A stretch of DNA of 64,000 nucleotides from assembly GCA_030123565.1 (NCBI GenBank), contig CP126122.1, forward strand, positions 434,001-498,000. Direction: 5' to 3'. The notes under the pieces are model-generated. The model was not told where the DNA came from and did no database searches. It worked only from the letters and a program-made list of their open reading frames with translations. Positions 1 to 64,000 of the stretch are shown here, one piece after another (position 1 is the first letter of the stretch; each line of letters starts with the position of its first letter). Both the position numbers and the translations under genes were made by a program. The stretch is from Nitrospira sp. (lineage in GTDB: Bacteria; Nitrospirota; Nitrospiria; Nitrospirales; Nitrospiraceae).

Positions 1-244
1 TCCCGATGGGGTACAAGAAAAAGTAGTCGGCTCCCATGATTCCGATCGCCATTGCCAGCAAGCCGGGGCCGGGCCCCCCATACCAACTCGCCACCATCAC
101 CGACCACAACAGCACGAGAAGCGTCGCCTTGCTGCTGAGGGTGAACAATTGGTGGGTTGCGAACAAGGCCACGGCCACGATGATGAGCGCGAAACCGTAT
201 CGCAAAATCGGCCATGCCTTCGTATGGACGCGGAGAGTCAACAT
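1..244 (-). CDS. DUF4118-domain sensor protein, N-terminal part (runs off window)
   Basis: The minus strand reads from an ATG at 244 through 81 codons and leaves the window open. The product has two or three hydrophobic segments and ends in a W-Y-G-G-P-G-P-G-L-L loop followed by A-D-Y-F-F-L. That pattern is typical of the DUF4118 four-helix membrane domain found in KdpD and in many sensor histidine kinases. A kinase or PAS part would lie outside the window and cannot be confirmed. It is divergent from the kelch relic that follows. Confidence 0.7.
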   Translation of the reverse strand, partial: MLTLRVHTKAWPILRYGFALIIVAVALFATHQLFTLSSKATLLVLLWSVMVASWYGGPGPGLLAMAIGIMGADYFFLYPIG

Positions 245-249
245 GCTTG

Positions 250-591
250 ACGATATGACGAGGGCATCGTCATCGTGGAACACCAGGGCCGCCGGCAAGT
301 TCTTCGTGTTCGGCGGACTCGGGCCAGGGTGGATACCGCAAGGCCTTGTGTATGAGTATGACCAGGCGACGGACAAGTGGACGAAGAAAAAAACCGATGA
401 CGTTGCCGGCGCACCATGTCGCTTTCACTGAACTCAATGGCAAGTTCCATGCGTTCGGCGGGTTTGTTCCGCCCGCGTCGGGACCGCCTGCATGGGTGCC
501 GATCAATAACGCATGGGAGTATGCCCCAACGACGGATCAGTGGCGAGCACTCGCCTCGATGCCGTCGAAACGTGATTTTCATTCAGGATAG
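250..591 (+). pseudogene. Kelch-repeat protein relic with frameshifts
   Basis: Two kelch-type blades can be read, with FFVFGGL followed by Y-E-Y-D-x-x-T-D-K-W, then FHAFGGF followed by W-E-Y-x-P-T-T-D-Q-W. They lie in different frames. One shift falls near 290 (the strand before GKFF is in another frame). The second falls in the A-rich run at about 387-395, where DKWTKKK must jump to PMTLPAHH to continue the blade. There is no clear start or signal peptide, and only two of the usual five to seven blades remain. It is most likely a decayed gene; a sequencing error in the A run could explain one shift but not both. Confidence 0.65.
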
Positions 592-993
592 AGCATTCTT
601 GCTCGTTGCGCACCGTGCGGAATCCGAACTACACTTCGAAATTCGACCGGCCACCTGAAATCCAACCTGGAGTGCTTTCCTAATCCGGTTGGTTTTGAAC
701 ACCCTTCCATGCAATCTCGGAAATTTTTTATGGCCCTTTCAAGGCGGACCAACACTTGCTTATTAGTTCTGTGCTCCGTCGATAAGGGCGGTAACTTTCC
801 GAGCAACCTGCGGCTCCAATGTTCTTGTCGGAGCAAGGGATGGCCTTATGCTACAACCAGCAACTATCGGCCATCTTATTCTCCAAGTAGTGAGAAGGAA
901 GCCTCAGTGTATCTTGGAAAGCGTCACGCAACAGTTACAGTACTGGCCTTAGCGGGATGGCTAACGGATTCCTGCGGATGGAAGAATTCCCAC
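592..993. other. No confident gene
   Basis: About 400 bases between the kelch relic and a small membrane ORF. Frames are open in places on both strands, but none shows a ribosome binding site or recognisable motif. It fits the surrounding decayed sequence. Confidence 0.5.
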
Positions 994-1311
994 ATGACGA
1001 ATTCTGCCAGAAAAATTTCTGATGAAGGGATCGATAGCCTTATCGCGAGCCAGGCGCTGAACGAACTATTTCAGCAAGAGCGACAATCCCGAGAAGACCG
1101 CGTCTCAATATGGTTGGTCAGCCTCGGGATGGTCATCGCCTTCCTCATTCTGGTCTTGTTCATGATTCAGATTGTATTTTCCCGGCCGAATAACACACAT
1201 CCAACTGAAAGCGCTTGGTACCGTCATGCTTTGCCCCCCGTTAAAATTCATAGCCGGGATAGATCTGGTCCGTTCTTTCACCGACCTGCCACACCGCCCT
1301 CGAACAGGTAA
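994..1311 (+). CDS. Possible single-pass membrane protein or chemoreceptor relic
   Basis: The ORF of 105 codons starts at ATG 994. It has a polar, charged N-terminal helix (S-L-I-A-S-Q-A-L-N-E-L-F-Q-Q-E-R) followed by one strong membrane span of about 25 residues ending in F-S-R-P-N. The tail after the span is low in information and looks out of frame. There is only a weak GGA far upstream of the start. Because chemoreceptor-like sequence follows at about 1.4 kb, this may be the membrane part of the same dead gene. It is not recognised as a known family. Confidence 0.3.
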   Translation: MTNSARKISDEGIDSLIASQALNELFQQERQSREDRVSIWLVSLGMVIAFLILVLFMIQIVFSRPNNTHPTESAWYRHALPPVKIHSRDRSGPFFHRPATPPSNR

Positions 1312-1397
1312 TCCCGTGCTGAACTGGCCCCCAACGCTGGATAGTGTTCAGTACGCAAGAGCAAAAAAGCAAGAAGAAGCAAGAAGGGTCAGGTCTT

Positions 1398-1506
1398 GCA
1401 ATCGAACATTCGTCAGGGTACATTCGTACCGCCGCGGCCGTCGAAGAGATGAACGCGACCGTCGGTCAAGTAGCGCAGAATTCCGGGAAAGCGGCCGGCT
1501 TAGCAC
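1398..1506 (+). pseudogene. Methyl-accepting chemotaxis protein scrap
   Basis: One frame reads A-A-A-V-E-E-M-N-A-T-V-G-Q-V-A-Q-N-S followed by G-K-A-A. This closely follows the helical bundle of chemoreceptor signalling domains, where TxxAxxMEEMxATVxEVAxNA is usual. Only about 35 residues are left, with no membrane region in frame and no hairpin tip. The fragment runs straight into the 3' end of the convergent gene that ends at 1512. Confidence 0.5.
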
Positions 1507-1511
1507 GGGGT

Positions 1512-2069
1512 TCATTTTTTGGCGGGGTACGGCTCGATGGTCTCCCGAATCTTGACCCATTTCTCCCATCCGTAACTTCTGGCCGTGTTCTTGATCGCTT
1601 CCTGAGCGGCGGCAATGGTCCTGTTCATATTTTCTCGGTTCACGGTGGGCTGGTATCGAACGACGATCTGGAGTGTCTCGGGATCCACTAGAATAATGTC
1701 GAGCGAATAGGGCTGGTCGGGACTCGCTTCTCGTCTGAGGCCGGCGCGCATGGTGACTGCCAGCCATTCGCCTTCCGTCGGTATGTACAGCGTCTGGCCT
1801 GGCCGGCTGGGTGTCGGTTGCGCGTTGCTCGTCACACTTTCCTCTCTCTCAATTCTCTCAATCTGGCATTCTCTGTTCCGACAGGCCTTTGCCTGCGCTT
1901 CCCGATTCTCCAGGCACGCGACCTTATCGTCCGCGCTGATGGCATTCCCGAAGCATTTTCTCGCCTCCGCATCAGCTGCGTTGAGACAATCTGTACAAGG
2001 GGTCTGTGCGTGGACAGGCGCGCCGAGAAACAAGAGTGAAAACAACGCGAACACAAGTCGTACGTTCAT
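1512..2069 (-). CDS. Secreted cysteine-rich protein, 185 aa
   Basis: The start at ATG 2069 is chosen because AGGAGG lies 7 bases upstream and a clean signal peptide (MNVRLVFALF...PVHA) follows. Longer upstream readings lack this. The mature N-terminal third has a C-x-x-C pair and four further cysteines in a charged helical stretch, suggesting disulfides or metal binding outside the cytoplasm. The C-terminal half resembles a small beta-rich domain (LYIPTEGEWLAV; YSLDIILVDPETLQIVVRY). No family is recognised. It stands alone on the minus strand. Confidence 0.75.
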   Translation of the reverse strand: MNVRLVFALFSLLFLGAPVHAQTPCTDCLNAADAEARKCFGNAISADDKVACLENREAQAKACRNRECQIERIEREESVTSNAQPTPSRPGQTLYIPTEGEWLAVTMRAGLRREASPDQPYSLDIILVDPETLQIVVRYQPTVNRENMNRTIAAAQEAIKNTARSYGWEKWVKIRETIEPYPAKK

Positions 2070-2523
2070 GATCGGACCTCCTGCAAACAGTGCCGAGACA
2101 ACCTGCGCGTGAAGCGTCGCCTGCACCTTCGCCAATGGGCCAGACGGAAACCAAAGATACCCTCTACGCCACTCGCTACGAATTTTCAATCATGTCCCCG
2201 GCCACTTGATCAGGCGTCACGTCTGGGGCCACCTCAAGCCGGACAATCCCACCTCGCGAGGCCGTACACTACCCCGCGATGGGGCGTCCGTTTCGTCTGG
2301 AATTCCCTGGTGCCCTGTGCCCCGTCACCAGGCGCGGCGATGGCCGGCAGGTACGAGGCCTATTGGCCGCAGTTGACCTGCTTTCGTATATGCCAGGTGC
2401 GCAAGCAAACCAACTGCGTCTCGCCAGGCTCGTAGGTCGATCCGTCCGATCTCTCAGGGACAGGTGGAAAATGGAAACGGGAATCTCCGACGCGGAGGCG
2501 GTCGGGGAGGCTGGTGATGCGAG
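2070..2523. other. No confident gene
   Basis: About 450 bases upstream of the cysteine-rich gene. It should contain that gene's promoter. A short minus-strand open stretch around 2360-2450 reads like protein (T-Y-E-P-G-E-T-Q-L-V-C-L-R) but has no start codon with a ribosome binding site, so it is not called. Confidence 0.4.
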
Positions 2524-2718
2524 TTATGCTCCAACAGTGACTTCGACCTCTTCCCGGGCTTGGTCCATAACGATGTCCCGGCCATTGGTGATTTCAAGAA
2601 TCCCTCTATAGATCCTTTGGGCCCCCAAGGACCAGTGGGAGTCCAGAGGGAGACCGCGGAATGCGGCCTCTGCGGCTTTACGTTCGTCATGCGTGAGTAG
2701 GGTTTCTTCGGTCGTCAC
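2524..2718 (-). CDS. Small acidic protein, 64 aa
   Basis: It starts at GTG 2718, with GAGGAGG six bases upstream. That is the best ribosome binding site in the neighbourhood and excludes the longer reading through unrelated sequence. The product is soluble with no signal peptide or cysteines. Residues 12-48 look helical and amphipathic, with a short A-Q-R-I-Y-R-G-I-L-E segment. The function is unknown. It lies 140 bases downstream of another minus-strand small gene and may be co-transcribed with it. Confidence 0.6.
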   Translation of the reverse strand: MTTEETLLTHDERKAAEAAFRGLPLDSHWSLGAQRIYRGILEITNGRDIVMDQAREEVEVTVGA

Positions 2719-2858
2719 GTTGCACCTCCTCGATCCTCGTGAAACTGAGCCGGCCCTGTTTTTTAGGGGCGTGCCAGTCTCGCCTGCCCCTGCAGCGCAC
2801 TCGTCCTCCTCCGCTATTGAGCGGGTGAGAGAACGTAACGCATGGCAGTGTGCGCGGC

Positions 2859-3038
2859 CTATGCGGTCTGATCGGGTGGCGCGAGGCGGGTGAACCGGAT
2901 GCGCCTCCCAGCCGGCGGCAACCCAGAAACGGGAAGCTTCATGAACTCCCGGGCCGACAGGGGCCACACTTCTTCCTTGTCGTGATCGGCTCGCTGCTCG
3001 TCTGTGCGACGGACGGGGCGCTGGATTTGCTGTTGCAT
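2859..3038 (-). CDS. Small basic protein, 59 aa
   Basis: It starts at ATG 3038 with GAGGAGG five bases upstream, and ends at TAG 2859. The first 25 residues are glutamine-, arginine- and acid-rich and probably disordered. A proline-rich tail ([12 protein letters not shown]) follows. There is no membrane span, signal or cysteine. It is upstream of the 64-residue gene on the same strand. No family is recognised; the call rests on the ribosome binding site and clean reading frame. Confidence 0.55.
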
Positions 3039-3731
3039 GGTGGCCTCCTCGTGGTATCCAGACTCTGGAAACCTCAGCTATGTCTCACCTTCACGCCTTC
3101 CATGCTTTTGTTCTACCCTATGCCCGTGGCTGTCACGATTAGAGAAATCCCTTGGTGCACGATGGCATAGCCCTGGTCCCTCCGGTGGCCGGCAGGGGTC
3201 GTTGAGAGTAAGAACGTCAGATCCTTGTTCAGTTGAACCTCTCCGGCCGCCCAGGTACCATGCCTCCCTCAATCTTTCTGGGGGCGTTATGGCGCAGATG
3301 ACCGAAGTCGCCCCGGACCTGTTTCGCATCACGACCTTCCTCGAACCGTTCAACCTGCAATTCAGCCAGTTCCTCGTGCGTGATGCAGAGCCGCTCCTGT
3401 TTCATACCGGCCCGCGCGCGCTGTTTCCGGCGGTGAAGGAGGCGGTGGCCTCGCTCATCGATGTCCGGACCCTGCGCTGGATCGGGTTCAGCCATTTCGA
3501 AGCGGACGAGTGTGGGTCGCTGCCGGAGTGGCAGCAGCTGGCCCCGCAGGCCGAGGCGGTCTGCAGCCTGGCGGGCAAGTTCGTGAGCGTGGATGATTGT
3601 CTCACGGTCCGGCCCGCTAAAGGCATGGCGGACGGCGAGGTGCTGCAGACTGGCACCTACCGCTTTCGCTTTCTGGCCATGCCGCATGTGTGCCGCATTG
3701 CTGGGAGTCGGGCCTGCTGTTCGAAGAGACG

Positions 3732-3780
3732 TGTCAGCAATCATGTGAAACTCCCCCCTTAGTGATCATCTGAAATTCCC
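3732..3780. repeat. IS21 left terminal repeats
   Basis: Two tandem copies of a repeat (core TGATCAT-CTGAAATTCCCCC type) occupy the left end, starting TGTCAGCAATCATG and then AGTGATCATCTG. Multiple terminal repeats of this kind are transposase binding sites in IS21 elements. Confidence 0.8.
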
Positions 3781-3808
3781 CCCTCCTTCACAACCGAGGA
3801 GGAGAGAC

Positions 3809-5912
<2,104 letters not shown>

Positions 5913-5985
5913 ACGGCGCGAGGATCGACGATCGGCGGGCGGTCCAACCTGCGGATCGCCCCGATAGAGACCCATCACCACCGGG

Positions 5986-6037
5986 AGGGGGGAATTTCAG
6001 ATGATCGACCAGGGGGAATTTCAGGTGATCGTTGACA
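5986..6037. repeat. IS21 right terminal repeats
   Basis: Two inverted copies of the left-end repeat: GGGGGAATTTCAGATGATCG and then GGGGGAATTTCAGGTGATCG ending in TTGACA. They match the left terminus in reverse complement with a few mismatches. Confidence 0.8.
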
Positions 6038-6472
6038 AGACGCAGCGGACGCTCTTGTGTTCCGATCTTTTCCACCAGGCGGGGAACGGGGAGCCGGTGA
6101 CGCAGTCGGATGTGGTCGGCCGCTGCCGGGACGTGCTCGTGGAGTATCAGCAAGGGCCGCTGGCCAACTACATGCCCTATTGCACGCTGACGGATCCCAC
6201 CATCAAACGGCTGGCGGCCCTGCAGCCGAAGACCCTGGCGACCATGCACGGCTCGGTCTATGTCGGCGACGGGAGCAAAGCACTGCACGATCTCGCCACG
6301 GTCTTTCGCGAGGTCTTGGGAGCTCAGTGAAGAGTCAAACCTGAGAAGGTGCGTTCCGGTTGGACAACGAGGCGGCCGTGGCTGTCTGGCTGGTTGACCG
6401 GTGAAGGTTGATCGGCTAGGCTCCTGTTGCTCTGTTTCTGCCAACTCCTGAACTGAACCATTGTGAGGTGTT

Positions 6473-7120
6473 ATGCGCATGCGTCGGACGGTCATGACGG
6501 TCAGTCTGCTCGGTGGCCTGACCCTCTCCGGTTGGGGTGTCACGAGGGCCGAACCTTCTTTTGACCAGACGGCCGGGTATATCCTCAATATCGTCAAAGC
6601 CTTTCGCACTGCCTATGTGCTCCACGTGGTCGAACATACGCGTGATGCGGGTCTGTCGCCGCGAGAGGATTGGGAAAAGGATGCACATTTCCTCCCGCTC
6701 CCGGCCCAGTTCGTCAAGGAGGCTGCGGAACAGGTGAAGGGTTTGGAGATTGGCCTCATCGGTTTGACGCCGCTGAATCCTGCGAACCGCCCCCGAACGG
6801 ACGCGGAGATGAATGCGTTGCTGCAGTTGGAGAAGGATCGACAGCGTGGCGTCATCGGTTTTATCGATGGCGATGAATTCAAGGCGGTGTCGGCGGACTT
6901 GGCGCTGGTGCGCTCCTGTGTCGATTGTCACAACCAGCATCCGCGCGCGGCGCGCACGAATTTTCAGCAATGGGATGTGATGGGCGCCCTGGTGGTCCGG
7001 CTCAAGCGCAATGTCGAAGGGGATGGCCAGGCCCTCCCTGCGCTCCCTCCCAAACGGGCCCCGGGACTGTTTGAGGGGGCTCCGCCTCCGCCGACGATTA
7101 CGCCGCCCTGGGTTCGGTGA
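6473..7120 (+). CDS. Secreted c-type heme protein, Tll0287/DUF3365-like
   Basis: It has 215 residues with a signal peptide (basic start, T-V-S-L-L-G-G-L-T-L-S-G-W-G) cleaved near residue 26. A single heme c motif C-V-D-C-H sits at about residue 149, followed by N-Q-H-P, as in Tll0287-like domains where a small PAS-like fold carries one heme. It probably acts in the periplasm as a redox or gas sensor or electron carrier. The C-terminus is proline-rich and low in structure. It lies just downstream of the broken MBL-fold gene and is the last gene before the tRNA-Arg island. Confidence 0.8.
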   Translation: MRMRRTVMTVSLLGGLTLSGWGVTRAEPSFDQTAGYILNIVKAFRTAYVLHVVEHTRDAGLSPREDWEKDAHFLPLPAQFVKEAAEQVKGLEIGLIGLTPLNPANRPRTDAEMNALLQLEKDRQRGVIGFIDGDEFKAVSADLALVRSCVDCHNQHPRAARTNFQQWDVMGALVVRLKRNVEGDGQALPALPPKRAPGLFEGAPPPPTITPPWVR

Positions 7121-7340
7121 GAGCGGATCAGACCATCTCCATTACCAGCCCCTCTTGCGGCGAAGTAATCCCGATGGTCGTGAGTGCTCGGGCGATATCC
7201 AGACAGCCTAAACTCATCGCTGCCATGGTAGGCCAAAACCCTCACTTGCTCCCTGATCTCTGGCCACCGATTGCCCATGGGCCTGAAAATAAGAATCCCC
7301 GCGTCCAGCGCAGCCTGTGCCGCCATTGGAGCGGGGATGA
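7121..7340. other. Intergenic with possible coding scrap
   Basis: On the minus strand a short open run (M-A-A-M-S-L-G-C-L-D-I-A-R-A-L) ends at a stop near 7124 and could be the C-terminal tip of a lost gene. There is no upstream continuation. It directly abuts the left attachment repeat. Confidence 0.3.
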
Positions 7341-7388
7341 AATTGGTGCCCCCGATACGAATTGAACGTACGACCCGCGGTTTAGGAA
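7341..7388 (-). repeat. attL: Left attachment site (tRNA-Arg 3' end copy)
   Basis: A 48-bp copy of the tRNA-Arg 3' half, from the CCA end through the anticodon-stem side (GGTTTAGGAA), with two substitutions compared with the intact gene at 21328-21404. It lacks the 5' half of the tRNA, so it is an attachment remnant and not a gene. Confidence 0.9.
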
Positions 7389-7543
7389 TCTGACCTGGAC
7401 AGTTTTTGAAACGCTCGGTGTATCAAATGGTTTCCCCATTTTTGCTGCGAAAACAATCGCTTGCACGCATTCTACTGATTCGATGGATTCGAGGCGTATA
7501 GGTGGGTTTTGAAAATTTTTAGCACAAATTTAGCACAGCAGTT
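7379..7543. repeat. Island left-end repeat, copy 1
   Basis: About 165 bp, closely matching 8632-8795. It begins inside the attachment core (GGTTTAGGAATC) and ends in TTAGCACAAATTTAGCACAG. It is not coding: stops are in all frames shared by the two copies. It probably holds integrase arm sites. Confidence 0.85.
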
Positions 7544-7587
7544 CGCACCTGCTTTCCTTGGGGCATGTAGCTTCATACGAAAGGCGC

Positions 7588-8475
7588 TCAGTCCAGAACA
7601 ACAGTCACTCGCTCGGCTCGTAACAATACGACAGATGCACCAATAATGAGTGCCCCGCTCACCACCACCCAGAGCGTCAACGGCTCCCCAAAAAATACTG
7701 CAGCAAAGACAATGGCGTATACAGGCTCAAGAGCAATGAACCCGCTGCACGTCGTGGCCGACAATCTCTTCAACGCAAATAAGTAGAGCTGATGCATTAG
7801 TGCCGTCGTCACAACTCCGAGCAGCATGAGGCAAAACCAATCAGTGATGGTTTTGGGTGCTTGTGAGCTGAACGCGAGAATAGGCGTGAGGCTTAAGGCC
7901 ACCACGAGGTTTTGGATGAATGAAACCATGAGGGGCTTTATTTCGGTGGTCAGGATCTGTGCCTTGATTCCGAAAACTGCAAAAGACAATGCAGAACCGA
8001 GTCCAACCATCGCGCCGGTGAGTTTTGCATCGAAATCCTTCGCATCAACCAACAACGCAACGGCTACAACAATCGCAAACCCGGCTCCGAGTTCCAATAG
8101 GCTTGGGCGTCGGCGCGCCTTCATGCTCTCAAGGAGAACCGTAAAAAGAGGAAAGGCTGCGAACGTCAGTGTCGCGATTGCCACACCGGCAAGCTGAACC
8201 GATTCGAAGAAGGTTAGCCAATGAATCGCCAGCAAAATGCCTGTCACGAGCAAGCCCCTTAGCTGCGGGATCGTAGGAACCAGGCCCAGGCCTCCACTCA
8301 ATAGGCCAACTGCGGCTATCGCAATCGACGCAAACGTTCCTCTCACCATCACAATCCAAAATGGTGAGATGTTTAATTTGCCGTACAGTGCAGCAGTGCC
8401 AAAGATGATGGCTGCAAGATTGATTGCGATAAGTCCCGACCTCTGATTTTCTTCTGTCCCGACGACCTTAACCAT
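7588..8475 (-). CDS. EamA-family (DMT superfamily) transporter
   Basis: It has 295 residues, starting at ATG 8475 with GGAG five bases upstream. Ten hydrophobic segments are arranged as two EamA repeats. The first has L-A-A-I-I-F-G-T-A-A and ends in F-A-A-F-P-L-F-T-V-L-L-E. The second has the F-I-A-L-E-P-V-Y-A-I-V-F-A-A-V-F-F-G-E helix-loop that marks the family. Members export metabolites or amino acids; the substrate is unknown. It lies alone on the minus strand between the two 165-bp repeats, as if it were the cargo of a small separate module. Confidence 0.88.
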   Translation of the reverse strand: MVKVVGTEENQRSGLIAINLAAIIFGTAALYGKLNISPFWIVMVRGTFASIAIAAVGLLSGGLGLVPTIPQLRGLLVTGILLAIHWLTFFESVQLAGVAIATLTFAAFPLFTVLLESMKARRRPSLLELGAGFAIVVAVALLVDAKDFDAKLTGAMVGLGSALSFAVFGIKAQILTTEIKPLMVSFIQNLVVALSLTPILAFSSQAPKTITDWFCLMLLGVVTTALMHQLYLFALKRLSATTCSGFIALEPVYAIVFAAVFFGEPLTLWVVVSGALIIGASVVLLRAERVTVVLD

Positions 8476-8631
8476 ATTTCTCCAATGACCGTAAGCGATA
8501 TTGGGTCTCGACCTGGTTGGAGCCCTACATATCTATAGAGGCGGGCCAGTGAAAATGTAAAACAACTCGGGAATTCTGAGAAGGTTAAAGCAGGGGATTG
8601 AGTGAAAGGAATGATCGAAACGTTGACGTGA

Positions 8632-8795
8632 GGTTTACGAATCAGGCCAGGACAATTTTTGAAAAGCTTGGTGTATCAAATGGTTTCCCCATTTTACTGC
8701 GAGAACAAGTACTTGCATGCATTCTACTGATTCGATGGATTCGAGGGGTATAGGGGGGCTTTGAAAATTTTTAGCACAAATTTAGCACAGCAGTT
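8632..8795. repeat. Island left-end repeat, copy 2
   Basis: It matches 7379-7543, beginning GGTTTACGAATC and ending TTAGCACAAATTTAGCACAG. The start still resembles the edge of the attachment core, as expected for the left end of an element inserted next to a second one. Confidence 0.85.
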
Positions 8796-9167
8796 TGGGT
8801 GACCCCCTTCACTGAGACAGAGTAGCATTAGCACACTCTGGGTTTTGACGTTGGCCCCTTCTGAGACAGTCTTAACTAGAGCAGACGATTTCTCCGGTTG
8901 TATGGCTGTACGTTCAGTCGGCTGGGGTCCGGCGTATCATTATAGATAAATGCTGTATCTATGTGGATACATTTATGGGTATGCCCCCGTCGTGATGAGA
9001 TGAATGAAACAGCATTCCGAAGCAACGTAACTTGCCATGTGGACAGACGGGAATTCTTATAGCTTGGTCATTGGGAATCCACAGATAACCCAGTACGGAT
9101 CTTGCAGGGTATTCCGTATTACCTCCCTTTGTGCGTTGTTCAAAATATTGTGAGAAGGGAGAACGTT
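8796..9167. other. Upstream region of the TIR operon
   Basis: About 370 bases without a gene. It contains AT-rich stretches around 8935-8970 (TCATTATAGATAAATGCTGTAT) that could carry the operon promoter. No dyad operator is evident. Confidence 0.35.
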
Positions 9168-11198
9168 GTGCCTCTCAAGATATTTATTAGTTATGCGCAC
9201 GAGGACAGAGACTTAAAGGATGAATTACTGGCACACCTTTCCGGCGTGAGGCGTCGTGGATTAATCCAACCATGGGACGATGATCTCATCGAAGTGGGGT
9301 CTCAATGGCACAATGCCATTGTTAAGGCGATGAAGACATGCCACATAGCATTGCTGCTGATCAGCCGAGATTTTCTCAAATCTGACTTCATTCAGTCCAT
9401 CGAGCTCAAACACTTACTAGCACGCAAGGACGTTAGTATCATCCCAGTTATTGTACGTCCATGCGCATGGGAGGAAGAAGCTATTGGCGAACTCCAAGTC
9501 CTGCCAGAGCAGGGCAAAGCTGTAATCGCATTTTCCGACATGCCAGGAGGGCGCGATGTAGCATGGACTTTCATCGTTCGCCATTTAGAACGTGTCGCAA
9601 GAGAGAATCAAAATGGCGTCAGGAGGACGAGATCGCGCCTAGATGAAGCAGACTGTCGAGATATGGCCGGCTCCGCCGACCCTGCAGCAAGGGAATTGGC
9701 CGCACAATCAATCAATGACTTTTATGATGAAGATCCGGATGCCGCGAAGGCACTGCTCAAAACCCTCCTGCAGACCGAATCTGAAGAAGTGCGTCGGACC
9801 GCTCTGAAAGCGGCATATTATATCGGATCCCCTGCCCGGGATATTTTCTTATGGATCGCTGAAGCCGATTCAGTCACTTTGCGCCAGACTGCCATGGATG
9901 TGTTGTACTTAATATGGCAGCGAGAACCTGATTTTGCATATGCTTTGCTCCACGACCTACTGGAGCCCATTCGTCATCAACTAGACTTGGTCGTTCGAAC
10001 GAAGCGAAAGTTCGTGGAATTTTTTGTCGCTCTTACCATTTCTATCTACATTAATAATTGCCATCGAGAAGACGTTAAACTGCAAACTGCAGAACTCTAC
10101 CACAAGCTGGCAAAAGAGAAGCTGCGCTTACAAACTTTTCATGCTCTCCGAAAACACAAGTTTATCGAAAATCTTGTTTTGTTGCCTGTCAGATTAGCAT
10201 TTGCGAAACCAATACTTGAGACTCTTCTGTATACCGACTTACAACCTGCCGAACATTTCTTCAGGTTACCGGTTCAAGAGAAGGCGTGCTTGAAGCGGCT
10301 TGTACCAGTGATAGAAATGAGAACCGGGCTGGACTCTGTTTGTGACGACCTGGTGAGGATGCTACAGTCTGAAATTTTATTCTTTAACCACTCGGCCGCT
10401 CTCGCCATTGCTGTTCAGGCTCATTATGACTTGTCTAAGTCAGAGCCAGTATTGCGATGGCTGTTTGACAACTTAAACGCTCGGGGTCGACTTTGGGAGC
10501 TGTTCGGGTTCTCCATCTTATTCATGCACCGTGCCCCACGAGACTTCCTGAAGGTAATAGAGGACCTTACTGATCGGATGATCAACGAAAACGCTGATAT
10601 CTTTCACGATGATCGGAATTGGCTGTCACGAAAATTCGACATCATGTTTCTCCCCTTAGGGCTGGCCTATGGAAAATGCGATGCGAACGCTTCGATGCCT
10701 GTTTTTAATAGGGTGATTCAGGAAGGTCTGAAGGGAGGCAGTTACCGGATCGTTGCGCGTTGCATTCGCGCATTGGGACCCGTCGGTTTTTACTATCCAC
10801 AAGCCGTATTTTGTACATTCGCCAATGTTCCAATGAGGCATGCAGAAATTAAAGAAGCTGTGATTGAGGCGTTGGCCACTATACGAACACTTCATTTCGA
10901 TGCCGTGGACAGTTTCATACGGGAAGCTGAGATGGAGGAATCTGTTCGGCGCCGTATATCTGCAGCAGCGGACGTCGCCTTAGTGCGCAGCTATATCTAT
11001 AAGCTGGGCCATTACAATAATGCTGTCCACCAGTCATTGTTTTATCCGAAGATGCGTCGAGCCTTTATAGTGAATGCATTGAACTGTCTAGCCGACGCAC
11101 TTACACCGGGAGATTTCATAAGATTTTACACAAGCGAAGCGTTCCGCATGGCTCATGAGGCAGATTTCAATCTCATCGAATGGACACGGCAGGACTGA
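9168..11198 (+). CDS. TIR-domain protein with HEAT-like repeats, 676 aa
   Basis: GTG 9168 is preferred because GGGAGAA lies just upstream and the TIR fold begins immediately (K-I-F-I-S-Y-A-H-E-D); an ATG-free extension to 9102 is possible. TIR residues 3-130 include W-D-D-D-L-I-E-V-G-x-x-W and F-L-K-S-D-F-I-Q-S-I-E-L, with Glu79 in the place of the catalytic glutamate of NADase TIR domains. Residues about 165-330 form helical pairs like HEAT repeats (D-P-A-A-R-E-L-A-A; S-E-E-V-R-R-T-A-L-K-A-A). The rest is helical and unrecognised. Such proteins usually sense infection with the repeat region and act by NAD cleavage. It is the first gene of a compact operon, one base from the next. Confidence 0.8.
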   Translation: MPLKIFISYAHEDRDLKDELLAHLSGVRRRGLIQPWDDDLIEVGSQWHNAIVKAMKTCHIALLLISRDFLKSDFIQSIELKHLLARKDVSIIPVIVRPCAWEEEAIGELQVLPEQGKAVIAFSDMPGGRDVAWTFIVRHLERVARENQNGVRRTRSRLDEADCRDMAGSADPAARELAAQSINDFYDEDPDAAKALLKTLLQTESEEVRRTALKAAYYIGSPARDIFLWIAEADSVTLRQTAMDVLYLIWQREPDFAYALLHDLLEPIRHQLDLVVRTKRKFVEFFVALTISIYINNCHREDVKLQTAELYHKLAKEKLRLQTFHALRKHKFIENLVLLPVRLAFAKPILETLLYTDLQPAEHFFRLPVQEKACLKRLVPVIEMRTGLDSVCDDLVRMLQSEILFFNHSAALAIAVQAHYDLSKSEPVLRWLFDNLNARGRLWELFGFSILFMHRAPRDFLKVIEDLTDRMINENADIFHDDRNWLSRKFDIMFLPLGLAYGKCDANASMPVFNRVIQEGLKGGSYRIVARCIRALGPVGFYYPQAVFCTFANVPMRHAEIKEAVIEALATIRTLHFDAVDSFIREAEMEESVRRRISAAADVALVRSYIYKLGHYNNAVHQSLFYPKMRRAFIVNALNCLADALTPGDFIRFYTSEAFRMAHEADFNLIEWTRQD

Positions 11199-11199
11199 C

Positions 11200-12261
11200 A
11201 TGAAAGAGGAATGCCAAAGGATTTCTCCTAAGGCACACTTAGCTACTGCACAAAGATTTCTTTCGGATGCATATTTGTTTATTCGCTTTCCGGTGCTGAA
11301 TTTTTCAATCATGCTTCCCCTTTTAGGGGCGATTACGGTGTCTCCTGCCCTGGATCACACCCAGATTCTTGGGCTCATCGGTGTGGCTGTTAATGTTCAC
11401 TGTTTTGCTTATGTAATGAATGACATTATCGATCTGCAGGTAGATCGCTCTGAGCCATTGCGCCAAGAGTATCCATTGGTGAGGGGAGCCATACAACCGG
11501 CATACGCTTTTGCTTTTTCGCTCGTGCAAATTCCGGTGGCTTTTTTATTCACGGCCAGTCTAGGGGGCGCAGCTGCATCATTCTCTATTCTATTTGGCGT
11601 GTTTATCTGTGCAGCTGTGTACAACCTCCGAGGCAAGCGCGGTCTCTATCCACCACTTTTCGATGCCGTCCTAGGTTTGGCTTGCAGCGCATTCGTTCTG
11701 TATGGTGCCTTGATGATGCATAGAACTCCGACCGCGCTTACAGGTGCTTTGTCAGCCCTCGTCTTTGTGCTGGCGGTCATGATAAATGGAGTTCATGGCG
11801 CCGTGCGGGATCTTGGAAACGATTTCGCCATGGGCGCGCGCACGACAGCTGTCTTTCTCGGCTCCTCTCCTGTTGACGGCGGGGGGGTAAAGATCTCCCG
11901 CTCCTTGTTGATCTATGCATTTCTACTGCAAGCAGCGATTATTACCATCTGCCTCATAGCTCTAATTTATAACTTGTTTGAGTATGGAGCATTGGCCTGG
12001 CTCATTACAATGTCCACTGCGGTAATATACGCAATGTTATCACTATGGCTATTATGGCTTTCTTTCCAATCGGCCCATGACAAATGGAACATGATCATGT
12101 TCGGAATGTTGCATTTAGTTCTTTCGCTTGGCTTTTTGCTTGCCTTCTTTGCGTTCCATATGACATGGGGTGTACTGCTGGCGCTACTGACGGCCTATCT
12201 TGTGCCAGTGTTGACTATGTGGGCCCGCTATGGATTGAAGTGGGACTTGGCTAGATCGTGA
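11200..12261 (+). CDS. UbiA-family prenyltransferase, first copy, 353 aa
   Basis: It starts at ATG 11200, one base after the TIR gene stop. The protein is polytopic, with eight to nine membrane spans. The first aspartate-rich motif is N74-D-I-I-D78-L-Q-V-D82 after the second span; the second is R-D-L-G-N-D-F-A-M-G near residue 210, a variant of the DxxxD motif. Both normally bind Mg and the prenyl diphosphate. Family members transfer isoprenoid chains to aromatic or lipid acceptors in the membrane; this acceptor is unknown. The next gene overlaps its stop, so the two are translated together. Confidence 0.82.
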   Translation: MKEECQRISPKAHLATAQRFLSDAYLFIRFPVLNFSIMLPLLGAITVSPALDHTQILGLIGVAVNVHCFAYVMNDIIDLQVDRSEPLRQEYPLVRGAIQPAYAFAFSLVQIPVAFLFTASLGGAAASFSILFGVFICAAVYNLRGKRGLYPPLFDAVLGLACSAFVLYGALMMHRTPTALTGALSALVFVLAVMINGVHGAVRDLGNDFAMGARTTAVFLGSSPVDGGGVKISRSLLIYAFLLQAAIITICLIALIYNLFEYGALAWLITMSTAVIYAMLSLWLLWLSFQSAHDKWNMIMFGMLHLVLSLGFLLAFFAFHMTWGVLLALLTAYLVPVLTMWARYGLKWDLARS

Positions 12262-13118
12262 TGCTGGATCGATTCAAGGCTACCACAATATCTTTGGTGC
12301 AACTGACCCGCTTGGACAGATGCCTTATTGCAGCAGCATACACGCTCTTGGGAGCATACCTTACCGGCGGCTTGGAGAGCCTATGGACGATTTCGGTATG
12401 GAGCAGTGCGTTCTTGGTGGCCCTGATGGTAGCCTGCGCATTTGTGGTGAACGATTATAAAGATATTGATGCGGACATCATCGGGAAATCCTACAGACCG
12501 ATTCCTTCAGGTCACGTTACACCTCATAACGCGCGTCGTCTTGCGGTGCTCCTTGCCATAACGTCTCTTGCAGTCGCCGCCTTCCTTGGCATTGTGTTCA
12601 TTTGGTTTGCCGTAAGCTGCATCACATTGAGCTTGGCCTACTCGTATAGATTAAAAAGTACTGTCCTGTTAGGGAATGGTGTGATTGCATTACTCGATGC
12701 AACGATCCCGATCTATGGAGGGCTAGCCACTAGCAGGATCACACCGGCACTTTTAATAGCAAGCTTGTTAATATTTTTCTATGCTTTTGCACAAGAGATT
12801 TTGTACACCGCGGAGGACGAAGAGTGCGATAGGTTGGTGGGTCTGCGAACAACGGCAACCCAGCTTGGTGTTATTCGAACGCTCCAGCTGTTCCGCATAT
12901 GTGCAAGCCTTTTTGTAATAGTAGCCCTGGTGCCGTGGTTCATGAATTTGGCACCGAATCGGTACTTGTATACCGTCATACCATGTTCAATCATTCCCAC
13001 TGTGGGAATCATGATAGTGATGAGCTTTAATATCACGAACCGCGGTGTGCGGTTAGCGGCGCATGGCACTCGCTATGTCTGGTTCTCCAGTTCTATTCCG
13101 ATCGTATTTTTGGGTTAA
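12261..13118 (+). CDS. UbiA-family prenyltransferase, second copy, 285 aa
   Basis: The start ATG 12261 overlaps the previous stop (TGATG); a GTG at 12258 is also possible. Motif 1 is N64-D-Y-K-D-I-D-A-D72 followed by R-P-I-P-S-G, the canonical form seen in UbiA, chlorophyll synthase and GGGP synthase. Motif 2 is E-D-E-E-C-D-R-L near residue 190. It is closer to the family consensus than its neighbour, so the pair is probably not a recent duplication; they may form a heteromer or act in sequence. Seven to eight membrane spans are visible. Confidence 0.88.
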   Translation: MLDRFKATTISLVQLTRLDRCLIAAAYTLLGAYLTGGLESLWTISVWSSAFLVALMVACAFVVNDYKDIDADIIGKSYRPIPSGHVTPHNARRLAVLLAITSLAVAAFLGIVFIWFAVSCITLSLAYSYRLKSTVLLGNGVIALLDATIPIYGGLATSRITPALLIASLLIFFYAFAQEILYTAEDEECDRLVGLRTTATQLGVIRTLQLFRICASLFVIVALVPWFMNLAPNRYLYTVIPCSIIPTVGIMIVMSFNITNRGVRLAAHGTRYVWFSSSIPIVFLG

Positions 13119-13139
13119 TTTCTCCACATTGCTGTCGTT

Positions 13140-14465
13140 ATGCGCGCACAACGCAACATTATTGTGATTGGTGCCGGCGTGGCAGGCTTAGCGGCGGCGC
13201 GGTATTTGGCCAGTATCGGAATCAACGTAACAGTACTGGAAAAGAATTCTTATGTTGGGGGGCGGGTTCGGACCACGACGAATGAGAAGTTCAAAATGGA
13301 TACCGGCGCCGGCTTTATGGCGAACTTCTATACTCATACACGCGACCTTATTCAGGAGCTGGGCCTCGAGACGGAAGTCATTCCCATCCATTCGGCTCAA
13401 GCGTTATTTAAAGACGGCAGATTGCATCGCATCTGGCCTTGCCTACCCCCGGTCTCGCTGCGCAGCAAGCTAATGTTCTGGAAAGTAGTCTATCGACTAG
13501 CCAAACATTGGCGTGAACTTAATATCCATGCCATAGAGGACGCTTATCGTTTAGACACGTCCTCAATAACGGATTACCTTTTGCAAGAGGAGCATGTTGA
13601 GCTATTGGAACACTTTGTCAGGCCCATTGTTCATAGCCTTCTCTATGCATCCCCGGAAAAGACTTCGCAGGCCATGATGTTTCTTTTGTTAAAAGCAGGC
13701 CTCGGCATGCGTCGCTTTACCTTACGCCATGGTATGGGACAGTTCACAGAGGCGTTGGCCAATGGTCTTCGTGTGGTGAAGAATGGCGAAGTGCGCCGTG
13801 TCGAGCATAATAGTCTGGGTGGATATTCAGTGGTAGCCCGGATAGGAGAGGAAGAAAGTGTTTTGGTAGCGGATGGCATTGTGTGTGCCGTTCCAGCAAC
13901 TGGAGTGGTATCGTTATTCCCTTGGTTGACAGAAAAACAAGTAGCCTTCTTCAAATCAATTTCATATTCATCAACGGCCGTTGTATCGCTTGGTTTCCGG
14001 CACCGACCACTACCTCACTTTGACGGCGTTTTTTTTCAGATGGGGAGAGAGGGAAAAGGCTCCCTAGCGGCCGTGACAAGTATGGCAGCAAAGAACCCGG
14101 TTCAAGTTCCACGCGGCCATGAATTACTTCAATTGTTCGCAGCGGGGCCGACTTGCAATGCGCTATTGAAAGAGGACGACAGCGCTCTTTGTTATAGGCT
14201 AATCGCTGATTTTCAGAGAACGAGGCTGATGAATGACGTAGAAAGACATGCCTTATTTTACCGAGTCGATCGTTGGCCTGAAGCGATACCAGTATTTGAC
14301 GTGGGTCATTTTGGAAAACTGAAAGCGTTTGCCGACGGAGGAATAGAAACAGGCCATGTTGTCTTTGCCGGTGATTATATAGGCGGTCCCTTCGTGGAAG
14401 GAGCAATCACGAGTGGTTTGAGAGCCGCTCAACGCTTGCACACGCATTTTGAAGCGCGTGACTGA
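13140..14465 (+). CDS. FAD-dependent amine-oxidase/protoporphyrinogen-oxidase-like enzyme
   Basis: It has 441 residues, starting at ATG 13140, 21 bases after the second UbiA gene. The N-terminal dinucleotide fold is I-V-I-G-A-G-V-A-G-L-A-A-A-R-Y-L with E34 binding ribose, then G-G-R-V-R-T-T. The C-terminal FAD motif is V-V-F-A-G-D-Y-I-G-G-P-F-V-E-G-A-I-T-S-G. This layout is shared by HemY, phytoene desaturases and NAD(P)-binding amine oxidases. With two prenyltransferases upstream, oxidation or desaturation of an isoprenoid or quinol is the most natural guess, but the substrate is not shown. Confidence 0.82.
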   Translation: MRAQRNIIVIGAGVAGLAAARYLASIGINVTVLEKNSYVGGRVRTTTNEKFKMDTGAGFMANFYTHTRDLIQELGLETEVIPIHSAQALFKDGRLHRIWPCLPPVSLRSKLMFWKVVYRLAKHWRELNIHAIEDAYRLDTSSITDYLLQEEHVELLEHFVRPIVHSLLYASPEKTSQAMMFLLLKAGLGMRRFTLRHGMGQFTEALANGLRVVKNGEVRRVEHNSLGGYSVVARIGEEESVLVADGIVCAVPATGVVSLFPWLTEKQVAFFKSISYSSTAVVSLGFRHRPLPHFDGVFFQMGREGKGSLAAVTSMAAKNPVQVPRGHELLQLFAAGPTCNALLKEDDSALCYRLIADFQRTRLMNDVERHALFYRVDRWPEAIPVFDVGHFGKLKAFADGGIETGHVVFAGDYIGGPFVEGAITSGLRAAQRLHTHFEARD

Positions 14466-14523
14466 TGCGGTACGAGTATAAGATTTAAAGCAATAACATA
14501 AGGATTCGATCGAATCGCTTCCA

Positions 14524-15288
14524 ATGATTCACTCCCTTCAATTCGTCTTACTGTTAGCAGAAATACTCCGGAGTGCTGGAAGTCCCAATATGGAAACGGT
14601 ACTTATCGAAAATCGTTATGCCGCATGCCAATCTGAGACAGACATTCCCTGCACAATTGAAAATCAAATTGTGAAAGATCCTTGGGACGGCCTTGAGCCG
14701 CATGAAATTGCCACAGTGCAATCGGGCCATCCCATAGTACGATCGGAATTATTTCATGATACGACACAGGATGATGAGCAGACAAAGGTATTAATGAGGG
14801 CGGCGTTTACTGTTGGTATGCCAATCGAGCTTGTCTGGCAGTGGATCGGCCGTGTGGAACTACTTTGCCGATACCTACCTCGATTAGAATCCAGTCCGGT
14901 GGCCTGGAGACAAGACGATAAGGTCGCAGTAGATTTTACCGTGACCTTATGGGAACTTAGTATGTTCGGACTTGATCTTAGTTTCCGTATACATTACAGG
15001 GTTCTCCATCGTAACTTCGTGGACGAAAAGAGGCTTTTTTTTTGGCTGGATAAATCGGTTTCCAGCGATGTTGATATGTTAGAGGGATACTGGAAAGCAT
15101 TTTCCCTCACAGACAACCGTACACTCTTGCGCTATCAAGCAAGAGTCAATCTCAAATGGTTTTTGCCGCTTTGGGTCCAGTCTGTCTTGCTACACCAAGA
15201 GTTTCCTGCTGCAGTTGAGGCAGCCATTAGATTTATTGAATCAGACGGCAACATGATTAAGAGTCAGTTGGGGGTAGGTTGCCAATAG
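14524..15288 (+). CDS. SRPBCC/START-fold-like protein, 254 aa
   Basis: The start is uncertain: ATG 14524 has no ribosome binding site, while ATG 14590 follows GGAAG and would give 232 residues. Residues 100-245 suggest a helix-grip fold: a start strand (K-V-L-M-R-A-A-F-T-V), a V-W-Q-W-I-G-R-V-E-L helix, D-F-T-V-T-L-W-E-L and D-L-S-F-R-I-H-Y strands, and a long C-terminal helix. SRPBCC proteins bind or cyclise hydrophobic ligands, including quinones (COQ10) and polyketides. It is the last gene of the TIR operon, 58 bases after the FAD enzyme. The family assignment is by fold pattern only. Confidence 0.6.
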   Translation: MIHSLQFVLLLAEILRSAGSPNMETVLIENRYAACQSETDIPCTIENQIVKDPWDGLEPHEIATVQSGHPIVRSELFHDTTQDDEQTKVLMRAAFTVGMPIELVWQWIGRVELLCRYLPRLESSPVAWRQDDKVAVDFTVTLWELSMFGLDLSFRIHYRVLHRNFVDEKRLFFWLDKSVSSDVDMLEGYWKAFSLTDNRTLLRYQARVNLKWFLPLWVQSVLLHQEFPAAVEAAIRFIESDGNMIKSQLGVGCQ

Positions 15289-16152
15289 GTAATTCGTCAG
15301 CCTTGTGGCCCTTGCAGGTTTTTAATATATGCGAGTTCTTTCTCTCTGCAATACAGATAATGACCTCGTTTAGGAGTGCCTCGCTCTTACGCCGATAGGC
15401 TTCCTGCAAGGTTACAGTGCCATTTTTTTACACAAAACTTCGTGACTCTACCTCATCAGGGGAGATCTCCCTCCCTCTGTGCATGAAAGTCAGTCATGTG
15501 AATGATCCTTCGGTTATTGTGTAAGGAGTTGACGCTCCTAGTGGATTACCCGCCCAGGTAAGTGAATTGCGAATCCGGATGGAAATCAAACAGCTTATCG
15601 TTGAGCGTGTATGTAATCCTCGCACTGAAAATGAATTCCCCAAATTGAGTTGGACCTTCTTCCAGCTTCTTGTAGATGATGTATCCACTCGTGATTTGAC
15701 TGATACATCTGAGCCGGGTATATACGCGTAGCCAATGCCCTGCTCCTTCAAGAGACTCGTTCCCTTTGTTTCGACAGCGCTCTTTGCCCGAATCCGATTT
15801 AACATTTTGCACAGCCTGTCGCGTCACCTCTAAAAAAGACTGGCACAGGCTGGGGTATTTTGATGATCAAATTGATATTGCCTATAAAGTCCTCCCTCCC
15901 ATCTAGATCGTCATAGAACAAAACCGCCTAGCCTCAAGGCTATGACAAAACCATTTGCCACCCTCCGCCTTTTAACATTGGCACCCATAAAGATATAGTA
16001 GGTAGTTTTAAAGCTCCCGCAATCAAAACACTAGCACCTTTCTCTTATGATTATGACTTCTGGCACCTCACTCGGCGGCTATTCTGAAAAGAGAAATGTC
16101 GTACGGGCCCTGAGTGAGCCCATTTCGCACTAACGAACGAATGGAGAAACCG
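15289..16152. other. Long intergenic region before the deaminase gene
   Basis: It holds only a doubtful minus-strand ORF (15546-15827). A small hairpin TAGCC-TCAA-GGCTA lies near 15930. Just before the deaminase gene, GGGCCCTGAGTGAGCCC (about 16107) can also pair. In known DcdV/AvcD systems an inhibitory RNA is encoded directly upstream, so this stretch is a candidate site, but no homology can be seen. Confidence 0.4.
15546..15827 (-). CDS. Doubtful ORF, 93 aa
   Basis: The C-terminal 50 residues look protein-like (S-G-Y-I-I-Y-K-K-L-E-E-G-P-T-Q-F-G-E-F-I; F-D-F-H-P-D-S-Q-F). The N-terminal part is arginine- and lysine-rich and looks random. There is no convincing ribosome binding site and no recognised family. 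It may be the remnant of a longer beta-rich protein. It is convergent with the TIR operon. Confidence 0.25.
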   Translation of the reverse strand: MTRQAVQNVKSDSGKERCRNKGNESLEGAGHWLRVYTRLRCISQITSGYIIYKKLEEGPTQFGEFIFSARITYTLNDKLFDFHPDSQFTYLGG

Positions 16153-17775
16153 ATGGGAGAACCCGCCCTTCCTCTGATTAAACCGACCAAGAAAGGCCTT
16201 CCAAAAAGTCGGTCGAAGATGGTCCTACTTGACCATGACGCCAACGAATTAATATTCGCAATTGTAGGTCCAGTAGGTTCTGGGACTAGCGAAGTTGCTA
16301 GAACACTTCAGGAACTTCTGGAAAATCCCTCTTTGCCCGGCGGAAAATACGACACACAAATTCTTAAGGCCAGGGAAGAGATCACAGCTTGGGCCAAAAA
16401 GAAAAAGCTCCAACTCCCAAGTAAACCTGTGGACGACCTCGATACCGCGTTTGCGCTCCAAGAGCTTGGGGATAAGATGCGTGAGAGTGATCCTTCGGCG
16501 GTTGCAACCGCATTGGCAATAGCGATTCGGAGAACGAGGGCAAAGAAGCTCAATATTCCTTTAGGGGCAGACCCCATCATCCCGAACGGAGCCAGAAGAG
16601 CGTATATTCTTGACTCCATTCGACATCCCGCTGAAGTACATCTTCTTCGCAATTTATATAAAAGCTCTTTCAACTTAATAGGAGTTGTTTGCGAGGAAGA
16701 AAGACGGCGCGAACGCATTAAGAAGAAATACAGCAATGCTGGCGATAAGCTCGCTGAAGAATTCATGAAAAGAGATGCCAAAGGGACAGAAAAACATGGA
16801 CAGCGTGTTTTCGAGGCGTTTCATCTTTCAGATTTCTTTGTTGATAATAGCGTTGAGCGGTTTTTGCCCGGGAAAAAATCGAATAAACACTGGAAAATTA
16901 ATGAGGTCTTGAACCGACTCATAAAAGTCATAACGCATATGGATGTTTGCAGGCCTACGGTCAGTGAAACGGCTATGTATCAAGCTAATGGAGCAGCCAT
17001 GCGCAGTGCATGCCTTTCCAGACAAGTGGGCGCTGCCCTGATTGACAAAAACGGCAACTTAGTTTCGACGGGAACCAATGAGGTGCCTAAAGCGGGTGGT
17101 GGTGTTTATGGTGACGGATTCGAGGAAGGTTCAAACTTGAAGGACGAGCGATGCGCCTATTGGACCCAGGGAGAACAATATTGCAGTAATACCAGAGAAC
17201 AAAATGAAATAATCGAAGACTTAATCGACAAAGTACCAGAACTTAAAGCCGTGATGGATCAACAAAAGCGAGATGCTTTAAAATTATCTTTGCGTAATAC
17301 ACGAATTGGTGGTCTTCTTGAATTTAGTCGTGCTGTCCATGCCGAGATGGATGCTCTAGTGTCTGCGGGAAGACAAGGAACGTCTACAATTGGTTCGAGG
17401 ATGTTTGTAACTACCTTTCCTTGTCACTACTGCGCTCGTCATATCGTCAGCGCAGGTATCGACGAAGTCCAATACATTGAACCGTTTCCCAAAAGTCAGG
17501 CGTTAAAGCTTCATTGGGACTCTATAGTTGTCGAATCCTCTGGCTGGAAGGCTCCGAGTGATGGGGGAAGCGCAGTTCTTTTTCATCCTTTTACGGGTGT
17601 TGCACCACGACTGTACGCACGAGCCTTCTTGAAAGACCGAGATCTAAAGGATGATGAGAGAGGCACTAAGCGAATTGGAGACGCTGATTGGGGAAGCCCA
17701 TGGCATCTAAAAAGAGTAAGCTACGTGGAACTAGAGTCAGAGCTAGCCAATCTGGAGAGCGCAGATGGATTCTAG
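16153..17775 (+). CDS. Anti-phage dCTP/dCMP deaminase, DcdV/AvcD family
   Basis: It has 540 residues; ATG 16153 is chosen for GGAG six bases upstream. The N-terminal P-loop kinase-like domain carries G-P-V-G-S-G-T-S near residue 38. The C-terminal deaminase domain carries H396-A-E-M-D-A and P-C424-H-Y-C427, the zinc ligands and catalytic glutamate of cytidine/dCMP deaminases. This two-domain layout is that of DcdV/AvcD, which depletes deoxycytidine nucleotides during phage infection and is held off by a small RNA in Vibrio. It shares an 11-base overlap with the next gene, suggesting a two-gene unit. Confidence 0.9.
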   Translation: MGEPALPLIKPTKKGLPKSRSKMVLLDHDANELIFAIVGPVGSGTSEVARTLQELLENPSLPGGKYDTQILKAREEITAWAKKKKLQLPSKPVDDLDTAFALQELGDKMRESDPSAVATALAIAIRRTRAKKLNIPLGADPIIPNGARRAYILDSIRHPAEVHLLRNLYKSSFNLIGVVCEEERRRERIKKKYSNAGDKLAEEFMKRDAKGTEKHGQRVFEAFHLSDFFVDNSVERFLPGKKSNKHWKINEVLNRLIKVITHMDVCRPTVSETAMYQANGAAMRSACLSRQVGAALIDKNGNLVSTGTNEVPKAGGGVYGDGFEEGSNLKDERCAYWTQGEQYCSNTREQNEIIEDLIDKVPELKAVMDQQKRDALKLSLRNTRIGGLLEFSRAVHAEMDALVSAGRQGTSTIGSRMFVTTFPCHYCARHIVSAGIDEVQYIEPFPKSQALKLHWDSIVVESSGWKAPSDGGSAVLFHPFTGVAPRLYARAFLKDRDLKDDERGTKRIGDADWGSPWHLKRVSYVELESELANLESADGF

Positions 17776-18292
17776 AAGGGATGTTCTGCATCTAAAACTA
17801 GTTTCTGGCAAAACTACTGGTGCCTCTTCCTCTGATAGCTCATCAGAGGAAGAGATCCAGTCAACCTTGTTTCCTATGGCCATCCCTTCACAAATGGTTT
17901 TCATCAATACGGCGAGACTCATTAGAGCTAATTCGTTTATCGATTTACTTGAAGAAGTAACGCCGAAGTCTGTAATCGATCTAAGGCCTGTCCCAAGATT
18001 CGACTTTTGCGGACTCAATCGTACGACTGCTTTTGATTTATTCGAACGATATGCCTTGAATTATGTTGACGTCACTGGATTACAAGGTATCACCTCAAAG
18101 CATCACGAAGGGCTTAAGCCTGAGACCATGGTTCATTTCCTAAAAGACATTCTTGAAGCGGTCGGTAAGCCCTCTGAAGGCCCACTGGTGTTCCTATTCG
18201 ATAATGATGAACTTATGTTTCTCGCCGCAGAGATATTCCCTGGTGAAATAAAACAGCCTCCACAGGGTAAATGGCAAGTATTTGTCCGCTAG
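17765..18292 (+). CDS. DUF488-like protein overlapping the deaminase gene, 175 aa
   Basis: It starts at ATG 17765 inside the end of the deaminase gene. After a serine- and glutamate-rich, probably disordered segment (residues 15-32), it reads V-F-I-N-T-A-R-L and V-T-P-K-S-V-I-D-L-R-P-V-P-R-F-D, then L-N-R-T-T-A-F-D-L-F-E and Y-V-D-V-T-G-L. This follows the DUF488 pattern (strand, helix, D-x-R-x-x-P-x-S, then YxHLPxLG), but key family residues differ, so it is a distant relative. It could be an accessory or regulatory partner of the deaminase. Confidence 0.6.
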   Translation: MDSRRDVLHLKLVSGKTTGASSSDSSSEEEIQSTLFPMAIPSQMVFINTARLIRANSFIDLLEEVTPKSVIDLRPVPRFDFCGLNRTTAFDLFERYALNYVDVTGLQGITSKHHEGLKPETMVHFLKDILEAVGKPSEGPLVFLFDNDELMFLAAEIFPGEIKQPPQGKWQVFVR

Positions 18293-18739
18293 CTGTGTTC
18301 CTAATTGATCGCCCTCTCCCCATAAGTATCGACATCTCATCTAGGAAAGAGAGTGCGGCATGAATCCCTAAGTGCAGCTTAATGTGCCGTCGCCCTGCAA
18401 ATGCCCCAATCAAATCATTAGCTATACTGCCCGTTGTCTCCCCTCGGTCGTTTGTGACGGTTTGCCATATGGAAAAATATTTTGTCGCTACCCCATAAAA
18501 ACGGCCAGGCTTGCGGTTGCATTGTCGGACGAAAAATTTCGATGGCGCATCGCCGCTCTGAGCCCACGAAAGCGCACATACGCATCCTTATGCCTACTTC
18601 TCTTCACTCATCCCCAGTCCGATAATGTGTCCTCTCCTGTCCCCTCGTGACCTCTAGTGGCCCCTTCCGGGTCCTTTGTTTCTCCCTGAGGATTCGCATA
18701 GGGTGAGAGAACGGGAACAGGGCTCGCAAGGAGGTAACG
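18293..18739. other. No confident gene
   Basis: About 450 bases between the defence genes and the replication module. No ORF with a start signal is seen on either strand. CTCTAGTGGCCCCTTCCGGG near 18652 and the stretch to 18739 probably hold the promoter of the replication genes. Confidence 0.4.
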
Positions 18740-18901
18740 ATGTCCGAGTCGGAGAGCGTCGCACAGCAACACAGTCGTCCCTGGCCGAAAGGCAAAGCCG
18801 GTCCGCGCCGCATGCCGAGAGGCTGCGGGGCGGAGCGGAATGGCCCCCGTCTTGGTAACACGGGGGCGCTACCCACAGCGCTCCATACAGGAGTTCGATA
18901 G
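18740..18901 (+). CDS. Small basic protein, 53 aa, upstream of rep
   Basis: It starts at ATG 18740 behind AAGGAGG (seven bases) and ends five bases before the replication initiator start. The product is arginine-, glycine- and proline-rich (H-S-R-P-W-P-K-G-K-A-G-P-R-R) with two glycine-rich turns and no membrane span. It resembles no family I can name. Tight spacing suggests co-transcription with rep and a DNA-binding or leader role. Confidence 0.55.
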   Translation: MSESESVAQQHSRPWPKGKAGPRRMPRGCGAERNGPRLGNTGALPTALHTGVR

Positions 18902-18906
18902 ATTCC

Positions 18907-19914
18907 ATGGATTCTGGCTTCACCCTCTCCATCGACTGGTTGGCCTTTACGGTCTTAGCCAGCAATCCCCAAGAGACCATGAAGGTCCTCGGCGGAGACT
19001 GGAGCAAAGCCAAAGGCGGGTTCCGAGGCTATCCTTTGTCCTGGATAAGAACAGACGGCCTGCGCGGGGTCGGCAAATTGGGCACCAACGCGCCTCGTCG
19101 CCCGAATGAAATCCATGTGGATCTGTCGGGCGGCCTGGCGTCCGCCCTGACACTGGATCAAATCCGAACCCTGCTCAAGTGGGTCCATGCCCAACAGGGC
19201 CATGTGACGCGCATCGACTGTGCCCTGGATGATCGAGCGGGAACGGTGCCAGTGGCGACCATCCGAGAAGCCGTGTCAGCCGGCCAGTGTGTGACTCGTG
19301 CCGCTCAGGTTCGGCATATCGTCTCGAACCTCACGCATGGCACCGGGGCCACGACCGGCGAGACGATGTACTTCGGCAGTCCGCAGAGTCAGACCCTCTT
19401 GCGGATTTATGACAAGCGGCTGGAACTGCAGAGTAAGGAGCAGCCTAATTGGCAGGACTACGGGACGCGGTGGGAATTAGAACTCAAGAAGGATCGGGCC
19501 GAACAGTGCGCTCGAGCGCTAGCGAGTCTGGACGAAGCCGATTGGAAGGAGTTGGTGGTCGGCTTGCTTAGGTCGTATGTGGATTTCCGAGACATTACCA
19601 AAGGCACCGAAGAGGAAGAACGATACCGAGCTCCGATGCTGGAGTGGTACGCCCTCCTGACGGAGGGATTTCAGAAGGGGCGATTAGCCCAGGAGCAGCA
19701 GGTGCAGACCCTGCAAAACGTGAAACGATGGGTGAGCGACACCCTGACGCCGATGTTGGCGGTGATTTGCGCCACCCCTGGAGGGGAAGAATGGCTACTA
19801 CAGGAAATTGTCAGGGGCATCTCCAGGTGGAAAGACCGACACCGAAACTTGCTCAAACAACCACCCAATCGGTTTCACACGTCTGCCGGCGGTCACGCGG
19901 GCAGCCCATGTTAG
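18907..19914 (+). CDS. Rep_trans-type replication initiation factor
   Basis: It has 335 residues. It shows the order seen in Rep_trans (pCD/NicK-like) rolling-circle initiators: F-T-L-S-I-D-W-L-A-F-T-V at the start, E-I-H-V-D-L-S-G, then V-T-R-I-D-C-A-L-D-D, then L-L-R-I-Y-D-K-R-L-E with tyrosine as candidate nucleophile, then R-W-E-L-E-L-K. These proteins nick an origin and support replication or relaxed mobilisation of plasmids, phages and ICEs. The gene indicates that the island can probably replicate after excision. No origin repeats were identified nearby. Confidence 0.8.
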   Translation: MDSGFTLSIDWLAFTVLASNPQETMKVLGGDWSKAKGGFRGYPLSWIRTDGLRGVGKLGTNAPRRPNEIHVDLSGGLASALTLDQIRTLLKWVHAQQGHVTRIDCALDDRAGTVPVATIREAVSAGQCVTRAAQVRHIVSNLTHGTGATTGETMYFGSPQSQTLLRIYDKRLELQSKEQPNWQDYGTRWELELKKDRAEQCARALASLDEADWKELVVGLLRSYVDFRDITKGTEEEERYRAPMLEWYALLTEGFQKGRLAQEQQVQTLQNVKRWVSDTLTPMLAVICATPGGEEWLLQEIVRGISRWKDRHRNLLKQPPNRFHTSAGGHAGSPC

Positions 19915-19956
19915 GGGGACTGGGGGTGTCGCGAGACGCCCCCGGTGTATCTGCAT

Positions 19957-20265
19957 ATGCTTACCGTCAAAGAGCTGTCGGCTTGGCTCAACATCAAGCC
20001 GTCCACACTCTACCTCTGGGCCTCACAGAACAAGATTCCTTGCCGTCGTATTCACGGCCTCGTCCGCTTTGAACCTGAGGCCATCCAGGCCTGGTTGATG
20101 AGCTTTGAGGCCAGTCCCAGCAAGCCGTTCCCGTTGCCGACTCACGACGAGTCCTGCGAGCTTGACCAGCTCATTGAAGCGGCGAAATCTGAGGTCTATA
20201 CTCGCGGCGGGGAAACCATCACACCGAGCCCACGCACGAAGGAGGAGCAGCATGGGGCTCGTTAA
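19957..20265 (+). CDS. Excisionase-like helix-turn-helix protein
   Basis: ATG 19957 gives M-L-T-V-K-E-L-S-A-W-L-N-I-K-P-S-T-L-Y-L-W, the start of a MerR-type winged HTH used by excisionases and AlpA-like regulators; an upstream GTG at 19945 is also possible. The recognition helix is followed by I-P-C-R-R-I-H-G-L-V-R-F-E-P-E-A-I, the typical wing. The C-terminal 50 residues are probably flexible. It overlaps the integrase start by 14 bases, consistent with control of excision. Confidence 0.78.
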   Translation: MLTVKELSAWLNIKPSTLYLWASQNKIPCRRIHGLVRFEPEAIQAWLMSFEASPSKPFPLPTHDESCELDQLIEAAKSEVYTRGGETITPSPRTKEEQHGAR

Positions 20266-21322
20266 ACGGAACAATACATGGTGGATGTCGTTTACGTTTC
20301 AAGGGCGGCAAGTGCGGCGATCGACAGAAACCTCGGACAAGAAGTTGGCCGAAGCCATCCTCAGCAAAGTCAGAGTGCAGATCGTCGAGGGAAAGTACTT
20401 TGACAAGCCGAAAGAGCAAGCCAGGACATTCCGAGAGTTGATGGATCGTTATTTGCGCGAGCATGCCAGCCGACGGTCGCACTACCGTCGATATGTGAAC
20501 ATGGTCACGAATCTTACCGCGCATTTTGGGAATCCCAAGTTGGAGCAAGTGACGCCAAAAACGATCGTGGCATTTAAGAATAAACGGTATGCGGATGGGG
20601 TGAGACCCGCCACGATCAATCGCGAGTTGGCTCTCATGAAGAAGGCATTCAATTTGGCTTGTCGCGAATGGGAATGGGCCACGGACAATCCGGTGTGCCG
20701 GGTGTCCATGGAACGAGAGAACAATACGCGGGATCGATGGCTTTCGTGTGAGGAGGAACGACGCCTCCTTGCGTCTTCAGCACCGTGGTTACAGGTAGTG
20801 ATCGTGTTCGCGATCCATACCGGGATGCGATGTGGGGAAATTCTCAATCTCACATGGGCCGGTGTGGACCTCAATCGACGAACCGCCACGGTGTTCAAAT
20901 CGAAGAACGGGGAGCGGCGGACGATTCCTCTCAGTCATACGCTGGTGCAGGCCCTTCAGAACAAAGCCAGTGGCCGGATCATGGGTTCGGAGCTAGTGTT
21001 TAGGAGCGCGGCAAGCACACCCCTGGATGCTCCCAACCTACGACGGAGTTTCCGATTGGCGCTGAGGCACGCACAGGTGTCGGATTTCCGGTTCCATGAC
21101 CTGCGCCATACTTGTGCAACCCGCATGGTGCAGGCCGGTGTGGACTTATACAAGGTCCAGCGTATTCTTGGGCATAAGTCGCCGATGATGACGCAGCGGT
21201 ATGCGCATCATTATCCGGAAAGTTTGCGGGATGGGGTGGCGATTTTCGATGCGGGAAGGACGTTTAGCACAAATTTAGCACAATCGGGAATTCGGCCAGA
21301 GCAGGTTTCGCTAAGTTGTTGA
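20252..21322 (+). CDS. int: Tyrosine site-specific integrase
   Basis: It has 356 residues, starting at ATG 20252 behind AAGGAGGAG. The N-terminal arm and SAM-like core-binding domain span residues 1-155. The catalytic domain has H-T-G-M-R-C-G-E-I-L (Arg), H-D-L-R-H-T-C-A-T (HxxR), L-G-H-K-S and Q-R-Y (tyrosine nucleophile). It recombines the attachment core in the tRNA-Arg gene. The stop lies three bases from the right repeat. The 3' end contains TTTAGCACAAATTTAGCACA, which also ends both left repeats. Confidence 0.95.
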   Translation: MGLVKRNNTWWMSFTFQGRQVRRSTETSDKKLAEAILSKVRVQIVEGKYFDKPKEQARTFRELMDRYLREHASRRSHYRRYVNMVTNLTAHFGNPKLEQVTPKTIVAFKNKRYADGVRPATINRELALMKKAFNLACREWEWATDNPVCRVSMERENNTRDRWLSCEEERRLLASSAPWLQVVIVFAIHTGMRCGEILNLTWAGVDLNRRTATVFKSKNGERRTIPLSHTLVQALQNKASGRIMGSELVFRSAASTPLDAPNLRRSFRLALRHAQVSDFRFHDLRHTCATRMVQAGVDLYKVQRILGHKSPMMTQRYAHHYPESLRDGVAIFDAGRTFSTNLAQSGIRPEQVSLSC

Positions 21323-21324
21323 AA

Positions 21325-21372
21325 AATTGGTGCCCCCGACACGAATTGAACGTGCGACCCGCGGTTTAGGAA
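21325..21372 (-). repeat. attR: Right attachment site within tRNA-Arg
   Basis: It is the same 48 bp as at 7341-7388 with two differences, and forms the 3' part of the intact tRNA gene. Confidence 0.9.
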
Positions 21373-21404
21373 ACCGCTGCTCTATCCAACTGAGCTACGG
21401 GGGC
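21328..21404 (-). tRNA. tRNA-Arg (anticodon CCT)
   Basis: It is 77 nt including an encoded CCA. The acceptor arm GCCCCCG pairs with CGGGGGC, the D arm is GCTC/GAGC, the anticodon stem GCGGT/ACCGC carries the loop TTCCTAA, and the T arm has TTCAATT. The anticodon CCT decodes AGG. The 3' half doubles as the island attachment site and still gives a full-length tRNA. Confidence 0.95.
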
Positions 21405-21424
21405 ATTCACAAGTTTTCAATACC

Positions 21425-21640
21425 TTACACGACTGCTGCCGATCCCTCAAGCGCCGAATGCGGCTGACCGTGACAAAATCGTGACAGCCGCCCGGCCCCC
21501 CGCCGATTCAGCACCTCGATCCCCTGTCGCAGCGATTCCGTGCAATCGCGCGCGTAACGTGGTGTCATCTTCGGGTCCTGATGCCCCACCAAGCGTTGGA
21601 CCGTGTTGAGATCCACCTGAGCCGCACCACAAATGTAAGC
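21425..21640 (-). pseudogene. Tyrosine integrase C-terminal relic
   Basis: About 70 codons read V-D-L-N-T-V-Q-R-L-V-G-H-Q-D-P-K-M-T-P-R-Y-A, the last conserved block (LGH and Y) of a second integrase. It points the opposite way to the intact one and has no N-terminal part. It lies 20 bases past the tRNA, so an earlier element used the same tRNA from the other side and was lost. Confidence 0.8.
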
Positions 21641-21921
21641 TAAACGGGACCTGGGAGATTGGCCTGCGCGTCATGGATTTGAGCCGCCCGTGCGGTGTGG
21701 CGAATCTCGCAGAACTCACGTGGGTTCCCGTAGGGCGGGAGAATCTCCCCTTCAATTATTCGATTCTGAGCAATTTCGACCAGACTACCCAGAATCGGAA
21801 CAGATAGCATACGACGCATTCGAGGATGAAACAGAAGCTCGAAGGCACCTTCGGTGCGCAGGAGGATTAGGTGGGCTACTCTACCGTAGACAAAGATGGT
21901 GGTGATGGAGGCAGAGCGGCG

Positions 21922-22434
21922 ATGGACAAGGCAACGAAGGGCGGAGAGCGGGGCTCCGTAAGCCGCTGGTCGGTCTTCGATCGCGCCGTCAACGGGCCGA
22001 CGATCGGTCTGATGGAAACACTCGACGGCTGGGGCTACATCACGACCGGCTTCAGTTTCCTGATCATCGGCATGGTGGTCTTCCTTCATGCCTGGTACGG
22101 CTTCGCCATGACGGTGGGGGCCAAGGCGATTCCAGCGGTTCTGGCGCTGGTGCATGATCTCTTGCTGGTGATCATCCTGTTGGAGTTGTTTCGCACCATC
22201 ATTAATTTCCTCAAGACGAAGGTCATCACCCTGGAACCGTTCCTCTATATCTGCGTCATCGCGTCGACCAGGCGCATTCTCACAACGGGCGCCCAAATCG
22301 CCTACATGGAAGAGTTGACCGATCAGGTGTTCAATCGATACCTCCTCGATCTGGGGGCGAATGTGCTGGTGATCGTGGCCTTGGTTGTGGCGGTGTATCT
22401 CGCACGCCGGGCATCTCAGCCGGCTGTCGGCTGA
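21922..22434 (+). CDS. PsiE-family membrane protein
   Basis: It has 170 residues from ATG 21922 (GGAGG nine bases upstream); an in-frame start at 21871 lacks such a site. Four membrane spans are visible. The stretch D-L-L-L-V-I-I-L-L-E-L-F-R-T-I, then K-V-I-T-L-E-P-F-L-Y-I, then A-S-T-R-R-I-L-T is the signature of the phosphate-starvation-inducible E family. The function of the family is unclear. It stands between the integrase relic and the nuoI relic. Confidence 0.78.
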   Translation: MDKATKGGERGSVSRWSVFDRAVNGPTIGLMETLDGWGYITTGFSFLIIGMVVFLHAWYGFAMTVGAKAIPAVLALVHDLLLVIILLELFRTIINFLKTKVITLEPFLYICVIASTRRILTTGAQIAYMEELTDQVFNRYLLDLGANVLVIVALVVAVYLARRASQPAVG

Positions 22435-22511
22435 GTAAACGGCATTCACAGGAGGCTCTCCTTCGCATTCACGGCCAAGGAGGGATCGGTCAGGTTGCAG
22501 GAAGGATTCTC

Positions 22512-22909
22512 ATGAGATTTTGTGAGGTGCTCGATGGACTCAAGGCCTGGATCAAGCTGATCACTTTCTATGAGATCGCGGTGGGAATGAAGACGACCCT
22601 CGGCCATCTCATCCACTACAAACCGATCACCCTTACAGTATCCGCATGAAAAACGGCTTCTCCCCGACAACTATCGAGGGATGCTGGCCTTGCTGCGTTA
22701 CGACGACGGCACCGACAAGTGTGGGGTGTGATCTCTGCGAAGCCGCCTGTCCGTCGCGTGTGATCACGGTGGTGAGCGCCGAAGTGCTCGATGAACCCAC
22801 CAAGCGATACGCGAAGGCCTATTCGATGGATATGACGCGGTGCGTGTTTTGTGGGCTGTGCCTGCAAGTCTGTCCGGTCGATGATCTCTCCCGTTCGAAA
22901 GATTCCTGA
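22512..22909 (+). pseudogene. NADH-quinone oxidoreductase subunit I (NuoI) relic
   Basis: It begins with E-I-A-V-G-M-K-T-T-L-G-H-L-I-H-Y-K-P-I-T-L, the NuoI membrane-anchor region. An extra A at CTTACAGTAT shifts the frame before the expected QYPHEKR. Two bases are missing at AAGTGTGGGGTGTG, where the first 4Fe-4S motif should read C-V-G-C-D-L-C-E-A-A-C-P. The second motif C-V-F-C-G-L-C-L-Q-V-C-P is intact, then the protein ends early. NuoI carries electrons between clusters N6a and N6b in complex I; this copy is dead. Confidence 0.85.
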
Positions 22910-22954
22910 GACTGATGTGGGGAGTGACGATCAGCCTCGGTCCTCCCGCTCAGC

Positions 22955-23137
22955 CTATTCCTCGCGAGGACGTTGCGGGCCTGCGACCATACCAGCCAGG
23001 TCCGGATCTTCCTGCCCGGACGATTGAGGCAGCACGGATGTTTCCGTCTTCCGCTGCAGACGACGGGTCTCTTTCTCCAGTCGTCGCTCCCGCTGGCTCT
23101 GTTCCCGGTGACGTTTTCGAGCTGTACTGTGGCTCAT
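22955..23137 (-). CDS. Small highly charged protein, 60 aa
   Basis: It starts at ATG 23137 with GGAGGGG five bases upstream. The first 35 residues form a lysine/arginine/glutamate-rich helix (R-K-R-H-R-E-Q-S-Q-R-E-R-R-L-E-K-E), possibly coiled coil or nucleic-acid binding. The tail is acidic and proline-rich. There is no signal or membrane span, and the function is unknown. It is followed upstream by another minus-strand gene at 23561. Confidence 0.6.
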   Translation of the reverse strand: MSHSTARKRHREQSQRERRLEKETRRLQRKTETSVLPQSSGQEDPDLAGMVAGPQRPREE

Positions 23138-23222
23138 GATCCCCTCCGTACGTGGCAAGCGGTGTGACCAGAGTGACGTTGACGGAACCGGAACGGTCGT
23201 GACAGGCCGAAGGGCTGACGCG

Positions 23223-23561
23223 CTACGCCGCCTTAATGAACCGATCTGCGGTAAGCACGCCATGCAGCTGTTCCGTGATCGAGCGGCGGTACGGCTCTTT
23301 CTGTCGGAGCATAATCACGAGACCGTCACCGTCGAGCAAGACACAGAGATCGTCTTCTGTGACGAGTTGCCGGGTCGAACCTCCGATGTTCAGGCGGTAT
23401 TGTGTTTTCCCGTCGGGATTCCGGTTCGGTCCGATGACGATCTCGGTGAGCCCGTCGATGATTCCATTATGCCCATCCAGACGGTGCCGGACCTTGGTTC
23501 CGTTTGGAATACGTACCCATCGCGATGCCGGCTGTGACTGACTCTGTTGGCCGTTGGTCAT
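23223..23561 (-). CDS. Conserved-looking SH3/KOW-like protein, 112 aa
   Basis: ATG 23561 is taken, with AAGGAG about 11 bases upstream; the longer reading to 23660 is arginine-poor and unlikely. After a glutamine/serine-rich lead, residues 15-80 read I-P-N-G-T-K-V-R-H-R-L-D-G-H-N-G-I-I-D-G-L, then N-P-D-G-K-T-Q-Y-R-L. This is a pattern of short strands like a KOW or SH3-like barrel. No enzyme motif is seen. It may bind nucleic acid or a partner protein; this is inference from fold pattern only. Confidence 0.6.
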   Translation of the reverse strand: MTNGQQSQSQPASRWVRIPNGTKVRHRLDGHNGIIDGLTEIVIGPNRNPDGKTQYRLNIGGSTRQLVTEDDLCVLLDGDGLVIMLRQKEPYRRSITEQLHGVLTADRFIKAA

Positions 23562-24076
23562 AGTGGTCGTCTCTCCTTGTGATTGTTCGCTTGTACGAAC
23601 CTTGTTGGCCTTCATCGTTCCGAGAAGACCAAGCGCGTGGTTCATCAGGGCGCGTTCCATCTCTACGGCACTTGTCTCTGAAGCAAACGAGCGGAATATC
23701 TCGGACGGAGGAAGAGCGGACGTTACAGAGTCGGCTGCATGGAGACACCGTTGGAACGGACAGGAACGCGAGGAATCGGAGCGTGCGGATGATTCGTGTC
23801 TTTATAGTGTAGCACATTCCGCTGCTCAGTGTAGACCATGCGTGGACAGTCCATGCTGTGCCGCTTCCGCGAGGGTAGTCAGTGAGGCCAACCAGAACAG
23901 CGTTCAGATGACGGAGATGGATTGAACGATCGGGGGGAGGTGAGGAGTTGTGCTCTGTCAGCCTTCCGGCAGGGAAAAGAATCGGCCGTTGAATGTGGGG
24001 CGCGGAGGCGAACCGTCAAGAATAATTATTGCCGTATAGATTCATGTCTTTACGGAGGGTACGCCTCTGCGAGACA
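23562..24076. other. No confident gene
   Basis: About 500 bases. The part next to 23561 should hold the promoter of the minus-strand gene. Near 24017-24050 there is an AT-rich tract (AAGAATAATTATTG). No ORF with a start signal is seen. Confidence 0.45.
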
Positions 24077-24200
24077 TTGACACCAGGCCCTGCACCCTAT
24101 AGGGTGAAGACATGACGTACTAAGCCTCGCCGGCTTTCCCCTCTCGCACGCCTGTCTCTTCTCTCCTGCGTGTGCGAGTCCCAAGTCTTCGCCGCTTCGA
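24077..24200 (+). ncRNA. Candidate small RNA or leader, copy 1
   Basis: TTGACA (24077) and TAGGGT (24100) are spaced by 17 bases, followed at the expected start point by ATGACGTACTAA and then a stem CTCGCACGC/GCGTGTGCGAG (24142-24178) with a CU-rich loop that includes CTCTCCTG. The same order and much of the sequence recurs at 49857. The conserved CTTCGCCGCTTCGACG follows the stem. The loop could pair with Shine-Dalgarno sequences. It precedes a 28-residue membrane-protein gene. No transcript evidence is available. Confidence 0.5.
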
Positions 24201-24321
24201 CGCCACAGAACGACAGATCAGCGAAGTGAGTCCCGTAGCGATTGGTCCATGGGCCATGCGATCGGCCGATTCCAGACGAGCCTTGTGCTCGCGGCACGAT
24301 TCGTACAGAAGGAGGTACGTC

Positions 24322-24408
24322 ATGTATCAGATTTGGACGCTTGTCGGGTTGACGGTCTTCATGTGGGGCGCTGCCGTGTGGGCAACCTACGCTGAGGATA
24401 ACCGGTAG
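24322..24408 (+). CDS. Tiny membrane protein, 28 aa
   Basis: It starts at ATG 24322 with GAAGGAGG seven bases upstream and ends TAG 24408. The product is one membrane helix (I-W-T-L-V-G-L-T-V-F-M-W-G-A-A-V-W-A-T-Y) with a short charged tail, A-E-D-N-R. Such peptides often serve as small subunits of membrane complexes. No partner gene is adjacent. It follows the candidate small RNA or leader at 24077. Confidence 0.6.
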   Translation: MYQIWTLVGLTVFMWGAAVWATYAEDNR

Positions 24409-24483
24409 TTTGACGATCCGAATCACCCATGACAATCAGCTCGCAGTTCGGTTTGGCCGGTGAGCTGATTGTAGGGGAAGGGA

Positions 24484-24624
24484 ATGATGACGATGCAGAC
24501 GTTTTTTATCTGGGCCTCGCACAATCTTCTCACCGCCGCCGCGATCTGCTTCGGTGGGGCCACCCTCATTGTCATGCTGTATACCTATGTGCATGACTAC
24601 GTGCTGTTGACGAAGCGTAATTAG
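24484..24624 (+). CDS. Small membrane protein, 46 aa
   Basis: It starts at ATG 24484 (or the next codon) after GGGGAAGGGA. There is a single membrane span from about residue 12 to 34 (L-L-T-A-A-A-I-C-F-G-G-A-T-L-I-V-M-L-Y) flanked by aromatic residues, with a basic end K-R-N inside. It follows the 28-residue gene by 75 bases and is probably in one transcript with it. Unknown function. Confidence 0.55.
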   Translation: MMTMQTFFIWASHNLLTAAAICFGGATLIVMLYTYVHDYVLLTKRN

Positions 24625-24682
24625 CCGGCCTGCGTGACGAGCCTATTCAAGGATGCGACCATCGATCGATGTCCGCGCCGCA

Positions 24683-24723
24683 CCATAAGGTAGGGTGCTC
24701 GATGCACCCTACCTGCCTTATGG
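24683..24723. terminator. Imperfect palindrome, possible terminator
   Basis: AGGTAGGGTGC and GCACCCTACCT are separated by TCGAT, and flanked by CCATA and TTATGG, which extend the pairing after a small bulge. There is no T-run directly after it, so it may be a terminator of the two small membrane genes or an intergenic repeat. Confidence 0.45.
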
Positions 24724-24809
24724 TTGTTTCCTACGACTGATGCCTACCTCCGGTGATAGTGAAAGCCACGACTAACATCACAGAGATGGTCGGGTGAATT
24801 GTTCCAAAG

Positions 24810-24854
24810 TGAGCTATATTGACCAGCTTTCCTGATGTCCTTCCAATATATATA
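24810..24854 (+). promoter_or_regulatory. Dispersed promoter element, copy A
   Basis: TGAGCTATATTGACCA with ATATATA 38 bases from its start. It is preceded by GAATTGTTCCAAAG, as in other copies. It lies about 290 bases before the secreted-protein gene at 25147. Confidence 0.6.
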
Positions 24855-25146
24855 GGCTACGTGGCCTTCCCTTTTTGGCTCGGTTACGACTGACGTTCCT
24901 GTTACGCTGACTGCTCTCTCCGACGGATCGTGCCGCTTGGTGCTCACGGCACGTGGGATCCCAGGGTCTTCGCGACTCCTACGCCAGGTTCTTGTTTGAA
25001 GCCCGCATTCAACCGGTGACATGGAAAGATGACCGTCTTTTGTCCTGGGAGATGATCGTCCGACAGGGAGACTCTTCGGTATTGTGCCGGAAGAATCGTC
25101 CCGGTAGAGCCAGGGCATCCGGTTCCGATGGAGAGGAGTGCATACC

Positions 25147-25476
25147 ATGACGAACAAGGCAATGCTTCTTATGGCGCTGATGCTGTTTGGATCGGCCGCG
25201 TCGGCCGCGGCAAATCCGGCGATGCTCCCCAAACACCCCGGGTATCCGTCGAGCGGAGACTTTGCCAACGATACGGGGCAGAACAATCTGACGCACGAGC
25301 AATCATTGCTGGGCGCGGCAGATGCAGGCAGTGCGCAATTCCAGCAGCAGCTGGTGGACCCGAACAATGCCAGGCTGGTGAAACCGCAAGGCGCGGGTCG
25401 GCTTCCAATCGTCGATGGGCCGAATATTCTCATTGAGCCGCCCGTAAAAGAAGGCACTCGGATGCCGAGTAAGTAA
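25147..25476 (+). CDS. Secreted small protein, 109 aa
   Basis: ATG 25147 has GAGAGGAG eight bases upstream. The signal peptide is M-L-L-M-A-L-M-L-F-G-S-A-A-S-A with a cleavage site near residue 19. The mature part is asparagine-, glutamine- and proline-rich (G-Q-N-N-L-T-H-E-Q-S; A-Q-F-Q-Q-Q-L-V-D-P) and probably extended. No known domain. It lies downstream of promoter element copy A. Confidence 0.6.
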   Translation: MTNKAMLLMALMLFGSAASAAANPAMLPKHPGYPSSGDFANDTGQNNLTHEQSLLGAADAGSAQFQQQLVDPNNARLVKPQGAGRLPIVDGPNILIEPPVKEGTRMPSK

Positions 25477-25559
25477 GGCTTTTGCCTGTTCGGCGGGGGC
25501 AGCGGAGAGGCCGTCCTCCGCCGAACAGGGCACTCTGTGAAGGTCAAGGGAGGAACGCG

Positions 25560-25850
25560 ATGCACTGTCGTCGATGTGATGGCTTGATTGTGATGGAAGC
25601 GTATCCGAGCGGCGCCATGAATGAGGGTCTGTCCGGAGTGGGCCGCATGCGCTGTGTCAACTGTGGAGCCACGGTCGATTGGGGGATGCTCAGAAATCGG
25701 ATCGCCCAGCGAGGCCGAACGGTTCCTCTTGCGGCGATGAACGGACGGGAACTGCGCCGACGGTATCCGGTGCCGTCTCAGCACATGGCGGAAGAAGACC
25801 GGCAGCCTGCTCTGGAAGATGCGACCGTGAGTGCCAGGCGCGAACAATGA
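25560..25850 (+). CDS. Small double-CXXC protein, 96 aa
   Basis: ATG 25560 follows AGGGAGG. C-R-R-C-D-G-L-I-V-M-E near the start and M-R-C-V-N-C-G-A-T-V-D about 30 residues later form a four-cysteine zinc-ribbon-like site. The same plan recurs at 26589, 33977 and 50263. The C-terminal half is arginine-rich and probably flexible. Zinc binding is inferred from the spacing; no catalytic residues are seen. Confidence 0.72.
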   Translation: MHCRRCDGLIVMEAYPSGAMNEGLSGVGRMRCVNCGATVDWGMLRNRIAQRGRTVPLAAMNGRELRRRYPVPSQHMAEEDRQPALEDATVSARREQ

Positions 25851-25957
25851 GCGCGTCACGATCAGCATCTGATAGGCGTCTCCGCTCCGGCTCGCGGATA
25901 GATACGAGACAATTGTCACAAGCGGCCGACCTGCGGCCAGGAAGAAAGGATGTCACC

Positions 25958-26269
25958 ATGCGAATGGACCATCGTGTTCGCTCAAGGTTCGCGGGTAGGC
26001 TCGGCGCGGTCGCAGAGGGAGAAGTAGTCGAAGCAGTGGCCAAGGATGCCGGTGAAGCTCCGGTGAGAAGCACTCGTGATCGGCTCGTGGATATCAATAC
26101 CGCCCCGGCTGATCGATTGAAATCGCTGACCGGGATCGGCGTCTGTTACGCGAAAAAGATCGTGGCTGGGCGGCCTTACGACAGCGCGGATGAGCTGCGG
26201 ACGAGGGGTATTCTGCCGCAACACATCTATGCCAGGCTTACGGATCGGCTTGGGACGGGGCAGTCATGA
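25958..26269 (+). CDS. Helix-hairpin-helix protein (ComEA-like domain), 103 aa
   Basis: ATG 25958 follows AAAGGA. Residues 45-95 read V-D-I-N-T-A-P-A-D-R-L-K-S-L-T-G-I-G, then Y-A-K-K-I-V-A-G-R-P-Y, the two-hairpin DNA-binding module of ComEA and related proteins. The usual pattern is NINTA..LxxLPGIG..A..I...R. There is no signal peptide, so it is probably not a competence receptor but a cytoplasmic DNA- or protein-binding protein. The stop overlaps the next start (ATGA). Confidence 0.78.
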   Translation: MRMDHRVRSRFAGRLGAVAEGEVVEAVAKDAGEAPVRSTRDRLVDINTAPADRLKSLTGIGVCYAKKIVAGRPYDSADELRTRGILPQHIYARLTDRLGTGQS

Positions 26270-26538
26270 CGCAGACGGCACCGGACGGACCGCCCATCGT
26301 CATGCGCCTGTCGGCAGAGGGGGATGTGCCGGCAGCGCGTCTGCCTGTACCGCATCGGGCTCCGTTACGGCTGACGATCACGGCTGAAAAGATCGATCGT
26401 GTGCTGACCGAGATCCAGCAACAAGTCGAGTGCCTTGAGAGGGAGATGTTCAGCCTCCGTCTGGTGCGAGATCAGCTGGCGGTGATGGAACAGCGAGGGA
26501 AAGGGAGCTTCAGCCTGATTGACGTCTTCCCAGCATGA
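26266..26538 (+). CDS. Small coiled-coil protein, 90 aa
   Basis: The start overlaps the previous stop as ATGA, implying translational coupling. Residues 38-75 form a heptad-like helix (K-I-D-R-V-L-T-E-I-Q-Q-Q-V-E-C-L-E-R-E-M). A similar segment (V-L-T-E-M-Q-E-H-L-D-H-L-R-R) occurs in the gene at 52370, so the two may be related. No other motif is visible. Confidence 0.55.
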   Translation: MTQTAPDGPPIVMRLSAEGDVPAARLPVPHRAPLRLTITAEKIDRVLTEIQQQVECLEREMFSLRLVRDQLAVMEQRGKGSFSLIDVFPA

Positions 26539-26588
26539 CGTACGGCATGGGCACGCTGTGAAACCAACTCCGTCATGGAGGTTGAACG

Positions 26589-26777
26589 ATGAGATGCCCG
26601 CGCTGTTATAGTGGAATGGCGATGCTCAAGCTGAAGGATATCGTGAATGGCACGTCCCTGTATGGTTGGGTTTGCCGGCAGTGCGGGACGGTCATTGATT
26701 CCCTGATCGATACCCATCGTCAATGGCACCTCGAGCCGCGCGCAACCTGGGCCTATATGGCAAGGGCCTCCTGTTGA
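26589..26777 (+). CDS. Small double-CXXC protein, 62 aa
   Basis: ATG 26589 has GGAGG seven bases upstream. M-R-C-P-R-C-Y-S-G-M and, 25 residues later, W-V-C-R-Q-C-G-T-V-I-D-S form the same four-cysteine layout as the gene at 25560. It is the shortest family member in the window and lacks the long basic tail. It ends with an extra cysteine. Confidence 0.7.
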   Translation: MRCPRCYSGMAMLKLKDIVNGTSLYGWVCRQCGTVIDSLIDTHRQWHLEPRATWAYMARASC

Positions 26778-26868
26778 GGCGGAACCAGGGTGGGGCCGTG
26801 ACGGTCCCGCAGATCCTGTCCCCCAGCACTCATTGACCGTCTCATGGGGACAGGCGTACACTCGACAA

Positions 26869-27537
26869 ATGAAGACAAACCCGATGCCACGCAAGCGCGC
26901 GCGTTCGTTCAATCCGCAGTCTTTTCTTGCCAAAGTGGATAGCAGTAAAACGCTGCTGCGGACCCGCAAGAAGGACCGGATCTTTTCGCAAGGGGATGCG
27001 GCGGAGGCCGTGTTCTATATCCAGACCGGCCGGGTCAAGCTCACCGTCGTGTCCCAGCAAGGCAAGGAAGCCGTCGTGGCTATCTTGGAGCGCGGTAGTT
27101 TCTTTGGAGAAGCCTGCCTCGCCGGGCAGCAGGTGCGTCTGGCGACCGCGACCTCCGTGGATGATTCCACCATCGTCCGAATCGATAGACCCGCCATGGT
27201 TCGCGTGCTCCATGATGATCCTGCCTTCTCTGCGCTGTTTACGGCCTACCTGCTGGCGCGCAACATTCGCATCGAAGAAGACTTGGTGGATCAACTGTTC
27301 AATTCCAGCGAAAAGCGGCTGGCGCGGTTGCTCTTGTTGCTGGCTCATTTTGGGAAGGAGGGCAAGCCTGAGCCCGTCATCCCGAAGATCAGTCAGGAAA
27401 CCTTGGCCGAGATGGTCGGCACCACGCGTTCCCGCGTCAGCTTCTTCATGAACAAGTTCAAGAAGCTGGGATTCTTAGAGTATAACGGCGGCCTGCACGT
27501 GCACAGTTCCCTCCTCAACATCGTCCTCCACGACTAG
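26869..27537 (+). CDS. CRP/FNR-family transcription regulator, 222 aa
   Basis: ATG 26869 or 26884 are both possible; neither has a good ribosome binding site. Residues 25-135 form the cyclic-nucleotide-binding-type barrel (I-F-S-Q-G-D-A-A-E-A-V-F-Y-I-Q-T-G-R-V-K-L and E-R-G-S-F-F-G-E-A). The dimer helix follows, then the HTH I-S-Q-E-T-L-A-E-M-V-G-T-T-R-S-R-V-S-F. There are no cysteines for an Fe-S cluster like FNR. The HTH is of the G-T-T-R-S-R-V type common in CRP-like regulators of Nitrospirota and Deltaproteobacteria. It is a candidate regulator of the dispersed promoter element. Confidence 0.88.
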   Translation: MKTNPMPRKRARSFNPQSFLAKVDSSKTLLRTRKKDRIFSQGDAAEAVFYIQTGRVKLTVVSQQGKEAVVAILERGSFFGEACLAGQQVRLATATSVDDSTIVRIDRPAMVRVLHDDPAFSALFTAYLLARNIRIEEDLVDQLFNSSEKRLARLLLLLAHFGKEGKPEPVIPKISQETLAEMVGTTRSRVSFFMNKFKKLGFLEYNGGLHVHSSLLNIVLHD

Positions 27538-27624
27538 CCGCTCCAGAAGTCCGCATTGATCGCCGGCCGTCGTCGGTGAGCGACAGGGTCGGATCGAACA
27601 ACCCCTCGTGGAATTCTTCCACAC

Positions 27625-27669
27625 TGAGCTGTTTTGACCAGACGGCAGTCGGCCTTTCGAGGATACTGT
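27625..27669 (+). promoter_or_regulatory. Dispersed promoter element, copy B
   Basis: TGAGCTGTTTTGACCA with ATACTGT exactly 38 bases from its start, preceded by GAATTCTTCCACAC. It lies about 80 bases before the start of the secreted-protein gene at 27752. Confidence 0.7.
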
Positions 27670-27751
27670 CCGATACCTCAATACCTGTGTTTCATCGTGA
27701 GCGATCGACGAGGAAGTCCTATCTATGTTCCTATCAAAGGAGGATTGCACA

Positions 27752-28069
27752 ATGACGACTCATCTACTGACTAAGCGGATGCTCTATGCTCTGCCCATCC
27801 TGTTCGCGGCATCGCTGGTATCGGTACCGGCGCAGTCGGCAGACCTGCCGCCGGCAAAGGGTTCAGCTGAAGCCGGCGCGACTACCGAGCCGGGAATGGC
27901 AGCGGGGGCGGTTGAAGACACCCTGCAGGCCTGTATGGCCAGAATACCGAAAGACGCCAGTATCGGCCAGCGTATGATCGCTGAACAGGGCTGTGGGCGT
28001 GATGAAAGCGATCGGAAACCATTTGAGGCCGTTCCCGAAGTGCGTAACATACGCCATCAACAGTCGTGA
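27752..28069 (+). CDS. Secreted small protein, 105 aa
   Basis: ATG 27752 follows AAAGGAGG. The signal peptide (Y-A-L-P-I-L-F-A-A-S-L-V-S-V-P-A-Q-S-A) is cleaved near residue 29. The mature part carries two cysteines in L-Q-A-C-M-A-R-I-P and A-E-Q-G-C-G-R-D, which could form one disulfide. No family is recognised. It is directly downstream of promoter element copy B. Confidence 0.65.
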   Translation: MTTHLLTKRMLYALPILFAASLVSVPAQSADLPPAKGSAEAGATTEPGMAAGAVEDTLQACMARIPKDASIGQRMIAEQGCGRDESDRKPFEAVPEVRNIRHQQS

Positions 28070-28096
28070 CCGATCCTTGCCGAGCAAGGTGACAAG

Positions 28097-28264
28097 ATGT
28101 TGAACGTTGCCATGGCCTTTCTGCTCCTTGGAGTGATCGCGTGGGGCCTGTTCTGGGCCGGCGTGCCCGGGGTTCAGGTCAAGATCTCGTGGATTCTGTC
28201 TTCTATCGGACTCCTGCTGGTGATGATCTCCCTGGTTACGGGACGACCAGCCTATCGATCGTGA
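28097..28264 (+). CDS. DUF1328-like small membrane protein, 55 aa
   Basis: It has two membrane spans (A-F-L-L-L-G-V-I-A-W-G-L-F-W-A and I-S-W-I-L-S-S-I-G-L-L-L-V-M-I) separated by a glycine/valine-rich loop. The protein aligns without gaps to the DUF1328 protein at 44670: both start M-L, then A-x-x-F-L-L-L-G, then I-S-W-x-L. AAGGTGA is just upstream. It is probably co-transcribed with the secreted-protein gene. Confidence 0.65.
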   Translation: MLNVAMAFLLLGVIAWGLFWAGVPGVQVKISWILSSIGLLLVMISLVTGRPAYRS

Positions 28265-28334
28265 ACCGGCAGCCCTCGTCCCGTCCTTTCGGCCAGCGTC
28301 CATTGATGACCGTTCCGGTCGTAGAAGAGGCATT

Positions 28335-28841
28335 ATGGAGAACGGAGGGATCGTTTCAGCCGTGATCTGGTTTGTGGCGGGAGCAGGAACCATCGTGATG
28401 TTGTATTACGCCGCCAGGCTCTCCCGTGCGTGGAGGGAGAGGGTACACGTTGCCGCCGGCCTCTCCGCCGGGAGGGCGAGGGGTACGGCCCTATCCCTCG
28501 ATCGGCATATCGCCACGGAATGGACCGACGGCCGCATACGGTTGGACGCCCTTCTGACGTTGATTAAGGCACTCGGGGCATCGCTGGAACGGGAGATGGC
28601 GAAGCTGAACCGTCTCGATCCCTCCGATCCGCTCTATGCGCGCGAGGCGCGTAACATGGTCAGCCCCGCGTTGCGTCGCTTCACCTTCGATGAACATCTG
28701 CGAAATGAATGCCGCGTGTTGGTTCCGTTGCTGGAATTCTGCGGCAGGGATCTCGCCGCATCCCAAGGAGTGAACACGACGGAACAGTTGGCGGCGCTTG
28801 CCGAGATCGAAGCGGCGATCCAGTCCGTCGATCGTGGCTGA
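28335..28841 (+). CDS. Membrane-anchored helical protein, 168 aa
   Basis: ATG 28335 follows GAAGAGG. A single N-terminal membrane span (V-S-A-V-I-W-F-V-A-G-A-G-T-I-V-M-L-Y) is followed by a cytoplasmic, mostly helical domain with conserved-looking D-G-R-I-R-L-D-A-L-L-T-L-I-K and R-N-E-C-R-V-L-V-P-L-L. No enzyme motif is seen. It is the third gene of the group downstream of promoter element copy B. Function unknown. Confidence 0.6.
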   Translation: MENGGIVSAVIWFVAGAGTIVMLYYAARLSRAWRERVHVAAGLSAGRARGTALSLDRHIATEWTDGRIRLDALLTLIKALGASLEREMAKLNRLDPSDPLYAREARNMVSPALRRFTFDEHLRNECRVLVPLLEFCGRDLAASQGVNTTEQLAALAEIEAAIQSVDRG

Positions 28842-28875
28842 TACTTTAAAACCTGCACGATGCCGATCGGTCGGG

Positions 28876-28995
28876 TGATGAGCAACCGCGCACTCCCGCA
28901 TCAGTTTTTTCTGAGTAAGTTCAGGAATCATGGCCTTATTGACTACAATCGTGATGTTCACGAGCACCGCTCTTTCTTCAATGTGGTTCTCCACA
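28876..28995 (+). pseudogene. CRP/FNR regulator C-terminal relic
   Basis: Q-F-F-L-S-K-F-R-N-H-G-L-I-D-Y-N, then H-E-H-R-S-F-F-N-V-V-L-H, matches the end of the regulator at 26869 (S-F-F-M-N-K-F-K-K-L-G-F-L-E-Y-N, then H-V-H-S-S-L-L-N-I-V-L-H). A one-base deletion in a T run shifts the frame just before QFF, where RSRVS should lie. Only the last 40 codons survive. Like the intact gene, it is followed about 75-90 bases later by a copy of the promoter element, so gene end and element appear to have been duplicated together. Confidence 0.8.
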
Positions 28996-29069
28996 GCTGG
29001 TTTCTCGTATTTCAGTTGATCTTGGCGCGGAGGCAGAGTCATTTCGCCTGCCGGTTCATTCTTCCAACC

Positions 29070-29114
29070 TGAGCAAATGTGACCAGACCGCAATCTGCCT
29101 TCAAGGCATACTGT
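29070..29114 (+). promoter_or_regulatory. Dispersed promoter element, copy C
   Basis: TGAGCAAATGTGACCA with ATACTGT 38 bases from its start, preceded by TCATTCTTCCAACC. It lies 46 bases before the CXXC gene start at 29160. Confidence 0.7.
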
Positions 29115-29159
29115 CGTTCATATCTCGTCGTCTGTTTCAGATCAAAAGGAGGCGACATC

Positions 29160-29471
29160 ATGACCTGCCGAGTGGCCCGGTCGTCTCAAGATCATCCCCG
29201 CATGGATCCGGCCTTCTGCTGTGAATGTGGTTCAGGGAATCTGGAGGTGTGCCGCACCTCCAAAACCCTTGGGCCGCACCTGTGCGCGATGTGCACCCAG
29301 TCCAAGGTCGAGTGCAGCGTGGTGGAATTTATGATGCGATCACCAAGGAGGGACCGCGTAGAGGCTTGTACCGGCGCTTCTCTTGAAAACGAACGTCGGC
29401 CCACGGAGGCAGGTGACAGGCGGAACAAAGAAATAGTCTCGGCCTATCGGATAAGGAGGATCGATATATGA
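29160..29471 (+). CDS. CXXC-type small protein, 103 aa
   Basis: ATG 29160 follows AAAAGGAGG. F-C-C-E-C-G-S-G-N-L-E-V-C and L-C-A-M-C-T-Q-S-K-V-E-C form a compact four- to six-cysteine cluster in residues 19-60, likely zinc binding. The tail is charged and probably unstructured. The arrangement differs from the other CXXC proteins in this window (closer cysteine pairs). The stop overlaps the next start as ATGA. Promoter element copy C is directly upstream. Confidence 0.65.
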   Translation: MTCRVARSSQDHPRMDPAFCCECGSGNLEVCRTSKTLGPHLCAMCTQSKVECSVVEFMMRSPRRDRVEACTGASLENERRPTEAGDRRNKEIVSAYRIRRIDI

Positions 29472-29896
29472 GCACCTCTCTCTTCAAAAATTTCGGATAT
29501 GGGTTGGTGGCCGCATACTTGGGGTTGGCGGTCCCGGCCTGTAACACCACCAAGGCGACGGCCGATACGATCGTCAAATTTTCATCTAGTACAAGTCCTG
29601 GGGAGCTGTTCACGAGCGATGGACTCGTGGCGAGGGACCAACAAGTCGCTTTGTACACGGCCATCGTGTTTGAAAACCTGCAACAGGACGTCGCGCGAGG
29701 TGATGGTCAATACCTCGCCTCCCTCGCTGTTCTGCTCGATATCCCGCCAGACCGGCAGCATGAATGGGTGCTGGTCGCCCAGAGCCAGTACTCGGTCTTG
29801 TTCGCATCAGGTCGTACGAAGGCGAATGAAATGCTGGTAGGACTCACTCGCGACTTCGCAGCCATTCCGAACAGGAGCGGGCAGAATCGGCGGTAA
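29468..29896 (+). CDS. DUF3015-like lipoprotein, 142 aa
   Basis: ATG 29468 overlaps the previous stop and follows AAGGAGG. The lipobox L-A-V-P-A-C lies at residue 25, so the mature protein is a lipoprotein. N-T-T-K-A-T-A-D-T-I-V-K-F-S-S-S-T-S-P-G, followed by F-T-S-D-G-L-V, is typical of DUF3015 proteins. The C-terminal half, with Q-D-V-A-R-G-D-G-Q-Y-L-A-S-L-A, is helical. The role of the family is unknown; such genes often sit in stress or envelope clusters. Confidence 0.72.
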   Translation: MSTSLFKNFGYGLVAAYLGLAVPACNTTKATADTIVKFSSSTSPGELFTSDGLVARDQQVALYTAIVFENLQQDVARGDGQYLASLAVLLDIPPDRQHEWVLVAQSQYSVLFASGRTKANEMLVGLTRDFAAIPNRSGQNRR

Positions 29897-29965
29897 CTGA
29901 ATCACGGTACATGTACGTGTCAATTCGACTTGATTGTGGAACCTCAGGAAAGAGGAGAGTGAACC

Positions 29966-30073
29966 ATGAAGACCAGTCAGGTCATGACCGATATTCCGAC
30001 TCTCCGGGAGAAATCATCAGGTCTCCGTCCTGAGAACCGAGAAGCGCTCGATCACCTGTGTTACTCGGCATGA
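29966..30073 (+). CDS. Short peptide, possible CBS-domain fragment, 35 aa
   Basis: ATG 29966 follows AGAGGAGAG. M-K-T-S-Q-V-M-T-D-I-P-T-L resembles the first strand of a CBS domain (MxVxDVMTxxxxTL), after which the reading ends at a stop. It is either the start of a truncated CBS protein or a small peptide with a chance match. The ribosome binding site is good, so translation is plausible. Confidence 0.4.
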   Translation: MKTSQVMTDIPTLREKSSGLRPENREALDHLCYSA

Positions 30074-30163
30074 GTCGAGAGAAGGTCAAGAGGCTGCTCG
30101 GTGATAAAAAGCGGGTTGGTAGAAGACAGTAGATCTCGTCAGCCTGCTGAGTGACAGGGCAAC

Positions 30164-33100
30164 ATGCCAAGAGTCGTCGACTCATGGAAGCCTTGGGGAG
30201 GCTTCTTGAAAAAGATTGTCTTGGGCGCACTCGTCTGTCTCGTTCTCTATGGGATCACCGGCTTCTTCGTGATGCCTGTGGTCGTGCGATCTCTCCTTAC
30301 GACATACCTCTCGGAGATGCTCCATCGGGATGTCACGATTCAGAGCGTGTCGATGAATCCTTTTGTGCTCACCGTGCAGATCCGGGAGAGTTCGATCACA
30401 GAGCCGATCCACAACCTCCCGTTCGTTTCATTCGATGAGCTCTTCATTGACCTTGAGGCGGTCTCATTGTTGAAGGGTGGACCGGTTGTGCGGGAGATCC
30501 GCCTGATAGGGCTACACGCGACTGTTATTCGCCATGAAGACCTGACCTACAATTTCTCGGATGTCATCGAACAGCTCAGGCAACCGCGCGCGAAGCCATT
30601 CTTGTTCTCGTTCAACAATATTCAGGTCACAGAGGGAAGCATCACGTTTGAGGACCGATCCCAGCAGGCCGGCCACCATGTGTCGGACCTCACGCTTGCT
30701 ATCCCTTTTATCTCCAACCTGCCTCACTCTATTGAGGTATTCGTGCATCCCGCCTTCCAGGCGAACATCGATGGAACTCCGATCATCTTGGTGGGAAAAA
30801 CGAAGCCCTTCAGCCCCTCACATGAAACGGTCGTCGATATCGATATTCATCAGGTCTCCCTTCCACGGTACATGGAATACTTCCCCGCAAAGGTCGGCTT
30901 CAAGCTCGTGACCGGCATGCTCGACACGCAGCTCTCTCTGTCCTTCCTGCAAACGGCTGGGAAGCCGTCTGCGCTGATCTTGTCCGGGCAGGCCGGGATC
31001 AACCGGCTCGTCGTGACGGACAGACATGATCGCCCGCTGCTGACCCTTCCGCGACTTGAAATCGGGATCGAAGCCATCGATGTCTTCGCGAAGAGCGCGA
31101 GCCTGACAAAGCTGTTCCTGCAATCTCCCGACGTGCATGTCCGGCGGGACAAGCATGGAACTCTGAACCTGCAATCCCTGGTTCCCAAGGAGGCGCCCAA
31201 ACAAGCCGGGCCGGACCAGCCGAGCGCATCGAGTCTTCAAAGCAAGGAGACACCATTCAACATCCGCGTGGCTGAAGCACAGGTGGTCGATGGAACGATC
31301 ACCTTCATCGATGACGCGACCAAAAGACCTTTCAAAATCACGCTCGACACGATTGCGGTCGCGGTTCACCATTTCAGCACCGAGCCGTCCCAAGCAGCCG
31401 AGGTGGACATCTCACTCAAGACTGAGGCCGGCGAGATGCTGAAGCATCGCGGCACAGTGAGCGTAGGTCCGCTCACGGCTCAGGGATCTCTGGAGCTACA
31501 GCGAATCGTGTTGAAGCGGTACAAGTCCTACTTCGGCCGATCCTTCCTGTCCACCATCGAAGGTGGGTTCCTTGATATGTCGGCCGGCTATGTCTACAGC
31601 GGAAAGGACGGGGGACCGTTCACGGTCTCAGGCCTGGCCGGCCGGCTCACCGCGCTTCGGTTGACACAACGTGGGGAGAGAGAGGAATTTCTGAAGATCC
31701 CGGTCTTATCTGTCAAGGACTGTGAACTCGATCTCAGGAAACGGTCGGTCCTGATCGGTAGCCTATCGAGCACGAACGGACGAGTGGTCGTCAGGCGGGA
31801 GCGCAATGGTGCGCTGAATCTGAGCCGGCTGCTCGCTCCGATCAAAGGTACAGTGACACTTGGAAGTGTAGCGTCACAGACGCGACTGTCACCTTCCTCT
31901 CCGAACTGGGTCACCCAGGTGAATAACCTTGCCCTAGACCGGTATGGCGTCAAGCTGGAAGATAGCGTGCCGTCTGTACCGGTGACCATCGTCGCAGAAC
32001 CTTTGAATATGACGATCACACATGCCAGCACCGCCAAAGATACCAAAGCCCGCATGTCGGTTCGCACGACCGTCAATAGGACCGGAACGGTATCAGCGGA
32101 GGGATGGGTCGGGCTGCGTCCGCTCGCCGCGAATGTCAATCTGAGCATCGAGGAATTGGACGTCGTCCCGTTCCAGGGCTACGTTGCCGACCATGTCAAG
32201 ATCGTGGCGACAAGCGGCGCTCTGTCCAGCAAGGGGACTCTCATCCTGTCGACCGGTCAAGACGATCACGTGGCCGCGACCTTTACAGGAGACGCCTCGC
32301 TGACAAAACTGACGACTATGGATCAGAGGCACGAGGAGGACTTTCTCAAATGGGACTCGCTCTACCTCGACGGCATCGAGGCCGGGAACAGACCCGCTCA
32401 TGTCCAGGTTCGGGAGGTGGCTTTGACGGACTTCTACTCTCGGCTCGTCGTCCATGCTGACGGCACATTAAACGTCCAGGAAGTCCTGCACCGTGAACCA
32501 AGAGCGTCAGAGGGCGCTGAGGCCGCGGTAGCATCGACGACAGCCCCCGGTGTTGAGTCACCGGCGGAACAGATGAAGGCGATGGTTGAGCTGGTCACGT
32601 TACAAGGGGGACGCATTGACTTTTCCGATCGCTATATCAAGCCGAGTTTCTCCGGACTGCTCACGGACATTGGTGGAAAGATCTCCGGGCTCTCGTCTGA
32701 GGCCAATCAGCAGGCAGACGTTCGCTTGCAAGGTTCGCTCGATCAGACCTCCCCGCTTGAAATCACGGGAAAGATAAACCCCCTGGGCAAGGATCTGTTT
32801 GTGGACCTCACCTTGGATTTTACGGACATCGAATTGACGCGGCTCACGACCTATTCCGCAAAGTATGCGGGGTATACGATTGAGAAGGGAAGACTGTCGT
32901 TAGGTCTGAAGTACGTGATCGCCAAACGAAAGCTCGACGCCCAGAATAACGTGACTTTGAAGCAACTGACCTTTGGGGAAAAAGTGGACAGTTCGGAAGC
33001 CACAACGCTGCCGGTACGGTTCGCCGTCTCGCTCCTCAAGGACCGGCAAGGGGAGATCAAACTGAATGTCCCGGTGAGCGGATCCTTTGATGATCCCCAG

Positions 33101-33781
33101 TTCAGTGTGTGGGGAGGCATTGTGAAAGTATGCAAGAGCCTCCTTGCCAAGGCCGCCTCTGCACCGTTCGCATTGATCGGTGCGTTATTCGGGGGTGGTG
33201 GTGATGAGGAGCTCAGCTATGTGGAATTTGAGTACGGGAAGGCGGATCTGATGCCGGTGACGGAAACCAAATTGAGAAAGCTTGCGGAGGTTCTCTATGA
33301 GCGTCCCTCGCTCAAGCTGACCATGTCCGCGCATGTGGATGTGGTCAAAGATCGGGAGGTCCTACGACAGCAGCAGTTTGCACGCAAGCTCAAGCTTCAG
33401 AAATTGACTGAGGTGATGAAGCAGGGACCCACATCCGTCTCGCCGGAGACGCTGACGATCGAACCGGATGAGTACGCCGCATATCTGAGGATGGCCTATA
33501 AGCAGGAGACGTTCCCGAAACCAAGAAACCTCTTTGGATTTACCAAGGACCTCAACGTGCCGGAGATGGAGAAACTCATGCTGACACACATTCAGGTGAC
33601 CGAGGAGGACCTGCGCCAACTTGCCATGCACCGCGAACGGCGCGTGAAAGACTATCTCCTCGACGCCCAGATCGAGCCGGAACGGATGTTTTTAGTGGGG
33701 GCGCCGGCTGATTCCGGTGGAAAGGACAAGAAGGAGAACATGCTGAGGGATAGCCGAGTCGACTTCGTCGTCAAGTCATAA
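30164..33781 (+). CDS. DUF748/AsmA-like large envelope protein, 1205 aa
   Basis: It starts at ATG 30164. There is one N-terminal membrane span (residues 18-38). A long beta-rich body with repeated F-D-E-L-F-I-D-L-E and D-L-T-L-A-I-P-F segments of the AsmA/DUF748 type follows. The C-terminal 170 residues hold an OmpA-like turn (V-E-F-E-Y-G-K-A-D-L-M-P-V-T-E-T-K-L-R-K-L-A) and R-R-V-K-D-Y-L, as is usual in DUF748 proteins. Such proteins form bridge-like lipid-transfer or envelope-integrity machines across the periplasm. Its length exceeds many homologues but the domain order is normal. Confidence 0.85.
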   Translation: MPRVVDSWKPWGGFLKKIVLGALVCLVLYGITGFFVMPVVVRSLLTTYLSEMLHRDVTIQSVSMNPFVLTVQIRESSITEPIHNLPFVSFDELFIDLEAVSLLKGGPVVREIRLIGLHATVIRHEDLTYNFSDVIEQLRQPRAKPFLFSFNNIQVTEGSITFEDRSQQAGHHVSDLTLAIPFISNLPHSIEVFVHPAFQANIDGTPIILVGKTKPFSPSHETVVDIDIHQVSLPRYMEYFPAKVGFKLVTGMLDTQLSLSFLQTAGKPSALILSGQAGINRLVVTDRHDRPLLTLPRLEIGIEAIDVFAKSASLTKLFLQSPDVHVRRDKHGTLNLQSLVPKEAPKQAGPDQPSASSLQSKETPFNIRVAEAQVVDGTITFIDDATKRPFKITLDTIAVAVHHFSTEPSQAAEVDISLKTEAGEMLKHRGTVSVGPLTAQGSLELQRIVLKRYKSYFGRSFLSTIEGGFLDMSAGYVYSGKDGGPFTVSGLAGRLTALRLTQRGEREEFLKIPVLSVKDCELDLRKRSVLIGSLSSTNGRVVVRRERNGALNLSRLLAPIKGTVTLGSVASQTRLSPSSPNWVTQVNNLALDRYGVKLEDSVPSVPVTIVAEPLNMTITHASTAKDTKARMSVRTTVNRTGTVSAEGWVGLRPLAANVNLSIEELDVVPFQGYVADHVKIVATSGALSSKGTLILSTGQDDHVAATFTGDASLTKLTTMDQRHEEDFLKWDSLYLDGIEAGNRPAHVQVREVALTDFYSRLVVHADGTLNVQEVLHREPRASEGAEAAVASTTAPGVESPAEQMKAMVELVTLQGGRIDFSDRYIKPSFSGLLTDIGGKISGLSSEANQQADVRLQGSLDQTSPLEITGKINPLGKDLFVDLTLDFTDIELTRLTTYSAKYAGYTIEKGRLSLGLKYVIAKRKLDAQNNVTLKQLTFGEKVDSSEATTLPVRFAVSLLKDRQGEIKLNVPVSGSFDDPQFSVWGGIVKVCKSLLAKAASAPFALIGALFGGGGDEELSYVEFEYGKADLMPVTETKLRKLAEVLYERPSLKLTMSAHVDVVKDREVLRQQQFARKLKLQKLTEVMKQGPTSVSPETLTIEPDEYAAYLRMAYKQETFPKPRNLFGFTKDLNVPEMEKLMLTHIQVTEEDLRQLAMHRERRVKDYLLDAQIEPERMFLVGAPADSGGKDKKENMLRDSRVDFVVKS

Positions 33782-33820
33782 GTATAGTAACCAGGTCATC
33801 TTATCTGAATTCTTCAAAAT

Positions 33821-33865
33821 TGAGCAATTGTGACCAGCGACCATCTATCTAAGATTCTAGCGTGG
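33821..33865 (+). promoter_or_regulatory. Dispersed promoter element, copy D
   Basis: TGAGCAATTGTGACCA, preceded by GAATTCTTCAAAAT. The downstream box is weaker (ATTCTAG). It lies 140 bases before the gene at 33977. Confidence 0.6.
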
Positions 33866-33976
33866 TCCTGGATGGAAGGGCCTGGTTTATGCCGTCTCAT
33901 CATTGCGCTCGTCGAGAGTCGACTGAAGGGCGAACGGTGAGCGTTCATTGCACGGGATAGGAGAGGAGGAGACGTC

Positions 33977-34231
33977 ATGTCATGCGCACGCTGTGGAGGG
34001 TTCTTGACCGAGAACTGGTGGGATTTCGTCGACGAGGTCGAGCAAAGGAAGCTCCAGGGAACGAGATGCGTGAATTGTGGGGCTATCGATGATCCGGTGA
34101 TCCTGACGAATCGTCTGCGGCCACATCGCACTCGAACGATCGTTCCTCGCGGCCTCATCAGCATAGGCAAACAGGTGGGGCCCGGTGACGGGGGCAGAAG
34201 GTACCAAACAGGCGCCAGTCACGGGGGCTGA
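33977..34231 (+). CDS. Small double-CXXC protein, 84 aa
   Basis: ATG 33977 follows GAGGAGGAG. M-S-C-A-R-C-G-G-F-L and, 26 residues later, T-R-C-V-N-C-G-A-I-D-D, then N-R-L-R-P-H-R, give the same four-cysteine plan as 25560, including the shared C-V-N-C-G-A. The tail is glycine-rich. It is downstream of promoter element copy D. Confidence 0.7.
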   Translation: MSCARCGGFLTENWWDFVDEVEQRKLQGTRCVNCGAIDDPVILTNRLRPHRTRTIVPRGLISIGKQVGPGDGGRRYQTGASHGG

Positions 34232-34646
34232 AGGCGAAAAGCTGTCGGCTCTCTTGAAACCAGATCCACCGAAACCAAAGGAGCTATGGGCATGCTCTCT
34301 ATCAGCGATCATCTCTCCCTCCTGCAGTCTCTTTCAGGCAGCGGGCCCAAAGGATTGATTCACCTTCGTAGTTCTTAGAAAAAGATCTGAGCAATTGTGA
34401 ACAGACGGCGGGTTTTCTGTCCGGCATGATGTCGCGACGGGGAGTCCTGTGCAGCCTGAGCCGTAGCCATACAGCGAGACCGGCAGATGATCGTGAGAGC
34501 CGGTCTGGCCTGGCTTAGTTCTATCGACCTCGCTCTGTTCGGTCGGAAATCAGTTTCCACAGGTCTCTCCTCAAGTTGCTTCTCAACCAAGCGCCGTCTC
34601 TTTCAATCATTGCACCGGGCGAATTCTGAGTTGACGCAGGAGTCTT
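34232..34646. other. Leader of the cyclic glucan synthase gene
   Basis: About 415 bases. It contains promoter element copy E at 34388. If it is active, the transcript would start near 34440 and leave about 200 bases of untranslated leader. No other gene is seen. Confidence 0.5.
34388..34432 (+). promoter_or_regulatory. Dispersed promoter element, copy E
   Basis: TGAGCAATTGTGAACA with ATGATGT 38 bases from its start. It lies upstream of the cyclic glucan synthase gene. Confidence 0.6.
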
Positions 34647-37600
34647 ATGGACACGGTTCGATCCGCCGCCGCCCCTAGTCCCGAATTGGAAGAGCCGATT
34701 CGCGCCGAACTTTTCGGCGTCGAGCGGCTTGAACAGCATGCTGAAAGTCTGGCGGCGGCACAGATCGTCACCGGTGCTTCACGGCGGGGCCGGTTGCTCA
34801 CGCCACGGGTCCTGGAGAACGGGCGGGTCTTGCTGGAGTCCTACCGGACCATCGCCCGCGCGATTCGGGAGGAGAAGGCGATTACTCCTGCGGCCGAATG
34901 GTTGGTCGACAATTTTCACATCGTGGACGAACAGCTTCGCGAGATCATCGACGATTTGCCTCCTGGGTACTACAGGCAATTGCCCAAACTGGCATCCGGC
35001 CACCTGCAGCACTATCCGCGGGTGGTCGGAGTCGCCTGGGCATTCGTCGCGCACACCGACAGTCGATTCGACCCCGACATGCTGCGCCGCTTTGTGGCGG
35101 CCTATCAGCGCGTGCAGCCGCTGACGATCGGTGAATTGTGGGCCGTGGCCATCTCGTTGCGTGTCGTGCTGGTGGAAAACCTGCGCAGGCTGGCAGAGCG
35201 GATCGTGCACAGCCGTGCCGCCCGGTTGGAAGCCGACGAACTGGCCGACAGCCTGCTGGGCGCCGGGACGTTGGCTCCCGAGCCTCCGGCAACGGTCCTC
35301 CGTCGCTTTGAGAACAGACCGTTGGCCACGGCGTTTGCCGTGCAACTCGTCCAGCGGCTGCGTGATTTGGATCCCAAGGTGCGGCCCGTCTTGCTGTGGC
35401 TCGACGAACGTCTGGCCGCGCAGGGCACGACCGCCGACGATATGGTGCACGCCGAGCATCAGCAGCAGGCGGCCATGAGCGTCACCGTGCGCAATATCAT
35501 CACCAGCATGCGGTTGACGTCCGCTTGTGACTGGGCGGACTTTTTCGAGAGCGTCAGTCCGGTCGATAAGATCCTACGGGGCGCCCCTCGCTACGATGAA
35601 ATGGATTTTGTGACCCGGGACACCTATCGCCATGCCATCGAGGATCTCGCACGCGGCTCGGGTTCCTCCGAAATCGATGTGGCGACCAGGGTCGTGGACC
35701 GCGCCAGGCGGGCGATGGGTGAGCCGCATGCGAGTGAGCAGCCGGAGCGGGAGCGCCACATGGACCCCGGCTATTACCTCATTTCCCAAGGACGCCGGGC
35801 GTTTGAACGCGAACTTGGTTACAGGGTGTCCTGGAAGCGCCGGATCCTGCGTTGGTATGTCCAGGCTGCAGTGCCGGGCTATCTGGGATCGCTTGCACTG
35901 GTCACCGCCATGGTCCTGGCCTTGCCTCTGTGGTATGCCGGCGAAGCCGGTATGGCAGTCGTGAGCCTTGCGCTCCTCGGTCTCCTCGCGCTCGTGCCGG
36001 CGTCTGATCTCGCCATGGCGCTCATCAATCGCACGGTCATGGCAGTCCTCGGACCAAGGCCATTGCCTCGAATGGCCTTGCGCAACGGCATCTCCAAAGA
36101 GGTGCGAACGATCGTGGTCGTGCCCACCTTGCTCACGAGCCGACAGGGCATCGAGGAACAGGTCGAACGGTTGGAAGTGCATTACCTGGCGAATGCGGAT
36201 GATGAGCTGCGCTTCGCCCTGCTCTCAGACTGGAGAGACGCTCCGGGCGAACGTATGCCGGAGGATGCCGAGCTGCTGGCGACGGCAGTGGAGGGGATCG
36301 CGCATCTGAACAACCGGTACGGCCCCGCGACGGGCGGCGGGTCGCGCTTCCTGCTGTTTCATCGCAGGCGTGTCTGGAACGAGTCCGAACACACATGGAT
36401 GGGATGGGAACGGAAGCGAGGCAAGCTGCATGAGTTGAATCAATTGCTGCGCGGCTCGACCGGCACGACGTTCATGTCCGTCGGCGGGCACCCTCCCGAG
36501 TCTGTTCCTTCGGTCCGGTACGTCATCACGCTTGATGCGGACACGCGGTTGCCGCGCGGAGCCGCGCGCCGGCTGATCGGCACCATGGCCCATCCTCTGA
36601 ACCGGCCTCGGTTCGACGCTCTCGCCGGACGCGTCGTCGAAGGGTACGGAGTCGTGCAGCCGCGGATTACGCCGTCGCTCCCGATAGATGGCGAGGGCTC
36701 CTGTTTCCAAAAGACGTTCTCCGGCCCCAGCGGGATCGATCCCTACGCCTCGGCCGTGTCGGATGTGTATCAGGATTTGTTCCGGGAAGGGTCGTACACC
36801 GGCAAGGGCATTTACGAGATCGACGCCTTCGAGGCGGCGTTGGCGGACAAGGTGCCGGACAATGCGATGCTCAGTCACGATCTCTTTGAAGGGCTCTTCG
36901 CTCGCGCGGCCCTGGCGACCGATATCGAATTGTTCGAAGCCTATCCCGCCCACTATGAAGCCGCGGCAGCCAGGCAGCATCGATGGGCGCGCGGCGATTG
37001 GCAGCTGCTGCCCTGGCTTCTCGGGCGCGGGCATGTCGGATCTGAGCGCCGCCGTGCGCTGGTGATTCCCGCGATCGGTCGTTGGAAGATCCTCGACAAC
37101 CTCCGCCGCACCCTGTCTGCTCCCGCCGCGTTTCTGACCTTGATCGTTGGGTGGCTGGTCCCGGCTGGATCTCCCTGGATCTGGTCCTGGTTCATTCTGG
37201 CCACGATCGCGATTCCGTCGCTCTTGTCCTTCATACTCGGACTCTATCCGCGCCGGCGCGGGATTTCCTGGCGCAGCCATATTCGCGGGACGGTCAGCGA
37301 TCTGAAGTTGGCCGCGACGCAGATCCTGTTGACGGTCACGTTTCTGGCGTACCAGGCCTGGATCATGGCGGATGCGATTGTTCGTACCCTCGGCCGGCTT
37401 GTCATTACGGGGACTCAGTTGTTGGAGTGGGTGACCGCGGCACAGGCCGAGGATGCCTATACCTGCAAACTGCCGGGGATGTATCGACGCATGGCGGGCG
37501 GCCTCGTGCTGGCCGTCGCGGCTGCCGGTGGGCTGGCAGCCTGTGGGCGACCCGAGTCCTGGGCTGCCGCAGCCCCGTTCATCCTGCTCTGGATGGCGGC

Positions 37601-40600
37601 TCCAGCGGTGGCGCGCTGGGTCAGCCTGCCTCCGAGACTGACGGGAGCCGAGCCGGTCTCGCCGGCGGATGCCAGGACGCTCCGGTTGATTGCGCGCCGG
37701 ACCTGGCGGTTCTTCGAGGTGTTCGTGTCCCCGGAGGACCATGCGCTGCCGCCCGATAACTTTCAAGAGGATCCCAAACCGGTCGTGGCCCACCGGACGT
37801 CGCCGACCAATATCGGGCTCTATCTGCTTTCGACCCTTGCCGCCCGCGACCTTGGGTGGCTGGGCACCCTGGAGGCAAGCGAACGGCTGGAAGCCACGCT
37901 GGCGACCATGGGCCGTCTCGAGCTGTTTCACGGACACTTCTACAACTGGTATGACACTCGTACCCTCCATCCGTTGGACCCGAAGTATGTCTCCTCCGTG
38001 GACAGCGGCAATCTTGCGGGACATCTATTGGTCCTGGGCAACGGATGCCGTGAGTTGATTCAACAATCTCCCCTCGACGGCGACCTGTTCGCCGGAATAG
38101 ACGATGCCATTCTGTTGTTGCGCGACGCGCTGGCCGACCTTCCTGACGAACGACAGACGCATACCGTGACGCGAAAACACCTCAGCCAGGCCGTCGATGG
38201 ACTCGCCATGTCGCTGCTGTCGCGGCCGGTCGATGCCGCAGGCTGGACCGACCGCTTTACCCAGCTGACCGCATCGTCCCATACAGTCGCAGACATGGCG
38301 CAGGCCCTGGCGCAGGAGCGCGCAGAGGGGCCGGATGTGGAGTTGCGCATTTGGGCCGATGCGGTTCGGGCCTGTGTGGAGAGCCACCTGCGGGACGTGG
38401 AACTCGTGCTTCCATGGGTCCGCTTCAGCTCGAAAGACCTCGCGGCCCTGTTCGGCCCTCCGTCAGGGCCGGTGCCGGAGTGGATGGCCATCGAACCGTT
38501 CTTTCATCCCGTTCCCACGTTGGCGGCCGCTCCTGAGCGTTTCACGGCTGCGCTCCATGCGCTCGACCGCTTGCGGGACGACAAGCTCAGCCATCCGTTG
38601 CAGAACAGGGCCACGTTGGCAAGGATCGGTCTGCTGGCCGACGCCTTACGGCAATCGGCCGCGAATGTTGCCGCCCTGATCCGTCGTCTTGCGACTATCG
38701 CACAGACGGCGGAGCAGATGGTGCGTGCCATGGATTTCACGTTCCTCTTCGATCCGACGCGCAAGCTGTTGTCCATCGGCTATCGCGTGACCGAGAACAG
38801 TCTGGATCCCAACTGCTACGACTTGCTGGCGTCGGAAGCCAGGCTGGCGAGCTTCATCGCCATCGCCAAGGGCGACGTGGCGTCATCGCACTGGTTTCAC
38901 TTGGGCCGTGCCCTGACGCCTATGGGAAAGGGTTCGGCGCTGATTTCCTGGTCCGGCTCCATCTTCGAATACCTCATGCCGGCCCTGGTGATGCGTTTCC
39001 CGGCAGGCAGCTTGTTGAACCGGACCTATGAGCTGATCGTCCGCCGGCAGATTCAATACGGTGCGGAGCGCGGCGTGCCCTGGGGCGTCTCGGAATCCGC
39101 CTACCACGCGCGCGATCTCGACTTGACGTATCAGTATTCGAGCTTTGGTGTGCCGGGCCTGGGCCTCAAGCGCGGTCTCAGTGAAGATATCGTCGTCGCG
39201 CCCTACGCCGCTGCCCTCGCGGCCATGATCGATCCCGCGGCGGCGACGCAAGACTTCGCCCGTCTCGCCGAGGCCGGCGGCAGGGGCGCCTACGGGTTCT
39301 ATGAGGCGCTGGATTACACCGGCACCAGGGTTCCTGAAGGGAAGAGCGTCGCCGTTGTGCGGGCCTACATGTCGCACCATCAAGGCATGTCGCTGGTGGC
39401 GATCGCCAACGTCCTGAACGATGGGGTGATGAGGAACCGTTTCCACGCCGAGCCGATGGTCCGGGCCACCGAGTTGCTGCTTCAGGAGCGTACGCCGCGC
39501 GACGTGCCGGTGGCGCGACCACGCGCCGAAGAAGTCTCCGCAGCGGCGCAGGTTCGGGACCTCGTTGCGCCGGTGGCGCGGCGATTCACCTCTCCGCATG
39601 AGGCGACCCCGCGGACCCATCTGCTGTCCAACGGCCGGTATGCCGTCATGCTGACCGCGGCAGGTTCGGGGTATAGCCGGTGGCGGGATATTGCGGTCAC
39701 ACGCTGGCGCGAGGATGCGACGCGGGACTGCTGGGGCTCCTATATTTTTCTGCGCGATACCCAGACGGGGGACGTGTGGTCGGCCGGCTATCAGCCCGGC
39801 GGCGTCGAGGCCGACGACTATGAGGTGTCCTTTTCCGAGGAACGGGCCGAGATTATCCGGCGGGACGGCGACTGGAGCACGACGCTGGAGGTCGTGGTGT
39901 CGTCCGAGGATGATGCCGAGGTGCGCCGCATCTCCGTCACCAATGTGGGGACCGGTGCGCGCGATTTGCAGATTACCTCCTACGCCGAGCTGTCTCTGGC
40001 TCCACAGGCCGCCGATGTGGCCCATCCGGCCTTTGCGAATCTCTTTGTTCACACGGAATTCGTGCCGGAGACCGGCGCGTTGCTCGCCACACGCCGCAGG
40101 CGATCGGATGAGGAGGCGACGGTGTGGGCCGCCCAGGTGGTCGTGGTCGAAGGCGACAGCGTGGGTGACCTGCAGTATGAAACGGATCGCGCCAGGTTTC
40201 TCGGACGCGGGCACCATGTCCGCACGGCCGTCGCGATGATCGATGGGCGGCCGCTGTCGAATACCGTCGGGTCCGTACTCGATCCGGTGATGAGCTTGCG
40301 CCGGACGGTGCGCGTGCCGTCGGGGGGGACCGTGCACGTCGTGTTTTCGACCATTGTCGGCCCGACCCGCGATCAGGTGTTGGAGTTGGCCGACAAGTAC
40401 AGTGACCCGAGGGTGTTCGAGCGCACCCTGTCGCTGGCTTGGACGCAGGCGCACGTGCAACTGCATCACCTCGGCATCGGCACCGACGAAGCGCAGCTGT
40501 TCCAACGACTGGCCAATGCGGTGCTGTATGCCGATGCCTCGCTGCGACCGTCTTCCGAGACCCTCGCTCACAGTACGATGGACCGTGCGGCGCTGTGGGC

Positions 40601-43448
40601 GCACGGCATTTCGGGCGATCTGCCCATCGTGTTGGTGCGCATCGACAAGGCGGAGGATGTCGACATCGTCCGGCAACTGCTGCGGGCGCATGAATACTGG
40701 CGGATGAGGCAATTGTCGGCCGATGTGATCATCGTGAATGAGAAGGCCTCGTCGTATGAGCAGGGGCTGCAAGGCTCGCTGGAAGCGCTGGTGCGAGGCA
40801 GTCAGTTGCGCCTTTGTCCGGATGTCGGCGGGGCGCGAGGCAGTATTTATCTCCTGCGGGCCGATCTGCTCGCCCCTCAAGATCGGATGCTGTTGCAGCA
40901 GGTCGCCCGAGTCGTCCTGCTGAGCCGGCGGGGCACATTGGCGGAGCAGGTCACTCGATTACAACGCAGGCAGAGTGCGGCGCCGCCGACCCTGCCCTCA
41001 CGGCGCGGAGGCCTCGGCCTGGATGTGCCGTTGCCTGAACGGAAGCTCGAATTCTTCAACGGCCTGGGCGGCTTCGCAGACGATGGTCGCGAATACGTCA
41101 CGATCCTGGGCGAAGGATTGCGGACGCCGCAGCCCTGGATCAACGTCATTGCGAATCCGTCGTTCGGGTTCCTCGTGTCGGAATCCGGCTCCGGATTCAC
41201 CTGGTCGCTGAACAGCCACGAGAATCAACTGACGCCCTGGTCGAACGATCCGGTGACCGATCCGTCCGGAGAAATGCTCTACATCCGCGATGACGACTCA
41301 GCGGAGACCTGGAGTCCGACGGCATTGCCGATTCGCAATGACCAGGCGTCCTATGTCGCTTGTCACGGACAGGGCTATAGCCGCTTCCATCATGGTTCGC
41401 ACGGCATCCTGGTCGAACTGCTGCAATTCGTGCCGCCTGAAGATTCGATCAAGATCTCGCGACTCACGCTGCAGAATGCGTCCGGCCGCTCGCGTCGCCT
41501 TTCTATCACGGCCTATGCCGAATGGGTCCTGGGGAGTTCCCGCAGTGATTCCGCGCCCTACATCATCACGGAGATCGATCCGGAGACCGGTGCGCTGTTT
41601 GCGCGGAATGCATGGGGGGGCGAATTCGGGGGGCGCATCGCCTTCGTCGATCTTGGCGGGAAGCAAACCTCGTGGACCGGTGATCGCACGGAATTTTTGG
41701 GTCGCAATGGGATCCCCGAGCGGCCTCTGGCGCTTGAGCCGGGAGGAGAGCTCTCCGGAAAGGTGGGCGCCGGTCTCGACCCCTGTGGGGCGCTGCAACT
41801 GTCGATTGAGTTAAAAGCAGGGGAACGCGCCGAACTTGTCTGGTTTCTTGGTCAGGCAGAGGGGAGGGAGCAGGCGCGTTTGCTCATCACACGCTATCGC
41901 GATGCCGACGTGAACGCGCTCTTGCGCGAGGTGACGGGCCGGTGGGATGACCTGTTGGGCGCAGTCCAGGTCCGCACGCCGGAACGGGCCATGGATGTCT
42001 TGTTGAATCGCTGGGTGCTCTATCAGACGCTGGTCTGCCGGGTCTGGGCGCGCGCGGCGTTTTATCAGTTGAGCGGAGCCTATGGGTTCCGCGACCAACT
42101 CCAGGATGTGATGGCCTTGAGCGTGGCGGCCCGCGATGTCACGCGCGAACACCTGCTGCGGGCGGCAGCGCGGCAGTTCGTCGAAGGCGACGTGCAGCAC
42201 TGGTGGCATCCTCCGTCCGGGCGCGGTGTGCGGACCCGTATTTCCGACGACCTGCTCTGGTTGCCCTATGCGGTCATCCAATTCCTTGAAGTCACCGGTG
42301 ACATGACGGTGCTGGATGAACCGGTGCCTTTTCTGGAAGGCGCGGCATTGGCGGAGGGACAGCAGGAGTCGTACTTTGAGCCGCGACGGTCCGAGCTGCG
42401 CGCCACCCTCTTTGAACATTGCGCGCGCGCGTTGGACCGGAGCCTGGCCGTCGGCAGTCACGGCCTTCCGCTCATGGGGACCGGAGACTGGAACGACGGG
42501 ATGAACCGTGTTGGTCAGCAGGGCAGGGGGGAAAGCGTCTGGCTCGGCTGGTTTTTGCATACGGTGCTCTGGGAGTTCGCCAAGGTGGCGGCCTTGCGCG
42601 GCGAGCATGGTCGTGCGGAAACGTGGCGGCTCCACGTGAGTGCCTTGAAGGCTTCGCTCGAGCGGGAAGGGTGGGATGGAGAATGGTACCGCCGCGCCTA
42701 CTTTGACGATGGTCAGCCGCTCGGTTCCGCTGCAGACCAGGAGTGCCGCATCGACTCGATCGCGCAGACCTGGGGGGTGATCAGCGGGGCTGCGGACCCT
42801 GGTCGTGGCGCGCGCGCCATGGCGGCGGTGGAACAGCATCTTGTCAACCGGCGGGACGGGCTGATTCTGCTCCTGACTCCGCCGTTCGACCGGATGCCGC
42901 GGGATCCCGGCTATATCAAAGGCTACGTTCCGGGTATCCGTGAAAACGGCGGCCAATACACCCATGCGGCAGTCTGGACGGTGCTGGCGTTCGCGGCGCT
43001 GGGTGATGGGGACAGGGCCGGCGAGTTGTTCCGTCTGTTGAATCCGGTTCATCGCATCTCCTCGCGATCGAACGTCCAGCGCTACAAGGTCGAGCCCTAC
43101 GTCGTCGCCGGCGACGTCTATGCCGAGCCACCGCACGTCGGTCGCGGGGGATGGACCTGGTACAGCGGTTCGGCCGGCTGGCTCTACCGAGCCGGGGTGG
43201 AATGGATGCTCGGCTTCCGCTTGCGGGGCGCCACCCTCTGCATCGATCCCTGTATTCCGCGCCACTGGCCGGGGTACTCCATTCGTTTCCGGTATCACTC
43301 GGCTCTCTATGACATCGCGGTGGAAAATCCGCGACAGGTGAGTCGCGGGGTGACGTTGACTGAACTGGACGGTAAGCCATTGACGGGCCGCGACAACATC
43401 CCCCTCGTCGACGAGGGGGAACACCACATCCGCATCGTGCTGGGTTGA
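34647..43448 (+). CDS. ndvB: Cyclic beta-glucan synthase, NdvB/ChvB family, 2933 aa
   Basis: ATG 34647 follows CAGGAG. The N-terminal 400 residues are helical. The glycosyltransferase-84 domain spans about 400-900: membrane helices, D-A-D-T-R-L-P-R-G near 630 and Q-H-R-W-A-R-G-D-W (QxxRW) near 775. A glucoamylase-like region (H-R-T-S-P-T-N-I-G-L-Y) follows at 1000-1550. Two carbohydrate-binding plus GH94 phosphorylase-like regions fill the C-terminal half, with G-D-W-N-D-G-M-N-R near 2615. The enzyme makes and cyclises periplasmic beta-1,2 glucans used in osmotic adaptation. Its length is close to that of Brucella and rhizobial proteins. It is transcribed behind promoter element copy E. Confidence 0.93.
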   Translation: MDTVRSAAAPSPELEEPIRAELFGVERLEQHAESLAAAQIVTGASRRGRLLTPRVLENGRVLLESYRTIARAIREEKAITPAAEWLVDNFHIVDEQLREIIDDLPPGYYRQLPKLASGHLQHYPRVVGVAWAFVAHTDSRFDPDMLRRFVAAYQRVQPLTIGELWAVAISLRVVLVENLRRLAERIVHSRAARLEADELADSLLGAGTLAPEPPATVLRRFENRPLATAFAVQLVQRLRDLDPKVRPVLLWLDERLAAQGTTADDMVHAEHQQQAAMSVTVRNIITSMRLTSACDWADFFESVSPVDKILRGAPRYDEMDFVTRDTYRHAIEDLARGSGSSEIDVATRVVDRARRAMGEPHASEQPERERHMDPGYYLISQGRRAFERELGYRVSWKRRILRWYVQAAVPGYLGSLALVTAMVLALPLWYAGEAGMAVVSLALLGLLALVPASDLAMALINRTVMAVLGPRPLPRMALRNGISKEVRTIVVVPTLLTSRQGIEEQVERLEVHYLANADDELRFALLSDWRDAPGERMPEDAELLATAVEGIAHLNNRYGPATGGGSRFLLFHRRRVWNESEHTWMGWERKRGKLHELNQLLRGSTGTTFMSVGGHPPESVPSVRYVITLDADTRLPRGAARRLIGTMAHPLNRPRFDALAGRVVEGYGVVQPRITPSLPIDGEGSCFQKTFSGPSGIDPYASAVSDVYQDLFREGSYTGKGIYEIDAFEAALADKVPDNAMLSHDLFEGLFARAALATDIELFEAYPAHYEAAAARQHRWARGDWQLLPWLLGRGHVGSERRRALVIPAIGRWKILDNLRRTLSAPAAFLTLIVGWLVPAGSPWIWSWFILATIAIPSLLSFILGLYPRRRGISWRSHIRGTVSDLKLAATQILLTVTFLAYQAWIMADAIVRTLGRLVITGTQLLEWVTAAQAEDAYTCKLPGMYRRMAGGLVLAVAAAGGLAACGRPESWAAAAPFILLWMAAPAVARWVSLPPRLTGAEPVSPADARTLRLIARRTWRFFEVFVSPEDHALPPDNFQEDPKPVVAHRTSPTNIGLYLLSTLAARDLGWLGTLEASERLEATLATMGRLELFHGHFYNWYDTRTLHPLDPKYVSSVDSGNLAGHLLVLGNGCRELIQQSPLDGDLFAGIDDAILLLRDALADLPDERQTHTVTRKHLSQAVDGLAMSLLSRPVDAAGWTDRFTQLTASSHTVADMAQALAQERAEGPDVELRIWADAVRACVESHLRDVELVLPWVRFSSKDLAALFGPPSGPVPEWMAIEPFFHPVPTLAAAPERFTAALHALDRLRDDKLSHPLQNRATLARIGLLADALRQSAANVAALIRRLATIAQTAEQMVRAMDFTFLFDPTRKLLSIGYRVTENSLDPNCYDLLASEARLASFIAIAKGDVASSHWFHLGRALTPMGKGSALISWSGSIFEYLMPALVMRFPAGSLLNRTYELIVRRQIQYGAERGVPWGVSESAYHARDLDLTYQYSSFGVPGLGLKRGLSEDIVVAPYAAALAAMIDPAAATQDFARLAEAGGRGAYGFYEALDYTGTRVPEGKSVAVVRAYMSHHQGMSLVAIANVLNDGVMRNRFHAEPMVRATELLLQERTPRDVPVARPRAEEVSAAAQVRDLVAPVARRFTSPHEATPRTHLLSNGRYAVMLTAAGSGYSRWRDIAVTRWREDATRDCWGSYIFLRDTQTGDVWSAGYQPGGVEADDYEVSFSEERAEIIRRDGDWSTTLEVVVSSEDDAEVRRISVTNVGTGARDLQITSYAELSLAPQAADVAHPAFANLFVHTEFVPETGALLATRRRRSDEEATVWAAQVVVVEGDSVGDLQYETDRARFLGRGHHVRTAVAMIDGRPLSNTVGSVLDPVMSLRRTVRVPSGGTVHVVFSTIVGPTRDQVLELADKYSDPRVFERTLSLAWTQAHVQLHHLGIGTDEAQLFQRLANAVLYADASLRPSSETLAHSTMDRAALWAHGISGDLPIVLVRIDKAEDVDIVRQLLRAHEYWRMRQLSADVIIVNEKASSYEQGLQGSLEALVRGSQLRLCPDVGGARGSIYLLRADLLAPQDRMLLQQVARVVLLSRRGTLAEQVTRLQRRQSAAPPTLPSRRGGLGLDVPLPERKLEFFNGLGGFADDGREYVTILGEGLRTPQPWINVIANPSFGFLVSESGSGFTWSLNSHENQLTPWSNDPVTDPSGEMLYIRDDDSAETWSPTALPIRNDQASYVACHGQGYSRFHHGSHGILVELLQFVPPEDSIKISRLTLQNASGRSRRLSITAYAEWVLGSSRSDSAPYIITEIDPETGALFARNAWGGEFGGRIAFVDLGGKQTSWTGDRTEFLGRNGIPERPLALEPGGELSGKVGAGLDPCGALQLSIELKAGERAELVWFLGQAEGREQARLLITRYRDADVNALLREVTGRWDDLLGAVQVRTPERAMDVLLNRWVLYQTLVCRVWARAAFYQLSGAYGFRDQLQDVMALSVAARDVTREHLLRAAARQFVEGDVQHWWHPPSGRGVRTRISDDLLWLPYAVIQFLEVTGDMTVLDEPVPFLEGAALAEGQQESYFEPRRSELRATLFEHCARALDRSLAVGSHGLPLMGTGDWNDGMNRVGQQGRGESVWLGWFLHTVLWEFAKVAALRGEHGRAETWRLHVSALKASLEREGWDGEWYRRAYFDDGQPLGSAADQECRIDSIAQTWGVISGAADPGRGARAMAAVEQHLVNRRDGLILLLTPPFDRMPRDPGYIKGYVPGIRENGGQYTHAAVWTVLAFAALGDGDRAGELFRLLNPVHRISSRSNVQRYKVEPYVVAGDVYAEPPHVGRGGWTWYSGSAGWLYRAGVEWMLGFRLRGATLCIDPCIPRHWPGYSIRFRYHSALYDIAVENPRQVSRGVTLTELDGKPLTGRDNIPLVDEGEHHIRIVLG

Positions 43449-43493
43449 TGGGCGTCAGACGAACATCACTCGCCCTGGGAATTCCCCGGAACT

Positions 43494-43538
43494 GAGCTGT
43501 TTTGACCAGTCTGCGATCGGCCTCCCGGACATACTGTA
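43494..43538 (+). promoter_or_regulatory. Dispersed promoter element, copy F
   Basis: TGAGCTGTTTTGACCA (identical to copy B) with ATACTGT 38 bases from its start, preceded by GAATTCCCCGGAAC. It lies upstream of the BON gene at 43715. Confidence 0.7.
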
Positions 43539-43714
43539 GTTTGCTCAAGCGTTCAAAACAGATTCCATGCATAGATGGTGGGAAGGAAGTAGAAGGTGGC
43601 AGCATCGCAAGGATGTGAAGCGAGCGGTCACTCCCTGACCGGATAGAGGCCGGAAGTGAATCGATAGGCATATTTCCGACAACTGAACATTGTACGGTGT
43701 GTAAGGAGGACCAG

Positions 43715-44278
43715 ATGAAAACTCGCTATCTGCTCGGACTGTGTGTCGCAGTGATGACCGGTGGGACACTCATCGCCGCTGCGGTACCTGCCGTCATTCA
43801 GGCTGAAGAGAACAGGGTGATCAGTGATTCGTGGTTGACGGCCAAAACGAAGATTGCACTCTTTGCCGACGCCAGGGTGAAGGGGAGGCAAATCGAAGTG
43901 GAGACGACACAAGGCCGGGTTACCCTCAGTGGTACGGTCGATTCGGAGGAGGCCAGGCAGGCCTCGGAGGATATTGCGGGGGGAGTTTCCGGCATCAAGG
44001 GCGTTACCAATGTGCTCGAGGTGGCAGCCCCGCCGACCGGCATGACGCCTGCTCAAGATGACGCGGTCATTACGACCCGTATCAAAGACCTCATCATGGC
44101 CGACGAAGACACACGTCTCAAACAAGCCAATATCACGGTTCGAACCAGTAGAGGAATCGTTTCGCTTACCGGTGAGGTGCCGGATATCTCCACCAGCGCC
44201 CATGCATCCTGGAGTGCCTGGAAGACTCCCGGGGTGAAGGCGGTGAAGAACGATCTTACGGTGAAGGAGGCGACATAG
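43715..44278 (+). CDS. Periplasmic protein with two BON domains, 188 aa
   Basis: ATG 43715 follows AAGGAGG. The signal peptide ends near A-V-I-Q-A. Two BON domains follow, at residues 37-105 (L-T-A-K-T-K-I-A-L-F-A; G-R-V-T-L-S-G-T-V-D-S) and 115-185 (I-T-T-R-I-K-D-L-I-M-A-D; G-I-V-S-L-T-G-E-V). Such OsmY-like proteins bind phospholipid surfaces and appear under osmotic or envelope stress. The position next to ndvB and under element copy F fits an osmotic-stress role. Confidence 0.85.
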   Translation: MKTRYLLGLCVAVMTGGTLIAAAVPAVIQAEENRVISDSWLTAKTKIALFADARVKGRQIEVETTQGRVTLSGTVDSEEARQASEDIAGGVSGIKGVTNVLEVAAPPTGMTPAQDDAVITTRIKDLIMADEDTRLKQANITVRTSRGIVSLTGEVPDISTSAHASWSAWKTPGVKAVKNDLTVKEAT

Positions 44279-44328
44279 GACCGGGTCGCACCAGTCTGCA
44301 GTGCACCCTCTCATCAGGAGTTGTTGCC

Positions 44329-44586
44329 ATGAAGAGTTTTCTCGGTTCGATCGCATTTGAAGTGCTCGTCGGTTTGGGACTCGTCCATTGGAGGTACGTG
44401 GCTGATACCAAGGCGACTCCAAATTCGCAACGGACCACGGGAGCTGTGACGAAGGTTGATGGAGCGGCTCCTTCTGTGGGGCAGGCTTCGCTCGACAAAG
44501 ACGTGCGTCTGAGTCTGGACCGGATGTCGAAGCGCGACGGCCTGCCTCAGACCTTCAATGCAATCACAGACTGTGAGCAACTCTGA
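44329..44586 (+). CDS. Small membrane-anchored protein, 85 aa
   Basis: ATG 44329 has AGGAG about nine bases upstream. A hydrophobic N-terminus (I-A-F-E-V-L-V-G-L-G-L-V-H-W) is followed by a polar, probably extended tail. No domain is recognised. The last codons overlap promoter element copy G, so the gene's end doubles as the start of the next promoter. Confidence 0.5.
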   Translation: MKSFLGSIAFEVLVGLGLVHWRYVADTKATPNSQRTTGAVTKVDGAAPSVGQASLDKDVRLSLDRMSKRDGLPQTFNAITDCEQL

Positions 44587-44618
44587 ACAGACTGAATCCG
44601 GTTGGAGGGACATACTGT
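44574..44618 (+). promoter_or_regulatory. Dispersed promoter element, copy G
   Basis: TGAGCAACTCTGAACA with ATACTGT 38 bases from its start. It overlaps the last codons of the preceding small gene and lies 52 bases before the DUF1328 gene. Confidence 0.65.
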
Positions 44619-44669
44619 AGACGTCATGTGCTTGCGTTAATGGGATCGTGGATCGAGAAAGGAGTCGCG

Positions 44670-44837
44670 ATGTTGTACTACGCGCTCATGTTTTTGTTGC
44701 TCGGGCTTGTGGCGGCTGCTCTAGGTTTGTCAGGAATTGCCGGGGTCGCAACGCAGATTTCTTGGGTGTTATTCGTGATCGGAATCGTGCTCCTGATCAT
44801 TCACGCGGCGAAGGGGCATGCGCCTCGCGTGACCTAA
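44670..44837 (+). CDS. DUF1328 family small membrane protein, 55 aa
   Basis: ATG 44670 follows AAAGGAG. Two membrane helices (Y-A-L-M-F-L-L-L-G-L-V-A-A-A-L-G; I-S-W-V-L-F-V-I-G-I-V-L-L-I-I) are joined by G-I-A-G-V-A-T-Q, the family signature. The YtjA-type family often accompanies stress genes. The gene at 28097 is a paralogue. Confidence 0.85.
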   Translation: MLYYALMFLLLGLVAAALGLSGIAGVATQISWVLFVIGIVLLIIHAAKGHAPRVT

Positions 44838-44994
44838 AAGAGGCCGACTGTTCACGAATCATCGCAGAGTCTCCCTGAGCAGGACGGGAAAGTGGAGTGT
44901 GGCCAGGCTCATGTGATACATGTTCAGGAGCTTCGCTCACTCAATGACCGATCAGCGAAGGACCATGCCTTCGTTGCTTGACGGAGATTGTGCA

Positions 44995-46167
44995 ATGGGT
45001 GAGACCCTGGGCACAAAAGACTCCGGGCCCTCCCATCAATTCTCTGTTTTTCGCGCCGTGAGGATCGTGGCTGGGTGCAGGGTCGTCGTGTGCTGTCTCG
45101 TTCTAAGGATCGCGTCTGCTGCGGTTGCGGTCGACGATTCGTACATCGCCGGTTATGCTGCGGCAGTGCTCGAACATGAGTTCAATGTGCCGGGCGCGGT
45201 CTTGCAGGTGCACGGTGGCGTGGTCGTCGTGACCGCAGACTCGCTCGGCAAGGTCGACCGGCAGAAGGTGCTCACGGCACTGGAAAAAATTCCCGGCGTC
45301 GTACGAGCCGAAGTTCGAGAAGAGACGCAGTCTTCCGCTGTCCCGGAGAATCCACCGGCTGCCGTCATCCAGCAGGAACTTCCGAAACCGGAATCGAAAT
45401 TTCTTCCTCGGGGTCTTCTCGTCGCACCGTTCCATGCCGACCCGCGGTGGCCGCATTTCTCCGTCGCATCCCGCCAAGTCTCATTGGGACAGGAACCGAG
45501 GAATACCGGTTCGGCCAATTTCGGTGAAACGTTTGCGCTCTACCGTAACGCGGCTCCGTTGGACGGCCAATGGGAAATCGCGCTGCAGGCCGGAGTCTTC
45601 AGCGTCTTCAATATGAGCGCCCCGTCCGGATCGAAAGACCTCATCAATGCCGACTATACCGTCGGATTGCTCACCAGCTACCGGAGCGGTCCGTTCTCTG
45701 GCTTCGTCCGCCTCCACCACCAGAGTTCCCACCTGGGCGATGAGTTCATTCTCAATAGCCGGACACCCATCAATAGAATCAATTTGAGCTTCGAAGAACT
45801 CGATGTGAAGGTCTCCTATGAGTTGGCCTCCTGGTTCCGGATCTATGGGGGCGGGGGCTGGCTGGTAGGGCGAGATCCGAAAGATCTGAGCCGCGGCACG
45901 AGTCAATTGGGAACTGAACTCACCAGCCCATGGACCCTGTGGGGCGGCAAGGTTCGCCCGGTCGCCTATGTGGACGCTCAAGCGAATGGGCGAAGCAATT
46001 GGAGGGTCGCCAGTTCCGTCATGGCGGGGCTTCAATTCGAGGATGCGCGAATCGGAGACCGTAAGTTGCAGGTGTTGGCGGAGTATTTCAGCGGGCCATC
46101 GCCCAACGGACAATTTTACAATCAAAATACGGAGTGGATCGGCGTCGGTATCCACCTGTATTACTGA
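44995..46167 (+). CDS. DUF1207-type outer-membrane protein with BON-like N-terminus, 390 aa
   Basis: ATG 44995 has GGAG eight bases upstream; an upstream ATG at 44920 is possible. After an N-terminal hydrophobic segment, residues 50-100 look BON-like (A-V-L-E-H-E-F-N-V-P-G-A-V-L-Q-V-H-G-G-V-V-V-V-T-A and I-P-G-V-V-R-A-E-V). The rest (from P-R-G-L-L-V-A-P-F-H-A-D-P-R-W) is a DUF1207 beta-barrel with alternating strands and a C-terminal aromatic residue. A fusion of a BON-like domain to this barrel is unusual. Confidence 0.75.
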   Translation: MGETLGTKDSGPSHQFSVFRAVRIVAGCRVVVCCLVLRIASAAVAVDDSYIAGYAAAVLEHEFNVPGAVLQVHGGVVVVTADSLGKVDRQKVLTALEKIPGVVRAEVREETQSSAVPENPPAAVIQQELPKPESKFLPRGLLVAPFHADPRWPHFSVASRQVSLGQEPRNTGSANFGETFALYRNAAPLDGQWEIALQAGVFSVFNMSAPSGSKDLINADYTVGLLTSYRSGPFSGFVRLHHQSSHLGDEFILNSRTPINRINLSFEELDVKVSYELASWFRIYGGGGWLVGRDPKDLSRGTSQLGTELTSPWTLWGGKVRPVAYVDAQANGRSNWRVASSVMAGLQFEDARIGDRKLQVLAEYFSGPSPNGQFYNQNTEWIGVGIHLYY

Positions 46168-46244
46168 TTCAGTCCGATCTCCCGTTGCCGGCATGGTCAA
46201 ACCGATCATGCCGGGGTTTCTTCATACTGCGCCAAGCGGCGAAG

Positions 46245-46289
46245 CGAGCAATTGTGAACAGACGAATGCTCATCCGGAGTCTACTATGG
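46245..46289 (+). promoter_or_regulatory. Dispersed promoter element, copy H
   Basis: CGAGCAATTGTGAACA with TACTAT about 37 bases from its start. It lies upstream of the gene ending at 47083. Confidence 0.55.
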
Positions 46290-46387
46290 AATCGATGGCG
46301 GACCTGATGTCGCCGTGGCTGCCGAGGCGCGTCTTTTTTCTTGATAGGTCTCTCGTGGAGACGACCAACCAAGGCTGGTTTTCCTTT

Positions 46388-47083
46388 ATGCTGGCCCATG
46401 ATTCGAAACATGGTACGTCGGCGCAGGGAAGGGATCGGCATCGGCACGAGTCTCGTCCGGTTCCCGATCACGGTTTTGGATTGCGATGCGCGCTCCTCTG
46501 CCTGGCGGCTAACACGGTCTTTCCGTCACAGCTCTCGGCCGGGACGTTGGATCAACTCCCTGATTTGACCGACAAAGCGGCTCAAGCAGTGGTCACGCTC
46601 AAGGGCCGCGACAACTTCAACAGCGAGTATATCTATGATGTGAGCGTGAAAAACCTGTCGTCCGATCCCTTAGTGGGGGAGTCGCTCGTGGTCGTTCTTG
46701 ACAAGATCACCAATATCGGCGGCGACGAATTAACGGCGGGCACGAGCGAATCGAACCTGAGTCGCATGGAGATCCTGGGGCAAGACGGTGAAACAGACGA
46801 CGGCAAACCCTACTTCCGCATCCCCCGCGGGTCCGGGCCGGATCTGCCGCCCTACAACGAAAGTCGCCCTGCCACCGTGCGGATTCGCAACAAGGACTAT
46901 CTGATCGTCTTTACGCCGTTCTTTAAGGTTCATGGGCTAAAACGGACGCCGCCTCCACCGAAACCGAAGGAACAAGTGTCGCCATTACCTCCAGCCAAGA
47001 CCCCCGCCGACAAGCTCATTCAGATGCTCATTCAGAAAGGCGTGCTCTCTGAAGAAGAAGCGCGCCGGCTCTATCAACAATAA
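46388..47083 (+). CDS. Secreted protein with C-terminal short-helix tail, about 231 aa
   Basis: The start is uncertain; ATG 46388 is the last one before a hydrophobic signal-like stretch (L-R-C-A-L-L-C-L-A-A-N-T-V-F). The middle part (Q-A-V-V-T-L-K-G-R-D-N-F-N-S-E-Y-I-Y-D-V-S-V-K-N) is an Ig-like or beta-sandwich pattern. A proline-rich linker leads to a helical end, D-K-L-I-Q-M-L-I-Q-K-G-V-L-S-E-E-E-A, which looks like a SHOCT-type motif. It follows promoter element copy H. Confidence 0.6.
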   Translation: MLAHDSKHGTSAQGRDRHRHESRPVPDHGFGLRCALLCLAANTVFPSQLSAGTLDQLPDLTDKAAQAVVTLKGRDNFNSEYIYDVSVKNLSSDPLVGESLVVVLDKITNIGGDELTAGTSESNLSRMEILGQDGETDDGKPYFRIPRGSGPDLPPYNESRPATVRIRNKDYLIVFTPFFKVHGLKRTPPPPKPKEQVSPLPPAKTPADKLIQMLIQKGVLSEEEARRLYQQ

Positions 47084-47154
47084 TCCCACTCCTCTGTACT
47101 CGTTACCGGGCTGCGATGGGCAACGCCTGCCTGGTTCCGGTCATTTTTCCGAAC

Positions 47155-47199
47155 TGAGCAATTGTGAGCAGATTGCGAATCGTGCTTGGGGGCAGAATA
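47155..47199 (+). promoter_or_regulatory. Dispersed promoter element, copy I
   Basis: TGAGCAATTGTGAGCA, the most symmetrical copy, with CAGAATA 38 bases from its start and TCATTTTTCCGAAC before it. It lies upstream of the gene at 47354. Confidence 0.6.
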
Positions 47200-47353
47200 G
47201 ATCGAGCCTAAATTCTTGACAACGTGTGATGCCTGCGTGTCACGACTCCCCTCAGGTGAGCTGGCTGTCCAGCTATCCCATAGCGGGTGCGGACGGCAGA
47301 ACCTGTGAGCGATCAACAGGCGGCAACTCATCGATCCATGAAGGAGCGCACCT

Positions 47354-48268
47354 ATGAGCACATTCCTGAGAACATCCATCACGCAGTGCGTCTCGGCTGC
47401 GGCCTGTCTCATCGCGGTCACGGCGACCCAGGCGAATGCCGATGACCATGATCGGACGACCAAAGTGAGCGGGTCCATCTCCAAGATCCAGCCGGAGCGT
47501 ATCTCGGTCACCACGTCGTGGGGCCACATGAGCATCCAGTCGGATGCGTTTGCCGATGCCAAGGTCGGCGATGAGATCACCGTGTGGGTCAATGAAAACA
47601 ATGTCGTCATTGATGCCTATCCCAAAGGAGCGCCAAGGCCGGAGCACCGCTGGATTCGAGGCAAGCTGACCTATACGTCTTCGGATCAACATGCGATCAA
47701 ACTTTGGACGCCTGAAGGCGAAAAAGAGTTCACGGTCAAACGAAATCGTTCAAAATTTACGATGTTTCAAGAGGCGGCGCTGATCACCGTGCAATTGAAC
47801 GACAAGGGTGAGGTCATCGATGTGCACCGCCGGTTGGAATTGGACCTCGCTTTAGCCGCCGTCCCTCACACGACGCCCGGTTTCCGGATCAAGTTGGAGG
47901 GTGTGGTGGCGGACATGAAGTCCGGACAGGTGTTCGTGAAGACCCCCGTGGCACAGTACAGCTTGAATGCCAAGACGGCCCCGCAGGACGTCAAGATCGG
48001 CGACGAATTGACGCTCTGGGTGAGCGGCAACAATGTTGCGGTCGACCACCATCCGAAAGGAAAAGAGGGTGTCCATCGCTACATCACCGGCCAGCTGACC
48101 TATACCTCCGGGGATATGAAGGAGATCATGCTCATTACGCCGGAAGGGGTGTGGTCGTACTCGGTTCAACACGGAGAGAGCAAGCTCTCCGGGATGAAAG
48201 AGGGGACGCCGATTACGGTCGAACTGAATGAAGCCGGTCATGTGATTGAAATTCGTAAGGCCGGCTGA
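47354..48268 (+). CDS. Secreted protein with internal duplication, 304 aa
   Basis: ATG 47354 follows GAAGGAG. A signal peptide ends near A-N-A-D-D. The mature part holds two copies of a roughly 130-residue unit. Each contains G-D-E-(I/L)-T-(V/L)-W-V-x-x-N-N-V-x-(I/V)-D, then an H-R-(W/Y)-I block, then (G)-x-L-T-Y-T-S-(S/G)-D and I-(K/M)-L-x-T-P-E-G. Each unit is beta-rich. No metal site or known domain is identified. It is downstream of copy I. Confidence 0.7.
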   Translation: MSTFLRTSITQCVSAAACLIAVTATQANADDHDRTTKVSGSISKIQPERISVTTSWGHMSIQSDAFADAKVGDEITVWVNENNVVIDAYPKGAPRPEHRWIRGKLTYTSSDQHAIKLWTPEGEKEFTVKRNRSKFTMFQEAALITVQLNDKGEVIDVHRRLELDLALAAVPHTTPGFRIKLEGVVADMKSGQVFVKTPVAQYSLNAKTAPQDVKIGDELTLWVSGNNVAVDHHPKGKEGVHRYITGQLTYTSGDMKEIMLITPEGVWSYSVQHGESKLSGMKEGTPITVELNEAGHVIEIRKAG

Positions 48269-48363
48269 ACGGGTCATGGTGAATAGAATCTGCGACATGG
48301 TCGAACCGGTCATGCCGCGTCCCTTCCGAATGACTTGGGGGGATCGATGGAGCGTCCCTGCAG

Positions 48364-49227
48364 ATGGTGACGGTGATGTCCATCCGTATGGTCTCGGCGG
48401 CGGCGCTGCTGGCCGCTACGGTATTGTTGTTGTCAGTCATCGACGCCTGGTCCGCCTCGATCACCATTGCCGGGAACGGCCCAGAACTCCGGACAATCGA
48501 ACAGCTGGCCCGAGCCTTTGAGAAGCGCCACCTCGGAAGTTATGTGCAGATTCGATGGGAACTCTCGTCTCAGCCGCTTGAACTGGTCATGTCGGGTGGG
48601 GCAGATGTCGCCGTGACGGGGTACCGCGACCCGGATTTGACGGAGGTCCCCATTGCCTGGGACGGCATTGCGGTCGTGGTGGACTTCACGAACCCGGTCA
48701 AAGCGTTGATGAGACAAGACGTGGCCTCGATCTTCACAGGTGCAGTGACAAGATGGTCACAGCTGGGCGGGCCCGATATCGAGATCCATCCGATCGATCG
48801 TCCGCCGAATCAGCATATCCGGCAGAGTTTTGAAGAGCTGTTGGGGATTGTCGGCCAAGCGCCGAAGTCAACCAGGGTGATTCGATCCGACCAGCGAGCG
48901 ATCAGCACCGTGGCCGGCGATGTATCCGCGATTACCTATGCCTCACTCGGAGTCGTGCTGGATGCGGTCACGTACGGGGTGGGTGTCAATCTGTTAATGA
49001 TCGATCAGGTCGATCCGGCCGAGGAGACGGTGAAAGATGGACGGTACCCGCTGCGGCGGCCTGTGCTGTTGCTCAAGAGGAAAGAGGCCGACCCTGCGGT
49101 CGATGCCTTTGCCGAATTCGCCCTGTCCTCGGAAGGGCAGGCGATCGTCGATGCGATGTTCGTGCCGTATCGACCACCGGAACAACAGCCTGTGCCGGCA
49201 GGTATCACGCCTGACCGTCGCCAGTGA
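48364..49227 (+). CDS. PstS-like (phosphate-type) periplasmic binding protein, 287 aa
   Basis: ATG 48364 follows GGAG with ten bases; a start at 48376 is also possible. The signal peptide ends near W-S-A-S. G-N-G-P-E-L-R-T-I-E-Q-L and S-G-G-A-D-V-A-V-T-G-Y-R-D-P, with D-V-A-S-I-F-T-G-A-V-T-R-W, are the PBP-like-2 pattern of PstS relatives. No transport permease genes are next to it, so it may serve as a sensor or as an orphan binding protein. Confidence 0.78.
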   Translation: MVTVMSIRMVSAAALLAATVLLLSVIDAWSASITIAGNGPELRTIEQLARAFEKRHLGSYVQIRWELSSQPLELVMSGGADVAVTGYRDPDLTEVPIAWDGIAVVVDFTNPVKALMRQDVASIFTGAVTRWSQLGGPDIEIHPIDRPPNQHIRQSFEELLGIVGQAPKSTRVIRSDQRAISTVAGDVSAITYASLGVVLDAVTYGVGVNLLMIDQVDPAEETVKDGRYPLRRPVLLLKRKEADPAVDAFAEFALSSEGQAIVDAMFVPYRPPEQQPVPAGITPDRRQ

Positions 49228-49319
49228 AGAAATTCCGGCCCGCTTCAATCGATGATGCGGAAGGAGAGTCAGTTCGGGCCACAGAGAGGTTTTTACGCCT
49301 GTTCAGGGAGGCTGATCAT

Positions 49320-49727
49320 ATGTTCCCGTACCTATTTGCGCTGCTCATGACCATCGGACTTCCCCTGTCCGTCTTTGCTCAATTCGTGGAAAGGAGTGAG
49401 TCTATCGAGATCGCCAAAGGCACGAGGCTCTGTCCGAAGGTGAGCCTGGAGCCCTCCAACGGGATGCGCGATTCAGGAAAGATCTTTTGGCAGGTTACCA
49501 GCAACGTGCGGGCCAATGGGACGCAGAGCGTCAGCGCGTTTGTCCGTGAGTCCATCTACGACCGCAAGAGCGGCGACATGAAGATTCGAGAGAGCAGGTA
49601 TGACGACGAGTATGCCGTGTTATTCAAGAAGGATCCTGCACGCAAGGGGATGCTGCAGATCGTCAGTCCTGAAGATGGGAAAGTGGAAGCCACGGTGGAG
49701 ACGTGCCCGAAGAGGAAAAGCCGTTGA
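49320..49727 (+). CDS. Secreted small protein, 135 aa
   Basis: ATG 49320 has GGGAGG nine bases upstream. The signal peptide (F-P-Y-L-F-A-L-L-M-T-I-G-L-P-L-S-V-F-A) is followed by a beta-rich domain with two cysteines (T-R-L-C-P-K-V; V-E-T-C-P-K). No known family. It probably belongs to one transcript with the PstS-like gene. Confidence 0.6.
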   Translation: MFPYLFALLMTIGLPLSVFAQFVERSESIEIAKGTRLCPKVSLEPSNGMRDSGKIFWQVTSNVRANGTQSVSAFVRESIYDRKSGDMKIRESRYDDEYAVLFKKDPARKGMLQIVSPEDGKVEATVETCPKRKSR

Positions 49728-50124
49728 GTGAGCGGCGGAAGCGGCCGTGAGCGCCGGCTGACACTCAGGATGGGGACATCTTTCTCATCAATCGAAGCAT
49801 GAAAATATATATCTGCATGGAATCAGCGGCTTGCTGGTTGAGGTCCGGAAAGCGCGTTGACACTCGCTTGGACAACGCGTAGGGTGACCATATGACGTCC
49901 TGAGCCACGCCGACTGTCCTATCCCTCGCGCATCTGACTCCCTCCTGCGCGACTGATTCCCGGTCTCCGCCGCTTCGACGTAAGAACCAGCCCCGATTCG
50001 TTTGTGACAAGCCGGTCTCCTCGTTCGAGGTGCTTCGTCGTTCAGAATATGCCCGGCAGGCGCCACAGGCCGTCGCAATGGGGCTGTGGCGCAGGAACCC
50101 TCAGTGAGCCATAAGGGGGTGTCT
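49728..50124. other. Intergenic region with candidate small RNA
   Basis: About 400 bases. The first part is plain; 49857-50000 contains the second small-RNA or leader element. After it, C- and G-rich hairpins (about 50060-50090) precede the short gene at 50125. Confidence 0.5.
49857..50000 (+). ncRNA. Candidate small RNA or leader, copy 2
   Basis: TTGACA (49857) and TAGGGT (49880) are again 17 bases apart. ATGACGTCCTGAGCC follows at the expected start, then a stem TCGCGCA/TGCGCGA with a loop CTGACTCCCTCC, then CTCCGCCGCTTCGACG. The overall order is the same as at 24077. The loop again contains CCTCC, which could pair with Shine-Dalgarno regions. It precedes the small genes at 50125-50669. 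Confidence 0.5.
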
Positions 50125-50241
50125 ATGATCAGCCTCGTCTCATTCCTGAGAAGATGGTGGTTTCAGTATGCCTATCGCGGTTCGGTCGATTCGATCTATG
50201 CCTGTACGTTGTGGGCACAGACCTTGAGGCGTGTGTTGTAG
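50125..50241 (+). CDS. Short peptide gene, 38 aa
   Basis: ATG 50125 follows AAGGGGGTG. The product is aromatic and basic (L-R-R-W-W-F-Q-Y-A-Y-R-G) with no clear membrane helix. It lies 22 bases before the CXXC gene at 50263. Function unknown; it may be a translated leader of the following gene. Confidence 0.4.
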   Translation: MISLVSFLRRWWFQYAYRGSVDSIYACTLWAQTLRRVL

Positions 50242-50262
50242 TACTGCGCGAAAGGGGATTTG

Positions 50263-50475
50263 ATGCATTGTTCACGTTGCGATGGGCTGATGGTTACGGT
50301 TTGGATGAGGGATTTGTCATATTCCGGCACGGTCAGGGGATGGCGCTGTCTTCTCTGTGGTGAGGCCACTGACCTCGGAATCGAAGCCAATCGAAAAGGC
50401 CATCCGGCCTTGACTCGGGGCCGGCCTCGCCTGCCTGGATCTCTTGCGGCCAGGTATGAGAAGGCCAGGTCGTAG
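50263..50475 (+). CDS. Small double-CXXC protein, 70 aa
   Basis: ATG 50263 follows AAAGGGG. C-S-R-C-D-G-L-M-V-T-V near the start and W-R-C-L-L-C-G-E-A-T-D 27 residues later repeat the zinc-ribbon-like plan of 25560, with I-E-A-N-R after the second pair as in that gene's N-R-I. The tail is basic. Confidence 0.7.
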   Translation: MHCSRCDGLMVTVWMRDLSYSGTVRGWRCLLCGEATDLGIEANRKGHPALTRGRPRLPGSLAARYEKARS

Positions 50476-50570
50476 TCGGGCCGTGCGCCGACGATCCTTG
50501 TGCAGGCGACAGACGTATGGTCTGGGCGCACAAGAGTCGCAGCGGTGCGGTTCCGTGCGAGGAGGTCAAG

Positions 50571-50669
50571 ATGAATGTCTGGCATGATATGTGGCCCGAG
50601 ATTTCGGTCCTGCTTTTTTTGATGTTCATGGCCGGCCTGCTGGTCCTGACGTTTGTATTCACTCGGTAA
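50571..50669 (+). CDS. Tiny membrane protein, 32 aa
   Basis: ATG 50571 follows GAGGAGG. It has one membrane helix (V-L-L-F-L-M-F-M-A-G-L-L-V-L-T-F-V-F) with short ends, similar in plan to the 28-residue gene at 24322. Unknown partner. Confidence 0.55.
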   Translation: MNVWHDMWPEISVLLFLMFMAGLLVLTFVFTR

Positions 50670-50763
50670 GGGGCGCTCAGGACCGGTTCGTTCCGCGGCG
50701 GTCACGTTCCGCTGCGACTCAAGAGGCAGACGCGCGGATGGTGTCGTTCTCTATGAGTGAAAG

Positions 50764-50808
50764 TGAGCAATTGTGATCAGACTGCATTCCTTCATTGAGT
50801 TTACGATA
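50764..50808 (+). promoter_or_regulatory. Dispersed promoter element, copy J
   Basis: TGAGCAATTGTGATCA with TACGATA about 38 bases from its start. It lies upstream of the PBS-linker-like gene at 51015. Confidence 0.6.
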
Positions 50809-51014
50809 TAAGAAGTTGCGACTACCTTCTGTACCATGCTGGTCGTGTAGTCACCTTCATTCGTCGTTCGTGAAGCGTCGTTCGTCTCTCGTTTCAGAAC
50901 CGGCTGTGGCATGTTCGCGAGATACGTTTCACGATTCACGCTTCACGGATCGGCAAGCGAGGCGAGAACAGAGCTGGCGGGCTTTTCAACATCCTGCCAG
51001 AAAGAGAGAGGCCC

Positions 51015-51626
51015 ATGACACGATCCACCCAAGTACGCCTGTTTGCTCTTCTCCTGATGTCGACGATGGGTGGGGGTCCATGGCCGCTTCTCGATGTCCA
51101 GGCTGCGAAGGAATGGGCGTCGCAGGAGGTGGCGACGATTCTCACTCAGTCATACCAGCAGTTGCTCATACGACCGATGGCGGTGGAGACGAGCATGTCT
51201 CAAAAAAACGAGACGGACCAACAGCGTGATACGGTTCAAGCCGGCTATGAGGTGCAGTTGTCGAAAGGCGAGAAAAGTGTAAAGCAGATCGTCGAGGCGA
51301 TCGCCCTCTCACCCGAGTTTAACGCAAAGTGGATCACGCCTCACATGGGGACCGCGCAGACCGGCCCCGCGCCTGGTGTGGTGGTGCCGGTGGCCGCTCC
51401 GGAAAAGGCCATCGACAATCTCTACTGCGCGTTGTTGGGACGGCATGTGGACAGCACGTCACTGGCGAGTGCCCGCAAAGATCTGGTGAGTTCTGGATTT
51501 GAACGTGTGATTCGCGACCTGATCGACGGGAAGGAATACCGAGACCGGTTCGGCGACACCAAGGTACCGCAGCCGAGCAGCGAGAAGCAGGCCGTGGCCG
51601 GGTGTCCGCAAGTCAATAGACAGTAG
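51015..51626 (+). CDS. Secreted protein with phycobilisome-linker-like domain, 203 aa
   Basis: ATG 51015 follows GAGAGAGG. The signal peptide is near residues 1-30 (L-F-A-L-L-L-M-S-T-M-G-G-G-P). The C-terminal 60 residues read I-D-N-L-Y-C-A-L-L-G-R-H-V-D, then L-I-D-G-K-E-Y-R-D-R-F-G-D, which is the PBS_linker_poly/DUF4214 pattern (YxxLLGRxPD...L..S.EYxxxFG). In cyanobacteria this domain joins phycobilisome rods; outside them it occurs in extracellular proteins of unknown role. It is directly under element copy J. Confidence 0.7.
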   Translation: MTRSTQVRLFALLLMSTMGGGPWPLLDVQAAKEWASQEVATILTQSYQQLLIRPMAVETSMSQKNETDQQRDTVQAGYEVQLSKGEKSVKQIVEAIALSPEFNAKWITPHMGTAQTGPAPGVVVPVAAPEKAIDNLYCALLGRHVDSTSLASARKDLVSSGFERVIRDLIDGKEYRDRFGDTKVPQPSSEKQAVAGCPQVNRQ

Positions 51627-51721
51627 TCGTGTGGGACCCTCAGGCCTTGACCGAATCAGGTCCGGCGGCTTGGAGGAATTGGCGATCACTTCGGGACGTC
51701 GGATGGAGGCACAGGAGGAAC

Positions 51722-51907
51722 ATGACACCGGAAGAAAGAATCACGAATATGACGAAAGCCATCAATCAGGCCATCAAGGTCATGGGGGATCGGTTTGGAT
51801 CGACGGAGGAGGATGTGGCGCGGGCCATTCAAAGCTTGAAGACATCAATGCAACCGGTTCCGCAAGCCAAGGACCAGAACGCCGGGACTGCGACGATGGC
51901 CCCATGA
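51722..51907 (+). CDS. Small helical protein, 61 aa
   Basis: ATG 51722 has AGGAGG five bases upstream; the longer frame from 51629 lacks one. The product is one or two helices (I-T-N-M-T-K-A-I-N-Q-A-I-K-V-M-G) with a flexible Q/P-rich end. It is 12 bases before the gene at 51920, so co-transcribed. Confidence 0.55.
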   Translation: MTPEERITNMTKAINQAIKVMGDRFGSTEEDVARAIQSLKTSMQPVPQAKDQNAGTATMAP

Positions 51908-51919
51908 ATAGGAGATCGG

Positions 51920-52291
51920 ATGATGGAGACGCATGCCATCGCACGTGAGCACATCGACATCACGGAAACGCTGGTTACCCTGTATGTGTTTCTGGCGCAG
52001 AGCCTGGACCGCTGTCTCCATGAGGCCGTACGAGCCGAATCCCCCGAGCAGGAACTGTTGGCGAATCTCGCTGCGATCAAAGCGCAGATGATGGACATCC
52101 TCACGGTCAACCCGGTGGTCAAGGCGAAGGTGGAGGAGGAATGTCGGCGGGTGCTGTCACTCGCGAGAGCCTGCGTGACGGATGGACCGGGGAATACCGT
52201 TGCGATGGAGAGCGTAAGAACGGAGCGGGCCATCCTGAAAGACAAGACGATGGCCCTGAGCGATCTGCTTGCCGTGTTTCGTGCCACTTGA
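51920..52291 (+). CDS. Helical cytoplasmic protein, 123 aa
   Basis: ATG 51920 follows TAGGAG. Nearly all helix, with I-T-E-T-L-V-T-L-Y-V-F-L-A-Q-S-L-D-R and L-L-A-N-L-A-A-I-K-A-Q-M-M-D-I-L segments suggesting a bundle. One cysteine pair (E-C-R-R-V-L-S-L-A-R-A-C) may matter. No domain recognised. Confidence 0.55.
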   Translation: MMETHAIAREHIDITETLVTLYVFLAQSLDRCLHEAVRAESPEQELLANLAAIKAQMMDILTVNPVVKAKVEEECRRVLSLARACVTDGPGNTVAMESVRTERAILKDKTMALSDLLAVFRAT

Positions 52292-52369
52292 GTCAAAACG
52301 TGCCCGGTCGGCCGCGATCATCCTGTTGCTTGAGACCCGATGCAGGCGACCATTTCCATGGAGGACGAC

Positions 52370-52588
52370 ATGAAGACCACACCACAGACATATGTCCTGA
52401 CGTTGCATTCTCCATCCCGCAGCGCCCTTCGGATCTGGAGAGGGAAGAACCTCCACCAGCTCCGTCACTGTTCAGCCAAACAAATCGGCCATGTGTTGAC
52501 GGAAATGCAAGAACACCTGGACCATTTGCGGCGCACGCTCGTGCCTGCCGCCTCCGCAGGATCCTATTCCTTAAACCACGGCCGTTAA
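52370..52588 (+). CDS. Small protein related to the 26266 gene, 72 aa
   Basis: ATG 52370 has GGAGG six bases upstream. It opens with an L-T-L-H-S-P-S-R-S-A-L-R-I strand-like stretch and ends with a helix (H-V-L-T-E-M-Q-E-H-L-D-H-L) similar to the helix of the 26266 product. The two may share a fold. Confidence 0.5.
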   Translation: MKTTPQTYVLTLHSPSRSALRIWRGKNLHQLRHCSAKQIGHVLTEMQEHLDHLRRTLVPAASAGSYSLNHGR

Positions 52589-52852
52589 TGCCGGACGCCG
52601 TTTGATGGTGGACTGATCCTCCCGTGTCAGACCTCGTTCGTCTGCTTGCCGGTAGGCCAGAAAATCCACGGAGTTTTTCCAGAATTGTCTGCTCATACAC
52701 CTTCGTCATATCAGCCTCTTCAATCTTGATACCCCGACGCCTCAAGAAACCGCTGCTTATCCAGGTCTGCTTCGGAGGGGCAATCAACGGTAGAGGGCCG
52801 GACGGCCCACCAGGGGTCTGCCTAGTGTCCCGCCGTCGAAGCGCTGAGTAAG

Positions 52853-54349
52853 GTGACGACTGAACGAGTCATCACATCAAGAGGTGTGGCTGTGGATATA
52901 TCCAGCAGGGGGTGGATCATACCATGTGGTTTCGTCGCGGCCTGCGCGGCAGCTTCTTTGTTTGGAGAAGGGCAATCACTCGTACAGGCGGAGAAGCAAG
53001 GCAACGACCAGCGTCGATCCATCGATCCTGCGATTGAAAAGACAAAGGAAAAGGGGTTCGACGGCGTGGATTTTTCTTATGATGTATTCGGCGCTTCTCC
53101 CGGGCAATCGGCCAACAGGCTCGCGGAAGAAGTGATGGCCAAAGACGCCGCGGAGAAGCCCAAGGTCATGGCCAAGCACTCCAAACTGCTCAACGAGCGG
53201 TACAAATTGGATTGTCAAAGCCGCAGCGGGGTGACGATGACCAAGGGAAAGCCGCAGCCGAGCGGCCCCACAGTCAAGCTGAAAGACGGTATGACGTGGG
53301 AAAAATTGTCTCAGATGAATGCGGAGGAAATCAGAACCCGCAAAGCCTTCCCCTCCGGGTTCATGCGGCTCCCGCACGTCAAGCACGATGTGGGAGGTAT
53401 GGTGTTCCCGCAACAACAGATCGAGCAGTTTCCAAGGCTTGAACGGTTCGATGTTGAGTTCGATCTTCCCGATTGTTTCCTGCCGGAATTTCCTCCCCCG
53501 ATTTTTTTGACGACCCATCCTGAGTTGGGCGATGTCTCGCAAGGCGAAGTGCTGAGTGCGGATAATTTCGATCGTCTGTTTCGAGGACTGATCACACCCG
53601 TTCAGTTGGATGGGCTGCGGATGCTGGTCACTCAATTCCCGCAGGAAGAATTCAACCTGACGTCGGATCGCAAATCCCACAAACCGAGCCTGGGAGTCGC
53701 CTGTCTGGATTGCCACGTCAATTTCCATACGACCGGCCAATTCCACTTGAATCCCGATACTCGTCCTCAACGGGACCGGCTGCGGTTGGATACCGTCAGC
53801 CTGCGAGGCCTGTTCAACCAGCACATTCACGGCTCGAAACGCAGCCTGCGCTCCGTCGAGGATTTCACCGAGTTCGAACAGAGGACGGCCTATTTCAACG
53901 GCGACCAGATCCGGGCCATCAAGAAAGGCATGAACGTCGTCGATCGCTTGCAAGTGGCGCATATGGCCCAAATCCAGAGCATGATCGATTTCCCTCCCGC
54001 CTCGAAGCTGGATCCCATGACGGGACGATTGGATCGATCCCGAGCCAACCAACAGGAAATCGCCGGCGAGGACCTCTTCTTCGGCAAGGCGCGCTGCGCG
54101 GGCTGTCACCAACCTCCGGCCTACACGGATCATATGATGCACGACCTTTTTTTGGAGCGATTCGGGGCCGAAGCGGACGGGCCGATCAAAACCTTCGCGC
54201 TCCGCGGGATCAAGGATTCGCCACCCTATTTCCATGACGGACGGTTGCTGACCCTGGAGGACAGCGTGGAGTTTTTTAATATCGTCGGAGGGCTCCACCT
54301 CGATCGCGGGGAAAAGGCCGCCCTTGTGGAATTCATGCGGGCGCTCTAG
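52853..54349 (+). CDS. Di-heme cytochrome c peroxidase/MauG-like protein, 498 aa
   Basis: The start is a GTG (52853); later GTG codons at 52886 or 52892 would also fit before the signal-like stretch. Heme motifs C-L-D-C-H (near residue 283) and C-A-G-C-H (near 415) lie in the order seen in di-heme peroxidases and MauG relatives. The second is followed by H-Q-P-P, then D-x-F-L-E-R-F-G and G-I-K-D-S-P-P-Y-F-H-D-G-R. Family members reduce peroxide or oxidise partners in the periplasm. The N-terminal 200 residues are an extra lysine-rich domain with no match. Confidence 0.85.
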   Translation: MTTERVITSRGVAVDISSRGWIIPCGFVAACAAASLFGEGQSLVQAEKQGNDQRRSIDPAIEKTKEKGFDGVDFSYDVFGASPGQSANRLAEEVMAKDAAEKPKVMAKHSKLLNERYKLDCQSRSGVTMTKGKPQPSGPTVKLKDGMTWEKLSQMNAEEIRTRKAFPSGFMRLPHVKHDVGGMVFPQQQIEQFPRLERFDVEFDLPDCFLPEFPPPIFLTTHPELGDVSQGEVLSADNFDRLFRGLITPVQLDGLRMLVTQFPQEEFNLTSDRKSHKPSLGVACLDCHVNFHTTGQFHLNPDTRPQRDRLRLDTVSLRGLFNQHIHGSKRSLRSVEDFTEFEQRTAYFNGDQIRAIKKGMNVVDRLQVAHMAQIQSMIDFPPASKLDPMTGRLDRSRANQQEIAGEDLFFGKARCAGCHQPPAYTDHMMHDLFLERFGAEADGPIKTFALRGIKDSPPYFHDGRLLTLEDSVEFFNIVGGLHLDRGEKAALVEFMRAL

Positions 54350-54550
54350 TTGACGGTCTCCTTGAACAATCAAGCCGCTAGCCGTGCTGTCTGATTCGAG
54401 TCGTGCGGATACCTCTGTTCAATCAGGATGGAGAGGAATCCGGTGCCGGACGTTCGTCCAGCACTAAATGGATTCCGATTCATAAACCGCGTATAAACGG
54501 AGTCGGCGTCGGCGCCATGACTCTTGTGGAGCGTGGAACGGCGGCCGGTC

Positions 54551-56470
54551 ATGAAGGAGCGAAGACCACTCATGGAACGTTCGTGGGGCGATCTTCATAT
54601 CGGCGCGACCCTTGTGCATGAACAGACCGTACACTTCAAGGTATGGGCGCCCCACGCCAAGGAGGTCGCCGTCAAGATCACGGCGCCAGCGGAAAAGACA
54701 ATGCCGCTCCAATCGGACGGCGCGGGGTATTTTGAGGGACGTCTCGAAGGGGTGGGGGAGCACGCGCGCTATTTCTATGTCCTGGATGGCGCGAAGGCCA
54801 GGCCGGACCCTGCTTCCCGCTTCCAGCCAGACGGCGTCCATGGCCCGTCCTCCGTGGTGGATCCCGGCGCGTTTTCTTGGACCGACCAGGCCTGGAAGGG
54901 GCTGGCGCTTCGGGACTTTATCCTCTATGAACTCCATGTCGGAACATTTACCGAGGCCGGCACGTTCGACGCGATCATTCCGCTGCTTCCCTACTTGAAG
55001 CGGGAGGTCGGGGTGACCGCGATCGAGTTGATGCCGGTCGCGCAATTTCCCGGTACGCGCAACTGGGGGTACGATGGGGCCCATCCGTTCGCACCGCACA
55101 ACGAGTACGGCGGCCCGGCAGGCCTCAAACGATTGATCGACGCCTGTCATGGGCAGGGCCTGGCCGTGGTGCTCGATGTGGTCTACAACCATCTCGGGCC
55201 GGAGGGGAATTATCTCCAGGACTATGGCCCCTATTTTACCGATCGGTACCGGACGCCCTGGGGGCAGGCGATCAACTATGACGGCCCCGACAGCGATCCC
55301 GTGCGCCGATACTTCATCGGCAATGCGCTCTATTGGATCGGCGAATACCATGTCGATGCGCTCCGGCTGGATGCGATCCATGGAATCTTCGACTTCAGCG
55401 CCAGGCACATCCTGCAGGAGCTGGCGGAAGCCGTGCATCACGAGGCGGAGCGGCTGGATCGTCTCGTGCAGGTCATCGCCGAGAGCGATCTCAACGACAC
55501 CCGTGTGATCATGCCTGCGACATGCGGCGGACATGGGTGCGATGCCCAATGGAACGACGACTTTCACCATGCGCTCCGCGTGCTGCTCACGAGGGAGAAG
55601 GAAGGCTACTACCAGGATTTCACCGGCATGGCCGATCTCGTCCAAGCGGTCCAGGAGGGGTTCGTCTATGCGGGCCGCTACTCCGAGTTTCGCCGGCGCC
55701 GCCATGGCAATTCTTCGGAAAAGATTGCGCCGTCGCAGTTCGTCGTCTTTTCGCAGAACCACGACCAGGTAGGCAATCGCGCCGATGGAGGGCGGCTGAG
55801 CACGCAGCTTTCGCTTGGAGCCTTGAAGGCGGCCGCAGCCCTGGTCCTGCTGTCTCCCGGTATTCCGTTACTCTTCATGGGTGAGGAATACGGCGAGCGC
55901 GCTCCCTTCCAGTATTTTATCGACCATGGGGATCCGGCGCTTGTCGAAGCCGTGCGGAAGGGGCGGCGGGAAGAATTCGCGCCCTTCGGGTGGCGTGAGG
56001 AAGACATTCCCGATCCGCAATCCCCCTCCACCTTCGAGCGGAGCCGGGTCCGGCCGGGCGTTGCCACGGACAGGCGGTCACAGGGCCTGTTGCGCTGGTA
56101 CCATGATCTCATTGATATGCGGAAACGACTGCCGGTTCTCGGCGCGAGCATTCCCGGTCGACACCACCACGCCGTCTGGTCCGATGAAGGCCGTTCCGTG
56201 CTCCTGTTGCATCGCTGGATGGAGGATGGTCCATCGGCCTTGCTGTTGATCAACTTCACTCCTGCCCCACAGTCCATCGCTCTTCATCGACCGAGCGGGT
56301 CTTGGCGATTGGCGCTGAATGCAGCATCGATTGATTATGGAGAGGCAGGCGACGGACAGGCCCTCGTGCCTGGGACTTTTGATCTCCCCGGAACGGGACC
56401 ATCGATCGTCCTTCCTCCCTATGCTGTGGCCCTCTATCTCTCGCCGGACCATGGCCCCTTCCCGGCATAA
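54551..56470 (+). CDS. treZ: Malto-oligosyltrehalose trehalohydrolase, TreZ
   Basis: The start is uncertain among ATG 54551, ATG 54572 and a TTG at 54524. The N-terminal CBM48-like domain (V-H-F-K-V-W-A-P-H-A-K-E-V) is followed by the GH13 barrel: A-L-R-L-D-A-I-H with Asp near 271, I-A-E-S-D-L with Glu near 310 and N-H-D-Q-V-G-N-R with Asp near 404. Length is about 640. It releases trehalose from maltooligosyl-trehalose made by TreY. The gene opens the treZ-glgC-treY cluster. Confidence 0.93.
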   Translation: MKERRPLMERSWGDLHIGATLVHEQTVHFKVWAPHAKEVAVKITAPAEKTMPLQSDGAGYFEGRLEGVGEHARYFYVLDGAKARPDPASRFQPDGVHGPSSVVDPGAFSWTDQAWKGLALRDFILYELHVGTFTEAGTFDAIIPLLPYLKREVGVTAIELMPVAQFPGTRNWGYDGAHPFAPHNEYGGPAGLKRLIDACHGQGLAVVLDVVYNHLGPEGNYLQDYGPYFTDRYRTPWGQAINYDGPDSDPVRRYFIGNALYWIGEYHVDALRLDAIHGIFDFSARHILQELAEAVHHEAERLDRLVQVIAESDLNDTRVIMPATCGGHGCDAQWNDDFHHALRVLLTREKEGYYQDFTGMADLVQAVQEGFVYAGRYSEFRRRRHGNSSEKIAPSQFVVFSQNHDQVGNRADGGRLSTQLSLGALKAAAALVLLSPGIPLLFMGEEYGERAPFQYFIDHGDPALVEAVRKGRREEFAPFGWREEDIPDPQSPSTFERSRVRPGVATDRRSQGLLRWYHDLIDMRKRLPVLGASIPGRHHHAVWSDEGRSVLLLHRWMEDGPSALLLINFTPAPQSIALHRPSGSWRLALNAASIDYGEAGDGQALVPGTFDLPGTGPSIVLPPYAVALYLSPDHGPFPA

Positions 56471-56622
56471 CCTTCCTGATTTTTGGTTTGCCTTCTGCCG
56501 CCGCTAGGGATATTGCCAGTATGACCAGAACGTCTACTTCTGTAAGGTGTGGGGGTGCCGGAGCATGGTGCTTCAGTGAGCCCCCTACAGTTGCAAAGAT
56601 CGCTACAAGCATCGATGTGACC

Positions 56623-57885
56623 ATGGCGCCGGCTGGTGTACCTGTGAATCGATCCAAGATTCTCGCCTTGATACTGGCCGGAGGGAAAGGTGAACGGCTG
56701 ATGCCGCTGACGGAGGTCCGCAGCAAACCGGCGGTTCCCTTCGGCGGGACCTACCGCATCATCGATTTCGTGCTGAGCAATTTTTATAACTCCGGCATCA
56801 TGGGCATGCATGTGATGGTGCAATATCGATCGCAGTCGTTGATCGAGCATCTCCGGAGGGCTTGGCGGATCGGCGATGGGGAACGGCAGTTCGTGACCGT
56901 GGTGCCCCCGCAAATGAACGGGGGCGGCGGCTGGTACGAAGGGACGGCGGACGCGGTCTTTCAGAACCTGAATCTCATCCACGATTTCGCCCCCGATATC
57001 GTGGCGGTGTTCGGCGCGGACCATATCTATCGCATGGACATTCGCCAGATGGTGCGGTTTCACGTGGAACGGGAGGCGGATGTGTCGGTGGCGACACTGC
57101 CGGTGTCCCTTTCTTCCGCCCAGGGGTTTGGGATCGTCGAAGTCGACAGGAACAATCGAATCATCGGATTCGAAGAGAAGCCGCCTATGCCGAAAGCCAT
57201 GCCGGGCCATCCCGATCTGGCGTTCTCCTCCATGGGGAATTACCTGTTCAGCACCGATGTCTTGCTCAGAGCGCTGGAGGAAGATGCGCGGAGCGAGGGG
57301 TCGCATGATTTCGGCCACGATATTCTGCCGCGCCTTCTGCAGACCGACCGCGTCATGGCGTATAATTTCCGGGACAACGAGGTACCCGGCATCGCCTACT
57401 ACGAAGAACCGGGCTATTGGCGTGATGTGGGTACCATCAAGGCCTATTGGCAGGCCAATATGGACTTGCTCGGCGAAACACCGGCCTGTGACCTGCGCAA
57501 TCGGGAATGGCCGATCAGGAGCGAACCCTCCAGTGGTCCTCCCGCGAGCCTTGTGAATTGTTATGTCGATCATGCCGTGATCGGCGAAGGCAGCCAGATC
57601 ATCGAGGCGGATATCCGACGTTGCATCATCGGGCGCCATGTGCGGATCGAGGCCGACGCCCAAATCGAGGATGCGGTGATATTCGACCATGCCCGTATCG
57701 GATCGAAGGCGCGCCTGCATCGGGTGATCATCGATCGCCAGAATGAGATTTCGTCCGGAGCGGAGCTGGGGCACATGGACGGGTCGGGAAACCCTGCGGT
57801 TCAATGGACGGCGTCGGGCCTTGTGGTCCTCCCCAAGCCGACGGTGCAGGAGGATCTCGCCAAACGCCGATTGTCCTCTTACTGA
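56623..57885 (+). CDS. glgC: Glucose-1-phosphate adenylyltransferase, GlgC
   Basis: ATG 56623 gives 420 residues, the usual size; no ribosome binding site is convincing. L-I-L-A-G-G-K-G-E-R-L-M-P-L-T begins the nucleotidyltransferase fold; K-P-A-V-P-F-G-G-T-Y-R-I-I-D-F and Y-E-G-T-A-D-A-V and F-G-A-D-H-I-Y are the family signatures. The C-terminal left-handed beta-helix is present. The enzyme makes ADP-glucose for glycogen or trehalose synthesis. It overlaps none of its neighbours; treY starts 27 bases after its stop. Confidence 0.92.
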   Translation: MAPAGVPVNRSKILALILAGGKGERLMPLTEVRSKPAVPFGGTYRIIDFVLSNFYNSGIMGMHVMVQYRSQSLIEHLRRAWRIGDGERQFVTVVPPQMNGGGGWYEGTADAVFQNLNLIHDFAPDIVAVFGADHIYRMDIRQMVRFHVEREADVSVATLPVSLSSAQGFGIVEVDRNNRIIGFEEKPPMPKAMPGHPDLAFSSMGNYLFSTDVLLRALEEDARSEGSHDFGHDILPRLLQTDRVMAYNFRDNEVPGIAYYEEPGYWRDVGTIKAYWQANMDLLGETPACDLRNREWPIRSEPSSGPPASLVNCYVDHAVIGEGSQIIEADIRRCIIGRHVRIEADAQIEDAVIFDHARIGSKARLHRVIIDRQNEISSGAELGHMDGSGNPAVQWTASGLVVLPKPTVQEDLAKRRLSSY

Positions 57886-57911
57886 AATGTCCCGTCGTGA
57901 TTGTGAGGTCC

Positions 57912-60809
57912 ATGCCGCGTATCCCCGTCGCCACCTATCGTCTCCAGTTACACCATTCCTTCACGTTTCGTGATGCCGCGCGCATCGTCCCCTATCTACA
58001 TGCGCTGGGGATCACCGATTGCTACACCTCCTCCCTGCTGAAGGCAGTGCCGGGCAGCCTGCATGGGTATGACCTGGTCGATCCCGGTGCTTTGAATCCG
58101 GAGCTGGGAACGGAGCAGGAATTCGACGATTTCGTCGCCGCCCTCAAGCAACAGGACATGGGGCTTCTGTTGGACGTGGTCCCCAACCACATGGGCATCC
58201 GGACCACGCAGAACCGCTGGTGGTGGGATGTGCTGGAGAACGGACCCAGCTCTCGTTATGCCACGGCCTTCGACATCGATTGGGCTCCGCTGAAGCGTGA
58301 ACTCGAGGACAAGGTGCTGCTCCCCATCCTCGGCGAACAGTACGGCACGGTCCTGGAGAATCAGGAGATCCGCCTCGCGTATGAAGAGGGTGGGTTCGTG
58401 GTGACCTATTTCGACCACACATTCCCCATTGCCCCGAAGTCCTGGGCCGGGATTCTGTCGTTTCGGCTGTCCGAACTGGTCGAGACGCTGGGCGAGGAGG
58501 ACGAACACATACTGGAACTGCATAGTATCCTGACGGCCCTGCGCAATCTGCCGTCGCGCCATGAACGTGGGCCGGAGCGGGTCGCCGAACGGTATCGCGA
58601 GAAGGACATCGTCCGGCGACGGTTGTCGGCGTTGGTCGAACAGTGCCGGGAGGTGCGGGAACATGTGCTGGCGAATGTGGCGGCGTATAACGGAACCGCA
58701 GGGGATTCTGCGAGCTTCGATCGGCTGGATGCCCTGTTGAACGAACAATATTACCGGCTGGCTTCCTGGCGTGTGGCGTCGGAGGAAATCAATTATCGAC
58801 GATTCTTCGACATCAATGAACTGGCTGCCATACGGACGGAAGAATCCCGTGTGTTCGAGGAATCGCACCGGCTCATTTTCCGCCTGCTCAAGGACGGTCG
58901 AGCGACCGGCCTGCGCATCGACCATGTCGATGGGTTGTACGACCCGGAGCAATATCTGGTTCAGCTGCAGGACTGGGCGGCCCGCGAACTCCCGCAGGAC
59001 GCACCGGGGGAGCAGCCGTCGCTCTTCGTCGTCGTGGAAAAGATTCTCGGCAAGGGAGAGCAACTCCCGAGGACATGGCCGGTGTCCGGCACGACCGGAT
59101 ACGACTTCCTGAATCTGGTCAACGGACTGTTCGTGCAGACCGATCAGGAGCGGGCCATGGACACGCTCTATGCGCGTTTCATCGGGCAGCGTCTGCCCTA
59201 CGAGGAGTTGGTCTATCAGAGCAAGAGACTGATCATGCGGGCTTCCATGTCCAGCGAGATCAACGTGCTCGGCCATCAGTTGAATCTGCTGTCCGAACGT
59301 GACCGGCGCTATCGCGACTTCACCCTGAACAGTCTCACCCATGCGATCAGGGAAATCATCGCCTGTTTTCCCGTGTACCGGTCCTACGTGACGGCCGCTC
59401 AAAAGGAACTGTTGGAGCGCGATCAAGCCTACATCGGCATGGCGGTGGCCCGCGCCAAGCGGCGTAACCCGGCGCTGAGCCGTCATGTCTTCGATTTTGT
59501 CCGTGACCTCCTGTTACGGAGGCTGGAGGACCGCGCGAATTTGACGAAAGAGGAGCAGATGAGGTTCGTGGCGAAATTCCAACAGGCTACCAGCCCCGTC
59601 ACGGCGAAGGGGATCGAAGACACGGCCTTCTATATTTACAACCGGCTGACCTCCCTGAATGAAGTGGGAGGAGAACCGGCTCAGTTCGGCCTGTCGGTCG
59701 AGGCGTTCCACAAGCGGATACGCGAGCGGCGCGCAGGCTGGCCCCACTCCCTTCTCGCGACCTCCACCCATGACACCAAGCGCGGCGAAGATGTGCGCGC
59801 CAGGATCAATGTGCTGTCGGAAATCCCCGAACGTTGGAAGCGTGCGATCACGCGGTGGGCCAAATTCAACAAACGTTTTCGAACGGACATCGACGAGGCT
59901 CCCGCGCCGGATCGCAATGAAGAGTATCTGCTCTATCAAACCCTCGTGGGAGTCTGGCCCGTCGCGGCGATGGACGATGTCCAATACGAAGCCTTTCGTG
60001 AACGGATCCAGGGCTACATGCTGAAGGCGATCCGTGAAGCCAAGGTGCACACCAGTTGGGTCAATCCGCATGAGGCCTATGAGGAGGCGGTGCGCCGGTT
60101 CGTGCATTCGATATTGGAGCGCAGTGCTCCGAACCCCTTCCTGGAGGACTTTCTACCGTTTCAGGAACTGGTGGCTTGCCACGGCATGCGCAATGCTCTC
60201 TCTCAAGTTCTGCTGAAGCTGGCTTCTCCGGGTGTACCGGATTGTTATCAGGGAGCGGAGCTGTGGGAGTTCAGCCTGGTCGATCCGGACAATCGCCGGC
60301 CGGTGGACTTTGAGTTACGCGCAAGGATGTCGGCGGAGCTTCGACGTGCCTGCGATGAGGAGGGCGTCGATCGGATCGACCTCCTGCGTCGGCTCATGGA
60401 ATCGTGGAAGGATGGGCGCATCAAACTGTACCTCATCCAGGAGGGACTTCGGCATCGGCGCGCGCACGCGGCGGTCTATCTGGAAGGGGATTATGTGCCG
60501 CTCGACTGCGGCGGCAGCAACAGGTCGCATCTCTGCGCGTTCGCCAGGTTGCATCAGGACCAGGCGGTGGTGGCAGTCGCTCCGCGTCTCACCGTCGGCT
60601 TGAGCGGGATGTCCGCCGCCGGTGCGCGGGGAGAAGAGGTTTGGCAGGATACGTGGGTGACGGTTCCATCGTGGAAGAGCGGGTCGGTCTATCGCAATGT
60701 CTTTACCGGAGAGCACCTGGAGACCGTCACCCAGGGAGAACGGCAGGTGTTGCCGCTTGGACTGGTCCTGAACCATTGTCCGGTCGGGCTGCTCGAACGC
60801 TGCACCTGA
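57912..60809 (+). CDS. treY: Malto-oligosyltrehalose synthase, TreY
   Basis: ATG 57912 gives 965 residues and follows GAGG. P-V-A-T-Y-R-L-Q-L is the usual TreY N-terminus; D-V-V-P-N-H-M-G-I, L-R-I-D-H-V-D-G-L-Y-D-P and S-T-H-D-T-K-R-G-E-D mark the GH13 active site regions. It turns the reducing end of maltodextrins into trehalose units, which TreZ then releases. It is the third gene of the cluster and is encoded on the same strand as treZ and glgC. Confidence 0.93.
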   Translation: MPRIPVATYRLQLHHSFTFRDAARIVPYLHALGITDCYTSSLLKAVPGSLHGYDLVDPGALNPELGTEQEFDDFVAALKQQDMGLLLDVVPNHMGIRTTQNRWWWDVLENGPSSRYATAFDIDWAPLKRELEDKVLLPILGEQYGTVLENQEIRLAYEEGGFVVTYFDHTFPIAPKSWAGILSFRLSELVETLGEEDEHILELHSILTALRNLPSRHERGPERVAERYREKDIVRRRLSALVEQCREVREHVLANVAAYNGTAGDSASFDRLDALLNEQYYRLASWRVASEEINYRRFFDINELAAIRTEESRVFEESHRLIFRLLKDGRATGLRIDHVDGLYDPEQYLVQLQDWAARELPQDAPGEQPSLFVVVEKILGKGEQLPRTWPVSGTTGYDFLNLVNGLFVQTDQERAMDTLYARFIGQRLPYEELVYQSKRLIMRASMSSEINVLGHQLNLLSERDRRYRDFTLNSLTHAIREIIACFPVYRSYVTAAQKELLERDQAYIGMAVARAKRRNPALSRHVFDFVRDLLLRRLEDRANLTKEEQMRFVAKFQQATSPVTAKGIEDTAFYIYNRLTSLNEVGGEPAQFGLSVEAFHKRIRERRAGWPHSLLATSTHDTKRGEDVRARINVLSEIPERWKRAITRWAKFNKRFRTDIDEAPAPDRNEEYLLYQTLVGVWPVAAMDDVQYEAFRERIQGYMLKAIREAKVHTSWVNPHEAYEEAVRRFVHSILERSAPNPFLEDFLPFQELVACHGMRNALSQVLLKLASPGVPDCYQGAELWEFSLVDPDNRRPVDFELRARMSAELRRACDEEGVDRIDLLRRLMESWKDGRIKLYLIQEGLRHRRAHAAVYLEGDYVPLDCGGSNRSHLCAFARLHQDQAVVAVAPRLTVGLSGMSAAGARGEEVWQDTWVTVPSWKSGSVYRNVFTGEHLETVTQGERQVLPLGLVLNHCPVGLLERCT

Positions 60810-61038
60810 TGACAGGGGGCCTGTTCCACACACCCTCATGAGTTGATTGTTGAAGCCATAGCCTACGCGGTTTCTTCTTCTCATCGTCCTTCCTCATCGT
60901 TTCATTTCCATCCATGCGAAGAGACGGCTGAATTCTAGGGTGCTTCCTAGCTGTCCGCTTCCTGAACGGGCGTTAATACTGAACAGAGAAGCGATGTGCA
61001 CTGAGAGGGTCATTTCAGGAATCGACCAAGGAGGAACT
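60810..61038. other. Intergenic region before the hemerythrin gene
   Basis: About 230 bases, with no gene seen. It should contain the promoter of the hemerythrin gene. The sequence ends in GACCAAGGAGG. Confidence 0.5.
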
Positions 61039-61542
61039 ATGAAGGAAGATGCAACCGGAACGATAGAGAAAGGGGCGGCGACGGTTCTGGATCGGCTGCG
61101 CGAAGACCATCGGAAGGTCACGCAGCTGTTCGAGGAATTTGAGGCGGCCACGGAGAGCGACGACAAGCAACGCATCGTCGATACCGCGCTGCAGGCGCTG
61201 CAGGAACATTCCTATGTGGAGGAAACGATCCTCTACCCCGCCTTCGAAGCGGCTCTGGACGAGGCAGTACTCTTGTGTGAAGCGTTTGAGGAACATCATG
61301 TGGTGCATCTGCTGATCGCCGAACTCAAAAAGATGACGGCGGGCGACGAGCGGTTCGATGCCAAATTCTCCGTGCTCGCCGAAAATGTGCGGCACCACAT
61401 TAAAGAGGAAGAAGGCGAAATGTTTCCGCAGGTCGAGGAATCGGATTTCGACTGGGCGGATCTGGCGGAGAAAGCCGCTCAGGCCAGAGAGCACTTTTCC
61501 ACCAAGTCGGCCCGATCCGGAAAACAGAAAAGCAAAAACTAA
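61039..61542 (+). CDS. Hemerythrin HHE-domain protein, 167 aa
   Basis: ATG 61039 follows AAGGAGG. A four-helix bundle with D-H-R-K-V-T-Q-L-F-E-E-F, H-S-Y-V-E-E-T-I-L-Y, H-H-V-V-H-L-L and H-H-I-K-E-E-E-G-E-M provides the His/Glu set of an HHE di-iron site. The basic C-terminal tail may bind DNA or membrane. Likely roles are iron or oxygen/NO handling or stress protection. Confidence 0.88.
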   Translation: MKEDATGTIEKGAATVLDRLREDHRKVTQLFEEFEAATESDDKQRIVDTALQALQEHSYVEETILYPAFEAALDEAVLLCEAFEEHHVVHLLIAELKKMTAGDERFDAKFSVLAENVRHHIKEEEGEMFPQVEESDFDWADLAEKAAQAREHFSTKSARSGKQKSKN

Positions 61543-61586
61543 AGTGGCCCTGGCGCAACCGCGTTTGCAAGAAGGAGGTCATGGAA

Positions 61587-61946
61587 ATGGCACTGAAGAC
61601 AGGTCGGCGGCTGTTATCGGCTTCTACGATTGAGGGCACGCCGGTTCAAAACCAAGCCGGGGAGGATCTGGGAGAGATCAATGAGCTCATGATCGATCTT
61701 GAAAAGGGAAGGATCGCCTATGCCGTGTTGTCGTTCGGGGGGTTCTTCGGGTTGGGCGACAAACTGTTCGCCCTTCCCTGGGAGGCGCTGGCGATATCGG
61801 CGGGCGGAGATTTCTTCATTCTGAATGTGCCAAGGGAAAGGTTGGAGCAGGCCGAAGGTTTCGATAAGGACCATTGGCCGGACATGGCGGATACTTCATG
61901 GGGTGAGCGGCTCCACACCTATTATGGATACAAGCCCTATTGGTGA
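61587..61946 (+). CDS. PRC-barrel domain protein, cytoplasmic, 119 aa
   Basis: ATG 61587 lies eight bases after GGAGG; an ATG at 61581 would put the site too close. R-R-L-L-S-A-S-T-I-E-G-T-P-V followed by D-L-G-E-I-N-E-L-M-I-D-L-E-K-G-R-I is the PRC-barrel (photosynthetic reaction-centre H-subunit fold). L-F-A-L-P-W-E-A-L is another family mark. It is probably a stress-related scaffold protein. Confidence 0.85.
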   Translation: MALKTGRRLLSASTIEGTPVQNQAGEDLGEINELMIDLEKGRIAYAVLSFGGFFGLGDKLFALPWEALAISAGGDFFILNVPRERLEQAEGFDKDHWPDMADTSWGERLHTYYGYKPYW

Positions 61947-62020
61947 TGAAATGTGAATCGGAAAGCAGGCTGAAGTAATCAGAGATCGCACTCACGACCC
62001 CTCACAAAGGAGAACAGCAT

Positions 62021-62734
62021 ATGAAACGTCATCTTGTCATCTATACGGGTACGCTCGCATTCGTCCTGACCATGGGACCCACGGCCTTCAGCCAGGTTTC
62101 GACCGGTGCTGGCGGAGGGGCGCCGGATTCGACCATGGGGAAAGGAGCAGGAAGCGGTGCTCCGACGGAGAGTACCAAACCTGATAAACGCACCGATCTG
62201 ACCGGCGGGCAGCAAGGTGTCCCCGAGGGGTATGCGGACACGCCGGTTCGCCAGGGCAAATTAATTGAAATGAAAGACAGCAAATATATCAATGCCCCCG
62301 TGTACGGCTCACAAGGGGAAGAGCTTGGAAAAATCCATCAGGTCCTCAAAGATAAAAAAACAGGGGACATTGAATATGTGGTTTTTATCACCAGTTGGTC
62401 TCAGCGAGCCATGCCGATCAGATGGAGCCAATTTCAAACGAAAAACGACAAGCTTCAATTGAAACTGAAGAAGGAAGATTTGCAAAATGATGTGAGCATG
62501 AACAGCGACAAGGATATGTCTCCGGACGTGAAGGAGTATATGGACCGTATCAACCAGGTGCGGTCTGCACCAACCACCTCAGGCAATCCTGGTGTCCCAG
62601 GTCAAAAGGGCGCCGGTGCCACCGGGTCGATGGGAGAGGATAGCGTCGGTGGAGGCGGCCCGAGCGGAACGAGCGGTTTGCCTCCTGGACAGGCGCCGGG
62701 ATTCGAGGGGGGCAACCCGAGCAGCAAACGGTAG
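62021..62734 (+). CDS. Secreted PRC-barrel-like protein, 237 aa
   Basis: ATG 62021 follows AAAGGAG. A signal peptide of 25 residues is followed by a glycine/threonine-rich linker. A PRC-barrel-like core (N-A-P-V-Y-G-S-Q-G-E-E-L-G-K-I-H-Q-V-L-K-D and I-E-Y-V-V-F) spans residues 85-145. The glycine/serine-rich tail (residues 185-237) is likely disordered. It sits next to the cytoplasmic PRC-barrel gene and ends before a strong terminator. Confidence 0.78.
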   Translation: MKRHLVIYTGTLAFVLTMGPTAFSQVSTGAGGGAPDSTMGKGAGSGAPTESTKPDKRTDLTGGQQGVPEGYADTPVRQGKLIEMKDSKYINAPVYGSQGEELGKIHQVLKDKKTGDIEYVVFITSWSQRAMPIRWSQFQTKNDKLQLKLKKEDLQNDVSMNSDKDMSPDVKEYMDRINQVRSAPTTSGNPGVPGQKGAGATGSMGEDSVGGGGPSGTSGLPPGQAPGFEGGNPSSKR

Positions 62735-62753
62735 GATGCGGTTCGGCGGAGAC

Positions 62754-62789
62754 ACAAGGGCAGGCGCTCGGAAGAGCGCCTGCCCTTGT
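62754..62789. terminator. Bidirectional-type stem-loop terminator
   Basis: ACAAGGGCAGGCGCTC and its perfect complement GAGCGCCTGCCCTTGT flank a GGAA loop. It lies between the stops of two convergent genes (62734 and 62814) and can serve both strands. Confidence 0.85.
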
Positions 62790-62813
62790 GTATGGTCGGA
62801 GGAGAGACCGATG

Positions 62814-63902
62814 TTAGAGACGGTCTGAGAGTCCGATGCCCGACGGCTCAACTTCCGAAACTGCCGGCAGGGACGAACTCACACCGAGCAGCTGCTCGTA
62901 CACGTCGATATACTCCTGCACCATCCGTTGTACGGTAAAGTGCCTGTCAAAGGCTTGCCGGCAGTTGCCGCGATTCAGGAGGGCGACATGTCCGACAGAA
63001 CGGACCATTTCATCCATCGTTTCACAGACGAATCCGGTCACGCCATGGTCGATGATTTCCGGCACCGCTCCGCGCCGGTAGGCGATGACCGGGGTGCCGC
63101 ATGCCAACGCTTCGATGAAGACCAGACCGAAGGGTTCCGGCCAGTCATAGGGAGCGAGCAGCGCGTAGGCATCGCCGAGAAAGTCGTCTTTTTCCAGATC
63201 GGTCACTTCTCCCACGAATTCGATGAGTGGATGATCGAGGAGCGGTTCGATGACGGTGCGGTAATAGTCCAGATTCGTCGGATCGATTTTGGCCCCGATT
63301 CGAAGCGGCATCTCGACCTGTTTGGCGATGGCGATGGCCTGGTCCAATCCTTTCTCCGGTGCGATGCGTCCGAGAAACACCAAATATTTCCCCACCTCGG
63401 TATGTGCTTGATACAGATCCGCCGGCAAGCCATGGTGAATCGTTTTTTGCCAATTGGCCCAGGGAATCGGATCGCGTTGGGCATGAGACACGGAGACCAG
63501 GGGCAAGTCGGTGAATTTTCCGAAGACGGGAATCAATTCGGGAAGGTCCAGGCGCGCATGGAGCGTGGTGAGGACGGGCACTCGGCAGCGCCTTGTGAGC
63601 GGGAAGGGTAAAAATTCCAAATGAGAGTGGATCAGATCAAACTCCCCGACCGAATTGAAGGCCTGCTCCAGCAAGGTGATCAAGGGCGCATCATAGTTGG
63701 TCACGACTTTGGAGAGGCGCAACGCTTCCGGACAGATCGAAACGAGGCGTGCCTTGGTGGTGGAGTCCCCGCTGGCAAAGAGCGTGACGTCATGCCCCCG
63801 ACGAACCAATTCCTCCGTGATGAAAGACACGATCCGTTCGGTGCCGCCGTACAAGACAGGTGGAACACTTTCCCATAATGGTGCGACTTGTGCGATCCTC
63901 AT
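62814..63902 (-). CDS. Family 4 glycosyltransferase, 362 aa
   Basis: ATG 63902 follows AAAGGAG. The N-terminal A-P-L-W-E-S-V-P-P-V-L-Y-G-G-T-E-R-I is the acceptor-side fold of a GT-B enzyme, and the C-terminal E-P-F-G-L-V-F-I-E-A-L-A-C-G-T-P-V-I-A-Y is the GT4 donor-binding signature. L-G-R-I-A-P-E-K-G is also characteristic. The donor and acceptor are unknown. Convergent with the PRC-barrel gene across the terminator. Confidence 0.88.
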   Translation of the reverse strand: MRIAQVAPLWESVPPVLYGGTERIVSFITEELVRRGHDVTLFASGDSTTKARLVSICPEALRLSKVVTNYDAPLITLLEQAFNSVGEFDLIHSHLEFLPFPLTRRCRVPVLTTLHARLDLPELIPVFGKFTDLPLVSVSHAQRDPIPWANWQKTIHHGLPADLYQAHTEVGKYLVFLGRIAPEKGLDQAIAIAKQVEMPLRIGAKIDPTNLDYYRTVIEPLLDHPLIEFVGEVTDLEKDDFLGDAYALLAPYDWPEPFGLVFIEALACGTPVIAYRRGAVPEIIDHGVTGFVCETMDEMVRSVGHVALLNRGNCRQAFDRHFTVQRMVQEYIDVYEQLLGVSSSLPAVSEVEPSGIGLSDRL

Positions 63903-64000
63903 GCTGATGGCTCCTTTGCAAGAAGGTCTCTCGAAGACAGTTCCTGTTGGATGGTTGGAGATCGGTGGCGGTCATCTCTCACTATCCCGGCTTTCGGCGG

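Follow-up and report, generated by a model that had tools for sequence, protein, structure and literature searches.

Nitrospira and its relatives appear, on comparative sequence evidence, to have their own shared RNA control module at the start of messages for small stress-type proteins. The module is a leader RNA family of about 100 nt, with members at positions 24112, 49892, and, in diverged form, 24890 of the window (the whole 64-kb stretch of DNA analyzed here, positions 434001 to 498000 of a one-contig genome of 4,616,681 bases). The family structure is one long rod of ~95 nt, supported by covariation, and we hold with high confidence that the element is a cis-acting leader RNA family. 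We file it as a previously undescribed family within a known kind, the structured mRNA leader, with an unusual loop rule. Rfam 15 at its gathering score gave a tRNA as the sole match in the window, searches of three copies against Rfam at E values up to 10 gave nothing relevant, and no paper describing a Nitrospira RNA motif of this sort was found in the open-access literature.

A preliminary description of this DNA had proposed a layout shared by two sites, and that layout holds. At copy 1, a plus-strand promoter at 24077 to 24105 (TTGACA at 24077 to 24082, a 17-nt spacer, and TAGGGT at 24100 to 24105) precedes the rod-shaped leader RNA at 24112 to 24208 (plus strand; covariance model E = 1.5e-30), with a predicted transcription start at or near 24112. 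Copy 2, also on the plus strand, has its promoter at 49857 to 49885 (TTGACA at 49857 to 49862, the same spacer length, and TAGGGT at 49880 to 49885) and its leader RNA at 49892 to 49986 (E = 1.3e-29). In both, ATGACGTNCTRAGCC (at 24112 and 49892) leads into a GC stem and a CU-rich loop, after which comes CCGCTTCGACG. The resemblance goes beyond chance: the 4.62-Mb genome contains the core pattern at three places, its reversed control has it nowhere, and 15 of 29 genomes of the genus carry it. Both copies recognized at the outset are real, and the window holds a third, diverged copy at 24890 to 25001 (plus strand), for which a clear TTGACA promoter was not seen. A tRNA-Arg (CCT) is located at 21328 to 21404 on the minus strand, ~2.7 kb before copy 1.

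How widely is this element distributed? A covariance model, R1, was seeded with 17 copies from the window's genus only and applied with a match threshold of E = 0.01 or better. Among 175 genomes of the bacterial family it matched 136, which span 17 of 22 genera and carry at most 9 copies each, and E values of copies outside the seed reached 2e-19. Across 396 genomes of the phylum, R1 matches came from the family and from three further families belonging to its order or class; the 97 genomes matched by a refined model, R2, include ten from beyond the family. When 84,980 species genomes were scanned for the exact pattern, 75 stretches were hit. The hits include the complete genome of "Ca. Nitrospira defluvii," whose record FP929003.1 carries an element at about position 1400062. 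Titles of 74 stretches name Nitrospira, Nitrospirae, Nitrospirota, or Nitrospiraceae, and the single exception is titled "uncultured Nitrosospira" (isolate CMX). As far as these searches reach, the family is lineage restricted, belonging to the Nitrospirota.

The expectation that a covariance model would find further homologues was borne out by six clear copies and a likely seventh in the window genome (R2). Two weak copies, at window position 24890 and at genome position 768050, were marginal under R1 (E = 0.14 and 0.74, respectively) and rose to 1.9e-7 and 1.5e-13 under R2. In each case, strong copies in other genomes head the same gene with equal spacing, and sequence and context together mark both as genuine. 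Copy 3, for example, lies 158 nt before a member of the gene family that strong copies elsewhere (L163, L175, L087, and L176) precede by 149 to 159 nt. The seventh site, at 778095 on the minus strand, scores E = 0.03. It recurs in several genomes of the genus with scores about as weak, and the ORF that follows it is similar to ORFs found behind other elements. In one assembly (G092), two contigs, C9 and C16, end inside identical-scoring elements (bases 1 to 95), which suggests that repeats of the element break assemblies.

The conserved, promoter-driven, structured transcript of the preliminary description is upheld, in that base changes between copies preserve the stem. The inner hairpin noticed there is real but forms only part of the full rod. 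Single-sequence folds of three copies give the same long rod. In a MAFFT alignment of 91 copies less than 86% identical, RNAalifold, with no structure supplied, predicted 16 pairs, 9 of them with compensatory double changes, in a largely similar fold. A 25-pair rod is paired in 92.2% of alignment cells, shows double changes at 15 of its 25 pairs compared to 7.1 in shuffles, and has a covariation score of 0.174 compared to 0.136; none of 500 shuffles attained its paired fraction, double-change count, or covariation score. Sliding one strand by one to three columns lowers pairing to 31 to 48%. The register differs between analyses at two pairs (18-102/19-101 versus 19-103/20-102), which are the least certain. 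Of 90 copies, 66 form the terminal pair 2-119 and 78 the pair 3-118, with compensatory changes; should transcription start at position 1, the predicted transcript would leave a single 5' nucleotide unpaired.

The unpaired positions follow a rule of their own. Well-occupied unpaired columns, on the sides of internal loops and in the end loop, are nearly all pyrimidine, most at >90%. U27, C28, U89, C90, U99, C103, and C104 are 91 to 99% conserved, and internal loops such as UCC/UCC are 89 to 99% conserved at several positions across genera. The rule is broken by a small number of unpaired A's close to the 5' end and by parts of the loop tip, which is variable.

The position of the element relative to genes was analyzed for 149 copies with flanking DNA, using a home-made codon-model gene caller that may be wrong about some small first genes. 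The element shares its strand with the next gene in 144 of 147 cases and with the previous gene in 88 of 142 (p = 5e-26), although the copies are related by descent and these counts are not independent; among nonredundant copies, the figure for the next gene is 89 of 91. The start codon is mostly 55 to 170 nt past the rod, usually behind a good Shine-Dalgarno (SD) sequence, and about one-quarter of the gene calls lie further away and may reflect miscalled small genes. This nearly constant same-strand gene, mostly at short distance, argues for a cis-acting leader rather than a free or trans-acting small RNA. At L157, L143, L104, and L171, two elements stand back to back in divergent orientation, and each has its own gene downstream.

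A promoter of the form TTGAC, 16 to 18 nt, and a TAGGGT-like hexamer (score of at least 8 of 12) is found ahead of 88% of the 91 copies compared to 2% in the upstream control, at a fixed distance with a modal 6 nt between the -10 element and the RNA start. This fixed spacing would place the start of transcription at, or within a few nucleotides of, the first base of the rod. A strict version of the promoter pattern (TTGAC, 17 to 20 nt, GTAGSGTGA) has 0 to 3 matches per genome in five genomes; element promoters account for both matches in the window genome and for one in N. defluvii. A dedicated promoter used genome-wide was considered and rejected on these low counts. At about -90 from the RNA start, an AT run followed by GCATRGAATC is present in 22 of 148 copies and absent from the control, making it a candidate activator binding site that most copies lack. 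Copy 1 has a related upstream motif, AATAATTATTGCCGTATAGATTCAT, at 24021 to 24045 on the plus strand, ~90 nt before its RNA start; it carries GATTC and is left out of the count of 22.

By eye, the spacers between rod and gene showed no conserved T-rich intrinsic terminator or SD-sequestering hairpin, and no T-rich terminator was seen directly after the rod. Predicted SD accessibility differs little, at 0.40 with the rod and 0.50 without it. An SD-sequestering RNA thermometer was also rejected, since the rod excludes the SD and mostly ends 55 to 170 nt before the start codon.

The genes behind the element are small. Of first genes within 250 nt, 116 of 117 encode proteins of 130 aa or less, and the same protein families recur behind elements in different genera and contexts. 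One recurrent family is a CsbD-like 80-aa protein with a 114-aa partner; it scores 23.5 bits against Pfam CsbD, under the curated cutoff of 40 bits. Another recurrent setting is an operon of an A-type iron-sulfur carrier (Fe-S_biosyn) followed by 2-oxoacid:ferredoxin oxidoreductase subunits (POR_N). DUF1328, YtxH, BON-domain, and CXXC proteins recur as well, together with 28-aa, 46-aa, and other short membrane ORFs.

Within the window, the small membrane or CXXC ORFs reported behind both original sites are indeed present, all on the plus strand. Copy 1 is followed by an SD sequence, AAGGAGG, at 24309 to 24315, then by a 28-aa ORF at 24322 to 24408, predicted to be a single-pass membrane protein, with relatives behind elements of other genera (L064, L069, L065, and L132), and next by a 46-aa predicted membrane protein at 24484 to 24624, with relatives behind L101, L082, L069, L137, L064, and L065. 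Copy 3 precedes a 109-aa predicted exported protein (ANPAMLPKHPGYPS...) at 25147 to 25476. The first ORF after copy 2, 139 nt past the RNA, encodes 38 aa (50125 to 50241) and has just one weak relative, behind L074 (E = 0.08); it is followed by a 70-aa CXXC/CXXC zinc-ribbon-like ORF at 50263 to 50475, with relatives behind L064_7418, L117, L079, and L161, and by a 32-aa predicted membrane ORF at 50571 to 50669. Pfam gave no match for the ORFs at 24322, 24484, 25147, 50263, and 50571. The small membrane, CXXC, and exported ORFs at 24322, 24484, 50263, 50571, and 25147 are nevertheless likely to be real unannotated genes, because most of them are conserved behind elements in other genera.

The element and its genes can also be compared across genomes that lack it, as do 8 of the 29 genomes of the genus. 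None of ten element-free genomes (by R1 or R2) has a close orthologue of the CsbD-like protein, which is 63 to 77% identical among six element-bearing genomes: G021, G050, G091, and G106 gave no match, and the other six have distant homologues of at most 42% identity. This pattern points to coinheritance of the element and the CsbD-like gene, which counts toward the preferred reading set out below. For G047, G050, G091, and G106, the element-free status comes from the phylum search with stricter filters. The window genome's CsbD-like gene, at 770667, lacks a leader: an AT-rich stretch upstream almost abuts its SD, and the gene's present place is behind the oxidoreductase operon, which the element at 768050 heads. 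A single comparison, with N. defluvii, suggests that this gene lost its promoter and leader by deletion. The region ahead of it is L290, 1381 to 1500, on the window genome's contig (G000:C1). Close homologues of the iron-sulfur carrier in element-free genomes lie behind a ferredoxin-like gene, a different setting with no element.

What could such a leader do? We infer transcription, its start, and any regulation by the element from sequence. The reading we prefer, at somewhat better than even odds, is a cis-acting 5' leader read by a factor, which heads operons of small stress-type proteins and sets a shared posttranscriptional regulon. Transcription starting at position 1 would make the rod the first part of the mRNA; a common factor, either a ligand or a protein such as S1, Rho, or an RRM protein, would bind the pyrimidine loops; and the bound factor would set the stability or translation of all element-headed mRNAs together. 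This factor-read module is favored because loop sequence, and not the helix alone, is conserved. The narrower proposition that a trans factor or ligand reads the rod, as opposed to the rod giving passive protection, falls somewhat short of an even chance; what speaks for it is that loop conservation of 89 to 99% is unneeded for protection.

Passive protection is the main rival and stays close to factor reading because the 5' end is predicted to be paired. The rod would then be a 5'-terminal mRNA stabilizer that blocks pyrophosphohydrolase and RNase E-type decay, keeping messages for small stress proteins long-lived, and its purine-free loops would offer few cleavage sites. The predicted 5' end, with one unpaired nucleotide and the pairs 2-119 and 3-118 formed in most copies, is what such a stabilizer would have, and no expression platform was seen in the spacers. 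5'-Terminal stem-loops of ompA and papA stabilize mRNA in Escherichia coli, according to works cited in PMC3997798. Yet the conservation of several internal loops across genera goes beyond a stabilizer's need, and a stabilizer has no need to mark one regulon. We regard this explanation as possible but on balance unlikely.

A third explanation, which we consider improbable, is control directed by Rho or S1: a C-rich, G-poor leader would load Rho for attenuation, or S1 for standby binding and activation, with modulation by stress. The element contains 37.7% C and 21.4% G compared to 27.2% C and 29.9% G on the plus strand of the window, and its loops are restricted to pyrimidines. Loading sites for Rho, however, are typically unstructured, whereas the structure of this element is conserved, and a Rho termination site is not identifiable by sequence.

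The preliminary description had likened the CU-rich loop to trans-acting small RNAs that mask ribosome binding sites through CCUCC-type loops, to which one could add release of the small RNA from the leader. The loops, the element's own promoter, and its multicopy nature fit this idea, and motifs are enriched over shuffled loops (n = 66), with 46 occurrences of TTCC compared to 26 and 23 of CCTCC compared to 11. The element nevertheless sits in cis, nearly always before a same-strand gene, with no T-rich intrinsic terminator seen at its end. Predicted pairing of the loop with the SD of its own gene (-8.65 kcal/mol) is no better than with SDs of other genes (-8.68 kcal/mol) and little above that of shuffled loops (-8.25 kcal/mol). 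A trans-acting role is thus very unlikely.

The remaining two explanations have hardly any probability. A leader-peptide attenuator built on a three-codon leaderless ORF (M-T-Y/S-stop), suggested by an ATG at the expected transcription start and a stop at codon 4 in both window copies, fares poorly across the family, in which 48 of 91 diverse copies have any ATG and 37 keep the ATG with the codon 4 stop; the bases fall in the covarying pairs 2-119, 3-118, 5-116, and 6-115, and the conserved 5' strand of the rod better explains these letters. A dispersed DNA repeat or portable promoter cassette without RNA function would account for multiple copies and for the two contigs ending inside an element, but is largely excluded by the compensatory changes, and consistent orientation, copies less than 86% identical, and a promoter and spacer that evolve separately also stand against it.

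Returning to the factor-read leader, which protein might read it? RRM genes lie within 5 kb of an element in 12 of 48 cases compared to 0.3 expected (twelve genomes), and this proximity makes an RRM protein a candidate reader, although the adjacency may have few independent origins or stem from one ancestral locus. Single-RRM genes near elements occur in G004, G036, G052, G066, G068, G115, G116, G121, and G139; no RRM gene lies within 5 kb of an element in the window genome. Some element-adjacent RRM genes are near a fatty-acid desaturase gene. An RRM protein as an obligate partner was set aside: RRM genes are present in 18 of 18 genomes checked, with and without elements, so that co-occurrence is uninformative.

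A bolder form of the preferred reading, which we offer tentatively and rate as rather unlikely, is that the family represents a new class of sensory leader, in which short stems linked through pyrimidine-pyrimidine mismatches form a nearly continuous helix; this leader would read a global stress signal and coordinate a Nitrospira regulon. The signal might be a messenger, a pyrimidine-binding RRM protein, or pH, sensed via protonation of C-C or A-C pairs. The regulon would combine the small proteins with the operon of the iron-sulfur carrier and 2-oxoacid:ferredoxin oxidoreductase.

Nitrospira species are among the main nitrite and complete-ammonia oxidizers, and little is known of their gene regulation. 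That one leader heads as many as nine operons in a genome, and is carried by the majority of genomes in the family, is a sign of a common posttranscriptional regulon, and this putative regulon takes in many uncharacterized small proteins as well as the iron-sulfur carrier/oxidoreductase operon. The family supplies a defined, testable RNA, a list of the genes it heads, and a covariance model for annotation. Its pyrimidine-only loop rule is unlike the leader classes compared below, and the biochemical question is the binding partner.

Global riboswitch and protein-binding leader classes, such as c-di-GMP riboswitches, place one leader before many unrelated genes in several copies per genome. The Nitrospira leader shares this one-leader, many-gene, multicopy organization, but it has no multibranched aptamer, no visible expression platform, and no Rfam match. 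The CCUCCUCCC-motif RNAs of Rhodobacter are trans-acting small RNAs with C-rich loops; they are similar in their CU-rich loops and several copies per genome, whereas the Nitrospira element is placed in cis before same-strand genes and lacks specific SD pairing. The ompA and papA stabilizers are, to our knowledge, single-gene elements without a conserved family, in contrast to a leader whose sequence and structure are common to dozens of operons and genera. The likeness to them, as far as the works cited in PMC3997798 describe them, is that a structure is predicted to lie right at the 5' terminus of the mRNA, leaving hardly any 5' nucleotide unpaired. The YjbJ motif (WRC-39-1) of Streptococcus is a structured leader before a gene that the motif's authors liken to the CsbD stress family (PMC11109978), and it resembles the Nitrospira leader in being a structured RNA ahead of a CsbD-like gene. 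It consists of two hairpins, the second intrinsic-terminator-like, is found in Streptococcus only, and lies ~30 nt before the SD (PMC11109978), whereas the Nitrospira leader is one rod without a terminator, heads many gene families, and belongs to the Nitrospirota. The YjbJ motif is thus the nearest known system by gene association, with a different structure and a different host.
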